Source: Ignavibacteria bacterium (GTDB taxonomy: Bacteria; Bacteroidota; Ignavibacteria; Kapaibacteriales; Kapaibacteriaceae). Taken from it: DNA of 64,000 nt. Each line of letters begins with the position of its first letter. Position 1 is the first letter of the stretch. The notes under the pieces were generated by a model. The model was not told where the DNA came from. It did not search any database and worked only from the letters and a program-made list of their open reading frames with translations. Below are positions 1 through 64,000 of the stretch, piece after piece. Where the stretch lies: contig JACPPD010000008.1 of NCBI GenBank assembly GCA_016191145.1, positions 1 through 64,000 of the forward strand. Direction: 5' to 3'. Made by a program: the position numbers and the translations under genes.

Positions 1-313
1 GCTGCATGTTGGTCCGGTGACGGCAGGCGTCCTTGGCAAGGAGCGGTTACAGTACGACATCTGGGGCGACACCGTCAACGTTGCCTCCAGAATGGAAGGC
101 AGCAGTGAACCAAACCGCATCCACGTGAGTGAGAACTTTGCGCAGGCGTTGCAGGAAGTCACGGCAATGAGTCTTCCGCACAGTGCAGTGAGCAAGCAGA
201 CTGAATTGCCTCACGGTGAACCAGGAACTCGAAGTTTTCGCGTAGAGCTCCGAGGCGAAACAGAGCTGAAAGGCAAGGGCATGGTGAAAACGTTTTGGCT
301 GACCGCAGACTGA
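1..313 (+). CDS. Class III adenylate/guanylate cyclase, C-terminal fragment (truncated by window start)
   Basis: Reading frame open from window edge: LHVGPVTAGVLGKERLQYDIWGDTVNVASRMEG, a typical class III cyclase catalytic-domain motif; stop at 311-313. Confidence 0.85.
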   Translation, partial: LHVGPVTAGVLGKERLQYDIWGDTVNVASRMEGSSEPNRIHVSENFAQALQEVTAMSLPHSAVSKQTELPHGEPGTRSFRVELRGETELKGKGMVKTFWLTAD

Positions 314-477
314 TGCCGGGACAATGACCGGGACAATGACCGGGTCACCTGCCGGGAGGCATATGCTGCCGGGTAACATGCCGGGAGAGATATGCTGCCG
401 GGTAACATGCCGGGAGAGATATGCTGCCGGGTAACATGCCGGGAGAGATATGCTGCCGGGTAACTTGCCGGGAGGCA
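314..477 (+). repeat. 29-bp tandem repeat array (unit TAACATGCCGGGAGAGATATGCTGCCGGG) preceded by ~12-bp degenerate units (CCGGGACAATGA)
   Basis: Several near-perfect 29-bp units seen directly; reverse complement of the units flanking the RAYT gene at 10.4-11.3 kb. Confidence 0.9.
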
Positions 478-496
478 GTTATTCCCATTTCATTTT

Positions 497-946
497 TTAT
501 GCGCGCCTAAGGGTCTCAACATCGATTTTTTTCATTCCAAGAAAAGCTTTCATACCGGCTTCCGATTTTATCAACTCTGCCAAATTATCCGGCAATATTT
601 GCCAGGAAACCCCAAATTTATCTTTTACCCAACCGCATTGCTCCGATTCCGGGACTGCTGATAATTTCGCCCAATAATAGTCTATCTCTTCCTGGTCTCT
701 GCATAAAATCTGAAAGGAAACAGCTTCATTTATTTTAAAAAATGGTCCACCGTTTAAAGCAGTGAATGGCTGCGCATTAATTTCAAAATTAACCAGCATC
801 ACCGAACCCCTGGGCTTGCTCGAAGGGGTATCGGAAAGGTACGGAACTGTGTTTAAAATTTTGCAATCTGGAAATACGGAAAGGTAAAAATTTGCTGCTT
901 CCTCAGCTTCATTATCAAACCAAAGACATGGCGTAATTTTTTTCAT
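497..946 (-). CDS. VOC superfamily protein (PhnB/3-demethylubiquinone-9 3-methyltransferase-like)
   Basis: MKKITPCLWFDNEAEEAANFYLSVFPDCKI...NGGPFFKINEAVSFQILCRDQEEID...GVSWQILP pattern of PhnB-like VOC proteins. Confidence 0.85.
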   Translation of the reverse strand: MKKITPCLWFDNEAEEAANFYLSVFPDCKILNTVPYLSDTPSSKPRGSVMLVNFEINAQPFTALNGGPFFKINEAVSFQILCRDQEEIDYYWAKLSAVPESEQCGWVKDKFGVSWQILPDNLAELIKSEAGMKAFLGMKKIDVETLRRA

Positions 947-1060
947 GTAATCAATTTATTAAATCCTTTTTTGTGTACAACACCTTTCTTGCTCTCTCAC
1001 TCTGATATTGAAGGAGGAAGGCACCAGGGTGTACGCCAACAATGAACGAAATATGAATAT

Positions 1061-1100
1061 ATCATGATGCCGGGTATCTCTTGATACCCGGCATCATGAT
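1061..1100. repeat. Perfect 18-bp-stem palindrome ATCATGATGCCGGGTATC-TCTT-GATACCCGGCATCATGAT; second copy of its 28-bp core at 55977
   Basis: Stem verified base by base; 4-nt loop; followed by TTTT. Confidence 0.9.
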
Positions 1101-1102
1101 TT

Positions 1103-1474
1103 TTGCGTGAAAATATTTGGAGAAACCAACTGTTGACTGCGGATGATTACATCGAAGCCTTCCCGCCCCACATAAAGAATATCCTTGTTGAGATGAGGCG
1201 TGTAATTCACCTAAAGGTACCAACGGCTGTAGATACGATTCGCTACGGTATTCCAACGTTTCAACTGAATCAGGAAAACCTCGTGCATTTCGCCACAATA
1301 AAAAATTACATCGGATTATATCCGACATCGTCGGGTGTTAAAGCGTTTGCGAAGGAACTTGCCCCCTATAAAACCTCAAAGGGTGCAATACAGTTTCCCT
1401 TACAAAAACCAATCCCGTACGATTTGGTGACTAGAATTGTCGAATTTCAAGTGAGGGAAGTTCTAAGCAAATAG
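1103..1474 (+). CDS. DUF1801 (YdhG-like) domain protein
   Basis: ADDYIEAFPPHIKNILVEMRRVI...TIRYGIPTFQLNQENLVHFATIKNYIGLYP resembles DUF1801; start codon (TTG) uncertain. Confidence 0.75.
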   Translation: MRENIWRNQLLTADDYIEAFPPHIKNILVEMRRVIHLKVPTAVDTIRYGIPTFQLNQENLVHFATIKNYIGLYPTSSGVKAFAKELAPYKTSKGAIQFPLQKPIPYDLVTRIVEFQVREVLSK

Positions 1475-1499
1475 TCGATTACTTCTCAACACCTGCATG

Positions 1500-3365
1500 C
1501 TAGATTTTTTGAATTCTTACTGCATTTGAAATAGCCAGAAGAGCTACTCCTACGTCTGCGAAGACTGCCTCCCACATGGTGGCTATTCCTCCAGCGCCAA
1601 GCGCAAGTACAATAAGTTTAACTCCAAAGGCCAATGATATGTTCTGCCACACGATTCGTTTTGTATTTTTACTGATATTAATAGCCGTTATAATCTTAGA
1701 TATCTGATCGGTTTGGATTACTACATCGGCTGTTTCAATGGCGGCATCGCTTCCAAGGGCACCCATTGCAATGCCGACGTCGCTGACGGCAAGAACAGGG
1801 GCGTCGTTGATTCCGTCACCTACAAAAACTGTAGGGTCCTTCTTTCCCGACATAATCTCCACGACCTTCGCTGCCTTTTGCTCAGGCAGAAGGTCGCCAT
1901 ATGCCTCGTCGATAATTAAATCCTGTGCGATCCTGTTAACAACTCCCTGGTGGTCGCCACTGAGGATTATCGTTTTCAGATTGAGTGAATGCATGCGCTG
2001 AATGGTTTCCTTGCTGTCTTCCTTGAGTTCATCGGCGATGGTGATACTTCCGACAAACTTGTTGTTCACTGCAACAACAACGATGGTGTCTGACTCACTG
2101 TGAACGCTTTCACTCGCGTCGATTCCGAATTTGTCTAACAACGCAAGGTTACCTGCTAATACGTTGTGTCCATCTACTATTCCTTTAAGACCATGACCTT
2201 TAATCTCTTCTACCGACGTTACCTGAACAGTCTCAAATACATTACCTGCATATTCAACAACTGCTTTTGCTATTGGATGCGTTGAGTGTGATTCCAAAGC
2301 CGCTACCAACGGAATCCATTCGCTTTCATCCGATGTTGCCTCTACGCTCTGAACTTTAAACACTCCTTTAGTAAGGGTTCCGGTTTTATCCATAACAATT
2401 GTATCGACTTTTGACATCAGGTCGAGATAGTTGGAACCTTTAAATAGAATTCCATGGTGCGAGGCTGCACCAATGCCACCAAAATATCCGAGCGGAATTG
2501 CAATTACCAGCGCACATGGACATGAAATAACGAGAAAGATCAACGCCCGGTATAACCAAGTGCTGAATTCGTAATCATTAACAAAGAAATAGGGAAGCAT
2601 GGTTAAGGCCGCTGCCAGAAAGACTACGATAGGTGTGTACACTCGCGCAAACTTGCGAATGAATAATTCCGTTGGAGCCTTACGAAAAGTAGCATCCTGT
2701 ACAAGTGTAAGTATTCTTGACAGTGAACTGTCGTTAAAGAGTTTTGTTGTTCTAACTTCGACAACTTTCTGCTCGTTTATCATACCTGCAAGTACTGCCT
2801 CACCTTTGTCAATCGTTCTTGGTTTGCTTTCCCCGGTGAGTGCAGCAGTATTGAAAGAACTTTCTTCAGATATCAGTTCTCCATCTAATGATACGCGCTC
2901 GCCAACTTTTATCTGGATGGTTTCACCTACGCCCACTTCGGAAGAAGCGACCGTTACATATCTTCCGTCTCGCAGCACATTCGTACTGTCTGGCCGAACA
3001 TCCAATAATGCTTTTATACTTCGCCTTGCCCTGCCGACGGCTGCATCCTGAAATATTTCACCCACCGAGTAAAACAGCATTACAGCCACACCTTCCGGAT
3101 ACTCTCCTATGAAGAAGGCCCCAAGTGTTGCAATGCTCATTAACATGAATTCTGTAAAAACATCTCCTCTGAATGCAATGCGAATTCCCTTCCATAAAAC
3201 AGGTATGCCAACTGGTATGTAGGCAGCAGCATACCAAATAAATCGGGTAACGTTGATAAACCAATGTGGTTGAATAATGTATTCCAACACAATTCCTGCG
3301 CTCAATAACGAAAGACTGATTAAGACTACCAGCCAACCTTTTCCTATACGTTGAAGAAGCTTCAT
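1500..3365 (-). CDS. cadA: Heavy-metal translocating P-type ATPase (Zn/Cd/Pb type), lacking an N-terminal HMA domain
   Basis: DKTGTLTKG phosphorylation motif, SCPCALVIAIPLG CPC motif, SHPIAKA HP motif, GDGINDAP. Confidence 0.92.
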   Translation of the reverse strand: MKLLQRIGKGWLVVLISLSLLSAGIVLEYIIQPHWFINVTRFIWYAAAYIPVGIPVLWKGIRIAFRGDVFTEFMLMSIATLGAFFIGEYPEGVAVMLFYSVGEIFQDAAVGRARRSIKALLDVRPDSTNVLRDGRYVTVASSEVGVGETIQIKVGERVSLDGELISEESSFNTAALTGESKPRTIDKGEAVLAGMINEQKVVEVRTTKLFNDSSLSRILTLVQDATFRKAPTELFIRKFARVYTPIVVFLAAALTMLPYFFVNDYEFSTWLYRALIFLVISCPCALVIAIPLGYFGGIGAASHHGILFKGSNYLDLMSKVDTIVMDKTGTLTKGVFKVQSVEATSDESEWIPLVAALESHSTHPIAKAVVEYAGNVFETVQVTSVEEIKGHGLKGIVDGHNVLAGNLALLDKFGIDASESVHSESDTIVVVAVNNKFVGSITIADELKEDSKETIQRMHSLNLKTIILSGDHQGVVNRIAQDLIIDEAYGDLLPEQKAAKVVEIMSGKKDPTVFVGDGINDAPVLAVSDVGIAMGALGSDAAIETADVVIQTDQISKIITAINISKNTKRIVWQNISLAFGVKLIVLALGAGGIATMWEAVFADVGVALLAISNAVRIQKI

Positions 3366-3393
3366 GTTTTACTAATTGTAGTTAGTGTCTCAT

Positions 3394-4014
3394 TTATTGA
3401 ATAAACAACGAAATGATACCCGTCAGCACAAGTGTTGCGCCAGTAATAATTCCTGCATTGTGTTCGATAGCATGCCAATTAAATCTGATCAAACCAGTGA
3501 ATGTTAATCGCACCCACAAGACCATTCCCGTAATTGTTACTACGGTGTAGAGCAATGCGAGCATCATCAGCATCTGCCAACCCTGAGCCCCTGCCAGCAG
3601 GAAGTATGCTTCAATTTCAAGGCATGGTGAAAAGAACATTGCTATCACCAAACCTGCAATTACTTTACTGTTGGTTGATATTTCTCGATGAACGTGAAAG
3701 TGTTTATGTCTGTGGTGCTGGTAGATGTAATACAAGCCTAATGTAACGAGCACTGCAGGTGCAATATATCGCGTGAAGGACTCCACGTTTTCAGCTAGCT
3801 CGATTCCGGCAATGCCAATAACGAAGCCAATCAGCACAGTACTCAGCGCGTGAGAGAGCCCAGTAATAAGGGTTATTCGCGTTGTTTGTGCCATCGACCA
3901 TTGTTCTTTTTTGGCAATGGCTATTACCGGCAGCCAATGATTGGGTATGAGTGCGTGCAGAGTGCTCAATACAAGGCTTCCTGCAATCAGCGTAATTATC
4001 TGTTGTTGCTGCAT
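3394..4014 (-). CDS. Polytopic membrane protein, NicO/nickel-cobalt exporter-like, with His-rich cytoplasmic loop
   Basis: Hydrophobic segments plus YIYQHHRHKHFHVHREI; sits in the metal-efflux cluster. Confidence 0.6.
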   Translation of the reverse strand: MQQQQIITLIAGSLVLSTLHALIPNHWLPVIAIAKKEQWSMAQTTRITLITGLSHALSTVLIGFVIGIAGIELAENVESFTRYIAPAVLVTLGLYYIYQHHRHKHFHVHREISTNSKVIAGLVIAMFFSPCLEIEAYFLLAGAQGWQMLMMLALLYTVVTITGMVLWVRLTFTGLIRFNWHAIEHNAGIITGATLVLTGIISLFIQ

Positions 4015-4149
4015 TGTTAGTATTTCAAGTCAAGAACCAGAATTTTAGGTGCAATCGAGATTTCTCCGGTAAAGATTTTCAATGTAAGGGGCTTGTTCAA
4101 TAGTCAATTTTAACTTAGAAAAATGATTTGGCTTTATGCAACTTCTTTC

Positions 4150-5349
4150 TTATTTCTCTGCTTCGATGTTCATGATCTTAGACAAAATGGAGTATGCTCC
4201 TATTGATACAACACGCGTATCCATCGTCCAATCCTCTGGCAAGACAACTTCTGTAAATCCCAATTCACTTTTGCCTGTGCGTATTTCAATCATTTTGAAT
4301 TGCTGGCCCCCTGACGCATCTGTCTTGTTAGCTGATTTCTTCTCGTGAATATTTTCGATTGGTACGAATATGTACTTCTTTCCCTGGTAGTCAACTATCG
4401 CATCATTTGGCAGGGCATTCACGGAGTCTCCGCCTGTCTCGATAATTGCTTTGAGGTACATGCCCGGAAGGAGGTCTCTATCTTCACGGTCTAAATGAGA
4501 ATGGATGCGTATAGTTCTCTCGGCCCCGATTTCACGACCAATGAGATGAACCGTTGCAATTCTCTCCAATGTTTCGTTTGCTAATGTGAATCGAACCTTT
4601 TGACCAATCTTGATGAAGGGAACATCCTTTTCAAAGACTGTCAATTCGGCATGAAGATGTTCCGTATCAACGATTTGAAAAATTACATCGGTTGGACGGA
4701 CGTACATTCCAATGTTTACATTCACCTGCGTTACAAATCCATTGATGCTCGAATACACGTTCGCAGTGCTTGAAATATTTCCAGCTTCAAGGTTAGTGAT
4801 GTTTACGTTGATCAATTTCAATTTTGCCAGCAATCCATTTCTTTTAGCAAGCCAGTTTTGATAGGTTGTCCGTGCCAGTTGAAAGGTTTTTTGAGCCGTA
4901 AAATTTTCTTTAGCAAGCTCCTGCTGTCTCTCATAATCAGCCTGAGCATATTCAAGTTGATTTTTCGCCTCGAGGTAATCCTGCTGCAACTGAATGAAGT
5001 CGGGGTGTTCAATCACTGCTAATAGCTGGCCCTTTTTTACCCTTGAACCTTGCAGCATTGTTGTGCTCTTCAAGAATCCGCCGAGTGGAACAGAGACGGA
5101 TATTTTCTGTTGTGGAGGAACATCGAGAATCCCGTTGACTTTTAGAGAGCCGCCAATTATTCTTTGTTCAATTTGAGAAAATTGAATGTCAGCCGATTGC
5201 ATTTGCTCAGGCGTAAATTCAACAGTGTCTCGAACCTTCTCAACAGGATGGCTCGGAGTTCCTTGGGGGGCCTTGGAATCACATGACGTCAACAATGACA
5301 AAGCAGATACAATCGGCACAATGATGAAAAATTTATAAATGATGTTCAT
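4150..5349 (-). CDS. RND efflux periplasmic adaptor (HlyD/CzcB/CusB family) lipoprotein
   Basis: Starts MNIIYKFFIIVPIVSALSLLTSCDSK (lipobox); membrane-fusion protein features; start refined to ATG at 5349 rather than the longer ORF overlapping tolC-like gene. Confidence 0.85.
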   Translation of the reverse strand: MNIIYKFFIIVPIVSALSLLTSCDSKAPQGTPSHPVEKVRDTVEFTPEQMQSADIQFSQIEQRIIGGSLKVNGILDVPPQQKISVSVPLGGFLKSTTMLQGSRVKKGQLLAVIEHPDFIQLQQDYLEAKNQLEYAQADYERQQELAKENFTAQKTFQLARTTYQNWLAKRNGLLAKLKLINVNITNLEAGNISSTANVYSSINGFVTQVNVNIGMYVRPTDVIFQIVDTEHLHAELTVFEKDVPFIKIGQKVRFTLANETLERIATVHLIGREIGAERTIRIHSHLDREDRDLLPGMYLKAIIETGGDSVNALPNDAIVDYQGKKYIFVPIENIHEKKSANKTDASGGQQFKMIEIRTGKSELGFTEVVLPEDWTMDTRVVSIGAYSILSKIMNIEAEK

Positions 5350-5359
5350 GTTGGTTTCT

Positions 5360-6634
5360 TTACTTAGTGCCTGATAAAAATTCAATAAATACCACAGACT
5401 GGTTGTAATCGCTGAGCGTTTGCAAGTGACCTTCCCTGATGGCAATTGCCTTTTGCAATGCGATAAGGTATTCAGCATAGCCGATGTCACCGTTTCGGAA
5501 AGCCGCTTCAGCCTGTTTAAGTAGTAAGTCGGCGTTCGGCAGAGCTGAGGTCTTATAGTAGTCCAGGCTGTTTTTATTCTTTGTGTATGACTGAAAAGCT
5601 TGTTGGAACACACCCCGCAGAGTCTGACTGTAATATTCATAGCTACTTTGCGCGGCCTGTCGAGTGAGTTCCGCAGCCTGAATTCTGCCCTGATGAGGAA
5701 CAAACCAAAGTGGGACAGCCAGACCAACCTGAAAGCCGACGAAGCGGTCGCCAGTTTTTGCCAACCTACCGGAAGATCTGTCTATGGTTCCGATCAGCGT
5801 TTGGTTAAAGTAGCCCAACGAAATATCGGGACCGGTCTTCGCAATCTCCAATGCTTTTCGATTTGATTCAACTTCGGTTTGCTTCTGCATAAATGCTATG
5901 GCTGGATTGGATTGCAAGGCCGCAGAATCTGAAATGATGGTGAACGACAGCTCCTTCCATTCAGATTGATCAGCGCTGGGAAGCACGTTACTGTTCAGCA
6001 GCACCTGAAGCTGAGCGCGAACAGCGGCTAGGTCTGCCTGGTTGGATGCGAGTTGATTCCTCACTTCGTTTAGCTGCGTTGCTGCAGTAGTACGCTCCAG
6101 CAAGTTGGATTCTCCAGTAGTGTACCGCAGGGAGGCAGATTTACGAAAGCCTTCATAGATGCTGTCCTGCTGCATTAATAAATTTTGCTTAGCCTGTAGA
6201 AAGGCAAGCTGGAAGTACACTCTTTTTACGTTGAAGGCTAATTCATTCTCGATCGCCTTTTTTTTCAACTCACTCGATTCCAAAAGTGAACTGTTAAGCG
6301 TGCCTTGACTACCAAATGCAGTGAAAGGAATCGTCTGCGAAATTGTGAGGTTATTGTCCTCCCTTACGAAACTGTTGTACTGGCCATACACCAGAGAGAC
6401 AAACGTTTTCGGTAAATCAACTGCAGTTTTTAATAATGCCCGTTGTGCTTCAGTTTCGTAAAAAGATGCTTTTAACCCGCTGTTACTCTTCAGTGCTGTC
6501 TCTATTGCCTGTTTGAGCGAGAATACCTGTTGCGATGAGCAGGGAAGTGCAGACGCCAAGATTGTCACTATCAAACAATACCTCTTCATGACGTAGATAC
6601 GTGAGTAGTTGTTATCTTTATTGAAAGTTTTCAT
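5360..6634 (-). CDS. TolC-family outer membrane efflux protein (CzcC/CusC-like)
   Basis: Signal peptide, SLKQAIETALKSNSGLKA and C-terminal AEAAFRNGDIGYAEYLIALQKAIAIREGHLQTLSDYNQSVVFIEFLSG typical of OEP family. Confidence 0.88.
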   Translation of the reverse strand: MKTFNKDNNYSRIYVMKRYCLIVTILASALPCSSQQVFSLKQAIETALKSNSGLKASFYETEAQRALLKTAVDLPKTFVSLVYGQYNSFVREDNNLTISQTIPFTAFGSQGTLNSSLLESSELKKKAIENELAFNVKRVYFQLAFLQAKQNLLMQQDSIYEGFRKSASLRYTTGESNLLERTTAATQLNEVRNQLASNQADLAAVRAQLQVLLNSNVLPSADQSEWKELSFTIISDSAALQSNPAIAFMQKQTEVESNRKALEIAKTGPDISLGYFNQTLIGTIDRSSGRLAKTGDRFVGFQVGLAVPLWFVPHQGRIQAAELTRQAAQSSYEYYSQTLRGVFQQAFQSYTKNKNSLDYYKTSALPNADLLLKQAEAAFRNGDIGYAEYLIALQKAIAIREGHLQTLSDYNQSVVFIEFLSGTK

Positions 6635-9600
6635 TCAGCGGGCACCTTTACTCGTTTCGATTCGAAATACAGATAGAGGCAGGGCAGAACAACCAGGGTC
6701 AGTAAGGTTGAACTGATCAATCCTCCAATGACGACGGTGGCAAGGGGCTTCTGTACTTCGGCGCCAGCACTCGTGGCCATGGCCATGGGCAGAAAGCCAA
6801 GCGAAGCAACGGACGCCGTCATCAGCACAGGCCGAAGGCGAATGAACGTTCCCTTCATAACAATTTCCGTTAAGTCTGTTAAGCCGGTTTTTTTGAGTCT
6901 GTTAAATTCTGCAATGAGCACGATTCCGTTGAGTACGGCAACGCCGAAAAGCGCGATGAATCCAATCCCGGCAGAGATACTGAATGGCATTCCTCGTATT
7001 AGCAATGCAAAAACACCACCAATGGCCGCCATTGGGATAGCCATGAATATGAGAATAGCCTGTTTGACGGATCCGAACGTAAAGAACAACAGCAGGAGGA
7101 TTAGAAGAAGGGCACCTGGTACGGCAATGGCGAGTCGTTCCTTAGCCGCTTTAAGGTTTTCAAATTGCCCACCATACGTTGCATAATAACCACTTGGAAA
7201 ATCAACTTGTTGATTAATTTTATTTTTGAGTTCTTCGACTACACTGGCAACATCCCGACTCCGAACGTTGAACCCTACGATGATCCTTCGTTTGGTGTCT
7301 TCTCTTTGAATTTGATTTGGACCAACACTGTATTCTACTTTGGCGATTTGCTTAAGAGGTATTTGTGCTCCGTGTGACGATGCGATGAAGAGATTGCGCA
7401 CATCGTCGATATTTTGCCGACTCTGCAAACCCAGGCGCACAACAAGATCAAATCTTCGCTCGCCTTCGTAGACCAGCCCAGCCGACTGACCAGCAAACGC
7501 AGTAGTAATAGCCTGGTTGATGTCTGCAACATTCAGCCCGTACTTGGCTACTTCGTCGCGATTGACATGAGCGACGATTTGAGACAGGCCAGTGACCTGC
7601 TCCACATAGATATCCCTTGCTCCTACCACTGTTCTAACGAGCTTGGCCACATGCCGAGCCAAGCTGGTAAGTTCATTCAAATCTTCACCAAAAATCTTTA
7701 CAGCCACATCCTGCCGTACACCTGTCATCAACTCATTGAAGCGCATCTGGATGGGTTGCTGAAATCCAAAGGTTATACCAGGAAGGACTTTCAGAGCCTC
7801 ACCCATTTTTTCCGCAAGCTCTTCGCGGCCGGATGCCCTCTTCCAAACATTCTTTGGCGTGAGGACTACTATGAGATCGCATGCTTCAATTGGCATAGGG
7901 TCTGTTGGAATTTCCGATGATCCAATTTTGCTAACAACTTCTCTCACTTCATTCGGAAACTCACGAAGCAGTATCCTTGCAGCTTTTTGCGCAGTCTCGA
8001 CGGTATACGATAGACTGCTACCAGTAAGTACCCTCGTTTCCACAGCAAAGTCTCCTTCTTCGAGAGTAGGTAAAAATTCACCACCGATCTGCAGGAATAA
8101 AATGAGACTGATTGCAAACAGTGCAAATGCTGACAACACAACAAAAAGTTTGTGATGCAAAGCCCCCTTAATAGTTGGTTTATATAAGCGGTGAAAGAAA
8201 TCCATCATTGCGTCGGAGAAATTGCGTTTGTGCACTGTGCTCTTACTAAGAAAGAGTGCTGAAACCATGGGGACATAGGTGAGGGAGAGAATAAATGCAC
8301 CCAGAATCGCAAAGCTTACTGTCTGTGCCATGGGCTTAAACATTTTTCCCTCGATTCCAATCAAGGCCAGGATTGGCAGATACACGATCAGAATTATGAT
8401 TTCGCCAAAAGCTGCAGACGACATGATTTTAGATGCTGATTTATTGACCTCTTCATCCATCTGTTTTTGGGATAGTCGGGCTGATCCCATCCGTGCATGA
8501 ATGGGCTTCCCCGTGATGTGGTGAAGAGTTGCTTCAACAATGATCACTGCTCCGTCTACGATCAATCCAAAGTCGATAGCGCCAAGGCTCATCAGGTTGC
8601 CCGAGACGCCAAATACATGCATCAACGATACTGCAAATAGCATGGAGAGCGGAATGACTGAAGCTACAATCAGGCCGCCCCTAAGATTGCCAAGGAAGAG
8701 AACTAAGACGAAGATGACGATGAGAGCCCCTTCAATCAAGTTTCTCTCAACAGTCCCGATAGCGCGTTCAACTAATAGACTTCTGTCGAGAAAAGGCTCT
8801 ATTGTTACTCCTACGGGAAGTGTTTTCTTAATGTCCTCAATCCTATCCTTAACACGGTTGACTACTGCGTTGGAATTTTCACCCTTGAGCATGAGGACGA
8901 TTGCCCCTACACGTTCACCCTCATCATTGTAGGTAATGGCTCCATAGCGGTTTGCGTAGCCAAACCTTACGTGAGCCACGTCGCGAACGAGAACGGGCAT
9001 TCCACCTTCAATATTTTTAATTACTATTTTTTGAATATCATCAATTGTAGTAACAAGACCCTCGCTGCGGATAAACCACGCATTTGGCGTCTTGTCGATG
9101 TATGCACCTCCGGTATTTTGGTTATTCCTTTCCAGAGCTTTAAAGATGTCGACAATCCCCAGGTTATAGCTTCGAAGCTTGTCGGGGTCGAGAGACACTT
9201 CATACTGCTTCAGGTATCCTCCGAAGCTGGCAACATCGGCAACTCCGGGAGTCCCCAGCAGCCGTCTGCGCACAATCCAGTCCTGTATGCTGCGAAGTTC
9301 CATGGCATCGTACTTGCCCTCGTAACCTTTCAACGGTCGAACGATGTACTGATAGATTTCCCCAAGCCCCGTGCTTATTGGCGCCATTTCTGGCGAGCCA
9401 ACGCCGGGCGGAATTTGTTTTGCTGCCACGATGAGCCGCTCATTCACTTGTTGGCGTGCCCAGTACACGTCTGCGTCGTCGTGAAACACTATCGTAACCA
9501 CAGAGAGACCAAAGCGAGAAAAACTTCGTATCTCTTCAATGTTGGGTATCGTCGCCATTGTTTGTTCAACGGGAAATGTTACAAGGCGTTCTATATCAAG

Positions 9601-9774
9601 GGCAGACTGGGAGGGGGCTACGGTGAGAATCTGCACCTGGTTGTTGGTGATGTCGGGCACAGCATCGATGGGAAGTTGCATCAGAGAATAGCTTCCCCAA
9701 CCAATTAGGAATACCGTAAACAAACCGATAATCAATTTGTTTTGAATTGAAAATTGGATGATCCTGTTTAGCAT
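6631..9774 (-). CDS. Heavy-metal efflux RND transporter (CzcA/CusA family)
   Basis: 1047 aa; MLNRIIQFSIQNKLIIGLFTVFLIGWGSYSLMQLPIDAVPDITNNQVQI, typical HME-RND N terminus. Confidence 0.93.
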   Translation of the reverse strand: MLNRIIQFSIQNKLIIGLFTVFLIGWGSYSLMQLPIDAVPDITNNQVQILTVAPSQSALDIERLVTFPVEQTMATIPNIEEIRSFSRFGLSVVTIVFHDDADVYWARQQVNERLIVAAKQIPPGVGSPEMAPISTGLGEIYQYIVRPLKGYEGKYDAMELRSIQDWIVRRRLLGTPGVADVASFGGYLKQYEVSLDPDKLRSYNLGIVDIFKALERNNQNTGGAYIDKTPNAWFIRSEGLVTTIDDIQKIVIKNIEGGMPVLVRDVAHVRFGYANRYGAITYNDEGERVGAIVLMLKGENSNAVVNRVKDRIEDIKKTLPVGVTIEPFLDRSLLVERAIGTVERNLIEGALIVIFVLVLFLGNLRGGLIVASVIPLSMLFAVSLMHVFGVSGNLMSLGAIDFGLIVDGAVIIVEATLHHITGKPIHARMGSARLSQKQMDEEVNKSASKIMSSAAFGEIIILIVYLPILALIGIEGKMFKPMAQTVSFAILGAFILSLTYVPMVSALFLSKSTVHKRNFSDAMMDFFHRLYKPTIKGALHHKLFVVLSAFALFAISLILFLQIGGEFLPTLEEGDFAVETRVLTGSSLSYTVETAQKAARILLREFPNEVREVVSKIGSSEIPTDPMPIEACDLIVVLTPKNVWKRASGREELAEKMGEALKVLPGITFGFQQPIQMRFNELMTGVRQDVAVKIFGEDLNELTSLARHVAKLVRTVVGARDIYVEQVTGLSQIVAHVNRDEVAKYGLNVADINQAITTAFAGQSAGLVYEGERRFDLVVRLGLQSRQNIDDVRNLFIASSHGAQIPLKQIAKVEYSVGPNQIQREDTKRRIIVGFNVRSRDVASVVEELKNKINQQVDFPSGYYATYGGQFENLKAAKERLAIAVPGALLLILLLLFFTFGSVKQAILIFMAIPMAAIGGVFALLIRGMPFSISAGIGFIALFGVAVLNGIVLIAEFNRLKKTGLTDLTEIVMKGTFIRLRPVLMTASVASLGFLPMAMATSAGAEVQKPLATVVIGGLISSTLLTLVVLPCLYLYFESKRVKVPAE

Positions 9775-9919
9775 GTAATCCTTATTAACAATGAAGCACG
9801 TTTCATTAGAACCGTCAAATATTCTGAAAAGCGAAGGTGTGATTTCCTCGCGCTTCGACGCAACATTCGGTGAGTGGGTTTACTAGCCTTTAGCGCCGGT
9901 GCAGCTTACAAAAAACTGC

Positions 9920-10243
9920 TCAGGAGAACTTCGGAGGTTTCCAGACAGAATTGCCATTGCCGATCAATGGCTTATCAAGGCAGGTGGGCGCTGCAAGCCT
10001 AACGTGAATGGCTACAGCGAATGAAATGTCGGCTACTTGATTGAGTTGTATATGTGTGGAGCAACAGGCGCATATACAGAACGGTGTGCACAAATCATCG
10101 GTGGCATTTGTGCTGTATTGTTCTGCGTTAACATTCGTGGCGATATTTGTAGAGCCTACGTCAATGTATGTCGAGCTGTCACTGCATGGATTTAATGCCA
10201 GAAACAGCACGTACAAAGCAAATATGATGCGCACTACATTCAT
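9920..10243 (-). CDS. Small exported Cys-rich protein, DUF6660-like
   Basis: 107 aa with hydrophobic N terminus, DLCTPFCICACCSTHI motif and terminal WKPPKFS; upstream of and co-oriented with the CzcA-like gene. Confidence 0.65.
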   Translation of the reverse strand: MNVVRIIFALYVLFLALNPCSDSSTYIDVGSTNIATNVNAEQYSTNATDDLCTPFCICACCSTHIQLNQVADISFAVAIHVRLAAPTCLDKPLIGNGNSVWKPPKFS

Positions 10244-10401
10244 TCAGAAAACAAAATTAAGCGAAAAATACATTTTTTAAAGTGGCGGTTTAAGCAATGC
10301 GATTAATAGTCGGGGCCTCAGACGTGTATGCAGGCAAAGCATTTGTTCTGGTAGGGGTGTAATGAACGGAAGACGATTTCTTCATACAACGCAGCAACAA
10401 T

Positions 10402-10506
10402 CAACTTGCCCGGCAGCATATGCCTCCCGGCATCTTACCCGGCAGCATATGTCTCCCGGCAACTTACCCGGCAACTTACCCGGCAGCATATATCTCCCGG
10501 CAACTT
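10402..10506 (-). repeat. CCCGGCA-type repeat array downstream of the RAYT gene
   Basis: CCCGGCAGCATATGCCTCCCGGCATCTTACCCGGCAGCATATGTCTCCCGGCAACTTA... 12- and 17-bp spacing of CCCGGCA. Confidence 0.88.
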
Positions 10507-10524
10507 GAAAAAATGTAAACTCCT

Positions 10525-11118
10525 TTATAACAAGTGCATTTCTGCCAAATCATTTACGAACTGTAAATGTTTGATTAAAGCCACATCATCTTCATTTTGA
10601 ACAAATCGCGAATAATTATGGGACCCACCAAACAGATCATTAATTACCGTGTGTGCAGTCTGGATTTTGTTTCTTTTTCCAACACACTCTGCAAATGTTG
10701 AATAGGGCCAATCGGCCGGATCCGTTACTAGTGCAGCCTTCACCGGATTGAGGTGTATGTAACGGCATAGCTGCTTAAAGTACGCGTCATCGTGGACATG
10801 TTTGCAATGGTATCTGCCTTCGAAAATCGTTCCTGTGCGTCTATGATATTTATTTACCTTTCTTGAAAAGACTCCGCATAACATTCGCATGAAATGCGGG
10901 AGATTACCATCTTGATCTATAGATACTATCAGGTGGAAGTGATTCGGCATAAGGCAAATAGCCACCAATTTGATTTTATAGATCTGAGCATAATAAGTCG
11001 CAAGTTGTAAAAACAGGTCATATAGTGCTGGGCCTAGAAATAGTGAAAATCGCAGCGCACCTCGATTAAACACATGATAGTAGTGTCCAGTGACGAGAGA
11101 TGTTTTTCTAAAGGGCAT
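10525..11118 (-). mobile_element. REP-associated tyrosine (Y1/IS200-like) transposase, RAYT
   Basis: YYHVFNRG, CLMPNHFHLIV (HUH), RRTGTIFEGRYHCKHVHDDAYFKQLCRYIHLNPVKAALV, standard RAYT/Y1_Tnp signatures. Confidence 0.93.
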
Positions 11119-11175
11119 GGTAATGTCTCAGCTATTATGTGCGATGTGTCCCTTGCAAGGCAGCTTGTGACACCT

Positions 11176-11292
11176 TGCCGGGAGGCATATGCCTCCCGGC
11201 ATCTTACCCGGCAGCATATCTCTCCCGGCATCTTACCCGGCAGCATATCTCTCCCGGCATCTTACCCGGCAGCATATGCCTCCCGGCAACAT
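11176..11292 (-). repeat. CCCGGCA-type 29-bp tandem repeat array upstream of RAYT, starting with a perfect 26-bp palindrome
   Basis: TGCCGGGAGGCATATGCCTCCCGGCA then repeated ATCTTACCCGGCAGCATATCTCTCCCGGC units. Confidence 0.9.
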
Positions 11293-11434
11293 CACCGTGC
11301 TACATGTTATCTGCTAAATTTGAACAACCATTCAGCATCTACCCTGGTTTCGTCGAACTCTATTAAGGTCTTGCTGCCGTTCCCGTCTGTAGCACTCAAT
11401 ACATGATTCATTGTTTAACATTCACGAGGAACTG

Positions 11435-11839
11435 ATGAACCCTGTCGTTCATTTCGAAATGCCTGCAGAAGATGGAGAACGTGTTAAGGCGTTCTATGCA
11501 AAAGCGTTTGGTTGGCAAATGCAGACTATGGGACCGGAAATGGGTAATTATATTCTGGCGTCGACGACGGAAACCGACGGAGCCGGACGCCCTAAGATGC
11601 CCGGAGCTATTAATGGTGGATTTTTCCCAAAAACTGATCAGCATAACGTACCGTCGCTTGTAATATCTGTGGATGATATTAACGAAGCGATGCAAAATGT
11701 TGCACAAGCAGGCGGTACGGTTCTAGGCGGTCAAAATGGGAGCGAACCGGATGTAATACCTGGTGTTGGATTGTTTGTGTCGATTGTCGACACTGAAGGC
11801 AACCTCGTAGGCTTAATGCAGCCGGTGGGAATGCCTTAA
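11435..11839 (+). CDS. VOC/glyoxalase-family protein
   Basis: MNPVVHFEMPAEDGERVKAFYAKAFGWQMQ...VISVDDINEAMQNVAQAGGTVLGG...DTEGNLVGLMQP; ATG preceded by GAGG. Confidence 0.88.
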   Translation: MNPVVHFEMPAEDGERVKAFYAKAFGWQMQTMGPEMGNYILASTTETDGAGRPKMPGAINGGFFPKTDQHNVPSLVISVDDINEAMQNVAQAGGTVLGGQNGSEPDVIPGVGLFVSIVDTEGNLVGLMQPVGMP

Positions 11840-11920
11840 TTCATAGCGCTTGGCATAGACTTTGAGATCGATCTGTTTTGAATTCTTCTGGTACTGAATT
11901 ATCGATTTATTACTCTTCCC

Positions 11921-12103
11921 CTATGCGTTGAAGTATCGCAATATTTCGTACACAAGTACTGCCGGCCAGAATATGGCTTTGAGAATACCCAGAATGCCCA
12001 ACCAAAAGCTTGACGCCGTCATGATAAAATAGATAGCAGCTCCGATAAGCCCCATACCATAGATAGGGTTTTCTGTTGTGTTTACCTGCACAAATCGTTT
12101 CAC
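11921..12103 (-). CDS. Small (60 aa) hydrophobic hypothetical protein
   Basis: GTG start; VKRFVQVNTTENPIYGMGLIGAAIYFIMTASSFWLGILGILKAIFWPAVLVYEILRYFNA looks like a real membrane protein; the longer ORF runs over a tRNA. Confidence 0.5.
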   Translation of the reverse strand: MKRFVQVNTTENPIYGMGLIGAAIYFIMTASSFWLGILGILKAIFWPAVLVYEILRYFNA

Positions 12104-12288
12104 TGGAGAGCCCCTTATAAGATTATTAAGGCGCAAATATGTGGAATAAGCAACTAGCGGAATCCTGCGTCTACCGCTGGCGAATAGTTCGATGGAAATA
12201 CCCGATATTGTACGACTTTGGCAAGCATACTGTTCAGCCTGTTCTTCAACATTGCAGATATTTGAAGCTTGGCTGATACAATGCGTAA

Positions 12289-12372
12289 GGGCGAGTGCTG
12301 AAATTGGCAGACAGGCGGGTCTCAGAAGCCCGTGTCGGTTGCGACGTGTGGGTTCAAGTCCCACCTCGCCCA
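12289..12372 (+). tRNA. tRNA-Leu (anticodon CAG)
   Basis: GGGCGAG/CTCGCCC acceptor stem, anticodon loop CTCAGAA, long variable arm, T arm GTGGGTTCAAGTCCCAC. Confidence 0.92.
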
Positions 12373-12428
12373 CATGTTCGATGGTAGACTTTGCGTGGGA
12401 AGCCCGCATTGGACAATAACAAGTATTC

Positions 12429-13451
12429 ATGAAAGCAATCCCTGAACTGATCGCATACTGCGTGCTTCTGATGGGTGCACTCGTTTCAGGCGTTGCACAG
12501 CAGGACATTCGAACCACGGCAACATTAACAGATAGACGCTCGGCGTACGATCGGGCAATTGATATGCTGAAGCGCGGCGCCGACACAGCACAGGCAATTC
12601 ATTTACTCGAGTTGTGGATGGCCGCTGTACCATTCGACACAAATGCAGCTCGGATTCTATCAACTGCTTATGCAAGCAGGGGAATGATGGCAGAAGCCTC
12701 GATAGCCCGATCCATTCCCCCAGATGTTGTGCGTATAGATGATAGCCGAGTCGAAACACATTATACTCCGCAGGTTCGGCTCGGGACGTATAGAGTGTTA
12801 TTACCAAAAAATTATTCACCAAAAAAACGCTATCCTGCAGTCCTTCTCCTGCATGGCAATGGACAGGGACCCAACGTGATGATTGACTTTGCCAGAGCGC
12901 TGAGCATGGATTCCGTCCTGTTTATATGTCCATTTGCTCCGTATGTGAGAATGCAGGAAACTAAACAGTCGCAGCGAAACCGCTTTAGCGCCTCCGGCGA
13001 GGGCATTGATATGCCGGACTCGTTGATGAGCGAGATTGTTGACGAAAGCGCTTCGTGGTATCGAGATGCATACACTGATGCATCAACAAAATATTCCATT
13101 GCCCGAATCAAACCTATCATCGTTGGTTTCAGCCAGGGTGGTTTCTATGCCCATATTGTTGCCAGCCGATTTCCCAGCACGTTTCAGTCTGTTGTTTCTA
13201 TTGGCGCAAGTATGTTCAGTTATGGACGATTTCAGGAATATGTAAATAATCTTAACATATACGGAATCGACGCGCTGGTATTGCAAGGAACGCACGACAA
13301 CGTTGTCCCACTACAAACAGCTGAATTGATTGTTGCAACCCTGAAAAATTCTGGTGTGAATGCCGAGTTAGTAACCTTCGAAGGTGAGCACTGGCCAACA
13401 AACGAAGCGATTCAAATTATACGAATGTGGCTGCAGCGTCGACTTCGATAA
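12429..13451 (+). CDS. Secreted alpha/beta hydrolase (phospholipase/carboxylesterase-like)
   Basis: Signal peptide; PAVLLLHGNGQGP, GFSQGGFYA, GTHDNVVP, EGEHWP. Confidence 0.78.
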   Translation: MKAIPELIAYCVLLMGALVSGVAQQDIRTTATLTDRRSAYDRAIDMLKRGADTAQAIHLLELWMAAVPFDTNAARILSTAYASRGMMAEASIARSIPPDVVRIDDSRVETHYTPQVRLGTYRVLLPKNYSPKKRYPAVLLLHGNGQGPNVMIDFARALSMDSVLFICPFAPYVRMQETKQSQRNRFSASGEGIDMPDSLMSEIVDESASWYRDAYTDASTKYSIARIKPIIVGFSQGGFYAHIVASRFPSTFQSVVSIGASMFSYGRFQEYVNNLNIYGIDALVLQGTHDNVVPLQTAELIVATLKNSGVNAELVTFEGEHWPTNEAIQIIRMWLQRRLR

Positions 13452-13558
13452 GATGCCCAATGATACCTGCCATACCTCAGTTGTTAGGTCAAAAGTACAA
13501 TGACTTGTCAGTCAAACTGTGAAGCCTTTTGCAACGGCTGACGACCCGCTAACATTTT

Positions 13559-14866
13559 TTAGAAGTCAAAGAAAAAACCAAAACTAATGCGATGAGCAGG
13601 TCGAGATTTTGCGAGCGCAGGTACAACTCCTTCCGGTGAAGATATGTTGCCTTCGTAAGACGCGTTCTTATATCCTAAGTTATACTCTAATCCAAAAACC
13701 ATATTTGGAATCGGATCATACATCAGATTCGCGGTTCCATACAGCATGTTGAGGCTGATCTTCCCATCAGTAACAATATATTCTGTTCGTGGAATAGTGT
13801 AGCGGTTTACTGTGTCTGTTCTAAAGAGTGTAAAGCCCCCTACCAAATTGAAATGCCATTGCTTTGACAGATAATGCTCGTATGCTGCCCATCCACTAAT
13901 CGTGGTTGCTGATTCCATTTCACCGGATCCGGTTGGTAGTACATCGTAATTATAATTTGCAAATGATGATACGTACCTCGCGATGCCGGCACCAGCAACA
14001 ACTTGAAATTGAATCGCGCTTGGAAGAACATCACTTGTTCTAATTAATCCTGAGAATGTTGCTCCGTATCCGGGTACACTTTTTTCAACGGTGTCGGCTT
14101 TGTAGGAAAGGTTGCGGAAAACTGCTGTAACCCTAAGGTGTCCGAAAGGTGCAGTGAGCTTATATGCTGCGATGACGTCAGGCAGTTTCTGTAGTGACCA
14201 ATTGAACACTGGAGTAAAGTCAGTACTTGCATAATTACCCGATTTGGGCGCTCCAAGTCCAATATCTACTCTATCATCACCAGCGACAGGGAAGTAAAAG
14301 ATTAGCTCGGTTGTACGATTCCAAACCCCTGGCGTCGGAGATTCCCAGTCGAGGGTATTGGGCCAAATGTCCTTGTCGCCAAAGAAACTCCAGTCCTGTC
14401 CAAAGTGAATGAATTCAAAATCAACCCATGCATGGCGAAGACGCAAGGCATAATACCCGAAATCACCTTCTAAATACCCAATCAGGGTACCCAAAGTAGT
14501 TTCGCTCTGCCCCCTCAAGCGTATCTGGGTTTGCCTCATAGTCATACTAAACCGATTCGCGTTGTTGGTGCCCCAAACATCAATCAGATCAACTGGAAAG
14601 GACTCCAAGCCTTGCAGACCTCCGCTAATGTCATAGAACCCGCTTAGTTTTACTTTGGAGAGAAGGAAATAGTCAAACTTAGGTTTCCCATTTACGGAAT
14701 CAGAAGAGACAATTCTTAAATGAGGAGGAGAAACAAACGTCACCTCGTTGCCAAAAGTTTTTCCTGTTGTTTGGGCAAACGAATCAGTCTGTATCAGCCC
14801 AACACACATCAATACAAGGCAGAATTGAATCAGATTGTATTTCATAAAATCAAATATATTCAACAC
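13559..14866 (-). CDS. Outer-membrane porin-like protein
   Basis: Signal peptide; FIHFGQDWSFFGDKDIWPNTLDWESPTPGVWNRTTE; C-terminal RISFGFFFDF beta-barrel end. Confidence 0.65.
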   Translation of the reverse strand: MLNIFDFMKYNLIQFCLVLMCVGLIQTDSFAQTTGKTFGNEVTFVSPPHLRIVSSDSVNGKPKFDYFLLSKVKLSGFYDISGGLQGLESFPVDLIDVWGTNNANRFSMTMRQTQIRLRGQSETTLGTLIGYLEGDFGYYALRLRHAWVDFEFIHFGQDWSFFGDKDIWPNTLDWESPTPGVWNRTTELIFYFPVAGDDRVDIGLGAPKSGNYASTDFTPVFNWSLQKLPDVIAAYKLTAPFGHLRVTAVFRNLSYKADTVEKSVPGYGATFSGLIRTSDVLPSAIQFQVVAGAGIARYVSSFANYNYDVLPTGSGEMESATTISGWAAYEHYLSKQWHFNLVGGFTLFRTDTVNRYTIPRTEYIVTDGKISLNMLYGTANLMYDPIPNMVFGLEYNLGYKNASYEGNISSPEGVVPALAKSRPAHRISFGFFFDF

Positions 14867-15342
14867 ATCTTTTTATCACAATGGTATTTGTCAGTCGATT
14901 ACTGAACAGAATATTTGGGTAGCCTTGTTTGCCAGACACTTTGCATAGTCAATTGCTGTTGATGCATGTAAGCTGGTTCGATCTGAACTGACGTCATGTA
15001 ATCGAGTGTTCAGCGTCGAAGGACGCGATTTCCTCCATGGCTACTGAGGTTGCTGCTTTACCTGTCTCAACCATGGGCAAGGCATGTCTCTTGAATTTTT
15101 TATCAAAGATTCGACGTGCCATTTTCATCCTGTTCCCACTTCAATGATGTTGATTTTCTGACATGCAAGGGTGCCGATTTTTTCAGTGTCTTCGCCATGT
15201 TAAGGGTCCATACTACTTGTTGTGCATTGAAACTTTCTAGCTCTTTCATTGTTGTTGTTCGCTGAGCGGCGTTATTTGCCCAGTACCTTAAAAACGTTAC
15301 TGCGCCACTGCAATAACATTTTAAACTTTCATCTCCCTGGGT

Positions 15343-17004
15343 ATGGTACGCATTAGTCTTGTTCTTATGGCCTTGCTGTTTCATGGAACAGTGCTAATGT
15401 CGCAACAGATTACGGTTGGATTGATTACCACGGATAGTTTGGCGTACGATGGATATACACTGTTAGCGCCCATACAGAATGCGAATACATACCTCATCGA
15501 TAAATGCGGGTATCTGGTTCATCAATGGACGAGTAATATTCCGCTTGGCTTTAATGCACGACTCCTTCGGAACGGTAATCTCCTAAGAGCGACGAGACTT
15601 AACAAATCCAACGTACTAAATGGAGCGGGAGGCGGAATTGAGATTTGGAGTTGGGACAACGAGTTGCTTTGGTCTTTTGAAATTTCTGATAGTGTTCAAA
15701 TTTCGCATCATGATGCAGAGGTGATGCCAAATGGCAATCTGCTCGTTATGATTGCAGTGGAGATCAGAAAGAAAAATGTCTTTGAAGCAGGGAGGGATTC
15801 TTCAACATTACTCAACGATATGTGGGTAGACAAAATCGTCGAAATCAAACCAATTGGCACTGATAGCGCAGAAATAATCTGGGAATGGAATACGTGGGAT
15901 CATCTCGTTCAGGATAGAAATCCCCAGGCGGCCAATTATGGAGTTATCTCAGAGCACTCGGAACGAGTTGACATTAACTATTATTCAACAATCAACCGTA
16001 ACCTCTTCCGAGATTTTACACATTTCAATTCGATCGACTATAATCCAGAGCTCGACCAGATACTAATATCCGCACGGAACTTCGATGAAATCTGGATCAT
16101 TGATCACAGTACGTCAACCATCGAAGCAAAAGGTTCTGTTGGAGGGAGGTATAACAAAGGCGGTGACCTGTTGTACCGATGGGGGAATCCTCTGGCATAC
16201 AAAATGGGCTTGGATCAAGACAGAGTATTCTATGCACAACACGATGCATACTGGATAGAAGAGCCACTGCCTGATGTAGGAAAAGTTGCTTTATTTAATA
16301 ATGGTGCAGGTCGTGTGTCTGAGAATTTTTCTTCCGTAGATGTTATTGAGCCGCCAATTGACGAGGCCGGTAATTATGTACGCTCTCGTGACTCTGCCTT
16401 CGGTCCTGCTCAACTTTCATTGCGCATCACAGCTAAGCAGCCATCTGACATATACAGTGGAATCTTCGCAGGCTCTCAATTCTTAAATAATGGAAATGTT
16501 TTAGTAGCCGAGGGTGTGTCTGGTGAAATCCAGGAGCTTGACCGCGAAGGAAATGTTCATTGGAAGTATGTTTCTCCCGTTGGCAAGAATGGACCAGTTG
16601 CTCAAGGGAGTCTGCCTGGCGACAATTCTATCTTTAGAGCAAATCACTATTCATACGAATATGAAGCGTTTCAGGGAAAGCATTTATTTTCTTCGAATGT
16701 TCCCATAGAATTAAATCCGATCAGTTACAACTGCACGTCAAAGCCGATTCCAACCTCGACGTCAGAAGCTCTGCAAGACTTGCAATCGATACAGGCAGGA
16801 CCAAATCCATTTACCGATATGCTTATTATCAGATCCGCTGTCCAATGTGAATATGCGTTGTACAATGTTTCAGGCGTACTTGTTATGAAGGGGGCGATAG
16901 AAACGCCAGTCTATTATGTTGATACCAGACCTCTTACACACGGAGTATATATCCTTCGGACATCGGCGGGTACACACGTCGAGACGGGGTTATATTTGAA
17001 ATGA
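15343..17004 (+). CDS. Arylsulfotransferase (ASST)-like secreted protein with T9SS type A C-terminal sorting domain
   Basis: GGIEIWSWDNELLWSFEISDSVQISHHDAEVMPNGNLLVM repeat-type propeller; C-term AGPNPFTDMLIIRS...LYNVSGVLVMKG...GVYILRTSAG. Confidence 0.8.
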   Translation: MVRISLVLMALLFHGTVLMSQQITVGLITTDSLAYDGYTLLAPIQNANTYLIDKCGYLVHQWTSNIPLGFNARLLRNGNLLRATRLNKSNVLNGAGGGIEIWSWDNELLWSFEISDSVQISHHDAEVMPNGNLLVMIAVEIRKKNVFEAGRDSSTLLNDMWVDKIVEIKPIGTDSAEIIWEWNTWDHLVQDRNPQAANYGVISEHSERVDINYYSTINRNLFRDFTHFNSIDYNPELDQILISARNFDEIWIIDHSTSTIEAKGSVGGRYNKGGDLLYRWGNPLAYKMGLDQDRVFYAQHDAYWIEEPLPDVGKVALFNNGAGRVSENFSSVDVIEPPIDEAGNYVRSRDSAFGPAQLSLRITAKQPSDIYSGIFAGSQFLNNGNVLVAEGVSGEIQELDREGNVHWKYVSPVGKNGPVAQGSLPGDNSIFRANHYSYEYEAFQGKHLFSSNVPIELNPISYNCTSKPIPTSTSEALQDLQSIQAGPNPFTDMLIIRSAVQCEYALYNVSGVLVMKGAIETPVYYVDTRPLTHGVYILRTSAGTHVETGLYLK

Positions 17005-17042
17005 TCTGAATTACCATCAACCGATCGTCGAATTATTCAGCC

Positions 17043-18332
17043 ATGAGCCTCTCGCTAACGCCGACATCAACGCTCGACAGAGTTGAGCGTATTCGCCAAA
17101 CAAAAATTCTACGTGAGATTCAGGATAAGGACACCGTAGCAATGTTCGAGGACCCACTCGAAAATGATATGGTGCTTAACATGGGCCCACAACATCCGGC
17201 TACTCACGGAGTGCTGCGCGTTTTGCTCCGGTTAGACGGCGAGTCTGTTGTTAAGTGCGTGCCCGAGCTGGGATACTTGCATCGTGGGTATGAAAAGCTC
17301 GCAGAAAATTGCACATACTATGAATTTATTCCGCATACCGACAGACTCGACTACATCTCGCCTATGGCAAACAATGTGGCAGTCTGCATGGCTATCGAAA
17401 AAGCAGCACTGATTGCAGTGCCAGAGCGTGCTGTGTGGATTCGCATGTTGGTTACAGAAATGGCTCGTATTTCATCGCATCTTCTCGCAGTGGGTTCAAC
17501 TGCAATGGACGTAGGTGCCATGACAGTTTTTCTGTGGACATTTACAGAACGAGAAAAGCAGTACGATTTGTTTGAACGTATCTGCGGTGCGCGGTTCACT
17601 ACAAGCTATGCACGCATCGGCGGCGTTGCCAACGATATTGCCGACGACGTGCTGCGCGATATTCGTTCCTGGCTTAATCAATTGCCAGAAAGAATGCGTG
17701 AGGTAGAGAATCTCGTCAACCGTAATAGAATTTTCGTCGATCGTATGGCTGGTGTGGGTTACATGCCCCCTGACAAAGCAATCTCGCTGGGTTTGTCTGG
17801 TCCAACGTTAAGGGGCTCTGGAATCGCCAGAGATCTGCGTCGAGACCAGCCCTACATGTACTACAACCAGGTTGATTTCGACGTTATCACACGCAGCGAT
17901 GGCGACTGTTATTCTCGGTATATGGTTCGCAATACAGAGATATGGGAATCGATGAAAATCTGTCATCAATGCCTCGATAAACTCAACCTCATGCCCAGGT
18001 CGGAAACCGTTGCCAATAATCCCCACAGTGTATTGCCGAGAAAGAATATCATCTATACCGGGATGGAAGAATTGATCAACGATTTTATGATTGTAAATTT
18101 TGGTACTATACCGCCAAAAGGGGAGACGTACACTGCAGTGGAAAATCCGAAAGGCGAGCTTGGATTCTTTATTGTTAGCGACGGAACCGGACAGCCATGG
18201 AAGATGAAGATTCGCTCGCCATCATCGGCGAATCTGCAGGCACTGAAGTTTATGGCTGAGGGCGGCATGGTCTCCGACGTTGTTGCAATCATCGGAAGTA
18301 TCGATCCCGTAATGGGCGAAGCCGATAAATGA
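17043..18332 (+). CDS. nuoD: NADH-quinone oxidoreductase subunit D
   Basis: LNMGPQHPATHGVLRVLLRLDGE, RLDYISPMANN, terminal IIGSIDPVMGEADK. Confidence 0.96.
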   Translation: MSLSLTPTSTLDRVERIRQTKILREIQDKDTVAMFEDPLENDMVLNMGPQHPATHGVLRVLLRLDGESVVKCVPELGYLHRGYEKLAENCTYYEFIPHTDRLDYISPMANNVAVCMAIEKAALIAVPERAVWIRMLVTEMARISSHLLAVGSTAMDVGAMTVFLWTFTEREKQYDLFERICGARFTTSYARIGGVANDIADDVLRDIRSWLNQLPERMREVENLVNRNRIFVDRMAGVGYMPPDKAISLGLSGPTLRGSGIARDLRRDQPYMYYNQVDFDVITRSDGDCYSRYMVRNTEIWESMKICHQCLDKLNLMPRSETVANNPHSVLPRKNIIYTGMEELINDFMIVNFGTIPPKGETYTAVENPKGELGFFIVSDGTGQPWKMKIRSPSSANLQALKFMAEGGMVSDVVAIIGSIDPVMGEADK

Positions 18333-18335
18333 CGG

Positions 18336-18917
18336 ATGACAGAGGACAGAACTAAGAAGCTTGAACTTGTTCTTAGGCGACGGCAGAAGTCGCTGACAGT
18401 GGTGTTCGAGAACGTGCACGATCCGCACAATGTGAGTGCAGTTATCCGCTCGTGTGATGCAGTTGGTGTTCTGGAAGTTCATGGCATTTACTACGGTCGA
18501 ACTGAATTTCCGTCATTAGGCGAGAAAAGTTCAGGAAGTGCTCGCAAATGGATTGGTGTAAATCTTTATAATAGTGTTGATGAATGCTACGGAGTCTTAC
18601 GAAGCCGTGGCTTTCGCATTTACACCACACACATGTCCGAAAAGTCACTTTCGCTTTACGATCTTGATCTGTCCCTTCCAACAGCGCTCGTATTTGGCAA
18701 TGAGCATGATGGAGTGAGCCTGGAAGCCTGCAATAAGGCTGATGCGAATTTTGTTGTGCCTCAGGTTGGAGTTGTTCAGTCGCTGAATATCAGCGTTGCC
18801 TGCGCCGTTTCGTTATATGAAGCATTCCGACAGCGAATGCAAAAAGGCATGTACGATGCCTCTTCGCTTACAGATCAAGAATTCAGGGAGTTGCGGGATT
18901 CCTGGGTAATCAAATAG
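18336..18917 (+). CDS. trmH: TrmH/SpoU-family RNA 2'-O-methyltransferase
   Basis: VFENVHDPHNVSAVIRSCDAVGV, FGNEHDGVS, QSLNISVACAVSLYEA. Confidence 0.88.
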   Translation: MTEDRTKKLELVLRRRQKSLTVVFENVHDPHNVSAVIRSCDAVGVLEVHGIYYGRTEFPSLGEKSSGSARKWIGVNLYNSVDECYGVLRSRGFRIYTTHMSEKSLSLYDLDLSLPTALVFGNEHDGVSLEACNKADANFVVPQVGVVQSLNISVACAVSLYEAFRQRMQKGMYDASSLTDQEFRELRDSWVIK

Positions 18918-18944
18918 ACTTCTGTACGATTAAGCTAACATTCG

Positions 18945-20762
18945 TTAGTTAATCTTCCCGTAAAATACACGGTTTCGGAGCATCAACTGGTCTGCAGTTG
19001 CATTGGCATCAAAACCGATCTGGTGACGCTTCGTTGCGGTTTTCTTCACAGGCTTTGCCGTGAGTTCGATTTCATCTTCGCCTCGCCTGATCTGTAGTGT
19101 AACGGGTGCGTCGGTTTCGGGTCTGAACAATGCTTTGGTTTCAGCGAACGATTTTACGGTGACCTTAACATTGTTTACCTCCAGCAGAAGGTCTCCACGG
19201 TGAACACCCAGCGGGTTCAGAGAGTCGGGATAAATGATGAATGCAGAATCATTCGATTTACGGTCGACGCCGATGCCGAAGGTCAACTGCCCAACGTCGA
19301 CGCTGTCAGTATACGTCAAACCAATCCGAGCAAGAATTTCTTTCACTGGTAACCGTCCGTCGCTGTTGATAAACTGCTCGCAATATGCTTGTGCTTCCGG
19401 AGTTGACGCACGGCCGATTTCTGCAAACAAATCTTCGTCTTTAAAAGGTTTAGACTGACCGTATTGCTTCATAAGAAGTCGAACGAGTTCGAGCAGTCCA
19501 AGCTTGCCTTTCGAAGAATCTCTAAGCACAACGTCGAGAAGCAAGGCATTCAGCGGGCCATAATAATAAATCAAAGGGTAGACCTCCTGATTTTTCGGTG
19601 TTAATACATCTCTGGAAAATTTGATGAGATTGAACGTAGGCGGAAGATATCTGAAAGATGAAGCCCATTGCTCAACAACTTTAATAAAGTCTTTGTCCGA
19701 CGTAATGCTATCGCGAAGTAACGTCTGTTCTGCAAAATATTCTGTAACGCCTTCGTATAGCCAGATATGGTCACTCATAGCAGGTGTTCGGAAATTGAAC
19801 CGATCAATTTCTTCGCTATGAAGATTGAGCGGTACAAGGATGTGCAGAAATTCGTGGCCTGCAACATCATTTAATCCTAATGCTCGCTTTGAATAACGCC
19901 AGAAGTACATCGAACTAAAATTATGTTCTAAAGCTCCCTGCGCGTAACGGAGATAGCGGACGTTTACAGTATCTCCATTGTAGAGATAGATCAGGAAGGC
20001 ATATTTGTTTACCGGTAGAGCACCGAGATATTTATGTATCGCCGAGGTTACTTTCGACAACACATTCGCATACTCCGTAGCTAATTTGCTTGTGTTATGA
20101 TGTGCAAGAGCAACGAGCACTCTTGTGCTATTCACCATTATCGTAGCTGTGTCGGGAACAGAATAAAGAACAGGTCCATCAACGAGTGCATCGTACGATG
20201 GCGCAACATATTCGTCGGATGAGTCGGTGCGCGCAGTTACATCGAGAGCGGTGGCACAGTACAGATACGTTGGCCGCTTAACGTTCACTACGTATGGTCT
20301 GCCCTGCATGCCATCGATATATCCCACGATACCTGTATGATTGAGCACAACAATCGAGTCCTCGAAATCGGTACCGGCAGGATGAAACACTTGCACGGAT
20401 GAGTCTGCAACATCAAATGAGTCGTCGACACGATACGTTACATAGCTGGTCCGCTGTGCGTCCATGAGCACGAACTGAGAATCGGCAGACCTGGTAACCC
20501 CCAGCACCAAGCCCCCTTCATCGTAGGCTGTAAAATCATGGACAAGCCGATGCCAGGCATTGAATTCGTAAGTGCCCGGCGCAATAACCGGAAATACAAA
20601 CGTTGCAGTCGGCTGATCGAGCTTTGGAAGCGCAACGGTGACCGTTAAACGGTCGTCGGTAATGCGGTTCAAATCAAAGTCGACACGATAGCCCGCCTCG
20701 CTTCCAAACAGGCGAGTAGCGCCAACCAACAGGCAGAACACAAAAAAGTACAAGTGCTTCAT
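18945..20762 (-). CDS. M61-family (glycyl aminopeptidase-like) peptidase with PDZ domain
   Basis: GHEFLHILVPLNLHSEE..WLYEGVTEYFAE zinc-peptidase motif; C-terminal PDZ-like RGDLLLEVNNVKV. Confidence 0.85.
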   Translation of the reverse strand: MKHLYFFVFCLLVGATRLFGSEAGYRVDFDLNRITDDRLTVTVALPKLDQPTATFVFPVIAPGTYEFNAWHRLVHDFTAYDEGGLVLGVTRSADSQFVLMDAQRTSYVTYRVDDSFDVADSSVQVFHPAGTDFEDSIVVLNHTGIVGYIDGMQGRPYVVNVKRPTYLYCATALDVTARTDSSDEYVAPSYDALVDGPVLYSVPDTATIMVNSTRVLVALAHHNTSKLATEYANVLSKVTSAIHKYLGALPVNKYAFLIYLYNGDTVNVRYLRYAQGALEHNFSSMYFWRYSKRALGLNDVAGHEFLHILVPLNLHSEEIDRFNFRTPAMSDHIWLYEGVTEYFAEQTLLRDSITSDKDFIKVVEQWASSFRYLPPTFNLIKFSRDVLTPKNQEVYPLIYYYGPLNALLLDVVLRDSSKGKLGLLELVRLLMKQYGQSKPFKDEDLFAEIGRASTPEAQAYCEQFINSDGRLPVKEILARIGLTYTDSVDVGQLTFGIGVDRKSNDSAFIIYPDSLNPLGVHRGDLLLEVNNVKVTVKSFAETKALFRPETDAPVTLQIRRGEDEIELTAKPVKKTATKRHQIGFDANATADQLMLRNRVFYGKIN

Positions 20763-20830
20763 AAGCTCCAATATAAACTCCATTCATGGTGGCAGTAAAT
20801 TGCGGGATCGTCCCGCATATTTATTGATTC

Positions 20831-23389
20831 ATGACTTCGCGACAAATCCGACAATCTTTTCTCGACTTTTTTGCAGAGAGGGGGCATAGAGTCCTTCCCT
20901 CTGCGCCGGTGGTTCCACATGCCGATCCGACTCTGCTGTTTACAAACGCCGGTATGAATCAGTTCAAGGATGTTTTTCTGGGAACTGGAAAACGCGATTA
21001 CAAACGTGCTGCGGATACGCAGAAATGTATTCGAGTTTCGGGCAAGCATAACGATCTCGAAGAAGTTGGTTACGATACCTACCATCACACATTTTTTGAG
21101 ATGCTCGGAAACTGGAGCTTTGGTGATTACTTTAAAGAAGAAGCAATTGGATGGTCGTGGGAATTGCTGACGAAGGTGTGGAAGCTCGACGCCACTCGTT
21201 TGCATGCAACTGTCTTTACGTCCGATGCAGAAGCATACAACATTTGGAAAGCATTTCTTCCTGAATCTCACATTCACCGATTCGGCGAGAAGGATAATTT
21301 TTGGGAGATGGGAGACACCGGTCCATGCGGTCCGTGCTCGGAAATTCATTACGATAGAACGCCGGACAAATCGGGCGCAAAGCTTGTAAACGCAGGCGTA
21401 CAGGACGTAATTGAAATCTGGAACAATGTGTTTATCCAGTACAATCGGCGCACTGATGGTACACTCGAAGATTTGCCCGCAAGGCACGTTGATACCGGCA
21501 TGGGCTTTGAGCGCATAACAGCAGTGCTGCAAGGAAAAAATTCTAACTACGATACGGATATCTTTCAGCCAATCATTGCATTCACCGAAGACCTCTCGGG
21601 TAAAGTTTATCGGCCCGATATCAATCATCCCGATGGCATAGCAATGCGCGTCATCGCCGATCATGTTCGCACACTCACGTTTGCAATTGCCGACGGAGCG
21701 ATTCCCGGTAATGAGGGAAGGGGCTATGTATTGCGCAGAATACTTCGTCGGGCTGCACGCTACGCACGCAAGCTGGACCTCACCGAACCAATGCTGTACA
21801 AACACGTCGACGTTGTTTGCAGCCTCATGGGTGACGTGTTCCCTGAAATCGTTACAAATAAGACGGTAGTTCAACGAGTGATCAAAGCAGAGGAAGAACA
21901 GTTTCTGCAGACGCTCGATCATGGCAGGGCAGAGCTGCACAATGCATGGAAAAAAATCAGTGGGGTTGAAGGCAGTGAAAACGCCGAAACACATGTGCTT
22001 TCAGGCGATGTTGCTTTTAAGTTGTACGATACCTATGGTTTCCCGCTCGACCTTACAGACCTTATTGCACGCGAGGAATACGGTCTGTACGTAGACCATG
22101 CCGCCTTCAACGTCCTGCTTGCCGAACAGCGTCAGCGTTCACGTGCCGCACATAAATTGCATGTTCAACACGTTGAAATTGCCCCCTTACACATCGTAAC
22201 AAAATTTACAGGTTATACATCTACCGAAACATCTTCGGAAGTGCTGCATGTTGATGGCACCAGTGTAGTGCTTGCTGAAACACCGTTTTATGTGGAGATG
22301 GGCGGTCAGGTATCCGATACAGGCACCCTTGTGGTAGGGGGCTCGGAATACGTGGTGGACGACGTCCGAAAAGTTGGCGATGCCATCATACACATCTGTG
22401 AGACCGATGTTGATGGAACCATCGGCGACACAGCAATTGCGCGAATAGATGCTCCTCGAAGAGGAAACATTCAGCGTGAACACTCAGCAACGCACTTAGT
22501 TCACGAAGCTCTACGTAGAGTTCTGGGAAGACATGTACAGCAAGCCGGATCCCTTGTAGCGCCAAATCACCTGCGATTCGATTTTTCTCACTTTGAAAAA
22601 GTGCCTGCTGATGAATTGCAGGCAATCGAAGATATCGTTAACGAAAAAATATTTCAGAGCATCGACGTGGTTACCGAAGAACTACCCACGGAGAAGGCGC
22701 GGACAATTCCGGGTGTGAAAATGTTTTTTGGTGATAAGTACGGCGACAATGTTCGTGTTGTGTTTATCGACGAACACTTTTCCGTAGAGTTTTGCGGTGG
22801 AACGCATGTGCGCAACACATCGGAAATCGGATTATTTAAAATTATTGATGAAACCAGTGTTGCATCGGGCGTCAGACGCATTGAAGCAGTGTCCGGTCGC
22901 AACATCCTGCAGTTCATCTCCGGGCTTCTTCAACAGCACGAGAGCAATCGGTGGCGGCAGGAGCAGCTTCAGGAGCGTGTCAGGGATCTGGAAAGCGTGT
23001 TGGCGGCACAACGCACGGGAGAATTAAAGAAGACCATTCCAGATATTGTGAAAACAGCGTCAGTGGTCGATGGAATTCGCGTCGTGTCCAAACGAGTCGA
23101 CGTCGGCGCCCTCGAACAGCTCAAAGATTTGGGAGACGAATTGCGCAATGAGCTAAAAACCAATGGTGTCGGCCTTCTCGCCTCAGTCATTGACGGGAAG
23201 GTTCAGTTGGTGTGCGTGGTTACCGACGACCTCACCGCAACGAAGCCTGCAGGAGTACTCATTGGCAGGATTGCAAAAGAACTGGGTGGAGGCGGAGGCG
23301 GCAAGGCGCACATGGCAACTGCCGGCGCCCGTGATGTCACAAAACTCGATGCAGTGCTTACGAGGTTTCCGGAAATGGTTTTCTTGTAA
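20831..23389 (+). CDS. alaS: Alanyl-tRNA synthetase
   Basis: 852 aa; SRQIRQSFLDFFAERGHRVLPSAPVVPHADPTLLFTNAGMNQFKDVFLG; GGGGGGKAHMATAGA. Confidence 0.97.
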   Translation: MTSRQIRQSFLDFFAERGHRVLPSAPVVPHADPTLLFTNAGMNQFKDVFLGTGKRDYKRAADTQKCIRVSGKHNDLEEVGYDTYHHTFFEMLGNWSFGDYFKEEAIGWSWELLTKVWKLDATRLHATVFTSDAEAYNIWKAFLPESHIHRFGEKDNFWEMGDTGPCGPCSEIHYDRTPDKSGAKLVNAGVQDVIEIWNNVFIQYNRRTDGTLEDLPARHVDTGMGFERITAVLQGKNSNYDTDIFQPIIAFTEDLSGKVYRPDINHPDGIAMRVIADHVRTLTFAIADGAIPGNEGRGYVLRRILRRAARYARKLDLTEPMLYKHVDVVCSLMGDVFPEIVTNKTVVQRVIKAEEEQFLQTLDHGRAELHNAWKKISGVEGSENAETHVLSGDVAFKLYDTYGFPLDLTDLIAREEYGLYVDHAAFNVLLAEQRQRSRAAHKLHVQHVEIAPLHIVTKFTGYTSTETSSEVLHVDGTSVVLAETPFYVEMGGQVSDTGTLVVGGSEYVVDDVRKVGDAIIHICETDVDGTIGDTAIARIDAPRRGNIQREHSATHLVHEALRRVLGRHVQQAGSLVAPNHLRFDFSHFEKVPADELQAIEDIVNEKIFQSIDVVTEELPTEKARTIPGVKMFFGDKYGDNVRVVFIDEHFSVEFCGGTHVRNTSEIGLFKIIDETSVASGVRRIEAVSGRNILQFISGLLQQHESNRWRQEQLQERVRDLESVLAAQRTGELKKTIPDIVKTASVVDGIRVVSKRVDVGALEQLKDLGDELRNELKTNGVGLLASVIDGKVQLVCVVTDDLTATKPAGVLIGRIAKELGGGGGGKAHMATAGARDVTKLDAVLTRFPEMVFL

Positions 23390-23471
23390 CGCCACTTCGT
23401 GGCGAGTGCCAGGTGCCACGGGTTTAAATTCAAATTTTATCGATTACTAACATTTTCAGATTGGAAAGACA

Positions 23472-23849
23472 ATGGCAAACTCATTCGAAACAAATGGAAG
23501 CATCATCGTCATCATGGACACGCAGCAAATCACGGACACCTTTAAGAAACGTGAGTTTGTTGTGGAGATCGCCGATGGCAATTATCCTCAGCAGGTAAAG
23601 TTCCAGATGATACAGGACAAGACAGCTCTGCTCGATAATTACAAGGTGGGTCAGCAAGTAAAAATCTTTTTCAACCTTAAGGGTCGGTCATACACCCGAA
23701 AAGACAACACAACGGACTACTTCACCAATCTCGATTGCTGGAGAATTGAATCTGCCGAGGGGACTGCATCGGCATCCAACACAGATTATTCTCAGATTCA
23801 GCCAGCGTCGGCAAGTGCAAAAGATGACTTTGATGATGTGCCATTCTAG
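23472..23849 (+). CDS. DUF3127 domain protein
   Basis: DTQQITDTFKKREFVVEIADGNYPQQVKFQMIQDKTALLDNYKVGQQVKIFFNLKGR. Confidence 0.85.
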   Translation: MANSFETNGSIIVIMDTQQITDTFKKREFVVEIADGNYPQQVKFQMIQDKTALLDNYKVGQQVKIFFNLKGRSYTRKDNTTDYFTNLDCWRIESAEGTASASNTDYSQIQPASASAKDDFDDVPF

Positions 23850-23855
23850 TGCCAG

Positions 23856-24128
23856 GTTCAGGGTTCCAGGTTCAGGGTTCAAAGTTCAGGGTTCCAGGTT
23901 CAAAGTTCAGGGTTCCAGGTTCAGGGTTCAAAGTTCAAGGTTCAGGGTTCCAGGTTCAAAGTTCAGGGTTCCAGGTTCAGGGTTCAGGGTTCCAGGTTCA
24001 GGGTTCAGGGTTCAAAGTTCCAAGTTCAAAGTTCAGGGTTCAAGGTTCAGGGTTCAAAGTTCCAAGTTCAAAGTTCAGGGTTCAAAGTTCAGGGTTCAAA
24101 GTTCCATGTTCAAAGTTCAGGGTTCCAA
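23856..24128 (+). repeat. Heptanucleotide tandem array, 39 units of GTTC(AGG/AAA/CAG/CAA/AAG/CAT)
   Basis: Parsed unit by unit, no phase break across 273 bp. Confidence 0.95.
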
Positions 24129-24459
24129 GGTAGTGCCACGTGCCACAATAGAGCCCTGTGGTCAGCAATGCGCGGATCGGGGGAATGCAAACAGCCTCCA
24201 AATGATAAATGAAATGAAATGACATGCCAGGACCGTGCACCCATACATGGAATACCACGAACCTGGATCGTTGAACCGTAGACACACGGCTCATGATAAC
24301 GGACTAATGCTACCATTACAGGAAGATCGCGGATAAACAACTATCGCGCAACTCAACGAATACTCAACAGCAATTTGAGGCCATCCATACTCGTGATACT
24401 GCCGACAGCCATTTATAGGGGTTTAGAGGAGTATAAATAAATATATTTAGTATTAAGTC

Positions 24460-24732
24460 CCTGAACTTGGAACCCTGAACTTTGAACTTGGAACTTTGAA
24501 CCCTGAACTTTGAACCCTGAACCCTGAACCCTGAACCTGGAACCCTGAACCCTGAACCCTGAACCCTGAACTTGGAACTTTGAACTTTGAACCCTGAACC
24601 CTGAACCCTGAACCTGGAACCCTGAACCCTGAACCCTGAACTTGGAACTTTGAACCCTGAACTTGGAACTTTGAACCCTGAACTTGGAACTTTGAACCCT
24701 GAACCCTGAACCTGGAACCCTGAACCCTGAAC
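24460..24732 (-). repeat. Inverted heptanucleotide tandem array, 39 units of (CCT/TTT/TTG/CTG)GAAC
   Basis: Parsed unit by unit; opposite orientation to the array at 23856-24128 and same total length (273 bp). Confidence 0.95.
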
Positions 24733-24771
24733 CCTTCACCTGGCACCGGGCACAATGCCTACATTTGCCTG

Positions 24772-26094
24772 ATGCCCGAACGCATTTTACTAATTGGCTC
24801 CGGTGGGAGGGAGCATGCATTGGCGCACAGTCTTAGAAATTCAGCTTCATGCGATTGGCTCTGGTGTGCTCCCGGAAATCCGGGGATTGCGAGAGTTGCA
24901 GAGATCGTCGACGTCGACGTGAACGATTCCGATGCAGTAGCACTGTGGTGTAAGAGTCACGATGTTTCGTTCGTGGTTATTGGACCTGAGCAGCCACTGG
25001 CGCTGGGCGTTGCCGATAGCCTGAGGAGTAAGGGTATAGATGTGTTCGGACCTTCAAAGAGGGCGGCAGCATTGGAGACGTCGAAGGGTTTCGCAAAAGA
25101 TTTTATGCTTCGTCACAACATTCCTACAGCCCCCTTCAAAAAATTTGCAATTACCGGCATTGGCTCACTCCACGGCAACCTCTCTAGTGAGGAATGGTTA
25201 AACGATGTTTCATCAGAGGCTCTGAATTATCTCGAAAATCACGATCTGCCCGTCGTCATTAAATACGATGGCCTTGCCGCAGGCAAGGGAGTGGTGGTTG
25301 CCGAGACACACGATGATGCCAAGCGAGCACTGAAGGACATGGCTCGCGGCACGTTTGGCGACGCAGGAATTGTTATTGAAAGTTTTCTTAGGGGGCGAGA
25401 GGCAAGTGTCTTTGCCGTGTGCGACGGAGCCGACTACGTAGTGCTTGCCCCCTCCCAGGATCATAAGCGCATCGGCGAAGGCAATACCGGCAAGAACACC
25501 GGCGGGATGGGAGCATACGCCCCGGTTGGGTGGTTCGACGATTCGATGTTAAGAAAAGTTATAAATAACGTAATTGAACCAACTGTTGCGGGAATGGCGT
25601 CCGAAGGCAATCCATTTGTTGGCTGCCTGTACTGCGGACTAATGATTGATGACAGCGGGAATCCATTCGTTGTTGAATACAATGCGCGCTTTGGCGATCC
25701 CGAAACGCAGGCAGTCCTGGCGGTTCTCGATGCCGATTTTGCTGCCCTGCTTGCATCTGCAGCGAGAGGCGCCGTCGATACGTCGGCTGTTAAGAGCACA
25801 GCACGAGGAGTTGCCGTTAACGTTGTTTTGGCTTCTGCCGGCTATCCCGACGCCTATGAAAAAGGGCATGTAATTACCGGTATCGAAGAAGCGGAGCAGG
25901 ACCCGTGCATCCGTGTGTTTCAGGCAGGAACAAAGCGCAGAGGAGGTGAGACGGTTACCGACGGCGGAAGAGTGCTGGGAGTGACTGCCGTTGCCGATAC
26001 ACTGGATGAAGCGCGGAGAAATGCTTATTCGGCATGTAAAATAATTGACTTTAAAGGAAAATATTACAGATCTGACATTGGGGCTGTTGTTTAA
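24772..26094 (+). CDS. purD: Phosphoribosylamine-glycine ligase
   Basis: ILLIGSGGREHALAHSL, CAPGNPGIA, VIKYDGLAAGKGVVVA, NTGGMGAYAP. Confidence 0.96.
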   Translation: MPERILLIGSGGREHALAHSLRNSASCDWLWCAPGNPGIARVAEIVDVDVNDSDAVALWCKSHDVSFVVIGPEQPLALGVADSLRSKGIDVFGPSKRAAALETSKGFAKDFMLRHNIPTAPFKKFAITGIGSLHGNLSSEEWLNDVSSEALNYLENHDLPVVIKYDGLAAGKGVVVAETHDDAKRALKDMARGTFGDAGIVIESFLRGREASVFAVCDGADYVVLAPSQDHKRIGEGNTGKNTGGMGAYAPVGWFDDSMLRKVINNVIEPTVAGMASEGNPFVGCLYCGLMIDDSGNPFVVEYNARFGDPETQAVLAVLDADFAALLASAARGAVDTSAVKSTARGVAVNVVLASAGYPDAYEKGHVITGIEEAEQDPCIRVFQAGTKRRGGETVTDGGRVLGVTAVADTLDEARRNAYSACKIIDFKGKYYRSDIGAVV

Positions 26095-26131
26095 ATTTAT
26101 TCAACCACTTTAGACTGCCGACAACTAACGC

Positions 26132-27064
26132 ATGAAGATTCTCATTACCGGCGGAGCCGGATTTATTGGGTCGCACATTGCAGATGCCTACGTGAGTGCA
26201 GGGCACGATGTTGTGATTGTAGACGACCTAACCACCGGGCGCGAAGAGTTTGTACCAAAGGGCGCGCGATTCATCAAGATGGACATTACATCTCCGGAAA
26301 TCGATGATCTGTTTGAGCAGGAAAAATTCCAGGTTGTGAATCATCACGCGGCACACATGGAGCTGCGTGTAAGTGTGGACAAACCCCTTCACGATGCAGA
26401 GGTGAATATTCTTGGATCGGTTCGGTTGCTGGAAGCGGCTCGCAGAACGCATGTTCACCATTGCGTGTTGGCATCGAGTGTTGCAGTGTTAGGTAATTTT
26501 CTTACGATACCGGCAGACGAGACACATCCAACCAGGCCTATATCACCATACGGAGTGTCAAAGCTTGCCATGGAGCATTATGCAGAGTATTTCAGGACGT
26601 CTCATGGAATGCGCATTACCGTATTCAGGTATACCAACATTTACGGTCCGCGGCAGAACCCCTTTGGCGAAAGTGGTGTTGTGGGAATTTTTCTCAACAA
26701 GTTCCTGAATGGCTCGGTTGCCACAATACATGGCGACGGTGAGCAGTTGCGCGATTATCTTTACGTCAGCGATGTTGTTCGAGCCAACCTGATTGCAACT
26801 GAACGTTCCTTAAACGGAACGTTTATGTTGTGTGCAAACTCGGAAACCAGCGTGAATGAAGTGGTGAGGCTGTTGCACGAGCATATTCACGCTAAGGATG
26901 CATCGTTTCCATGTGAGGTAGAAAACGGCCCGTCGAAGGTTGGTGACCCGCCAATAACACGCGGTTCCTTTGCGCGGTTCAGTGCGCTGTCTGGATGGAA
27001 ACCTGCCACTGGAATCGATCATGGGATAGCCGAGACAACTGCCTGGTTTCTTAATCGCAGGTAA
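26132..27064 (+). CDS. NAD-dependent epimerase/dehydratase (UDP-glucose 4-epimerase-like)
   Basis: MKILITGGAGFIGSHIADAY, RPISPYGVSKLAMEHY, RYTNIYGPRQNP. Confidence 0.92.
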   Translation: MKILITGGAGFIGSHIADAYVSAGHDVVIVDDLTTGREEFVPKGARFIKMDITSPEIDDLFEQEKFQVVNHHAAHMELRVSVDKPLHDAEVNILGSVRLLEAARRTHVHHCVLASSVAVLGNFLTIPADETHPTRPISPYGVSKLAMEHYAEYFRTSHGMRITVFRYTNIYGPRQNPFGESGVVGIFLNKFLNGSVATIHGDGEQLRDYLYVSDVVRANLIATERSLNGTFMLCANSETSVNEVVRLLHEHIHAKDASFPCEVENGPSKVGDPPITRGSFARFSALSGWKPATGIDHGIAETTAWFLNRR

Positions 27065-27142
27065 TTGCGTAGTGATATTTTGTGAAAGAATGTATTTTCG
27101 GACGCTTTTCAACCAAGGTCGTATCCATTCTGAGATCAGTGC

Positions 27143-27673
27143 ATGTTCTTAGTATCGCGTTTTTTTATACGTGCAGTAGGATTTGTGTTTTTTGCTGCTG
27201 CATTGAGTAGTTGTAACCTCGATGGTTTTTTTACCAAGTATGGTGACGATCCGGTTTGGGTCGACCCAAACACTCACAGTGCAGCGGCTGCCTCCGCTGA
27301 TGCAGGTGGTCCGGGTAAGGACGTTTACAGCCACATCTGCGCCGCATGCCACCTTGGCAGCGGCAAAGGAGTTCCAGGCAATAACATCCCGCCATTGGCT
27401 GGGTCTGCTTTTGCTCAGGGAGATCCGTCGGTTCCTATACGGATTGTTTTGCACGGATTCCGCGGACCCATTGAGCGTGTAGGAACGCGCATCAACGGTC
27501 AGATGGCGTCATGGAAGGATCAGCTCAGCGACCAGCAGATTGCAGACGTGCTCACGTACGTCCGCTCTTCTTTTGGCAACAACGCGCCTGCCGTAAAACC
27601 AGACGAAGTGGCGGCCATCCGTGAGGCAACCGCTTCGAGATTTGTACCGTTCACAGAGAGTGAGTTGCAATGA
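27143..27673 (+). CDS. Cytochrome c (monoheme) lipoprotein of the oxidase cluster
   Basis: Lipobox-like ALSSCN; ICAACHLGSGKGVPGNNIPPLAGS. Confidence 0.88.
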   Translation: MFLVSRFFIRAVGFVFFAAALSSCNLDGFFTKYGDDPVWVDPNTHSAAAASADAGGPGKDVYSHICAACHLGSGKGVPGNNIPPLAGSAFAQGDPSVPIRIVLHGFRGPIERVGTRINGQMASWKDQLSDQQIADVLTYVRSSFGNNAPAVKPDEVAAIREATASRFVPFTESELQ

Positions 27674-28500
27674 AGAGTGTATTCGATTTCCTGGGTTGGT
27701 TTCCCGAAAACATTTCAACGTTTGGTGGTGAACTCGATGCTTTGTTTGCCATCATCTGGTGGGTGTGTGTTGGGATTTTCTTTCTCACCTTTGGCTTGAT
27801 GGCAATCTTCATGATTGTGTATCGAAATCGGGATGGTCACCGCGGATACAATTATCATGGAAACAACATTCTGGAAATTGCGTGGACAATTCTGCCAACA
27901 ATTCTCTTTGCCGGGATCGGGTTGTATTCAAATGAAATTTGGGAAGTAACGAAATACTCAAACCGCAATCCGAAGCCGGACGTTGAAATCCTGATGCTCG
28001 GTAAACAATTCACCTGGATGTTTTTGTATCCGGGCGCCGATGGAAAATTTGGTCGTAATGCATACACGGACAGAACGGCGCGCGCAGATATGTCGGCAAC
28101 AAATCCGTTTGGCCGCGATTCGTTAGACCCCGCAGGCGCCGATGATTTCATGGTTGAAAATCAGTTCAGAGTTCCCGTCAACGCCAATGTAGTAGTGCGC
28201 GGCTCAACAATCGACGTCCTGCACTCATTCTTTCTACCCCATGCCCGTGTAAAACAGGACGTGATCCCTGGAACATGGATGAACATCTGGTTCAACATTT
28301 TCAAAACAGGCAAATACGAACTTGCGTGCGCAGAACTCTGCGGCAGCGGACACTACGCGATGCGTGCTGAATATCAAGTGCTTTCTAACGCCGATTACGA
28401 TGCCTGGCTGAATCAGAAATCAGCGGAAATAAAGGGGATGAATGCAGGCGTCGCCGAAGAACCTGCCGCTGCAGATACAACTGCGCCAAAGTCAATGTAA
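27670..28500 (+). CDS. coxB: Cytochrome c oxidase subunit II
   Basis: CuA site CAELCGSGHYAM; two N-terminal TM segments. Confidence 0.94.
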   Translation: MKSVFDFLGWFPENISTFGGELDALFAIIWWVCVGIFFLTFGLMAIFMIVYRNRDGHRGYNYHGNNILEIAWTILPTILFAGIGLYSNEIWEVTKYSNRNPKPDVEILMLGKQFTWMFLYPGADGKFGRNAYTDRTARADMSATNPFGRDSLDPAGADDFMVENQFRVPVNANVVVRGSTIDVLHSFFLPHARVKQDVIPGTWMNIWFNIFKTGKYELACAELCGSGHYAMRAEYQVLSNADYDAWLNQKSAEIKGMNAGVAEEPAAADTTAPKSM

Positions 28501-28534
28501 ACAACGATAACAACTGAGCAATTAAGGTAATGTC

Positions 28535-30358
28535 ATGAGTACCGAAGCCATCGCCCATTCACCATCGCACGAACATGTGCACGAAGAGGCACATCATCAT
28601 GTTCTTCCGTGGTACCGGCGGTACCTCTTTTCAACAGATCATAAGGTGATTGCTAAGCAGTTCATGCTTACGTCGTTCATCTTCCTGTTCATCGGTGGTG
28701 CGTTTGCACTAATAATCAGATGGCAGCTCGCCTATCCTGGAAAACCAATACCTGTTATTGGAGCACTGTTTCCCAGCACATGGGTAACAGAACCGGGAAG
28801 CGGAATCATCACTCCGGAGTTTTTTGCGCAGTTGCTAACAATGCACGGTTCAATCATGATCTTCTTCGTGATTATTCCATTAGCTGTAGGCATGTTCGGG
28901 AATTTCTGCATCCCACTCATGATTGGCACCAACGACATGGCGCTGCCTCGCCTGAACATGTGGTCGTTCTGGCTGCTGCCGCCCGCAGGACTCATCATTC
29001 TCACAGGATTTTTTACACCATCGGGTTATGCTGCTGCCGGGTGGACGAGTTACCCGCCCCTTGCTGCGCAGACAGGATATCCCACATTCACGTTTACCGG
29101 ACAGACACTTTGGCTGATAGCAGTATTCCTCATTGGATTTTCTTCTATCATGGGAGGTGTGAACTACATCACTACCGTTCTAAACAAGCGTGCCAAAGGG
29201 ATGAGATTGTTTGATATGCCCCTTACAATTTGGGCAATCTTTATTACGGCAATTCTTGCCGTGTTGGGTACTCCGGTGCTGGCAGCCGGACTGGCGATGT
29301 TATTCTTTGATAATTTCCTGCATACCAGTTTCTTCCTCCCGGACAATCTCGTTACGTCTTCGAAATATTTTGGAGGGGGCCAGCCAGTGTTGTTCCAACA
29401 TGTGTTCTGGTTCTACTCACACCCGGCAGTGTATATCATGCTGGTGCCGCTAATGGGTGTTGTGAGCGATGTTATCTCGACGTTCTCGCGTAAACCGATC
29501 TTCGGTTATAAGGCTATGATTTTTGCCATTGCAAGTATCGCGGGTCTGGGATTTATTGTTTGGGGACACCACATGTTTCAGTCCGGCATGAACCCCTTGC
29601 TTGGAACAACCTTCATGCTCTCGACAATTGTGATTGCCGTTCCGTCGGCAATCAAGGTTTTTAACTGGCTCGGGACGTTATGGAGGGGCAACATTCATTA
29701 TTCCGCGGCCATGTTGAGTGCTCTTGCCTTTGTAAGCATGTTTATTATCGGCGGATTGTCCGGTGTGTTTATGGCCTCGGCGCCAGTTGATATATACATT
29801 CACGATACTTACTTCATTGTTGCCCACATTCACTACGTGCTATTTGGCGGATCCCTCTTTGGCATCTTCGCAGGCTTGTATTACTGGTTCCCAAAGATGT
29901 TTGGAAAGATGCTGAGCGAAACCTGGGGTCGGCGTCACTTATTCTGGACATTTATCGGTTTCAACGTTTGCTTTTTCCCAATGCACGTGCTGGGCCTTGG
30001 CGGCCACATGCGCCGCATTTACGATCCCAATGTTTACGACTTCCTAAAGGGATTGCATCCCATGAACCAAATCATCACGTACGGCGCATTCTTATTAGGA
30101 TTTGCGCAACTGATACTTATCGGTAACATTCTCTACTCGCTGTTTTTTGGCAAAAAGGCTTCTCGAAATCCGTGGCATGCAAACTCGCTGGAATGGGCAG
30201 CTCCGCCGCACCCGGGACACGGCAATTTTGATTCTGACATCACAGTCTATCGTGGACCTTACGAGTATAGTGTGGCCGACCGCGAACTGGACTACTGGCC
30301 GCAATGGGAACCTGGCAAGGCGATATCTATTCACCACCATACTATTGCTGTCGATTGA
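28535..30358 (+). CDS. coxA: Cytochrome c oxidase subunit I
   Basis: STDHKVIAKQFM, HVFWFYSHPAVYIMLVP, VAHIHYVLFGG. Confidence 0.97.
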   Translation: MSTEAIAHSPSHEHVHEEAHHHVLPWYRRYLFSTDHKVIAKQFMLTSFIFLFIGGAFALIIRWQLAYPGKPIPVIGALFPSTWVTEPGSGIITPEFFAQLLTMHGSIMIFFVIIPLAVGMFGNFCIPLMIGTNDMALPRLNMWSFWLLPPAGLIILTGFFTPSGYAAAGWTSYPPLAAQTGYPTFTFTGQTLWLIAVFLIGFSSIMGGVNYITTVLNKRAKGMRLFDMPLTIWAIFITAILAVLGTPVLAAGLAMLFFDNFLHTSFFLPDNLVTSSKYFGGGQPVLFQHVFWFYSHPAVYIMLVPLMGVVSDVISTFSRKPIFGYKAMIFAIASIAGLGFIVWGHHMFQSGMNPLLGTTFMLSTIVIAVPSAIKVFNWLGTLWRGNIHYSAAMLSALAFVSMFIIGGLSGVFMASAPVDIYIHDTYFIVAHIHYVLFGGSLFGIFAGLYYWFPKMFGKMLSETWGRRHLFWTFIGFNVCFFPMHVLGLGGHMRRIYDPNVYDFLKGLHPMNQIITYGAFLLGFAQLILIGNILYSLFFGKKASRNPWHANSLEWAAPPHPGHGNFDSDITVYRGPYEYSVADRELDYWPQWEPGKAISIHHHTIAVD

Positions 30359-31521
30359 TGACTCATCTGCATCGTGTGGGCATTCTGCTGACCGTGTTAA
30401 CATTTACGCTCATCGTGTGGGGTGGCCATGTTAATTCGACAAACAGTGGAATGGCGTTTTCAGATTGGCCGACGTCCAACACGTCTGCAATGATTACCTA
30501 CACACCATCTGAGTGGCTGTGGCAGGGAGACCGTTTTTGGGAACATGGACATCGGTTGTTGGCAACGATTGTTGGTATAGTTACTACCATCATGCTCGTT
30601 ATTGCCTATCGTGCCACACCGCGAGAGCGCCGGCCAAACGGAATCATTATCGCGTTCGCGGCATTCGTGTTTGCTACGGTGGCATCAGCGCTCGTAGGAG
30701 TCAATCCTATGTCCGGTGGATTCATGGAGTCGTTCATGATTACGCTGGCAATTGCGTTTGCTTACTTTTTATATCGCAGCGCAAAAACTTTAGGGCAGGT
30801 TCGCATTTTATGGTTATCCCTAGCAGCTTTTACCTCTGTATGCCTGCAGGGAGCGTTCGGAGGCTACACGGTTAGGAATAACCTGCCGTGGTGGACGTCG
30901 ACAGTTCACGGAGTCCTGGCTGAAGTCTTCTTCATGATTGTGATAGGAATCACGTTTCTCACAGTACGGAGACAAGGTGCGAGAAATACGGATAACGAAA
31001 GGCTGAAGCCAACACCGACGCTGAAAGTAATTATATTTACTACATGGGGTTTCAGTTTTATTCAGTTCATCCTTGGGGCGTTAACACGTCACAACCATGC
31101 CTGGAGCGCAAGCCTATCATGGCCTCAATGGAACAGTGAGGGATTTTTTCCCAGTTCCGATTTGCTGCAGCATCCGCAAGTACTGATACACTTTTTTCAC
31201 AGAACGTTTGCCTACGCCGTAGCGCTCATGATGGCAGTGCAATGGGCTGCAATGAGAAGGGCGGTCAAGAGCGGTAAAACCCTGCCAAAGAACGCAGAAA
31301 GAATATCATTTGTTGGATGCGTTCTGGTAATTGCTCAGATAGCTCTTGGTGTTCTGGTTCTGCAAACTTTACGCAACGAAGTCGTCACCACACTCCATGT
31401 GATGATCGGCGTGGCGTTGCTGGCAATGAACACTGTTCTGATGTATACAGTTGGCGGCAAACACCAGCCTGAAGCTGAAGCCGTTCACCAGGCAATGCTT
31501 GTTGGAGGGGGCAGACGATGA
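30358..31521 (+). CDS. ctaA: Heme A synthase (COX15/CtaA)
   Basis: HRVGILLTVLTFTLIVWGGHVNSTNSGMAFSDWP; start overlaps coxA stop (ATGA). Confidence 0.9.
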   Translation: MTHLHRVGILLTVLTFTLIVWGGHVNSTNSGMAFSDWPTSNTSAMITYTPSEWLWQGDRFWEHGHRLLATIVGIVTTIMLVIAYRATPRERRPNGIIIAFAAFVFATVASALVGVNPMSGGFMESFMITLAIAFAYFLYRSAKTLGQVRILWLSLAAFTSVCLQGAFGGYTVRNNLPWWTSTVHGVLAEVFFMIVIGITFLTVRRQGARNTDNERLKPTPTLKVIIFTTWGFSFIQFILGALTRHNHAWSASLSWPQWNSEGFFPSSDLLQHPQVLIHFFHRTFAYAVALMMAVQWAAMRRAVKSGKTLPKNAERISFVGCVLVIAQIALGVLVLQTLRNEVVTTLHVMIGVALLAMNTVLMYTVGGKHQPEAEAVHQAMLVGGGRR

Positions 31522-32450
31522 ACCCTACGCAATCATCCGTCCAAGCACTTCCGAAATCAGTAGAACAAACAGCGTCGTCTGTTCTCGGTGATTATTACGA
31601 ACTCACAAAGCCAGGCATAACGCAAATGGTTGCGCTGACGACGCTGACTGGCTACTACGTTGCGATTCCAGTATCGTTTGTTGATTATGCCGGCAACAGC
31701 AGCAATTGGATACATTTTTTTCTCACGATGATTGGCACAATAGCTATCAGCGCCGGAAGCTGCGTGTTTAATCACATTGCAGAGCGTAAAGAAGATGCCA
31801 TGATGAAGCGGACGGCTACACGCCCCCTTCCATCGGGGTCAGTTTCGGTTTCACAAGCTGCTCTATTTGGATCTATGCTGACGGCGATTGGTGCAGCTAT
31901 GCTGTGGAACGTAAATATAGTTACTTTCCTTCTGGCTGTTATCACATGGATTGTATACGTTGTTGTCTACACGCCTCTGAAGAAACGAAGCACGCTCTCG
32001 CTGCTGATTGGCGGAATACCAGGCGCGCTGCCGTTTGCGGGAGGGTGGACAGCCGTTAGAGGAACGCCGGATGTTGAAGCATGGTCGTTTTTTGCCATAT
32101 TATTTTTTTGGCAGCTCCCGCATTTTTTGGCGCTCTCGTGGATGTATCGTCACGATTACCGCGAAGGCGGATTTGTGATGCATGCCATTAGCGACAGAAC
32201 AGGAAGGTCGGTTGCCCTTCAATCGGTGATGTACTCACTGCTCACGCTTGCTACGTTCATGGTGCCGTTTTTACTTGGCTTAGCTGGAATGGTGTATGTG
32301 TTGGGAGCTTTTGGATTAGGGCTTTGGCTATGCGTAGAATCAATTCAATTCTTGCGCCGGCGTCAGCACCGATCTGCCCGAAGGCTTTTGCTTACATCGT
32401 ATGCAGCATTGATGGGAGTGCTGGTTTTGTTGATTATCGACAAAGTTTAA
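31518..32450 (+). CDS. ctaB: Protoheme IX farnesyltransferase
   Basis: YYELTKPGITQMVALTTLTGYY, MKRTATRPLPSG, YTPLKKRSTLSLLIGGIPGALP. Confidence 0.95.
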   Translation: MNPTQSSVQALPKSVEQTASSVLGDYYELTKPGITQMVALTTLTGYYVAIPVSFVDYAGNSSNWIHFFLTMIGTIAISAGSCVFNHIAERKEDAMMKRTATRPLPSGSVSVSQAALFGSMLTAIGAAMLWNVNIVTFLLAVITWIVYVVVYTPLKKRSTLSLLIGGIPGALPFAGGWTAVRGTPDVEAWSFFAILFFWQLPHFLALSWMYRHDYREGGFVMHAISDRTGRSVALQSVMYSLLTLATFMVPFLLGLAGMVYVLGAFGLGLWLCVESIQFLRRRQHRSARRLLLTSYAALMGVLVLLIIDKV

Positions 32451-32482
32451 CAACGTGAACAATCAATTCCAATGGTGACAAT

Positions 32483-33106
32483 ATGTCGGCTGGTTTAAGT
32501 CTTGCCCACGAACCGGTAACGCGGATCCCGCACGGTAAGCTTCTGATGTGGATTTTTCTCGCATCGGAGCTCATGTTTTTCTCCGGTTTTTTTGGTGCAT
32601 TCATTGTTTTGCGGAACACGAATTACGACGTGTTTGGTCAGGGTTCGGCACACCTTAGCTGGCCCCTTGCATTATTGAACACATTCATCCTTATTGCCAG
32701 TTCACTCACGATGGCGTTATCGATATACCACCTTGAGCGCAACAACAGAGGATTATTCAGGTTGTTTCTTGGTTTGACGATTTGCGGAGGCTTTGGCTTT
32801 CTCATTGTAAAGTGGTTCGAATACAGCGCAAAATTTTCCGATGGATTATTTCCAGGACAGCAGCACCACACTATTTTCTATTCGTTCTATTTTTTGATGA
32901 CGGGATTTCACGCACTGCACGTTATGGCAGGGATGATTCCGATGGGATTCATGTGGATGCGTTCGTTCTCAGAAAAAGGGTATCCCTTCCCGCGCAAGGT
33001 TGAAACTCTTGGATTGTACTGGCACTTTGTAGACCTCATGTGGATTTTCATCTTCCCGGCTTTGTACCTGATGATTCCATATCACGCTGCAATTCCTCAT
33101 CACTGA
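32483..33106 (+). CDS. coxC: Cytochrome c oxidase subunit III
   Basis: LLMWIFLASELMFFSGFFGAF, GFHALHVMAGMI, YWHFVDLMWIFIFPALYL. Confidence 0.95.
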   Translation: MSAGLSLAHEPVTRIPHGKLLMWIFLASELMFFSGFFGAFIVLRNTNYDVFGQGSAHLSWPLALLNTFILIASSLTMALSIYHLERNNRGLFRLFLGLTICGGFGFLIVKWFEYSAKFSDGLFPGQQHHTIFYSFYFLMTGFHALHVMAGMIPMGFMWMRSFSEKGYPFPRKVETLGLYWHFVDLMWIFIFPALYLMIPYHAAIPHH

Positions 33107-33124
33107 TCTGCAACGGAGTTTTCT

Positions 33125-33439
33125 ATGTCGACCGATCATACCAATGTTGTCCCTTCGTACATGAAGGTATTTTATACGCTCTCTGTGTTAACCGTTTTAA
33201 CTGTAGTTGCAGCGAAGGCGCTCGAGTTTCCGCATACATGGGGCATGATAGGAGACATCCTGCATGTTACCATCGGTGTAGTAATCGCAATCATCAAGGT
33301 GATGTGCGTTATGTACATTTTCATGCATTTGAAGTTCGACAATCCCCTGATCCGCATCGCCGTATTTGTTCCAGTATTCCTGTTCAGCGTTATGGTGTTT
33401 GCGCTCAATTTCCTTGAAACATGGCACTATACGTACTAG
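33125..33439 (+). CDS. coxD: Cytochrome c oxidase subunit IV-like small membrane protein
   Basis: Position after coxC; three TM segments; VMCVMYIFMHLKFDNPLIRIAV. Confidence 0.82.
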   Translation: MSTDHTNVVPSYMKVFYTLSVLTVLTVVAAKALEFPHTWGMIGDILHVTIGVVIAIIKVMCVMYIFMHLKFDNPLIRIAVFVPVFLFSVMVFALNFLETWHYTY

Positions 33440-34008
33440 GACGAGGACTGACTCTAAACGTGGCGGCAGCTTGCCTTTTTTTATTCCTTGCTGTTGCATG
33501 TTCAAACGATGATGCAGCAAGGATTGAACAGCAGGGCATGGCGGCGAAGCCCGCTCCGGTGTTTTCGGGTACCGATCAGCGGGGCAATGAGTTCAGGAGT
33601 GGAGATTTGAAAGGTCACGCATGGATTGCCTCATTCTTTTTTACCAGCTGCCAGGGTGTTTGTCCAAAGCTGAATAATGTGCTGGCTGGTTTGCAAAAAG
33701 AATATGGCGATAAATTGAAATTTGTATCTATATCAACCGATCCGGATACCGACTCAGTATCGGCGCTCAGCGACTACTCACTGCGCTTTAGCGCGAAGTA
33801 TGGAACATGGTGGATGATTCGGATGCCCTTAGATTCGGTGCGAAGTGTTTCTGCAAAAGGTTTTGCACTCATGGATCCCCGCGAGCCTGCCATGCATAGT
33901 ACGCGATTTGCAGCCGTAGATAAACAGATGAACATCGTTGGGTATTTCGATAGCGAGGATTCGACCGACGTGAAACGATTGAAATCATGGATCAGCTCCC
34001 AGCAATAA
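33421..34008 (+). CDS. SCO1/SenC-family copper chaperone/thiol protein
   Basis: ASFFFTSCQGVCPKLNNVLAGLQ, SISTDPDTDSVSAL. Confidence 0.93.
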   Translation: MALYVLGRGLTLNVAAACLFLFLAVACSNDDAARIEQQGMAAKPAPVFSGTDQRGNEFRSGDLKGHAWIASFFFTSCQGVCPKLNNVLAGLQKEYGDKLKFVSISTDPDTDSVSALSDYSLRFSAKYGTWWMIRMPLDSVRSVSAKGFALMDPREPAMHSTRFAAVDKQMNIVGYFDSEDSTDVKRLKSWISSQQ

Positions 34009-34424
34009 ATGCCACATTGAACGCAGCCAGCACCATCTTGCTCCTTACGGGTTTCGGTTTCATCAGACGAAAGCGAATCAAACAACATCGCTTTTGTATG
34101 ATTTCAGCCTTCATACTCTCGATGTTGTTTCTTGTGGGTTACCTTGCACATAAGTGGCATCTGTATTCAACAACAGGCTCGTACAACACTGCATTTCATG
34201 GTCAGGGGGCTTTCAAAGGCTTGTATTTTTCAATACTCATTACTCATGTTGCTCTTGCGGCGACTGTTCCTGTGTTGGCTTCGATAACGCTTTTCCGCGG
34301 ATTGAAGATGAGTGTGGTAAAGCATAAGCGTCTTGCCAGGGTAACATTACCTATCTGGCTCTACGTGTCTGTTACCGGAGTTATCGTGTATTTCATGTTG
34401 TATCAATGGAGTCCGCAGTCATGA
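33987..34424 (+). CDS. DUF420 membrane protein
   Basis: LPAINATLNAASTILLLTGFGFIRRKRIKQHRFCMISAFILSMLFLVGYL. Confidence 0.88.
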   Translation: MDQLPAINATLNAASTILLLTGFGFIRRKRIKQHRFCMISAFILSMLFLVGYLAHKWHLYSTTGSYNTAFHGQGAFKGLYFSILITHVALAATVPVLASITLFRGLKMSVVKHKRLARVTLPIWLYVSVTGVIVYFMLYQWSPQS

Positions 34425-34717
34425 TGGATTCGCCCAACAACGCAAGAAAACTGCATCTTGCACCATCGATGTCTCTTGTTCGCAGCACAAGGGGTTACCT
34501 CGTGTACATATTTGTTGTGGTTAGTATGTTCCTCGTTCCAATGGCGTTGTATGCCTGTCCGGGTTGCAAGCAAGGGTATGCTCCTGAATCGGTGAATGCT
34601 GCTGTTGGAGATGCATATTCGATGTCGGTAATATTTATGTTGGCGGTGCCGGCAACGCTTGTTACTGTGTTTACAATTGTTTTGACGCGACGGCTCAGGA
34701 ACATTGAAAAGAAGTAG
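34406..34717 (+). CDS. Small membrane protein with CPGC motif, unknown function
   Basis: Two TM segments around ACPGCKQGYAPESVNAAVGDAYSMSV; overlaps upstream DUF420 gene. Confidence 0.75.
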   Translation: MESAVMMDSPNNARKLHLAPSMSLVRSTRGYLVYIFVVVSMFLVPMALYACPGCKQGYAPESVNAAVGDAYSMSVIFMLAVPATLVTVFTIVLTRRLRNIEKK

Positions 34718-34788
34718 TCGAATGTGTTGCTTCGTTGTCTACGTCAGTTGTTTTGAAGATATTTGCGCTTCATTTTTAAGGGTGGAGA

Positions 34789-35538
34789 ATGTTCTCACGC
34801 CGATTTGACCTGGCTGTGAAATATGGTGTAGTCGCACTTGGAGGTGTGGCCACAATTGTTTTTGCCATCGTGTATTTTGCTGCGAGGAACCAAGTTGCCG
34901 ATGTTGGATACAGACCGCAGCAGCCAGTTCCATTTTCACACAAGCTACATACAGGCGAATTGCAAATCAGTTGTCAGTATTGTCATGCAGGCGTTGAAAT
35001 GTCTGCACATTCTCCGATCCCCACCACACAGACGTGCATGAACTGTCACACAGCCGTAAAACCCGAGAGCCCTCGCCTGGCGCGAGTGCGCGAGAGTATG
35101 GAAACGGGGATTCCAATTGAGTGGGTTCGCATCCACAAGGTACCAGACTATGCGCACTTCAATCATTCGCGGCACATCAGGGCGCAAATCGATTGTAAGT
35201 CCTGTCACGGTCCGGTTGAAAGCATGGGAGTTGTTTCGCAATACAAGCCCCTTTCCATGGGATGGTGTTTGGATTGCCACAGGAATCCGGCCGACAACAT
35301 TGTTGGCGCCCGACCAATCAGCGGTGTGTTTACCGGGCAGTTGCATGACGTAAATAATTTGCTCGATAGTACCTACATCTTTACGCCGATTGCCGCACAA
35401 ATAGGGGAGTCGAAGCCAATAGTGAGCCCATCGTTTGGGATGGTTGAAACGGCGCTCCCCGCACACGAGGTTGATGGCATTCCGCACCCGAAAAAAGCCG
35501 GGCTGGGTCCGGAGAATTGTTCCACATGCCATTATTGA
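34789..35538 (+). CDS. actA: Alternative complex III multiheme cytochrome c subunit ActA
   Basis: Five CxxCH motifs (CQYCH, CMNCH, CKSCH, CLDCH, CSTCH); position at head of act genes. Confidence 0.92.
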   Translation: MFSRRFDLAVKYGVVALGGVATIVFAIVYFAARNQVADVGYRPQQPVPFSHKLHTGELQISCQYCHAGVEMSAHSPIPTTQTCMNCHTAVKPESPRLARVRESMETGIPIEWVRIHKVPDYAHFNHSRHIRAQIDCKSCHGPVESMGVVSQYKPLSMGWCLDCHRNPADNIVGARPISGVFTGQLHDVNNLLDSTYIFTPIAAQIGESKPIVSPSFGMVETALPAHEVDGIPHPKKAGLGPENCSTCHY

Positions 35539-35590
35539 TATCTGCAGTGGACAGACTAACCAACAACGAAATTCCAAGCAAGGTTTGAAT

Positions 35591-38500
35591 ATGTCCGATC
35601 GTTCGCTACACTCTGCAAATGCAGCGCCATGGAAAAGCCTTGAGTCTCTCAGCGGTGCAGTAGATTATAAAGAAAGTGAGTTTCCGGAAACGGGTCCGAT
35701 GGCGGAAAACGTTGTGAGCCGACGCGGATTCATGACGATTATGTCGGCCTCGATGGCATTAACAGCCGCCGCATGCCGACGCCCAGAGCAGAGGTTGGTA
35801 CCGTCTGTAAAATCGCTTCAAACTGCTATCCCGGGAATGCCCCTTGAATATGCCAGTGTATATACGAAGTGCAATGTTGCATACGGTGCACTGGTTAAGA
35901 CGCGCGAGGGCCGACCGATTAAGGTTAAAGGCAATGAGCTTCACCCTGGCAATGCCGGAAGGGCATCTGCGGAGATGCAGGCGTCGTTGCTATCGTTGTA
36001 CGACCCGGACAGGCTGCGTCGGCCGCGCGTTCGCAAGGGCGGCGGAGGCACTTCGTACAACAATGCATTAATAGCCATTGCAGAAGGAATAACAGAAGCT
36101 CATACGGCAGGAAAAAAGGCGGTATTTGTTGTCGGTGAGCATGCATCGCCTTCCTATGCCGCTCTGATGCAGCATATCAGTGAAGCGATTCCGACAATAA
36201 CTTTTGTTACAATGCCTTCGATTGCAGCCGATAATGCAGCCATTGCCAACCGTGCTGCAATAGGGACGGATGCTGTACTTGTGCCAGACCTTTCGAAAGC
36301 CAGGATTGTTGTTTGTGTTGATGCCGATCCGCTGGGAACCGATCCGCTTTCTCTTTACCATACAACACGATGGTCGCAGAGGCGCAAGCCAGTCAAAGCA
36401 AACAAAAACATGTCGAAAATGATTGTCGCCGAGGCACAGTATTCTCTTACTGGCGGCAATAGTGACGTGCGAATAAAATTACATCCATCGCAGATCGAGC
36501 CATTCCTGGCAGTTATCGAAAAAGAGATTGTAGGTTCTGCCGCTGTCGGTTCCGAGATAGCTGCTTTGGCATCAGCCGATGTTTCCAAACAGGCAGTGGA
36601 AACTGCATCGGCATTGAAGGGTGCAATCGGAGAGTCGTATGTAATGGCTGGCCGACATTTGTCTCCCCGCGCACATGCCATTGCGTTAAACATCAACAAT
36701 GCTCTTGGAAACGTCGGCGCCGGATTAGTTGTTGATCCGAGTATGCAGCTTCCGTTCAGCGGCGACAAATCAGCAGCACTTAATGCGCTGACGAACGATT
36801 TGACGGCAGACAATGTGCACTTGCTGGCTTTCTGCGACGCCAATCCCGAGTACACTGCCGACAGGGCATTCCGAACAGCAATGATGAAGGCTCCTCTGCG
36901 GGTTGCTATAAATCTTTACGAAGATGAAACCGCTGACGTCTGCAACATCAGTATTCCCGGTACGCATTGGCTGGAATCGTGGGGCGACGCAGCAGCCATC
37001 GACGGAACACTGAGCATGCAGCAGCCAATGATTGCGCCCATGAACGATGGAGTGTCATCGGTGCAGGACTCGCTGATGCGCATTGCATTGAAGGTAGGCG
37101 AAAGCTTGAGTATAGGAGCGCTTCCGTTTACTGCAGAGCAGAAATACTCTGACTTTGTTAAAAATCGATGGTATACCATGATGTTGGCATCGGTTCCTAA
37201 CCCCGATGCTGCGTGGCGCAAGACACTTCAGGACGGCATTTTGAACATGCCGCAAATACCTGCGTCTTCGACAACATTTAACGGAGCAGCGGCTGCGCAA
37301 CTTTCTGCGGGACAGTATTCTTCGGGAAGAGTTGTTGCAATAGTGCCATCGCTGAGTTTTTATGACGGGCAGTACTCAAATAATGCGTGGCTTCAGGAAT
37401 TGCCAGACCCAGTAACAAAGATTGTGTGGGAAAATGCTGCGCTCATGAGCCCTGCCACTGCAATCGCAATTGGTGCAGCCAAGAACGACAATCCAAAAGA
37501 ATTAGCTCTTGCAAGTCAGAACCTTGTTACTGTTTCTACAGAACATGGATCTGTTAGCCTGCCCGTATGGGTTCAGGTTGGTATGGCAGACGATGTTATT
37601 GCAATTAGTCTGGGCTACGGACGCACTGCCGGCGGAGCTGTGGCAAAGAATGTAGGTGCAAATGGGTTCGCGCTGGCTTCTGGGGCAAATACAGCGTCGT
37701 ACATGCCCCTTAAAAATATTTCTCTTGTAGCTGGCACAAAGTACCGCGTTGCAACAACACAAAACCATCACACACTTGATGATGGAAGGGGCGAGCGACC
37801 GGTAGCAAAGTGGGTTTCGTTGCACGATGTGCAAAACGGACACCTTGAATCTCTCGAAGAAGAATTTCCAAATACTGGTAAGGACGGCAAATTCCTATTG
37901 CCAGTCTCGATTGTTCCCGATTATGAATACAAGGGACACCGATGGGGAATGGTTATCGATATGAGCGCTTGCACTGGGTGTTCATCGTGTGTAATTGCAT
38001 GCCAATCTGAGAACAACATTCCGGTAGTAGGGAAGGATCAGGTGTTGGTTGGCAGGGAGATGCAGTGGATTAGACTCGATAGGTACTACGTTGGCGACAT
38101 GAGTAATCCGATTTCTCTGAATGAGCCGATGCTGTGCCAGCATTGCGAGAATGCACCGTGCGAAAATGTATGTCCCGTTGCCGCAACTACGCATTCACCC
38201 GAAGGGTTGAATGAAATGACGTACAATCGGTGTGTTGGAACGCGCTATTGCCTGAATAACTGTCCATACAAGGTTCGTCGGTTCAACTTCCTCAACTTTC
38301 ATGCTGAGGAAAAGTCGCCGCTTGATTTGGTGTTTAATCCCAACGTCACAATCAGAATGCGTGGCATTATGGAGAAGTGCACGTTTTGTGTGCAGCGATT
38401 GCACGAGGCCAAGTGGCATGCCAGAGATGAGGGACGTGAGCGTATCAAGGACGGTGAAGCTGTTGTGGCATGTCAGGAAGCATGTCCTGCCGGCGCTATC

Positions 38501-38632
38501 ATCTTTGGTGATACCAATGATGCAACGAGCCGCGTGGCACAGTTGCGTATGGAAGACCGAGGGTTCAAGGTGTTGTCTGAATTAAACGTGCGTCCACAAA
38601 TCACGTATCTCGCTAAAGTGCGAAACTCATAA
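35591..38632 (+). CDS. actB: Alternative complex III subunit ActB (molybdopterin-oxidoreductase-like fused to Fe-S protein)
   Basis: TAT-like SRRGFMTIMSAS; MoCo-like region; CTGCSSCVIACQSENNIPVVGKDQ and further 4Fe-4S motifs; start refined to ATG at 35591. Confidence 0.94.
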   Translation: MSDRSLHSANAAPWKSLESLSGAVDYKESEFPETGPMAENVVSRRGFMTIMSASMALTAAACRRPEQRLVPSVKSLQTAIPGMPLEYASVYTKCNVAYGALVKTREGRPIKVKGNELHPGNAGRASAEMQASLLSLYDPDRLRRPRVRKGGGGTSYNNALIAIAEGITEAHTAGKKAVFVVGEHASPSYAALMQHISEAIPTITFVTMPSIAADNAAIANRAAIGTDAVLVPDLSKARIVVCVDADPLGTDPLSLYHTTRWSQRRKPVKANKNMSKMIVAEAQYSLTGGNSDVRIKLHPSQIEPFLAVIEKEIVGSAAVGSEIAALASADVSKQAVETASALKGAIGESYVMAGRHLSPRAHAIALNINNALGNVGAGLVVDPSMQLPFSGDKSAALNALTNDLTADNVHLLAFCDANPEYTADRAFRTAMMKAPLRVAINLYEDETADVCNISIPGTHWLESWGDAAAIDGTLSMQQPMIAPMNDGVSSVQDSLMRIALKVGESLSIGALPFTAEQKYSDFVKNRWYTMMLASVPNPDAAWRKTLQDGILNMPQIPASSTTFNGAAAAQLSAGQYSSGRVVAIVPSLSFYDGQYSNNAWLQELPDPVTKIVWENAALMSPATAIAIGAAKNDNPKELALASQNLVTVSTEHGSVSLPVWVQVGMADDVIAISLGYGRTAGGAVAKNVGANGFALASGANTASYMPLKNISLVAGTKYRVATTQNHHTLDDGRGERPVAKWVSLHDVQNGHLESLEEEFPNTGKDGKFLLPVSIVPDYEYKGHRWGMVIDMSACTGCSSCVIACQSENNIPVVGKDQVLVGREMQWIRLDRYYVGDMSNPISLNEPMLCQHCENAPCENVCPVAATTHSPEGLNEMTYNRCVGTRYCLNNCPYKVRRFNFLNFHAEEKSPLDLVFNPNVTIRMRGIMEKCTFCVQRLHEAKWHARDEGRERIKDGEAVVACQEACPAGAIIFGDTNDATSRVAQLRMEDRGFKVLSELNVRPQITYLAKVRNS

Positions 38633-38647
38633 AGGAAAAACGTCGAG

Positions 38648-40093
38648 ATGTCAAACATGACTGTCGATCACGAACAACAAACCCGCACAAACGGGCACGC
38701 TTACGAAGAGCCTGTGCGCGAGACCTTGGTGATGGGGCACCCAACACTTCGTGACGTTACCTCGCGCATAGCAAGCATCGTTGAATCGAAACTGTCGATG
38801 AAGTATTTGTTAACGCTCAGCGTTACACTTTCGATGCTTGGTCTTGGTGTAGTGGCGCTTGGCTATACAATCCTAACAGGAATTGGTGTTTGGGGTCTCA
38901 ACAATCCTGTGGGATGGGGCTGGGATATTACCAACTTCGTTTTTTGGATTGGTATTGGACACGCTGGGACGCTGATCTCAGCCATTCTTTACTTATTCCG
39001 TCAGCGGTGGCGTACTGCAATCAACAGATCAGCAGAAGCTATGACGCTATTTGCCGTTGCCTGTGCAATGTCGATGGTGCTGGGGCATACAGGCAGGCAG
39101 TGGCTGTTTTACTGGCTTCTTCCGTTTCCCAATCAAATGCAGATGTGGGTCAATTTCCGTTCTCCGTTGATGTGGGACGTATTTGCAGTAAACACGTATG
39201 GTACAGTGTCGCTACTCTTTTGGTTTGTTGGACTCGTTCCCGACCTGGCAACATTGCGCAACTATGTTAGAAACAACGTTGCGCGAAAAATCTACAGTTT
39301 CTTCTCACTCGGTTGGACTGGTTCGCATCGGCATTGGCATCATTACGAAATCGCCTACATGATCCTTGCCGGCATTTCCACGCCACTGGTGTTATCGGTA
39401 CACAGCGTGGTTTCAATGGACTTTACCGTAGGCATTCTTCCCGGGTGGCACACTACCATCTTTCCGCCATACTTCGTTGCCGGCGCAATATTCTCTGGAT
39501 TTGCGATGGTGATGACGCTGTTGATTATCGCACGCGAAGTGCTTGATCTAAAGCAGTTCATTACGCTTAAGCATCTCGACAACATGAACAGAATCATGCT
39601 GGCAACAGGGATGATGGTGGGGTACGCCTACGCGATGGAATTTTTCATTGCATGGTACTCTGCAAATCCGTGGGAGATGTGGATTTTTCAGAACCGAGCG
39701 TTTGGTGACTACGCATGGGCATACTGGACGATGATATCGTGCAACGTTATTGCTCCGCAAATTTTCTGGTTCAGAAAATTCCGCCGCAACATTCCCCTCA
39801 TGTTCGTCATCTCGATTTTCATCAACATCGGAATGTGGTTTGAGCGGTTTACAATTATCGCAACATCGCTGCATCACGACTTCCTGCCTTCATCGTGGGG
39901 CTATTACACTCCAACATGGGTGGAAGTCTCCATCTTTATTGGAACATTTGGTTTGTTCCTCTCTGCATTTCTTCTGTTCGCAAAGTTTGTTCCTGTGATT
40001 GCCATTGCAGAAGTGAAAGCTATTCTGCCCGGTTCGCAGCCAAAACACAAACATGAGCACGGGCACGCCCATGCAGAAGTGACCGGACATTGA
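38648..40093 (+). CDS. actC: Alternative complex III subunit ActC (NrfD-like)
   Basis: [40 protein letters not shown]. Confidence 0.94.
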
Positions 40094-40107
40094 AAGGACG
40101 CTTGATA

Positions 40108-40650
40108 ATGAGTAAGACATCTGTTGGCGCAATCGGAGAATTCACAGACGTAAATGTGTTGATTAAAGCGGCCGAGACCATTCGCGACGCCGGTTATCGC
40201 CGGTGGGATGTGCTCACACCATACCCCGTACATGGTCTGGACTCTGCAATGGGTATTAAACGTTCTATTGTTTCGTACATCGCTTTTGCAGGAATGTTAG
40301 GGGGCTTAACAACTGCGCTGGGATTACAGTGGTGGACAGGTGCATGGGATTACAAACTCAATATCGGCGGCAAGGGATTCTTTAATTGGCAGTTCAGCAT
40401 GCCTATTGATTTTGAACTTTCCGTCCTGGGTACTGCCATCTTTACAACTCTTGGCCTGTTTGCATTGTGCCGCCTGCCCACCTGGTACCATCGGTTTCAG
40501 GACGATGAGAGTTTTAAGAAGTCAACAGACGACACGTTTGTTATCACCATCGATGCCAACGACGACCGGTACTCACAAGACACTGCACAGGATTTGCTCC
40601 GCAGAGTGGGAGCTACAAACGTTCACATCGTTCAACCGACTATCGAGTGA
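40108..40650 (+). CDS. actD: Alternative complex III subunit ActD (DUF3341)
   Basis: IGEFTDVNVLIKAAETIRDAGYRRWDVLTPYPVHGLDSAMG. Confidence 0.92.
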   Translation: MSKTSVGAIGEFTDVNVLIKAAETIRDAGYRRWDVLTPYPVHGLDSAMGIKRSIVSYIAFAGMLGGLTTALGLQWWTGAWDYKLNIGGKGFFNWQFSMPIDFELSVLGTAIFTTLGLFALCRLPTWYHRFQDDESFKKSTDDTFVITIDANDDRYSQDTAQDLLRRVGATNVHIVQPTIE

Positions 40651-40671
40651 GATTCAAAACCACAGAATACA

Positions 40672-41268
40672 ATGAACGCACCACGTAAAATCCCAATTCT
40701 TGTTCTTGTCCTCATCGGCGCATTAGGAATATTTACAACACTTGTCCTTGCCGGACGGATTACATGGTTTGCAGAACAGCCGCCAATGGAATATCTGCCA
40801 AACATGGATCACCAGTTCAAGGCGATTCCACAATCGGGTAACTCCTTTTTTGCTGATAGGAAGAGCCTTAGAGATCCAGTCGAGGGGACCGTAGCCCGCG
40901 GCGTTGAGGTCTACTTACTGGGACAGGGCGACGTTGATTCGGCTGAAGTACACAATGTTGATCCAAATCTTAAACAATCAACATTTTTATTATCACGCGG
41001 ACAAAACAGATTTAACGTTTTTTGCGCAGCGTGCCACAACTTTGATGCTAAGAGCAGATCAAAACTGGTTCAGCGCGGCTCTTGGGTTGGCATTCCGGAT
41101 CTTACAATGGAGCATGCGCGAACTCTTTCAAATGCTCGGATTTTCCATATCATTAGTTCGGGACAAAACCTGATGCCGAGTTATGCTGATAAAATTCAGC
41201 CCATTGACCGTTGGGCAGTTATTTACTACCTGAGAACACTTCAGGCACGAGCCGTAAAGAGTCAATAA
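40672..41268 (+). CDS. actE: Alternative complex III cytochrome c subunit ActE
   Basis: RGQNRFNVFCAACHNFDAKSRSKLVQRG; position between actD and actF. Confidence 0.9.
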   Translation: MNAPRKIPILVLVLIGALGIFTTLVLAGRITWFAEQPPMEYLPNMDHQFKAIPQSGNSFFADRKSLRDPVEGTVARGVEVYLLGQGDVDSAEVHNVDPNLKQSTFLLSRGQNRFNVFCAACHNFDAKSRSKLVQRGSWVGIPDLTMEHARTLSNARIFHIISSGQNLMPSYADKIQPIDRWAVIYYLRTLQARAVKSQ

Positions 41269-41284
41269 AACAGGAAGCGATTTC

Positions 41285-42496
41285 ATGACACATGTCAACA
41301 TTGGTTCTACACCGTTCGTTGCAACACTGAGGAAATCTGGCATAGGTTTAATGATTGCCGGAGTGCTTGGCCTGTTTGCCGTTTACCTTACCGGCGGCGA
41401 ACACGGACAGCAGAGATTTATCGCAGACTATCTCGTGGGCTTTTGGTATTTCACCGGCGTCAGCGTCACAATGCTGTTTTTTGTTGCTTTGCAATATCTA
41501 ACTCGTGCCGGCTGGAGCGCATCTGTCCGTCGGATCGCTGAGAACCTCTCCGGCATGGTTCCGTTTGTTGCCGTCTTTCTGATTCCCATTGTTGTGAATA
41601 TGATGGGACACCATTCTATTTACGAGTGGACGCATCCGGAAGCTGCCCAGGATAAAATATTGTCGTACAAAGCCCCCTACCTCAACATGACATTCTTTTT
41701 GGTACGGATGGGACTGTATTGCTTGTTATGGTTTGGAATGTTGTGGCATCTTGTTGGTAATTCGGTTAAACAGGATACTAACGAAACGGACATTACACCA
41801 ACACGACGCAACTGGAAGAGGGCAGCGCCCTGGGTACTGGTGTATGCGATGACGATCACATTTGCATCGTTCGACCTGATGATGTCTCTCGAACCACACT
41901 GGTTCTCAACGATATGGGGTATATACACGTTTACCGGCCACTTTGTAGCGGCGCTTGCAATCATCACGCTGATGGTTGTGTATATGTACAAAGCCGGTTT
42001 ACTTCGAGGATACATCCGTGAAGAGCATTTTCACGACCTTGGCAAGCTGATGTTTGCATTTTCGGTGTTTTGGGCATACATCGGCTTCTCTCAGTACTTC
42101 ATTATATGGTATGCAAACATTCCCGAAGAAACAGTCTATTTCACACAGAGAACATCGGGTTCATGGGGGATTTTCGGATACTTGTTAATGATATTTAGAT
42201 TTGTGCTGCCGTTTGTTCTCTTGCTGCGTCAGGATGTAAAACGAAAGATTACCCTTCTTACGGTAGCGGCAATTGTTATACTCGTGGCTCATTACATCGA
42301 CATTGTTTGGATTGTAATGCCTGCAGTCGGCAAGGTTATGCAAACCGACGCAATGCTCTTTGGCTGGCAGGAGTTCACTGGAATGGCATTTTTTGCCGGC
42401 GTGTTTTTATATCTGGCAGCTCGTTTGAATACAAGACGCAATGCTGTTGCTGTCAATGATCCGTTGATCAGAGAGTCGTTTGAGTACCACACATAA
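41285..42496 (+). CDS. actF: Alternative complex III subunit ActF
   Basis: Polytopic membrane protein, SFDLMMSLEPHWFSTIWGIYTFTGHFVAALA. Confidence 0.92.
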   Translation: MTHVNIGSTPFVATLRKSGIGLMIAGVLGLFAVYLTGGEHGQQRFIADYLVGFWYFTGVSVTMLFFVALQYLTRAGWSASVRRIAENLSGMVPFVAVFLIPIVVNMMGHHSIYEWTHPEAAQDKILSYKAPYLNMTFFLVRMGLYCLLWFGMLWHLVGNSVKQDTNETDITPTRRNWKRAAPWVLVYAMTITFASFDLMMSLEPHWFSTIWGIYTFTGHFVAALAIITLMVVYMYKAGLLRGYIREEHFHDLGKLMFAFSVFWAYIGFSQYFIIWYANIPEETVYFTQRTSGSWGIFGYLLMIFRFVLPFVLLLRQDVKRKITLLTVAAIVILVAHYIDIVWIVMPAVGKVMQTDAMLFGWQEFTGMAFFAGVFLYLAARLNTRRNAVAVNDPLIRESFEYHT

Positions 42497-42526
42497 CAAC
42501 ATCGGACCGACCAGGAAAATCCAATA

Positions 42527-42559
42527 AAACAAGGACGGCCGCATAGGCCGTCCTTGTTT
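42527..42559. terminator. Strong hairpin terminator between actF and convergent genes
   Basis: AAACAAGGACGGCC-GCATA-GGCCGTCCTTGTTT, 14-bp perfect stem. Confidence 0.88.
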
Positions 42560-42580
42560 GTCTTACAATCTCAGAAATTT

Positions 42581-42901
42581 CTACTTCACCTTCGAATAAG
42601 TGAATGCCATCAACCATCCGTAAACTCCACCTAGGATGGCACCCGGGACAACATCCATTAACATATTATTGAAATTCATTGCCGGGAACATCATCACCCA
42701 CCAAAAATCCGTGACGATGCCTGTAAGGCCGGCTACTATCAAGCCCCAAATAAAGGCGGCTATTCCCATCATCGGCCGTTGCAGAACTATCAGCGCCACT
42801 ATGGCCATTCGGCAAACCTCGTACACAATAAACCATGCATGGCTGGGACCCTGACCTTCTGCATACATAACTGAAGCGAAAGTCTTTTCCATTTCAGCCA
42901 T
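42581..42901 (-). CDS. Hypothetical 106-aa membrane protein
   Basis: Multiple TM segments: FIVYEVCRMAIVALIVLQRPMMGIAAFIWGLIVAGLTGIVTDFWW. Confidence 0.7.
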   Translation of the reverse strand: MAEMEKTFASVMYAEGQGPSHAWFIVYEVCRMAIVALIVLQRPMMGIAAFIWGLIVAGLTGIVTDFWWVMMFPAMNFNNMLMDVVPGAILGGVYGWLMAFTYSKVK

Positions 42902-42908
42902 TGAATCC

Positions 42909-42998
42909 CTAAAAAATCACTTCATACATCAGATAGTCGATGCCCCAGGCTACGATTGATCCAGCAATGAGAGCGTAAATAAAACCCTTCCATTTCAT
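42909..42998 (-). CDS. Candidate 29-aa single-TM small protein, MKWKGFIYALIAGSIVAWGIDYLMYEVIF
   Basis: ATG preceded by GGAGG at SD spacing; one hydrophobic helix; co-oriented with the 106-aa gene just downstream; below ORF-track cutoff. Confidence 0.5.
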   Translation of the reverse strand: MKWKGFIYALIAGSIVAWGIDYLMYEVIF

Positions 42999-43105
42999 GC
43001 GATATCCTCCACAAATGGTTGTTGATTTTGTTGAGCGAAAGTGGCTCTAAAAACCCCTTTCAGAACAACAACGTGAGTGAACATTAACATGAGATAAAAT
43101 TGCGT

Positions 43106-43552
43106 TTAAGATGTTTGCCTACTGCTGGTTGACTTAGTGAATATCCTTGCCACCTGTACAGCAACGAAACCTGCGATAAAACCATTCACAGAGTGCCAGA
43201 TTATATCAAGAATTGAGACCGACACAGGCCAGTTGGCAAAGCGGAACATGGAGATAACATTATAAAACACAGCAAGTGCAAGATTTCCTAGCGTTAACGA
43301 TTCCACGGCGGCAGCTAGCGTGAGTCCAGACCCTGAAGCGTTCAGCGCAAATCTGAGGAAGATGTAATTAGTAATTAACGCAAGTATGAAGAATTGCCAT
43401 GGAATACCCGTCCTCGTCATCGAAACGGGCGCAAGCAATACCTCAATTTGGTCATAGGTTGATTTAAATATGACCATGTGCCATAGCCCGTCTAGTAAGA
43501 ACGAGACAATGCTCACAACCAACACGATAACGAGTAGCGACGATAGTTTCAT
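43106..43552 (-). CDS. Hypothetical membrane protein (148 aa)
   Basis: Four predicted hydrophobic helices, clean ORF with no competing ORF. Confidence 0.65.
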   Translation of the reverse strand: MKLSSLLVIVLVVSIVSFLLDGLWHMVIFKSTYDQIEVLLAPVSMTRTGIPWQFFILALITNYIFLRFALNASGSGLTLAAAVESLTLGNLALAVFYNVISMFRFANWPVSVSILDIIWHSVNGFIAGFVAVQVARIFTKSTSSRQTS

Positions 43553-43685
43553 GTTCCCTCCGACCTCATGAATAAAAAGTGACGGTTTCCCATGTCGTCA
43601 AATAGTTATTTCCCCACCAGCAACATAGAAAAGATTTCGTTTCAGTGTTCAACAAACACCAACAAGTTGATTACAAGTTTCGCAG

Positions 43686-43693
43686 TATCTTTG
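43686..43693 (+). promoter_or_regulatory. Bacteroidota-type -7 promoter element TATCTTTG upstream of lpdA
   Basis: Matches TAnnTTTG; 70 bp upstream of lpdA ATG; TTG upstream at roughly -33. Confidence 0.45.
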
Positions 43694-43762
43694 TAATCCT
43701 GTCGATTCGGTTGAAAAACGAGCCGAATCCTGCCCCTTACCAACGATATATTTTCATCGAAT

Positions 43763-45163
43763 ATGAATCAACACGCTTTTGACGTAGTCGTAATTGGCTC
43801 CGGACCCGGCGGCTATGTTGCTGCAATTCGTGCAGCTCAACTTGGACTAAAAACTGCCTGTATCGAACGCGATCGGCTGGGAGGTGTTTGTCTCAACTGG
43901 GGCTGTATTCCGTCGAAATCCTTGCTTAAAAACGCCGAGTACATGAACTTTTTCAAGCACGCGGCAGATTTTGGATTCGATGTTAAGGGGCTCGACGTCA
44001 ACTTCCCCAAGGTGATTGAGCGCTCGCGGGGAGTTGCCGACAAAATGAGTAACGGAGTTAAATATCTGTTTAAAAAGTATAAGGTTACCGAAATCAGAGG
44101 GACGGCTTCGTTAACCAGCACAACTAAAATCGACGTAGTGAATGCGGAAGGAAAACTGACCGATTCCATCGACGCTAAAAACATCATTATTGCTACCGGA
44201 GCACGGGCCAGGCAGATTCTTGGAATCGACGTTGATAGGGAATTCGTTCTTACATCTACCGAAGCCATGCTTCAGCAAAGTGCCCCAAAAACTCTTGTGA
44301 TTATGGGAGCCGGAGCCATAGGCGTCGAATTCGCCTACTTCTATAATGCATTTGGAACAAAAGTTACTATCATAGAAATGATGAATCGGGTACTGCCCGT
44401 TGAGGATGAGGATATATCGAAGGAATTGAAGCGATCGTTCGAGAAGGATGGTATTGGAATCATGACGGAAACAAAGGTTTTGTCGGCCAAGAAGAAGGGC
44501 AAGGGAGTAGAAATCATCGTTGAAAAGAAGGACGGTTCAAAGGAAACGATTACGGCAGACAAGGCGCTAAATGCAATTGGTGTACAGGGTAACATCGAGA
44601 ATATTGGCCTTGAAGCCGCCGGTGTTAAGGTTGAGCGCGGCTGGATAAAGATCGACAAAACTATGCGCACCTCTGTCCCGAATATTTATGCCATAGGAGA
44701 CGTTGCCGGCGCTCCCTGGCTCGCTCACAAGGCATCGGCCGAAGGTATTGCTGCTGCCGAGATGATTGCCGGGCATCATACCGAGGTAGACTATGGCAAC
44801 ATACCAGGCTGCACATATTGTCAGCCACAGGTTGCAAGTATCGGACTAACCGAGGCAAAGGCAAAGGAAGCCGGCTACGAGGTGCGTGTTGGCAAGTTCC
44901 CATTCACGGCCAATGGAAAGGCGCATGGAATAGGCAAGGCACAGGGATTTGTTAAACTAATTTTCGATAAGAAATATGGCGAGCTGCTGGGAGCGCATTT
45001 AATTGGTCCTGATGTAACTGAACTGATTGGCGAACTTGGTCTTGCGCGTGCACTCGATGCAACCGGCCGGACCATCTTTAAAACCATCCATGCCCACCCG
45101 ACATTAAGCGAGGCAATCATGGAGTCTGCTGCGTTAGCGTACGACGAATGCGTTAATTTTTAA
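43763..45163 (+). CDS. lpdA: Dihydrolipoyl dehydrogenase
   Basis: GGVCLNWGCIPSKSLLKNAEY redox motif, IYAIGDVAGAPWLAHKASAEG, HAHPTLSEAIMESA. Confidence 0.96.
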   Translation: MNQHAFDVVVIGSGPGGYVAAIRAAQLGLKTACIERDRLGGVCLNWGCIPSKSLLKNAEYMNFFKHAADFGFDVKGLDVNFPKVIERSRGVADKMSNGVKYLFKKYKVTEIRGTASLTSTTKIDVVNAEGKLTDSIDAKNIIIATGARARQILGIDVDREFVLTSTEAMLQQSAPKTLVIMGAGAIGVEFAYFYNAFGTKVTIIEMMNRVLPVEDEDISKELKRSFEKDGIGIMTETKVLSAKKKGKGVEIIVEKKDGSKETITADKALNAIGVQGNIENIGLEAAGVKVERGWIKIDKTMRTSVPNIYAIGDVAGAPWLAHKASAEGIAAAEMIAGHHTEVDYGNIPGCTYCQPQVASIGLTEAKAKEAGYEVRVGKFPFTANGKAHGIGKAQGFVKLIFDKKYGELLGAHLIGPDVTELIGELGLARALDATGRTIFKTIHAHPTLSEAIMESAALAYDECVNF

Positions 45164-45188
45164 ACCTCATCAATCCCCGCATCGTACC

Positions 45189-45848
45189 ATGATTATCACA
45201 GATTGGGGTCTTATAGAATATCAGGAAGCCTGGAAGCAGCAGCTCAAGATAGCCGATGATATTTTACACCACAATGTTGATGATACGCTCGTGTTTTGCG
45301 AACACCCTGCTGTAATCACTCTTGGGCGCACCACACAAGCTGGGTCAATCGTGGAATCATATCACAGCGAACAATTTTCTGACGTTCCATTCTTTGAAAC
45401 CGATCGAGGGGGAGAAGCTACAGTTCACAATCCAGGACAGCTTGTTGGGTACCCAGTGTTCAACCTCATGCGCACAACGCCCGACCTGCATTGGTTTCTT
45501 CGCAGCATAGAAGAAGCAATCATCGACGCGCTTTCTGTCTTCCACATCGAAGCACATCGAATCGAGGGGTTGACGGGTGTTTGGGTAGGGGGCGATAGAA
45601 AAATTTGTGCCATCGGGATTCACTGCAGAAAATGGGTAACGACGCACGGATTTGCCCTAAATGTGAGTAACGATTTGGCGCTTTTCAACACCATTATTCC
45701 CTGTGGAATTCACGATAAGTCGGTGACGAGCATCTTGGCCGAGACGGGAATCAGTCACTCTATACCCCAGGTGAGAGAAGAGGTTTCCAAGTCTTTTATT
45801 AAAGTTTTTTCTCTGAAATCAGTTTTAGTTAATGCCGTAACCACTTGA
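45189..45848 (+). CDS. lipB: Octanoyltransferase
   Basis: ITLGRTTQAGSI, RGGEATVHNPGQLVGYPVF, KICAIGIHCRKWVTTHGFALNV. Confidence 0.93.
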   Translation: MIITDWGLIEYQEAWKQQLKIADDILHHNVDDTLVFCEHPAVITLGRTTQAGSIVESYHSEQFSDVPFFETDRGGEATVHNPGQLVGYPVFNLMRTTPDLHWFLRSIEEAIIDALSVFHIEAHRIEGLTGVWVGGDRKICAIGIHCRKWVTTHGFALNVSNDLALFNTIIPCGIHDKSVTSILAETGISHSIPQVREEVSKSFIKVFSLKSVLVNAVTT

Positions 45849-46066
45849 TAAATAATATAGTTATGGATTTTTAACCTAACTAGTATGACGATTATTGCCT
45901 GCGATTTATGCGAATCGCACCATTAATTCTGCGCACCAGATTGGTCTGTGGATAGAGGTGTGGATATCTCTAACCACAGATTTGTATAGATATTATCAAA
46001 AGTGATGGTTTTCAACGTTGACAGTCAGTGATTCACCGCGTATGTTTGCATCAGGTTCTTTGTGTT

Positions 46067-46140
<74 letters not shown>

Positions 46141-46174
46141 GGCGACGCGAGTCGTCACTTCCTCTTTATGCTGC

Positions 46175-46218
46175 ATGCCTTGCCGTCTCATTCCCCCCTG
46201 ATGGCGAGGCATTTTTTT
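46175..46218 (+). terminator. Rho-independent terminator after tRNA-Gly
   Basis: ATGCCTTGCC...GGCGAGGCAT stem (one G.U) followed by a T run. Confidence 0.75.
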
Positions 46219-46326
46219 AGTGGTAACTTTTCACTTTACCTGCATACAATACACGTATATCATTGCGTCTCTATGCCGGTAAATTTCTGTGGGCTGTGAA
46301 CGCAATTTCAACACACAACGCCTGAT

Positions 46327-49300
46327 ATGTTCAATACAATGCTGTTTGGAAAGAAAGCCTCTTATACAGCGCTCGCATTATTTGTTGGTCATTGCATACA
46401 GTTAAACGCAGGCGACGTTAGAGGACTAAGAGTTGAAAATGCGCCTGGCGGAGTGATATCGTTTTCACTCACACCAGTGATATATGGTTGGGACACAGTC
46501 GTGGCAGACGGTAAGAAGTCTTTAATCCCTCACATTGACGGTGCGAGATTTCGGCAGACAGCAGATGCAACTATTCGGCAATGGGTTGTAACGTTTGATT
46601 TGCCGGTTTCAGGTGAACAAGGTTTTGCATTACTGGCTAAGTCGAGCACGTCATCGGCTATCGACCTGGAATTGAAGGCTGGCTATACACCCGAGGGAGT
46701 TGTGATTCCAACTCAGCAGCCGGTTGAGGCCGACGTTTCAGTTTTTTATTCCGGTATCGCCCGCGATAAACATCTTGCAAGAGTTGAGTGCGTTGTGGTT
46801 GAAAGCAGGAATGGGCAAACAATTCTTCGCGACAACTTCAATATTAAAATTGAAAAGAAAGAAATTGTTTCTGCCACCCCTCTCAAACAGACTGAACAAG
46901 TTCTGGGATTGGAACCATTAGGTGATGTTTATTCGTTTACAATTGGAGAAGAAGGCGTATACAGAATAACTGCACAGCAGTTAAGAGATGCCGGAATACC
47001 AACCGATGCGCTGGCTGCAAAGAAAATTCACATTTTCGGACGCGGTGGTACCGAACTTGACGAAGTTGTAGAATCCGAATCGAATCGTAATCTTATTGAG
47101 CAAGAGATAATTGTTCGAACCAATGGCGACGGATCTATATCTGAAGTTCTATTCTATGCATCAGGACCAAGTGGGTTTAAGTGGGGATCAAAAGGTGCTG
47201 AACATTATATCCACCACTATGCATTAAATGCCGGCTATCTGCTTACTGTAGGAGGAGCCGATGGATTGCGCAGTGTAGAACGGCAACCTGCCAGTGGGAC
47301 GCCCAACAATCGCCCCCTTACCGTTAGAGGCTATGCATTCTACGAAGAAGAGCTTGTTAACCCATACAACTCGGGTTCGGGACGGAAGTGGCTTGGGAAG
47401 ACTGTAGAGAGTAACGGTTCACTAACAATTACAACAATACTTCCAGGATTTGTAAACAGTGGAACAGTTGATTATAAGATGATGTTTGCCCATAGGGGAA
47501 GTACAAGCGGAACATTCACTGTATTTGAAAATGGAAAACCTCTCAGCCAGCGTGTATTGCCGCCTGTTCCGCAATACATGGACACATATTCGGGAGGTGT
47601 GGGTGGCTCTTTGTATGCAAATACATTATCGTCTGATGGCAGGAGTATTTTACGATTCCAATATTCAAATACCGAACCATCGTCGTCTGGCTTGCTGGAT
47701 TGGTTTGAGATTAACTATCCACGCGGAATGATTGCACAAGATGATAAGTTTTGGTTTTTTAGCGATCCCGCTTTGGATGGCATTTCAGAATATACCATCA
47801 ATGGGTTTTCGGGTTCGGAAATTTTTGCTTTCGACGTCACCGACCGCAGCCTTCCTAAACGAGTCAAAAATGCTGCTCCTTCCGGTGGATTGTGTTCCAT
47901 TCGCGAGAATTCCGATTCCAATGGTATTCGCAGATACTTTATCACATCAAGTATTCAGTCCGTTGAATTGCACAAAGTTTCCTTTGTAAACCTAAGAGCA
48001 CTTCCTCTCAATGCAGAAGCTATTGTTGTTACTCACAGCACACTGAGGGCGTCTGCCGATCGGTTTGCCGAATACCGCCGATCGAAGTCCGGCATGAGTG
48101 TTGCCGTTGTCAATATTGAAGACATCTTCAATGAATTTTCCTATGGTATCATGGATCCGACGGCGGTTCGCGATTTCATTAGACACGCTTTAACGCAATG
48201 GACAACAAAACCTAAATATGTTGTGTTATGGGGCGACGGACACTATGATTACAAGGGCATATCGACTAAAGCACCCAACTATCTGATACCATTTGAGAGC
48301 CTGGATCCGGACGATATGAACTGGGGTTTAAATACTCACACAACTGATGATTTTTTTGTTCGAGTTGCCGGGAACGATACAAGGGTTGATGTTGCTATCG
48401 GACGTTTGCCCATCACTTCGAATGCCATAGGCGATCAGATGTTGGAAAAAATCAGGCAGTACGAAGAAGAGAGTTCCGATGACGACTGGAGAACAAGAGT
48501 TGGTCTGGCAGCCGACGATGGCGCCACATCGTACGGATCCGATGGGTCGATCCACCTGGACCAGAGTGAAAGCCTTGCAAAATATTACATTCCTGAATCC
48601 ATTTTACCTAAGAAGGTATACCTTGTTGAATATCCCACCGAGAACATTGCAAAGGGACGTCGTAAGCCGGCAGTAACAAGCGAATACGTTTCCTCTATCA
48701 ATACAACGGGGCTGCTTGTATTAAACTGGGTTGGACACGGTAATCCGAGGGTGTGGGCGCATGAGCTGGTCTACGAGCGGGAAACAACACCTCCACTGAT
48801 GACGAATAGCAACAAGTTCTTTTTCCTTACGGCTGCAACCTGCGATTTTGCACGGTTCGACCTTACGGAAACGCAGTCGGGTGGCGAGGAAATTGTAGTT
48901 AAGAAGGGTGCTGGAGCCATCGGTACGTTTTCGGCTGCACGAGTAGTGTTTTCGTTTAGTAATGCTGAAATCAATCAAGAGTTCTATAAAAATTTATTTT
49001 CAATTGAACCCGATGGCAGTGTTCCGTTGCTGGGTGATGTGATGTTTAGGGTCAAGCAGACGCTTAGCGGATCGAACGATGAAAAGTTTTTGCTGGTAGC
49101 CGATCCAACGATGAGACTCACAATTCCGAATTACGAAGTGGCGTTTGATACGATTAACGGCGCTGCATTGTCTTCAGGGTCGGATGTCGTCGTTAAAGCG
49201 CTTTCCTCGGTTACAATTTCCGGGCATATTGCTAAACCCATTCAATCGTCGGCAGATGATTCATTTAACGGAATTGTCACAGTGTCGCTTCTAGATGCCG

Positions 49301-50211
49301 AGAGGTCTATCACGATAGTTGATAACGATATTTACTCAACTGTAAACAGGTTTACTGTACGCGGTGCTGCGTTATCGCGAGGATCGTTTGTAGTAGACCG
49401 CGGAAGGTTTACGGCAACATTTGTAGTGCCCAAGGATATTGCTTTCTCTTCGGCAAATGCGCGTTTGTATGGTTATGCGGTTAGCGACGACGGTCGCAAG
49501 GCAAAAGGAACGACTACCAGGCTCATTGTTGACGGCTTTGAGTCGAATGCTTATAAAGACTTCAATGGTCCGGAAATTTCAATCTATTTGGACTCGCGGT
49601 TGTTTACATCTGGTGATGTGGTTAGAAGCAATCCGATCCTGATTGCCGACCTTGTCGATGAAACGGGCATTAATACCACAGGGATTGGTGTTGGGCACGA
49701 CATTGAAGCTGTCTTTGACAACGGCATCCAGGTACAGGCCCTTACTTCGGATTTCAAAACTTCTCTGGAGAGTCAACTCAGGGGCAGCGCCGAAAAGCAA
49801 ATCTTTGGGTTGCAGCCCGGAGTACATGTTGTTCGCGTGCGGGCATGGGATGTTTTGAACAACGTGAGCGAAGCATATACAACATTTAGGATTGCCAGTG
49901 CCGACGAAGGCATTGTCACTTCGTGGGTAATGAACTATCCGAATCCATTTTCAGAGTCGACAACTGTTCGATTTATGCATAACGTATCACAGCCCTTTAA
50001 TGCAAGAGTTCGTATATACGATATTCAGGGTAGGATCGTTAGCGAGAGCGAAATGGAAATGCGCGACATGCAGACTGCCGAATACGTATGGAATGGACGT
50101 GATACCGACGGGAATCTACTTGGCTCCGGTGTTTACAATTGTGTCGTCAGAATTACCGATCGTTCGGGAAGCACAACTGATGTGGCAGGTAAACTTGTAC
50201 TCATTCGTTAA
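46327..50211 (+). CDS. porU: Type IX secretion system C-terminal signal peptidase PorU (C25-like)
   Basis: 1294 aa; catalytic VLNWVGHGN and TAATCDFARFD; C-terminal NYPNPFSESTTVRF...GVYNCVVRI sorting/FlgD-like domain; followed by porV. Confidence 0.92.
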   Translation: MFNTMLFGKKASYTALALFVGHCIQLNAGDVRGLRVENAPGGVISFSLTPVIYGWDTVVADGKKSLIPHIDGARFRQTADATIRQWVVTFDLPVSGEQGFALLAKSSTSSAIDLELKAGYTPEGVVIPTQQPVEADVSVFYSGIARDKHLARVECVVVESRNGQTILRDNFNIKIEKKEIVSATPLKQTEQVLGLEPLGDVYSFTIGEEGVYRITAQQLRDAGIPTDALAAKKIHIFGRGGTELDEVVESESNRNLIEQEIIVRTNGDGSISEVLFYASGPSGFKWGSKGAEHYIHHYALNAGYLLTVGGADGLRSVERQPASGTPNNRPLTVRGYAFYEEELVNPYNSGSGRKWLGKTVESNGSLTITTILPGFVNSGTVDYKMMFAHRGSTSGTFTVFENGKPLSQRVLPPVPQYMDTYSGGVGGSLYANTLSSDGRSILRFQYSNTEPSSSGLLDWFEINYPRGMIAQDDKFWFFSDPALDGISEYTINGFSGSEIFAFDVTDRSLPKRVKNAAPSGGLCSIRENSDSNGIRRYFITSSIQSVELHKVSFVNLRALPLNAEAIVVTHSTLRASADRFAEYRRSKSGMSVAVVNIEDIFNEFSYGIMDPTAVRDFIRHALTQWTTKPKYVVLWGDGHYDYKGISTKAPNYLIPFESLDPDDMNWGLNTHTTDDFFVRVAGNDTRVDVAIGRLPITSNAIGDQMLEKIRQYEEESSDDDWRTRVGLAADDGATSYGSDGSIHLDQSESLAKYYIPESILPKKVYLVEYPTENIAKGRRKPAVTSEYVSSINTTGLLVLNWVGHGNPRVWAHELVYERETTPPLMTNSNKFFFLTAATCDFARFDLTETQSGGEEIVVKKGAGAIGTFSAARVVFSFSNAEINQEFYKNLFSIEPDGSVPLLGDVMFRVKQTLSGSNDEKFLLVADPTMRLTIPNYEVAFDTINGAALSSGSDVVVKALSSVTISGHIAKPIQSSADDSFNGIVTVSLLDAERSITIVDNDIYSTVNRFTVRGAALSRGSFVVDRGRFTATFVVPKDIAFSSANARLYGYAVSDDGRKAKGTTTRLIVDGFESNAYKDFNGPEISIYLDSRLFTSGDVVRSNPILIADLVDETGINTTGIGVGHDIEAVFDNGIQVQALTSDFKTSLESQLRGSAEKQIFGLQPGVHVVRVRAWDVLNNVSEAYTTFRIASADEGIVTSWVMNYPNPFSESTTVRFMHNVSQPFNARVRIYDIQGRIVSESEMEMRDMQTAEYVWNGRDTDGNLLGSGVYNCVVRITDRSGSTTDVAGKLVLIR

Positions 50212-50248
50212 ATTTGTCGTTTCTTATGCATCGAGAGGAATATCGAGT

Positions 50249-51316
50249 ATGATGATAATCCGCAACGGCGGATTGGTTTTAGCCATGGCTTTCCTTACAG
50301 CAACAGCTTCGTTTGGACAAGTCGGAGGTTCAGCCGTTCCGTTTCTATTAATTGCTCCAGACGCGCGAGCAGGAGGCATGGGTGAAACCGGAACAGCAAT
50401 TGCCGATAATATTTATGCTACATATTGGAATCCGGCAGGTCTTGGTTTTCAACAGTCACGTCAGGTCGGATTGAGCTTCTCAAAATGGCTCCCTCAATTT
50501 GATGCGGATTTATTTTATTCGTACGGCACATATGGCCAATACGTTGAAGCACTCGATGGCACGATTGCAGCAACGTTCATCTTCATGAACCTTGGTGAGT
50601 TTGAGAGAACATCGGAAACCGGCGTGAAATTGGGTACGTTCCGGTCGAATGAATTTATGCTTGGTGTAGCGTATGGGACGTTGATAGGTACAGACGTTAC
50701 TGCCGGTGTTCAGTTCAAGTACATTCAATCTAATCTTGCTCCTGCGGGCGGACAACAAGCCAGCGCAGGCACGGGTGTTTCGGGTGCCTTTGACTTGGGA
50801 TTCCTATGGAAGCCCGCCCACCTGAACATATTGGGGTGGGAACTCGACAACGTGCTCTCGCTTGGCGCCAATCTGCAGAACGTGGGTCCTAAGATGACGT
50901 ACCTGAACGAGTCAGACCCGCTGCCTACAACGCTGCGAACTGGTGTGGCATTTAAACTTGTCGAAGATGAATTTAACGATCTGCTTGTAACGGCAGACTT
51001 TGCCAAATTGCTCGTAAAGCGCGATGAACTTGGCTCAGATCCGATTCCGCGGTCGTTTATATCTGCCTGGGGTGTTGGCGGGGTAGAGACAGGCCTGGGT
51101 CTCGAATATATTTACGATCGTGTGGTGTCGATGCGGGGCGGTTACTTTACCGAACCAAAAACGGCCGGTGCAAGACAATTCTATACACTCGGCGCGGGTG
51201 TGAAGTACGATTTGTTTGTACTTGATTTTTCCTACATCCTTACGGTCGAGGCCAACCACCCACTGGCAAACACGCTAAGATTTTCGCTTGTGGTTGATTG
51301 GGGACGGGAGCAATAG
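50249..51316 (+). CDS. porV: T9SS outer-membrane protein PorV/LptO-like
   Basis: AVPFLLIAPDARAGGMGETGTAIADNIYATYWNPAGLGF; start refined from 50000 ORF to ATG at 50249 after porU stop. Confidence 0.9.
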   Translation: MMIIRNGGLVLAMAFLTATASFGQVGGSAVPFLLIAPDARAGGMGETGTAIADNIYATYWNPAGLGFQQSRQVGLSFSKWLPQFDADLFYSYGTYGQYVEALDGTIAATFIFMNLGEFERTSETGVKLGTFRSNEFMLGVAYGTLIGTDVTAGVQFKYIQSNLAPAGGQQASAGTGVSGAFDLGFLWKPAHLNILGWELDNVLSLGANLQNVGPKMTYLNESDPLPTTLRTGVAFKLVEDEFNDLLVTADFAKLLVKRDELGSDPIPRSFISAWGVGGVETGLGLEYIYDRVVSMRGGYFTEPKTAGARQFYTLGAGVKYDLFVLDFSYILTVEANHPLANTLRFSLVVDWGREQ

Positions 51317-51350
51317 CCTTAGTCAGCGATTATGATCCACAGCAGTGCAT

Positions 51351-51956
51351 TTAGGAGACAGAGCGTCGCCGACGTTTTCTAATGATAAATATTATCATTA
51401 TCGTTACGATAAGCCCTGTTGCAACCCAGCCATAAGCCGATAATATTTTGTCGATTTCTCGCCAGCGAGTACCAACCTGCATCCCCATCCATATAAGCAG
51501 AGAATTCCACGCAAAAGCGCCGAGCGCGCTGTAGAAGGCTGTACGAGGGAACGGTAGGCGCGTTATCCCGGCAGCAAAAGATATCACTGCTCGCGTTCCG
51601 GCCAGAAACCTGTTCCCGATAATGATCAGTCCGTGATATTTCTCAAACCATCGGTAAACTTTTTCCAGAAGCGATATGGTAATAAAGGGCACCCAGCCTT
51701 TCTCAATTATCGTTCTGCCGTATTTGCGGCCAATCCAATAGGCAGTAGCAAATCCGGCAACGGATCCGAAAGTTGCAGCAACGGCAGTAGGAAGAAAGGC
51801 AACTGTACCTATTCCGACCAGAGTGCCAATAAAAACCAGTACCAGATCGCTTGGCGACGGTGGAAAGAGGTTCTCGATGTACGCAACCAGAAACGTTACG
51901 ATAAATATTCCGGCCGGTGGCAATTCGCTGAGTGTTTGAATGATTGATTCGAGCAT
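51351..51956 (-). CDS. DedA-family membrane protein
   Basis: AYIENLFPPSPSDLVLVFIGTLVGIG, GNRFLAGTRAVISFAAGI. Confidence 0.92.
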   Translation of the reverse strand: MLESIIQTLSELPPAGIFIVTFLVAYIENLFPPSPSDLVLVFIGTLVGIGTVAFLPTAVAATFGSVAGFATAYWIGRKYGRTIIEKGWVPFITISLLEKVYRWFEKYHGLIIIGNRFLAGTRAVISFAAGITRLPFPRTAFYSALGAFAWNSLLIWMGMQVGTRWREIDKILSAYGWVATGLIVTIMIIFIIRKRRRRSVS

Positions 51957-52054
51957 AACGTGTGATATTGACGCTCAGGTTTCCATGTCGGCATGGTAAT
52001 TTGCGTTTCTATGCCGAGTAAAATTAGCCCCCTGCAAGCCTCGATGGAGTAAAA

Positions 52055-53599
52055 ATGAAGGAGTTTGTAAACGAGTCCTATTACGATTTCTCAAAACCTG
52101 CAGTAGCTGCAAAACAGCGTGCTGCCATTGATGAAGTGCGCAAACGCTTTGGCAGGGAATACCCAAATATAATTGCCGGGCGAAACGTAAAGACGCAGGC
52201 AAAAACCGTAAGCCGCAATCCGGCCAACTCAGGAGAAGTTGTTGGCGTATTTCAGAAGTCTGGAGTGGAAGATGCCGAAAGAGCATTGAAGGGGGCTTTA
52301 ACAGCATTTGAAACGTGGAAGGATGTGCCGATGAAGAAACGTGCACAGTATTTGTTCAAAGCTGCAAATGCTGTTCGACGTCGGCGGTTGGAAATCAATG
52401 CGTGGATGATTTCCGAGGTTGGAAAAAATTATCTGGAAGCTGATGCCGATACGTGCGAAGCAATTGATTTTCTGGAATTCTATGGACGCGAAGCCCTACG
52501 CTTTGCCGATGTGCAGCCCGTTGTGCAGCAGCCTGGTGAACTCAACGAGCTGTTCTATGTACCGCTTGGAGTAGGCGTTATTATTCCCCCGTGGAATTTT
52601 CCATTTGCAATTCTTGTTGGCATGTCGGCTGCCGCTATTGTTTGCGGCAACACAATTGTGCTTAAGCCCTCCAGCGACTCGCCGATGATGGGGTGGTTGT
52701 TTGCCGATGTAATGAAGGAAGTGGGGCTGCCTCCGGGTGTTTTGAATTTTCTTGTTGCCAGCGGTGCCGAAGCAGGAGACTATTTGGTGAGTCATTCCAA
52801 GACGCGTTTCATTTCCTTTACTGGGTCGATGGAAGTTGGGCTGCGCATCAACGAGCTGGCCGCTAAACCGCAGCCGGGACAGATATGGATTAAACGGGTG
52901 ACGGTGGAAATGGGCGGTAAGGATGCAATCATTGTTGCTGCTGATGCAGATATAGATGCCTCTGTAGCAGGAGTTGTTGCGGCAGCATTCGGTTTTCAGG
53001 GTCAGAAATGTTCTGCATGCTCACGCGTAATCGTCGAAGCACCTGTGTACGATGAGTTTGTAACCAAACTTAAAATCGCTGTAGATGCGCTTGTGATTGG
53101 AGAGCCAAACGATAATGCTCCGGTTGGACCGGTGGTCTCCGACCGTCAGGAAAAGACCTTGCTCAAATACATCGACGTCGGTAAGACTGAGGGCAAACTG
53201 ATCTGCGGAGGCGAGAAGGTTCCTGGCTTGCCGGGTTACTACATAAAGCCAACTGTATTCGTTAACGTAAAACCCAACGCTCGGATTATGCAGGAAGAAA
53301 TTTTTGGCCCTGTGCTGGCCGTCTGCAAGGCAAAGGATTTCGATCACGCGCTGCAAATCGGCAACGATACTATCTATGGCCTTACCGGAGCTGTGTATTC
53401 TAGGGACAAGAAGAAACTAGAGCGTGCCCGGAACGAATTTTTCTGTGGCAATCTCTACCTCAACAGAAAATGTACGGGAGCTATGGTGGGCAGTCACCCG
53501 TTCGGTGGTTTTAATATGAGTGGGACGGATTCTAAGGCCGGCGGACGAGACTATCTACTGCTCTTTCTCCAAGCTAAATCGGTTGCTAAGAAAATTTAG
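52055..53599 (+). CDS. rocA: L-glutamate gamma-semialdehyde (1-pyrroline-5-carboxylate) dehydrogenase
   Basis: PLGVGVIIPPWNFPFAILVGMSAAAIVCGNTIVLKPSSDSP, VEMGGKDAIIV, GFQGQKCSACSR. Confidence 0.92.
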   Translation: MKEFVNESYYDFSKPAVAAKQRAAIDEVRKRFGREYPNIIAGRNVKTQAKTVSRNPANSGEVVGVFQKSGVEDAERALKGALTAFETWKDVPMKKRAQYLFKAANAVRRRRLEINAWMISEVGKNYLEADADTCEAIDFLEFYGREALRFADVQPVVQQPGELNELFYVPLGVGVIIPPWNFPFAILVGMSAAAIVCGNTIVLKPSSDSPMMGWLFADVMKEVGLPPGVLNFLVASGAEAGDYLVSHSKTRFISFTGSMEVGLRINELAAKPQPGQIWIKRVTVEMGGKDAIIVAADADIDASVAGVVAAAFGFQGQKCSACSRVIVEAPVYDEFVTKLKIAVDALVIGEPNDNAPVGPVVSDRQEKTLLKYIDVGKTEGKLICGGEKVPGLPGYYIKPTVFVNVKPNARIMQEEIFGPVLAVCKAKDFDHALQIGNDTIYGLTGAVYSRDKKKLERARNEFFCGNLYLNRKCTGAMVGSHPFGGFNMSGTDSKAGGRDYLLLFLQAKSVAKKI

Positions 53600-53624
53600 A
53601 ATATTCGATCATCTCACAAAAACT

Positions 53625-55757
53625 TCATTCTTCTTCTGTCTGCTGCTGCACGTATTCGTTATGCAATTTCTGCTGCAAGTTCGAAGGTACCTGCACGAAT
53701 TCAGCGAATTCGGCAGAGTAGTTGGCACGGCCCTGTGTAAGGCTTCGCAGAACAGTAGCATAGTGGTCTAGTTCGGCGAGGGGCATACGGCATTTAAGGA
53801 TCTGGTAATGTCCGTCGGCGTCGACGCCCATAATTTCACCTCGGCGAACAGGTAAATCACTCATGATTTCTCCCACCTGTTCTTCGGGCATGATAATCTC
53901 GACATTGTAAATAGGCTCCAGCAGCAACGGATCGGCCTTGATAAACGCATCCTTGAATGCCATCCGTCCTGCAGTCTTAAATGCGGCCTCATTGCTGTCT
54001 ACGGGGTGCATCTTGCCGTCGAACACGCTTACGCGAACGTCGCGCACGTACGACCCTGTGATTGGCCCTTCTGCCATCTTTTCCATCACGCCTTTGAGTA
54101 TTGCCGGCAGAAAACGCTGATCGATCACTCCACCAACAATGCAATTGTAAAACACGAGTTTCCCGCCCCACGGCAATTCATAGGTATCCTTGCCTCGCAC
54201 CGTAAGCCCTGGTGGATCTGCAATGCCATCGTAGTATGGTTCCACGCGCATGTGGACCTCGGCAAACTGTCCTGCCCCTCCCGATTGCTTCTTGTGCCTG
54301 TATTGTGCATCAGTGTTCTTGCGAATGGTTTCGCGATAGGGAATGCGAGCAGGCTGATAACTAACATCAAGTTTAAATCTGTGCTCCAACTTCCATTTCG
54401 CACTCTGCAGATGCATCTCGCCCTGTCCGTGGATAATCAATTGTTTTAGTTCCTGTGAATGCTCGACAATCAGGGTTGGGTCTTCTTCATGCAATTGGTG
54501 CAGTGCCAGTCCAAGCTTGTCTTCATCGCCCTTCCTGTTCGAAACAACAGCCGTCCTGATCTTTGTGGGAGGGAATTCGATTGGGGGCAACACCAGGTTA
54601 AATCCTTTATCGTGCAGCGTATTGTTCACGTGCGTGTTTTTCAGCTTAACGACTGCACCGATATCGCCTGCAGTGATTTCAGTTACTTCATGACGTTTCT
54701 TACCGTTGACGACGAAGAGCTGTCCGAGCCTTTCCGTGATTCCAGTCTGTTCATTTATCAGATCCTGACCATGGTGAATTGTACCGGAATACACTCGGAA
54801 GAACGACATGTCTCCGACATTAGCTTCACTCGTTGCTTTGTATACAAACAGGCATGCCTTGCCCGCTGGGTCGGCCTTAAGAAACTCTCCTCCCAAGGTC
54901 TCGACAGGCGGCATTTCTACAGGTGCAGGAATCACAACATCAATGAAGGACATCAGGCGGCCGGTGCCCATGTCGTTCTTTGCTGAAATGCAGAACACCG
55001 GGAATATTTGCCGGTTAATAATTGTTGTTGTTAACCCGTGACGCATTTCTTCTTCGTCGAGTTCTCCCTTGTTGAGATAATGATCCATCAGAGTTTCATC
55101 GTTCTCAGCAACAATTTCGATGAGCTCATTATGCAAACGTTTTGCCCGTTCAACTTCGGTATCGGGGATTGGTTTCTTTTCCGGCTTTCCTCCGGTTGGC
55201 GGAAAAACGTACGCCGTCATTTTTAACACGTCGATGATGGTGTTAAAACCAAGACCTTCGTTTACCGGGTACTGAACAACAGTTACTTCGCGTCCAAACC
55301 GATCTTTTGCCTGCTCAACCGTGCGCCAGAAATTACTCTGTTCATGGTCAACTTTGTTAATAACGAATATAGTTGGAGTTTTGAATTGCTTCGTGTATTT
55401 CCAGATTGTTTCTGTTCCCACTTCAACTCCATGATTAGAGCTTAGCACCATGATCCCTGAATCGACAACCTTCAGGGCTCCAATCACTTCGCCTACGTAA
55501 TCAACGTATCCTGGCGTATCGATAATGTTGATTTTATAATCACGCCATTCGGCAAACATTGTAGTACCGAAAACAGACGACACCCGGTCCTGCTCAATCT
55601 CATGGTAATCCGACACCGTTGAATGTTCTTCCACGCTACCTCTACGGTTTATTTCGCCAGATTCAAAGAGCATGGATTCTGCCAGTGTTGTTTTACCGGA
55701 CCCCGCGTGTCCGAGCAGGGCAATGTTCCTAATATGTTGGGCGTCATAGTTTTTCAT
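53625..55757 (-). CDS. Elongation factor G-like GTPase
   Basis: NIALLGHAGSGKTTLAESML, DTPGYVDYVGEV, VINKVDHEQSNF; divergent EF-G paralogue type. Confidence 0.88.
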   Translation of the reverse strand: MKNYDAQHIRNIALLGHAGSGKTTLAESMLFESGEINRRGSVEEHSTVSDYHEIEQDRVSSVFGTTMFAEWRDYKINIIDTPGYVDYVGEVIGALKVVDSGIMVLSSNHGVEVGTETIWKYTKQFKTPTIFVINKVDHEQSNFWRTVEQAKDRFGREVTVVQYPVNEGLGFNTIIDVLKMTAYVFPPTGGKPEKKPIPDTEVERAKRLHNELIEIVAENDETLMDHYLNKGELDEEEMRHGLTTTIINRQIFPVFCISAKNDMGTGRLMSFIDVVIPAPVEMPPVETLGGEFLKADPAGKACLFVYKATSEANVGDMSFFRVYSGTIHHGQDLINEQTGITERLGQLFVVNGKKRHEVTEITAGDIGAVVKLKNTHVNNTLHDKGFNLVLPPIEFPPTKIRTAVVSNRKGDEDKLGLALHQLHEEDPTLIVEHSQELKQLIIHGQGEMHLQSAKWKLEHRFKLDVSYQPARIPYRETIRKNTDAQYRHKKQSGGAGQFAEVHMRVEPYYDGIADPPGLTVRGKDTYELPWGGKLVFYNCIVGGVIDQRFLPAILKGVMEKMAEGPITGSYVRDVRVSVFDGKMHPVDSNEAAFKTAGRMAFKDAFIKADPLLLEPIYNVEIIMPEEQVGEIMSDLPVRRGEIMGVDADGHYQILKCRMPLAELDHYATVLRSLTQGRANYSAEFAEFVQVPSNLQQKLHNEYVQQQTEEE

Positions 55758-55976
55758 GGTTTCCCCGGATTCAAATCGACAAGATTCGGAACATACGAAA
55801 AATGAAAAACTACCCGCCCCTTAACATGAAAAGGGTAGACTTTCAGGTTCAACGCATGAAAGCCGACGGCATCAAAATCTTAGGGTAACTGGGATAGGTT
55901 AATCCGACGGAAGAGGGCGAACACTCCCTTCAGTGCTGCACCCGGAAGTTGCGTGTATGGAATCGAAAAAATCACG

Positions 55977-56004
55977 ATGCCGGGTATCAAGAGATACCCG
56001 GCAT
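55977..56004. repeat. Second copy of hairpin element ATGCCGGGTATC-AAGA-GATACCCGGCAT
   Basis: 12-bp perfect stem; opposite orientation (loop AAGA versus TCTT) to copy at 1061-1100. Confidence 0.88.
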
Positions 56005-56045
56005 GGTTTTCCGGCGAAGATGCCGGCAGATAACCTTCCTAACCG

Positions 56046-56053
56046 TATCTTTG
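56046..56053 (+). promoter_or_regulatory. -7 promoter element TATCTTTG upstream of rplS
   Basis: TAnnTTTG consensus; identical GTATCTTTGTA context as upstream of lpdA; 45 bp before ATG. Confidence 0.45.
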
Positions 56054-56097
56054 TAGTCCGCTTCTATTCAAAGTATACTATTGCCCGGAGAATAACG

Positions 56098-56481
56098 ATG
56101 CACCCCAAGGTAAAAAAATTCGACACTGCCATGAAATCATCGGCTTACGAAATGCGTAAGGCTAAAGCTGGTGAAGCTTCCCCCGATATTCCCACGTTTC
56201 GTCCGGGCGACACGATTAAGATTGCAGTCCGTGTAATCGAAGGTGAGAAGGAGCGCATCCAGAATTTTCAGGGAGTTGTAATTGCACGCCGAGGCTCGGG
56301 CATAAATGAAACGTTCCGTGTCCGCAAAATTTCAAACGGCGTTGGCGTTGAGCGAATCTTCCCAATCAACTCTCCAATTATCCAAAGTCTTCAGGTGCTG
56401 AAAGAAGGCTCCGTTCGCAGAGCAAAATTGTATTACCTGAGGGGTATGAGTGAAAAGAAGATTAGGCAAAAACTCAATTAA
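56098..56481 (+). CDS. rplS: Ribosomal protein L19
   Basis: [46 protein letters not shown]; start refined to ATG at 56098. Confidence 0.97.
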
Positions 56482-56493
56482 GGCGCTCTCTAT

Positions 56494-57942
56494 TTAGCGC
56501 ACCCTCACAATCGCCCCCTGCTCAGAAAACCTATCTAACACGATGTCTACCTGCGTTGTTGTATCGCGCATGAAAAACGTGGGATCCTGACGTGATGACC
56601 GCGGGTGAACAACGATGTCGTTGACGTCCTTTGTGGAGTAACTGATACGTTTGTCGCCGGATGACGCGATTAAAGAAAATGTGAGTATATCGTCGGGTCC
56701 GAGCGAACTTTCCAGCTCGTCTATGTCAACAAGGAAACGTCTGTATTCCCCCGACACAGAGTGTTTGTATGCCTTCGAACGAAGCCTGCTATCGAGTTGC
56801 TGGGATAGAACTTTATTCCGCGCTGCATTGCGGGATTCATTCGTGATCTGTTTAGTAAAAAGGGGGCTGCCCACAACTGGAGCAAGTCCGGAGCGGCGCA
56901 ATGCAACCTTATTCCAAACATTAAAACTTAAGTCGTAGTCAACTACTGCCCGATGCCGGTCGTCCAAAACACGCAGAACAAACTGCTGCCATCTGTGCTC
57001 ACCATTGATGTTGCGCTTTCGTTCCAATGCCGCCATACGCTGCGTGAGGGTATCGTAATCGGTTGTTGATTTAATTCTTAATGCTGCGATGATCAGCTCT
57101 GCAACTTCTGTATCGGTGAGAATTCCACCATGATCGAGATCGTTAATGATCATCTGCGGAATCGTTGCCAAGTCGCGCTTTTTAATACCTAAAGACCACC
57201 CCGTATTTGCGTCTCTGTTGTTTTCTGGATTGACGACGTCGAGCGTTAAACGTCTGACGTTAAGACCTGCGCCGCTTGTAACGATTACTCCATCCGTGCC
57301 GTCGGTATCGGCTACGATACTTGCAAGCGATTCCGACTTAGCTCCTGTAAAGACCCATGCTTTGATTAGATCAAAGTTGTACACTGCGCCTTCGGCTGCA
57401 TTGAATAAATCGAAATCGCTGAGAGCCCATTGCCGTGGCGAGGCGAGTTCCAGGTCGTTGAGAATCTGTTCGCCAACTTCTCCAAATTGCCACTCAGAGA
57501 CATACGAGTCTCCTTCCAGCAGTCCGTCGACCAACATTGTTTTCAGCCGGCCAAGCTGCGACTTTCCCTTATGGGCAAGGGGCGAACCAAAGTTTGCCGG
57601 CGCAATAAAAACAATGCTGTGAATCATATCGTGAAGCCGCAGCCAGGAATACTGCTGCATCAACTGTCTTACAACGAGTCCGCCCGTGCTGTGCACAACA
57701 AAGCGCAAGGAACGCTCGCCGCCATTCAACAGACCGTTGACCTTGAGTTCCAGATACAGCGATTCTGCAACATCTTCGAGCATCACCTGGTCGTCGAGCG
57801 AAACATAATCTGCATAATGGAGACGTAAATCGCGTATGCCATCGGCGCCGAGTTTAGTATTAACTTTCGTTAACGTATTACCCAACGACTGTTTGATGGA
57901 TTTGGCACTCGAGCTGTATCCGTGTAAAATCACGACATCCAT
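56494..57942 (-). CDS. Alpha/beta hydrolase (lipase/esterase-like) with C-terminal extension
   Basis: MDVVILHGYSSSAKS, FVVHSTGGLVVRQLM. Confidence 0.72.
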   Translation of the reverse strand: MDVVILHGYSSSAKSIKQSLGNTLTKVNTKLGADGIRDLRLHYADYVSLDDQVMLEDVAESLYLELKVNGLLNGGERSLRFVVHSTGGLVVRQLMQQYSWLRLHDMIHSIVFIAPANFGSPLAHKGKSQLGRLKTMLVDGLLEGDSYVSEWQFGEVGEQILNDLELASPRQWALSDFDLFNAAEGAVYNFDLIKAWVFTGAKSESLASIVADTDGTDGVIVTSGAGLNVRRLTLDVVNPENNRDANTGWSLGIKKRDLATIPQMIINDLDHGGILTDTEVAELIIAALRIKSTTDYDTLTQRMAALERKRNINGEHRWQQFVLRVLDDRHRAVVDYDLSFNVWNKVALRRSGLAPVVGSPLFTKQITNESRNAARNKVLSQQLDSRLRSKAYKHSVSGEYRRFLVDIDELESSLGPDDILTFSLIASSGDKRISYSTKDVNDIVVHPRSSRQDPTFFMRDTTTQVDIVLDRFSEQGAIVRVR

Positions 57943-57968
57943 TAGCAACTCCGAACTAGATTTGTGAC

Positions 57969-59282
57969 GTGAAAATAGCCATCATCACTATCGGCGATGA
58001 GATACTCATCGGTCAGATCGAAAATCGAAACGCAACGTGGATTGCACAACAATGTACAGAAATTGGGGCATCCGTTGTTCACCAGACGGTTGTGGGCGAT
58101 GACTCCGAGAGTCTGAAACGGGAACTTGACGTTGCGCGCAGCCGTGCAGGTGTGATCATCACAACGGGTGGCTTGGGCCCAACGCACGACGATATCACAA
58201 AGCAAACACTTGTCGATTATGTTGGTGATGAGCTAACCCTTAATCAGTCGTGGCTTGATCTGCTCAAACAAAGGAGCACACAAAGGGGACGCGAATTGTC
58301 GGCTCGCAATGCAGAGCAGGCCATGGTGCCACGGACTGCTACGGTGCTGCCTAACCCGATTGGTACGGCTCTTGGCTTGCTGTTCACCTTTAGCGCTCCC
58401 GGCCTGCCAGCTTGTAAATGCTATTCTCTGCCAGGAGTACCATCGGAGATGAAGGCCATCATGGAACGTCATGTTATCCCTTCGTTGCGCGAACAACACA
58501 TGGCTGAAAAAGCAGCTTCGAAAATTTATCTCACCCTGCACACCACAGGGATCGAAGAAAGTGCCCTGGCAGATCTCATCGGAGATATACCACTAACCGG
58601 AGCAACGACTCTTGCATACCTGCCCAGCTACTTTGGTGTGCGTTTAAGGATTGGAGCAGTTGATGATTCAGCGACTTCGAGAATCAAGGGGACGATGAAC
58701 AGGGAAATTAATAGAATACATCACATAATTCTTGAAAGGGCAGGCAGATATGTTGTTGGAGAGGGCCCATCGACGCTTGTTGAGATTTTAGCCGACAGAC
58801 TAAAGGAAAACGGTGAAACTTTGTCTGTGGCTGAATCATGTACTGGAGGGTTGTTGGGGGAAACATTAACCGAAGTGCAAGGCAGCAGTGAATGGTTCAT
58901 GGGTGGTATCATATCGTACTCGAACGATGCCAAGATGAATTTGCTTGGTGTGGAACAATCTGTGCTTGACGCTTATGGGGCTGTCAGCCAGGAAGTTGCC
59001 ATCCAAATGTGCACGGGTGTGCAGCGGCAATTCAACACCACGTGGAGTATTGGCATTACCGGTGTTGCAGGCCCTGCAGGCGGAACCGAAGAAAAGCCGG
59101 TAGGCACGGTTTGGATTGGAATTGCGGGTAAACGTGGTGCATTTGCTAAACATTTTTTATTTGGCACTGAACGTCGCGTCAACCGCGAACGATCTGTTGG
59201 CGCTGCAGTGTCCATGTTATTACTCGAATTATCTCGCATACCGCACACCCAACAGCATAACGCTTCAAATAGCCTCACATGA
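57969..59282 (+). CDS. cinA: CinA-family protein (NMN deamidase / competence-damage inducible)
   Basis: IITIGDEILIGQIENRNATWIAQQ, TTGGLGPTHDDITK, SVAESCTGGLLGETLTEVQGSSEWFMGGIISYSN. Confidence 0.95.
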   Translation: MKIAIITIGDEILIGQIENRNATWIAQQCTEIGASVVHQTVVGDDSESLKRELDVARSRAGVIITTGGLGPTHDDITKQTLVDYVGDELTLNQSWLDLLKQRSTQRGRELSARNAEQAMVPRTATVLPNPIGTALGLLFTFSAPGLPACKCYSLPGVPSEMKAIMERHVIPSLREQHMAEKAASKIYLTLHTTGIEESALADLIGDIPLTGATTLAYLPSYFGVRLRIGAVDDSATSRIKGTMNREINRIHHIILERAGRYVVGEGPSTLVEILADRLKENGETLSVAESCTGGLLGETLTEVQGSSEWFMGGIISYSNDAKMNLLGVEQSVLDAYGAVSQEVAIQMCTGVQRQFNTTWSIGITGVAGPAGGTEEKPVGTVWIGIAGKRGAFAKHFLFGTERRVNRERSVGAAVSMLLLELSRIPHTQQHNASNSLT

Positions 59283-60277
59283 GAATACTGGCAATCGAAA
59301 CCTCGTGCGACGATACTGCTGCCGCGGTGCTGAACAACGGAACCGTGCTAAGTAATATTATTTCTTCTCAAGACATCCACACGGATTGGGGCGGCATTGT
59401 TCCCGAACTTGCCTCGCGTGAACACGTGAAGGCAATCGGCGTAATTGTTGCACAGGCGCTGAGGCAGGCAGATTCAGACATGGACAGTATTGATGCGATT
59501 GCCGTTACCAGCGGGCCGGGGCTTCCGGGTTCGTTATTAGTGGGCACTCAATTTGCAAAGGGGCTTGCATTGCGCTTCAATAAGCCGCTATACCCCGTAC
59601 ATCACATCGAAGCACACATTTACTCAGGATATTTAGAAAATCCGGACCTGACGTTTCCATCCATTACGCTGGTAGTGAGTGGTGGGCATACAGGTCTATT
59701 CTTGGTTCGGAGTGCAATAGAGTTCGATTTGATTGGCACCACACTCGACGATGCGGCGGGGGAGGCATTCGATAAGATTGCTAAAATGCTCGGCCTGCAG
59801 TATCCCGGCGGTCCGGCTATTGATAAGCTTGCCAAGAACGGGAAGGCAGATGCCATTGCATTTCCGAGAGGGCTCATCAATCAGGAATCGTTCGACTTCT
59901 CGTTTTCAGGCCTGAAAACATCGGTGAAGCGCTATCTGCAACAACACCCACAAGAACGAATAGAAGACATAGCAGCGTCGGCGCAGCATGCCATCGTAGA
60001 CGTGTTGGTTGCAAAGACACTGCGGGCTGCGACTGCCAACAATATCAATGCTGTAACAATCGCCGGCGGTGTAGCGGCCAACAGCGAATTGAATCGGAGA
60101 ATGCGGCAGACTTGTAATGACAGACGCTGGACTCTCGTCTCTCCGCGCAGTGCTTACTGCATGGACAATGCCGCCATGATCGGTTTTCTTGCAGCTCTGC
60201 GCATGCGCAACAACGTTCAGCCTACGGTTGATTTCAGAATCAGCCCTGCCTCGATTCGTAGAAAAGCCACCCACTAA
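59279..60277 (+). CDS. tsaD: tRNA N6-threonylcarbamoyladenosine transferase subunit
   Basis: ILAIETSCDDTAAAVL, HHIEAHIYSGYL, SGGHTGLFLV. Confidence 0.97.
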   Translation: MRILAIETSCDDTAAAVLNNGTVLSNIISSQDIHTDWGGIVPELASREHVKAIGVIVAQALRQADSDMDSIDAIAVTSGPGLPGSLLVGTQFAKGLALRFNKPLYPVHHIEAHIYSGYLENPDLTFPSITLVVSGGHTGLFLVRSAIEFDLIGTTLDDAAGEAFDKIAKMLGLQYPGGPAIDKLAKNGKADAIAFPRGLINQESFDFSFSGLKTSVKRYLQQHPQERIEDIAASAQHAIVDVLVAKTLRAATANNINAVTIAGGVAANSELNRRMRQTCNDRRWTLVSPRSAYCMDNAAMIGFLAALRMRNNVQPTVDFRISPASIRRKATH

Positions 60278-60358
60278 TACGGTCTGCAGGGCACCTCATG
60301 ACGCTCAATCATTCGCGTCGTTCAGCTCTCAATGCAGTCGTATGCAGCGCGCAATTGC

Positions 60359-61771
60359 TCACGTTCGTTTCAGCGATTTGACTTCATCAATCACGCTGTC
60401 GATAGTCTTACCAACGGCATCAACAGCATCGTCGAGAGTTTCGCCCAATCGTTTCCCAATTTCTTCTGGTGAAAGGTTAAGCGAAGGATAGAGCGGAAAT
60501 TGGCGGCAGAAGTGCCGTACATCTTCCTTCACTGCATCATACACATCAGTGTTACCGTGATTACTAATCACCCTGTCAATCAGCCGTGCAACATGACGCA
60601 AATCCTCTTCCTTCATTCCTCTGCTTGTAATGGCAGCGGCGCCAAGCCGAATTCCGGAGGTTACGAGCGGAGGCTGTGTATCGTAGGGAACAGCGTTCTT
60701 GTTACACGTTATCCCCGAAGCATCAAGCGCATTTTCGGCCTGCTTGCCGGTAATGTTTTTGTTGCGCAAGTCAACAAGCATCAGGTGGTTGTCGGTGCCG
60801 CCGCTTACAACATTGTAATCCATTTTAACAAGTTCATCGCACATGGCATGGGCGTTGCTGATAACTTGTTTAGTGTATTCATCGAACTCGTCAGTCAGCG
60901 CCTCCCCAAAGGCCACGGCCTTGGCGGCTATAACGTGCATCAGTGGACCGCCCTGAATGCCGGGCATCACCATTGAGTCGATCAATTCACCGATCTTTTT
61001 AACACGTCCGCTCTTCGGAGCTACCTTCCCCCACGGATTATCGATGTTTTTTCCAATGAGAATTAGCCCGCCTCGTGGACCCCGAAGTGTTTTGTGCGTA
61101 GTGCTCGCAATAACATCGCAATAGGGAACCGGACTCATCAATCGCCCCTTTGCTATGAGACCTGCAGGATGGGCTATATCTGCGAACAAAAAAGCTCCCA
61201 CAGCATCGGCGATTTCACGGAACGCCTTAAAGTCAATTTCACGTGAGTATGCGCTTGCGCCAACCGTTATCATTTTCGGTTTGTGAAGCTTAGCAAGATC
61301 CTCAACAATGTTATAATCAATCTTGCCAGTTTCTTTAGAAAGTCCGTACGGAACAAAGTTGTAGAAAATGCCCGAAAAATTAACAGGTGATCCGTGGGTG
61401 AGATGTCCTCCGTGAGAGAGATCCATGCCAAGGACGGTGTCTCCCGGCTGCAGGTAGGTGAAGTAAACGGCCATGTTAGCGCCCGACCCGGAGTGAGGCT
61501 GCACGTTGGCATATTCAGCGTCAAAGAGTGTTTTCAGACGCTCAATTGCAAGGTTCTCCGCTACGTCGACCCATTCACACCCACCGTAGTATCTCTTGCC
61601 GGGATAGCCTTCGGCATACTTGTTAGTAAGTATGCTTCCCTGAGCTTCCATCACCGCCAACGATGTGAAGTTTTCGCTCGCAATTAATTCAAGCTTATCG
61701 CGCTGCCGCTCATACTCATTCTGCAGAGCACTGAAAAGGACTGGATCGGAATGCCGGACGTGACTGTACAT
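60359..61771 (-). CDS. glyA: Serine hydroxymethyltransferase
   Basis: [54 protein letters not shown]. Confidence 0.97.
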
Positions 61772-62694
61772 TAATGTTGGATAATGACGAGTTTAGAAGT
61801 TGCTAACGATGTTGATGAAGCATCCCTAATCCGGACGTACCATATCCCACTGGTTAAATGTTTAGTAGGTATGCTGATGCCTGGGGATGCGAGTAGCTGA
61901 CCATCGGACAGCACAACGCGTTGCCCGTTTGGCGAAAACGCTTCAATGTTTATACTGTGGCCGATCAGTGCCGATGGTAGTTCTACCATCACGGATTCGT
62001 CGGCAGGATTTGGATACACCTTAGTACCCGATGTAAGCAGTTGTTCAGAAACCGAAACAGAAACTCCGCTAAAGCAAACAGTCTCGCCGTTAAAACCATG
62101 AACAAAGCAGAAAAACGGTGAACCGGTTGAATCGGCGGGTGCCCAAAGGAGCTCCCAATATGGCGTTCCAGCAGGGTATGTGAGAAATGCTTCGGGCAAT
62201 ACCGAAATGACGGCTATCAGCGGCAAACTATCGGGATTGGCATAGACAAACGTTTGGTAATCTGCATTGGTCTTTAGGGCGTTAATGAGCTCTACACCTT
62301 CAATCGTATTTGCGGGAATAGGCAGATTACTTCCACTAATAGTGATGGAGTCTGGAATTTGGCCTGAGGGTAACGAAGAGCAGGGCAACGGGAAGTTGAT
62401 CATCAAGGACGTTACCGATGTATCGAGAGAAGGACTGTAAATATTGTACATCCACATAGCTGCCTTCCCGGTTTCTAAGTCGATACCCGTATAGACCGTT
62501 GACACGCCAAGGTCGTAATTCACTCCAACACTTGCAATCGACGTTATCAGTACATCGGTTGCACCCGGTATCTGGCCTTTGGCTGTACCAGTGCACGCAG
62601 AAGGAAGAAACTTAGGCAGCGTGAGCTGTGCCTTCGATTCCAAATATCCAAATATCATACCGATCGCAATAACCAATAGTGTCAATAGTTTCAT
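61771..62694 (-). CDS. Secreted hypothetical protein with T9SS C-terminal sorting domain
   Basis: Signal peptide [24 protein letters not shown]-term [36 protein letters not shown]...[22 protein letters not shown]. Confidence 0.8.
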
Positions 62695-62808
62695 GTGAAC
62701 TCCTGAACAGTTTATCAGCAAAAGTACCAATCTAGAGACTATGTTCTCACTACTGACCTACTTCACCGTTCGTAAGTTTGTGGCTCAATCATCTCACCAC
62801 GCAACGGC

Positions 62809-64000
62809 ATGACGAAGAAAGAATGGATTGATGTGGCACGCATCGTACTTGCGAGCCGCCGCATCGACGAAATTGAGGAGCAAGAGCTGGCTCCATCAGG
62901 GAAGGTTACCTATCAGTTCTCTGCTACAGGGCATGAGCTGACGCAAGCCATTCTCGGTATGGTGTTGAAGCAGGGACGAGATGGGGCAACCGTGTATTAT
63001 CGGTCACGACCATTTGTCCTCGCCGCCGGGCTGACATTTGAGGAAGCGTTTGCAAGCCCCTTATCATTATCGCTAAGCAGAAGCGGTGGGCGAGATATCG
63101 GAGTTGTTCATCATCTGCCCAATCGCAATGGCGTAACCGTTCTTCCAGCTTCGGGTGATGTTGGTGCGCAATACACGCCGTGCGTGGGCTGGGCGCAGGC
63201 AATAACCTATCGCTCCGATGTATTGCACGAAGAGGAATGGAAGGGGGCAGTGGCAGTCGCACTCGGCGGGGACGCGTCGGTAGCGACGAATGGTTTCTGG
63301 GCTTCATTAAACATTGCAACTACACAGAAACTCCCCATGGTGTTTTTTGTGGAGGATAATCAGTACGGGATAAGCGTACCGGGAACCTTTCAGACACCCG
63401 GTGGAAATATCGCAGATAATCTGGCTTCATTTAAGAATCTTCGAATCGTTGAATGCGATGGAACCAATCCCGAGGAGGCATCCAGGATAATCGAAAAAAC
63501 TATTGATTACGTCCGCGATAAACGAACACCCGTACTCATCCACGTAGATGTGCCGCGAATATGCGGTCACAGCGGGGCTGACAATCAGGCATACAAATCG
63601 GAAGAAGAGCGGCAGCGAGAACGCGCACGCGATCCAATCGTTAAACTGAAGGAGTTCTTCGTCCGCAAGAAGTATATGGATGAACTCCAATGGGACGAAT
63701 TTGTTAGTAGCGTTGATTCCGAAGTTCGTCAGGCTTGCAATGCAGCGTTGAATCAACCGGAACCAGATGCTGGCAATATTTACAATCACATTTTCTACAG
63801 CGGAAAGAAGCCCCTTCACGGAGGCTTGATGGCAGAAGATATCCCCGCTACGAAGGGTTCTGGAGAGATACGCGAAGAAGGACCGAGGATTAACCTCATC
63901 GATGCTGTTCGCCGCACCATCGATTCTGAATTGTCGCTCAACAATCATTTGCTGGTATTTGGTGAAGATGTAGGTGTGAAGGGCGGTGTACACGGCGCAA
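62809..64000 (+). CDS. 2-oxoacid dehydrogenase E1 (alpha-beta fusion type), truncated at window end
   Basis: Translated by eye from ATG 62809: MTKKEWIDVARIVLASRRIDEIEEQELAPSGKVTYQFSATGHELTQ...GDASVATNGFWASLNIATTQKLPMVFFVEDNQYGISVP...; then INLIDAVRRTIDSELSLNNHLLVFGEDVGVKGGVHG (E1-beta start) in the same frame. Confidence 0.9.
   Translation, partial: MTKKEWIDVARIVLASRRIDEIEEQELAPSGKVTYQFSATGHELTQAILGMVLKQGRDGATVYYRSRPFVLAAGLTFEEAFASPLSLSLSRSGGRDIGVVHHLPNRNGVTVLPASGDVGAQYTPCVGWAQAITYRSDVLHEEEWKGAVAVALGGDASVATNGFWASLNIATTQKLPMVFFVEDNQYGISVPGTFQTPGGNIADNLASFKNLRIVECDGTNPEEASRIIEKTIDYVRDKRTPVLIHVDVPRICGHSGADNQAYKSEEERQRERARDPIVKLKEFFVRKKYMDELQWDEFVSSVDSEVRQACNAALNQPEPDAGNIYNHIFYSGKKPLHGGLMAEDIPATKGSGEIREEGPRINLIDAVRRTIDSELSLNNHLLVFGEDVGVKGGVHGA

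Follow-up and report, generated by a model that had tools for sequence, protein, structure and literature searches.

How RAYTs spread or maintain the repeats that accompany them is an unsolved question in the field, and the GTAG motif is usually deemed central to recognition. The locus described here brings this question into focus, as a RAYT gene lies between tandem arrays of a repeat in whose units, and at the foot of whose palindrome, inspection revealed no GTAG. It is situated in a window of 64,000 nucleotides (the whole stretch of DNA that was analysed) on contig C3 of an Ignavibacteria genome of 2.47 Mb in 19 contigs, hereafter G000. What, then, ties this enzyme to the repeats on either side of it?

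The RAYT gene and its protein

The gene (10525 to 11118, minus strand) encodes a Y1 HUH protein of 197 amino acids, whose membership of the RAYT / TnpAREP family, with intact catalytic motifs and the TnpAREP fold, is supported by profile matches, motif alignment and an AlphaFold model. It matches Pfam Y1_Tnp (3.4e-14) and scores 88.4 bits against NCBIfam NF047646 (REP_Tyr_transpos, REP-associated tyrosine transposase), above the cut-off of 80, which bears out an earlier sequence-only reading of this open frame as a Y1/RAYT gene. In the alignment, the motif N59-H60-F-H62 and the YIHLNP motif with the catalytic Y120 are invariant or nearly so across the family. The AlphaFold model has a pLDDT of 90.9, and its best match in the PDB is E. 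coli TnpAREP (4er8; 1.7e-8, TM 0.65/0.76). F100 occupies the position of W94 of E. coli TnpAREP, and the positions aligned to E100, H101 and R104 of that protein are changed as well; these altered GTAG-contact residues are consistent with the absence of GTAG from the repeats.

The domain search returned Y1_Tnp alone for the window RAYT, with no C-terminal HTH, and Bac_DnaA_C is present in four of the five long RAYT relatives tested. Defence-system annotation of the protein gave no result. Between the start of the gene and the array on its 5' side lies the motif GTCAC (11167 to 11171, minus strand), which all 11 RAYTs of the family, as against 8 of 80 other RAYTs, have 53-108 nt ahead of the start codon, and which may serve as a promoter or a cleavage guide.

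Repeat arrays in the window and across the genome

The repeat of the window RAYT, a CCCGGCA-type repeat of 12/17 bp, is referred to here as family A. Its 3'-side array (10402 to 10506, plus strand) holds seven CCCGGCA heptamers, all on the plus strand between 10409 and 10502, with spacings of 17/12/17/12/12/17, while the 5'-side array (11176 to 11292, plus strand) consists of one inverted heptamer followed by seven direct ones on the plus strand within 11195-11288. The inverted opening unit, TGCCGGG at 11176, contributes to a perfect 26-bp palindrome, TGCCGGGAGGCATATGCCTCCCGGCA, at the end of the array (11176 to 11201); array ends with a palindrome of this kind number four in the genome. The sequence-only reading had correctly placed the arrays 18 bp from the gene on the 3' side and 57 bp on the 5' side, and had recognised in both the 29-bp unit of 12+17 bp. 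Its claim that the two arrays share one orientation holds for seven of the eight units on the 5' side but not for the inverted unit, which it had missed together with a third array in the window. This solo array (314 to 472) carries ten heptamers on the minus strand, adjoins a run of related 12-bp CCGGGACAATGA units and is also present, with fewer units, at the orthologous site of a related genome, G001.

A genome-wide search, which that reading had called for, yielded 124 matches to the 24-mer core CCCGGCAGCATATNNCTCCCGGCA with at most two mismatches, against 0 for the reversed control. The arrays of family A, of which some 40 were inspected in G000 (39 base by base, the solo array of the window among them), are intergenic, and by a simple and crude ORF rule the open frames that overlap them are short or reach the array solely with their N-terminal end. 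Heptamers are spaced by 17 in 113 cases and by 12 in 96, the steps alternating near-strictly (12-17, 86; 17-12, 80; 12-12, 3), and the ends of the arrays fall inside units. Array strand, compared with skew to look for a link with the lagging strand, showed no relation to GC, TA or coding skew (p 0.34, 0.34 and 1.0), in a comparison of little power because the contig skew is near zero. Among 60 relatives, family A is limited to G000 and G001; a single match with three mismatches in G031 is taken as chance, and four of the five same-genus genomes do not have the repeat.

Could an IS200-like gene and a simple tandem repeat have become neighbours by chance? Adjacency, and nothing more, speaks for such an explanation, which is already refuted by the 124 units against none in the control and by the same enclosure, with other repeats, in relatives; we give it practically no credence.

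Folding of the arrays and the paralogous RAYTs

When folded by DNA energy parameters and compared with shuffles, the 5'-side array can form one 119-nt hairpin with an end stem of 18-19 bp (z -6.8 on the plus and -8.7 on the minus strand; 0 of 200 shuffles as good), and the 3'-side array reaches a z of about -4 to -5 on the TGCCGGG strand. On that strand the median z of the family A arrays is -4.6 versus about 0 for flanks, and 33 of 34 arrays lie below -2. The direct orientation of the units is compatible with hairpins because CCGG is self-complementary and GCATAT(GC) lies at the middle of the 17-bp spacer. Thus, the earlier contrast between this repeat and the classical GTAG-hairpin REP can be upheld for the missing GTAG and the changed GTAG-contact residues but not for the hairpin, as nearly all the arrays are predicted to fold in ssDNA.

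The genome encodes three RAYTs, and that of the window is 58% identical to the other two, RAYT-B and RAYT-C, which are both enclosed by arrays of the 12-bp GCCGGGAGAAAC (family B, 60 matches in G000). These arrays have a z of about 0 and fold no better than shuffles. With foldable and non-foldable arrays beside sister RAYTs in one genome, it can be tested directly how a repeat is recognised and whether a hairpin is required. At G000:C2:82000-98000 (L080), two paralogous RAYTs are found 7.5 kb apart, and at least seven family B arrays within 12 kb form a local cluster, as opposed to the dispersed family A.

Pairing of RAYTs and repeats in relatives

All flanking repeats of the relatives were searched together in twelve genomes. 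The RAYTs of eight to nine relatives are each paired with a repeat of their own, most of them CCGGG-cored: TGCCGGGCAAC 11-mers in G008, 28-bp units in G017, ATCCGGGATTACTCATCCCGGAT in G002, TGCCGGGAAAGTATAGTTCCCGGCA in G015 and G018, GTGCCGGGGTGTTCACACCCCGGCAC in G005 (seen upstream only within the stretch read) and CTCCCCGGCAGGAA in G006. Matches per RAYT-bearing genome numbered 42, 75, 27, 61, 17, 17, 5, 6 and 6 (range 5-75), the few in G015, G018 and G006 being largely the flanking copies themselves. Among the matches listed, each repeat was confined to the genome of its own RAYT, save that of G017, which has a weaker match in the related G019. G003, G004 and G007, which gave no RAYT hit, had 0 repeat matches, and G004 is a complete genome of the same genus with neither RAYT nor repeat.

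Because the RAYTs of the relatives are flanked by repeats that differ from one RAYT to the next yet follow one general plan, enzyme and repeat are, to judge from these sequences, evidently co-evolving as matched pairs. The locus and its relatives offer natural pairs whose protein and repeat have changed together, with only the CCGGG core retained. The association of RAYT and repeat put forward in the sequence-only reading gains from these pairs in the genomes of nine relatives, with REP_Tyr_transpos above its cut-off. That reading had also held that abundant repeats in relatives without a RAYT would speak against it; such a situation is encountered in G001 alone, where 67 repeat units occur and a RAYT was not found in an assembly that is 80% complete and in 300 contigs, and not in G004.

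The pairing extends to a broader sample of 90 usable RAYT loci (76 short and 14 long proteins), compared for an exact repeat of at least 14 nt shared by the flanks. Of the 76 short RAYTs, 50 have such a repeat on both sides (41 direct), as do 5 of the 14 long ones (one direct), compared with 4 of 400 mismatched flank pairs that served as a control. In Patescibacteria and Chloroflexota, many short RAYTs are seen between direct copies of GTAG-less perfect palindromes (loci L101-L176), for example CTAAGGGTCCGACCCTTAG and CCCGGAAACTTCGAGTTTCCGGG.

Turnover of arrays at fixed sites

About 15 array sites are common to G000 and G001, with flanks mostly 84-96% identical. Between orthologous arrays the number of heptamers differs in 12 of 14, in several of the 14 the whole spacer variant has been switched, and one orthologous site has a family A array in G001 and a family B array in the same orientation in G000. 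Moreover, the 5-nt spacers of the 12-bp units are identical in 74% of pairs within an array versus 12% between arrays. Spacer homogeneity, change in unit number and family swap therefore show that units were replaced and re-amplified in place, and the comparison of the two genomes shows arrays that, by their sequences, evolve in concert at fixed sites. Such turnover would be expected with a repeat-specific nuclease, and slippage or recombination could be contributing.

The ~15 conserved sites, the intergenic placement and the one-strand folding would also suit arrays that the host has adopted as protein-binding or RNA-stabilising elements under selection, the RAYT merely supplying or editing them; the roles proposed are in the nucleoid, with gyrase or as 3'-end hairpins, as for the BIMEs of E. 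coli. However, a repeat that is missing altogether from four of five same-genus genomes, that is exchanged for another family at one orthologous site and whose unit number varies at most sites makes this explanation improbable.

The site of the window RAYT is occupied in G001 by an unrelated open frame of ~190 aa (G001:C222, L180 about 5590-6220), noted as alternative cargo at one intergenic site; G001 was thereby ruled out as a clean empty site for the RAYT locus. Conversely, no clean empty sites in G000 were resolved for the arrays of G001. Several tracts of the two genomes are 96-100% identical against a background of about 85-90% (L055/L092, L049/L086, L056/L190 and L067/L189), suggesting recent recombination or shared DNA. 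At L072/L182, an array with ~70 nt seems to interrupt a terminator-like hairpin, which G001 has in unbroken form, and a GAAACAGCAACGGCTCC-like sequence is found on both sides.

A MITE-like composite element

Around ten arrays have in common, in diverged copies, a left body of 85 nt with the terminal sequence GTAGTGTCTCAGTTTGA. In the element at G000:C3:91.5k (L053 820-1110; also L044), this sequence makes up 17-bp terminal inverted repeats, GTATTGTCTCAGTTTGA/ATAGTGTCTCAGTTTGA, the inverted copy closing the right end. This is the one site at which a clean array insertion was resolved: G001 has the intact site without the element, and the target GCATTAAGCT is duplicated in G000 over 10 bp (up to 13). 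Target duplication is not known for Y1 enzymes. The duplication points to DDE-type transposition of a MITE with the array as a passenger, and some arrays would be carried passively in this manner. The left body gave no Rfam match, only neighbouring tRNAs being found; the end sequence pairs at two places only, and a transposase, and with it an autonomous copy of the MITE, was not found.

Taken further, these observations would allow the arrays to spread and turn over independently of the RAYT, by a DDE-mobilised MITE together with recombination and slippage, leaving the RAYT a bystander or a relic. The element at C3:91.5k and the other arrays with the 85-nt body fit this account, as do the G001 arrays without a detected RAYT. 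However, about three quarters of the inspected arrays are without the body, and the account predicts neither a RAYT-specific repeat on both sides of every RAYT lineage nor a repeat identity that switches with RAYT identity, as it does in nine genomes and among the paralogues. We therefore regard it as unlikely.

A model for the locus

The best explanation, which we hold to be probable, is that the locus is REPtron-like but non-GTAG, with a domesticated single-copy Y1 nuclease residing between copies of its cognate dispersed repeat. It draws on the identity of the RAYT, the dispersal of the repeat, the pairing of the two, concerted evolution, folding and the breadth of the arrangement among short RAYTs. 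E. coli TnpAREP and others bind folded ssDNA REPs in a strand-specific manner and cleave nearby (PMC8266576), and by analogy we infer cleavage and mobilisation of the arrays by the window RAYT.

An array would become single-stranded, probably on the lagging-strand template, and the RAYT would bind hairpins of self-complementary CCGG cores around the GCATATGC dyad, CCGG-based folds replacing GTAG plus hairpin and the chemistry presumably being that of TnpAREP. It would then nick beside a unit via Y120 and transfer the strand, which could copy, swap or seed units and so homogenise the arrays, while the flanking copies would keep the RAYT linked with its repeat. In addition, some arrays would be moved passively by the DDE-type MITE. 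Counted against this REPtron-like reading are the units of G001 without a RAYT, though its assembly is incomplete; the target duplication of DDE type, in place of a Y1 signature, at the sole clean insertion; the 12-bp arrays of RAYT-B/C, which fold no better than shuffles; the lack of array strand bias with GC skew, where there was little power; and the capacity of slippage or RecA recombination to bring about concerted tandem evolution without a RAYT.

Relation to known systems

REPtrons with GTAG-REPs are those of E. coli (group 2 / subclass 2.2) and of Pseudomonas and Stenotrophomonas (group 3 / subclass 2.5). As in these, a single-copy Y1 HUH protein with a Y---NP motif is enclosed by its own repeat family, the repeats are intergenic and dispersed, and each RAYT has its own family; both flanks of the window RAYT are indeed formed by a dispersed, RAYT-specific repeat. 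Unlike REPtrons, the GTAG (GT[AG]G) foot is missing from the hairpins of family A, W94 is replaced by F, the E100/H101/R104 positions are changed, and the repeats form tandem 12/17-bp arrays in place of single hairpins or inverted pairs. The single-strand hairpin that marks a REP is found in family A (33/34) and not in family B.

In TIRtrons/TIRYTs the repeats are inverted, many with GGGGWSAS (Di Nocera et al., 2013; PMC3733652). These repeats, too, lack GTAG and flank a RAYT-like gene, and some are partly self-complementary with dispersed copies, whereas the flanks here are mainly direct and CCGGG-cored; those HTH-bearing relatives whose inverted flanks are of the GGGGTCA type belong to a clade of their own. 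Subclass 2.1 (RAYT group 1) has a C-terminal HTH and no REP-like flanks reported (Quentin et al., 2018; PMC6006769). The window RAYT resembles it in NH[YF]H, F for W and Y[IV]HLNP, but is without an HTH and is enclosed by repeats. With subclass 2.6 (RAYT group 5, mostly Bacteroidetes) it shares atypical non-GTAG flanks, copies elsewhere and a similar length; WQ and YIH[QN]NP there contrast with FE and YIHLNP here, and the supported 22-row clade that contains the window RAYT does not include the Bacteroidota YIHQNP relatives. IS200/IS605 elements are marked by several nearly identical copies of the transposase (mean identity 99.4%) and a Y---Q motif; an insertion sequence of this type was excluded by the three RAYTs, the window's at 58%, and by the Y---NP motif.

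In a RAYT tree built without named reference members of subclasses 2.1-2.8, the HTH-bearing long RAYTs form their own clade (99/91), and another clade (100/98) unites the window RAYT with short proteins from its own family and from Chloroflexota and Planctomycetota. Repeat-flanked RAYTs are seen also outside the subclasses described as REP-associated. We tentatively propose, as a possibility that is rather less than even, that short RAYTs with F for W94 constitute an unrecognised subclass spanning phyla (Bacteroidota/Ignavibacteria, Chloroflexota, Patescibacteria and Planctomycetota), whose GTAG-less repeats diverge freely about a short palindrome at their core, CCGG in this case, and of which some, such as RAYT-B/C, act on non-palindromic 12-bp tandem direct repeats. 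If this were true, array amplification and not hairpin transposition would be the activity of RAYT-B/C-like members.

Other repeats in the window

A third repeat family, of the classical palindromic kind, ATGCCGGGTATC(AAGA)GATACCCGGCAT, is present at 1066-1095 and 55976-56005 of the window and also at L045, L048 and L073. It is repeated in G001 too, no RAYT has been assigned to it, and it is possibly an orphan REP family. The window further contains two long tandem arrays, at 23856-24129 and 24459-24735, made up of 39.6 copies of the 7-bp CCCTGAA and 20 copies of its 14-bp relative GTTCAGGGTTCAAA.
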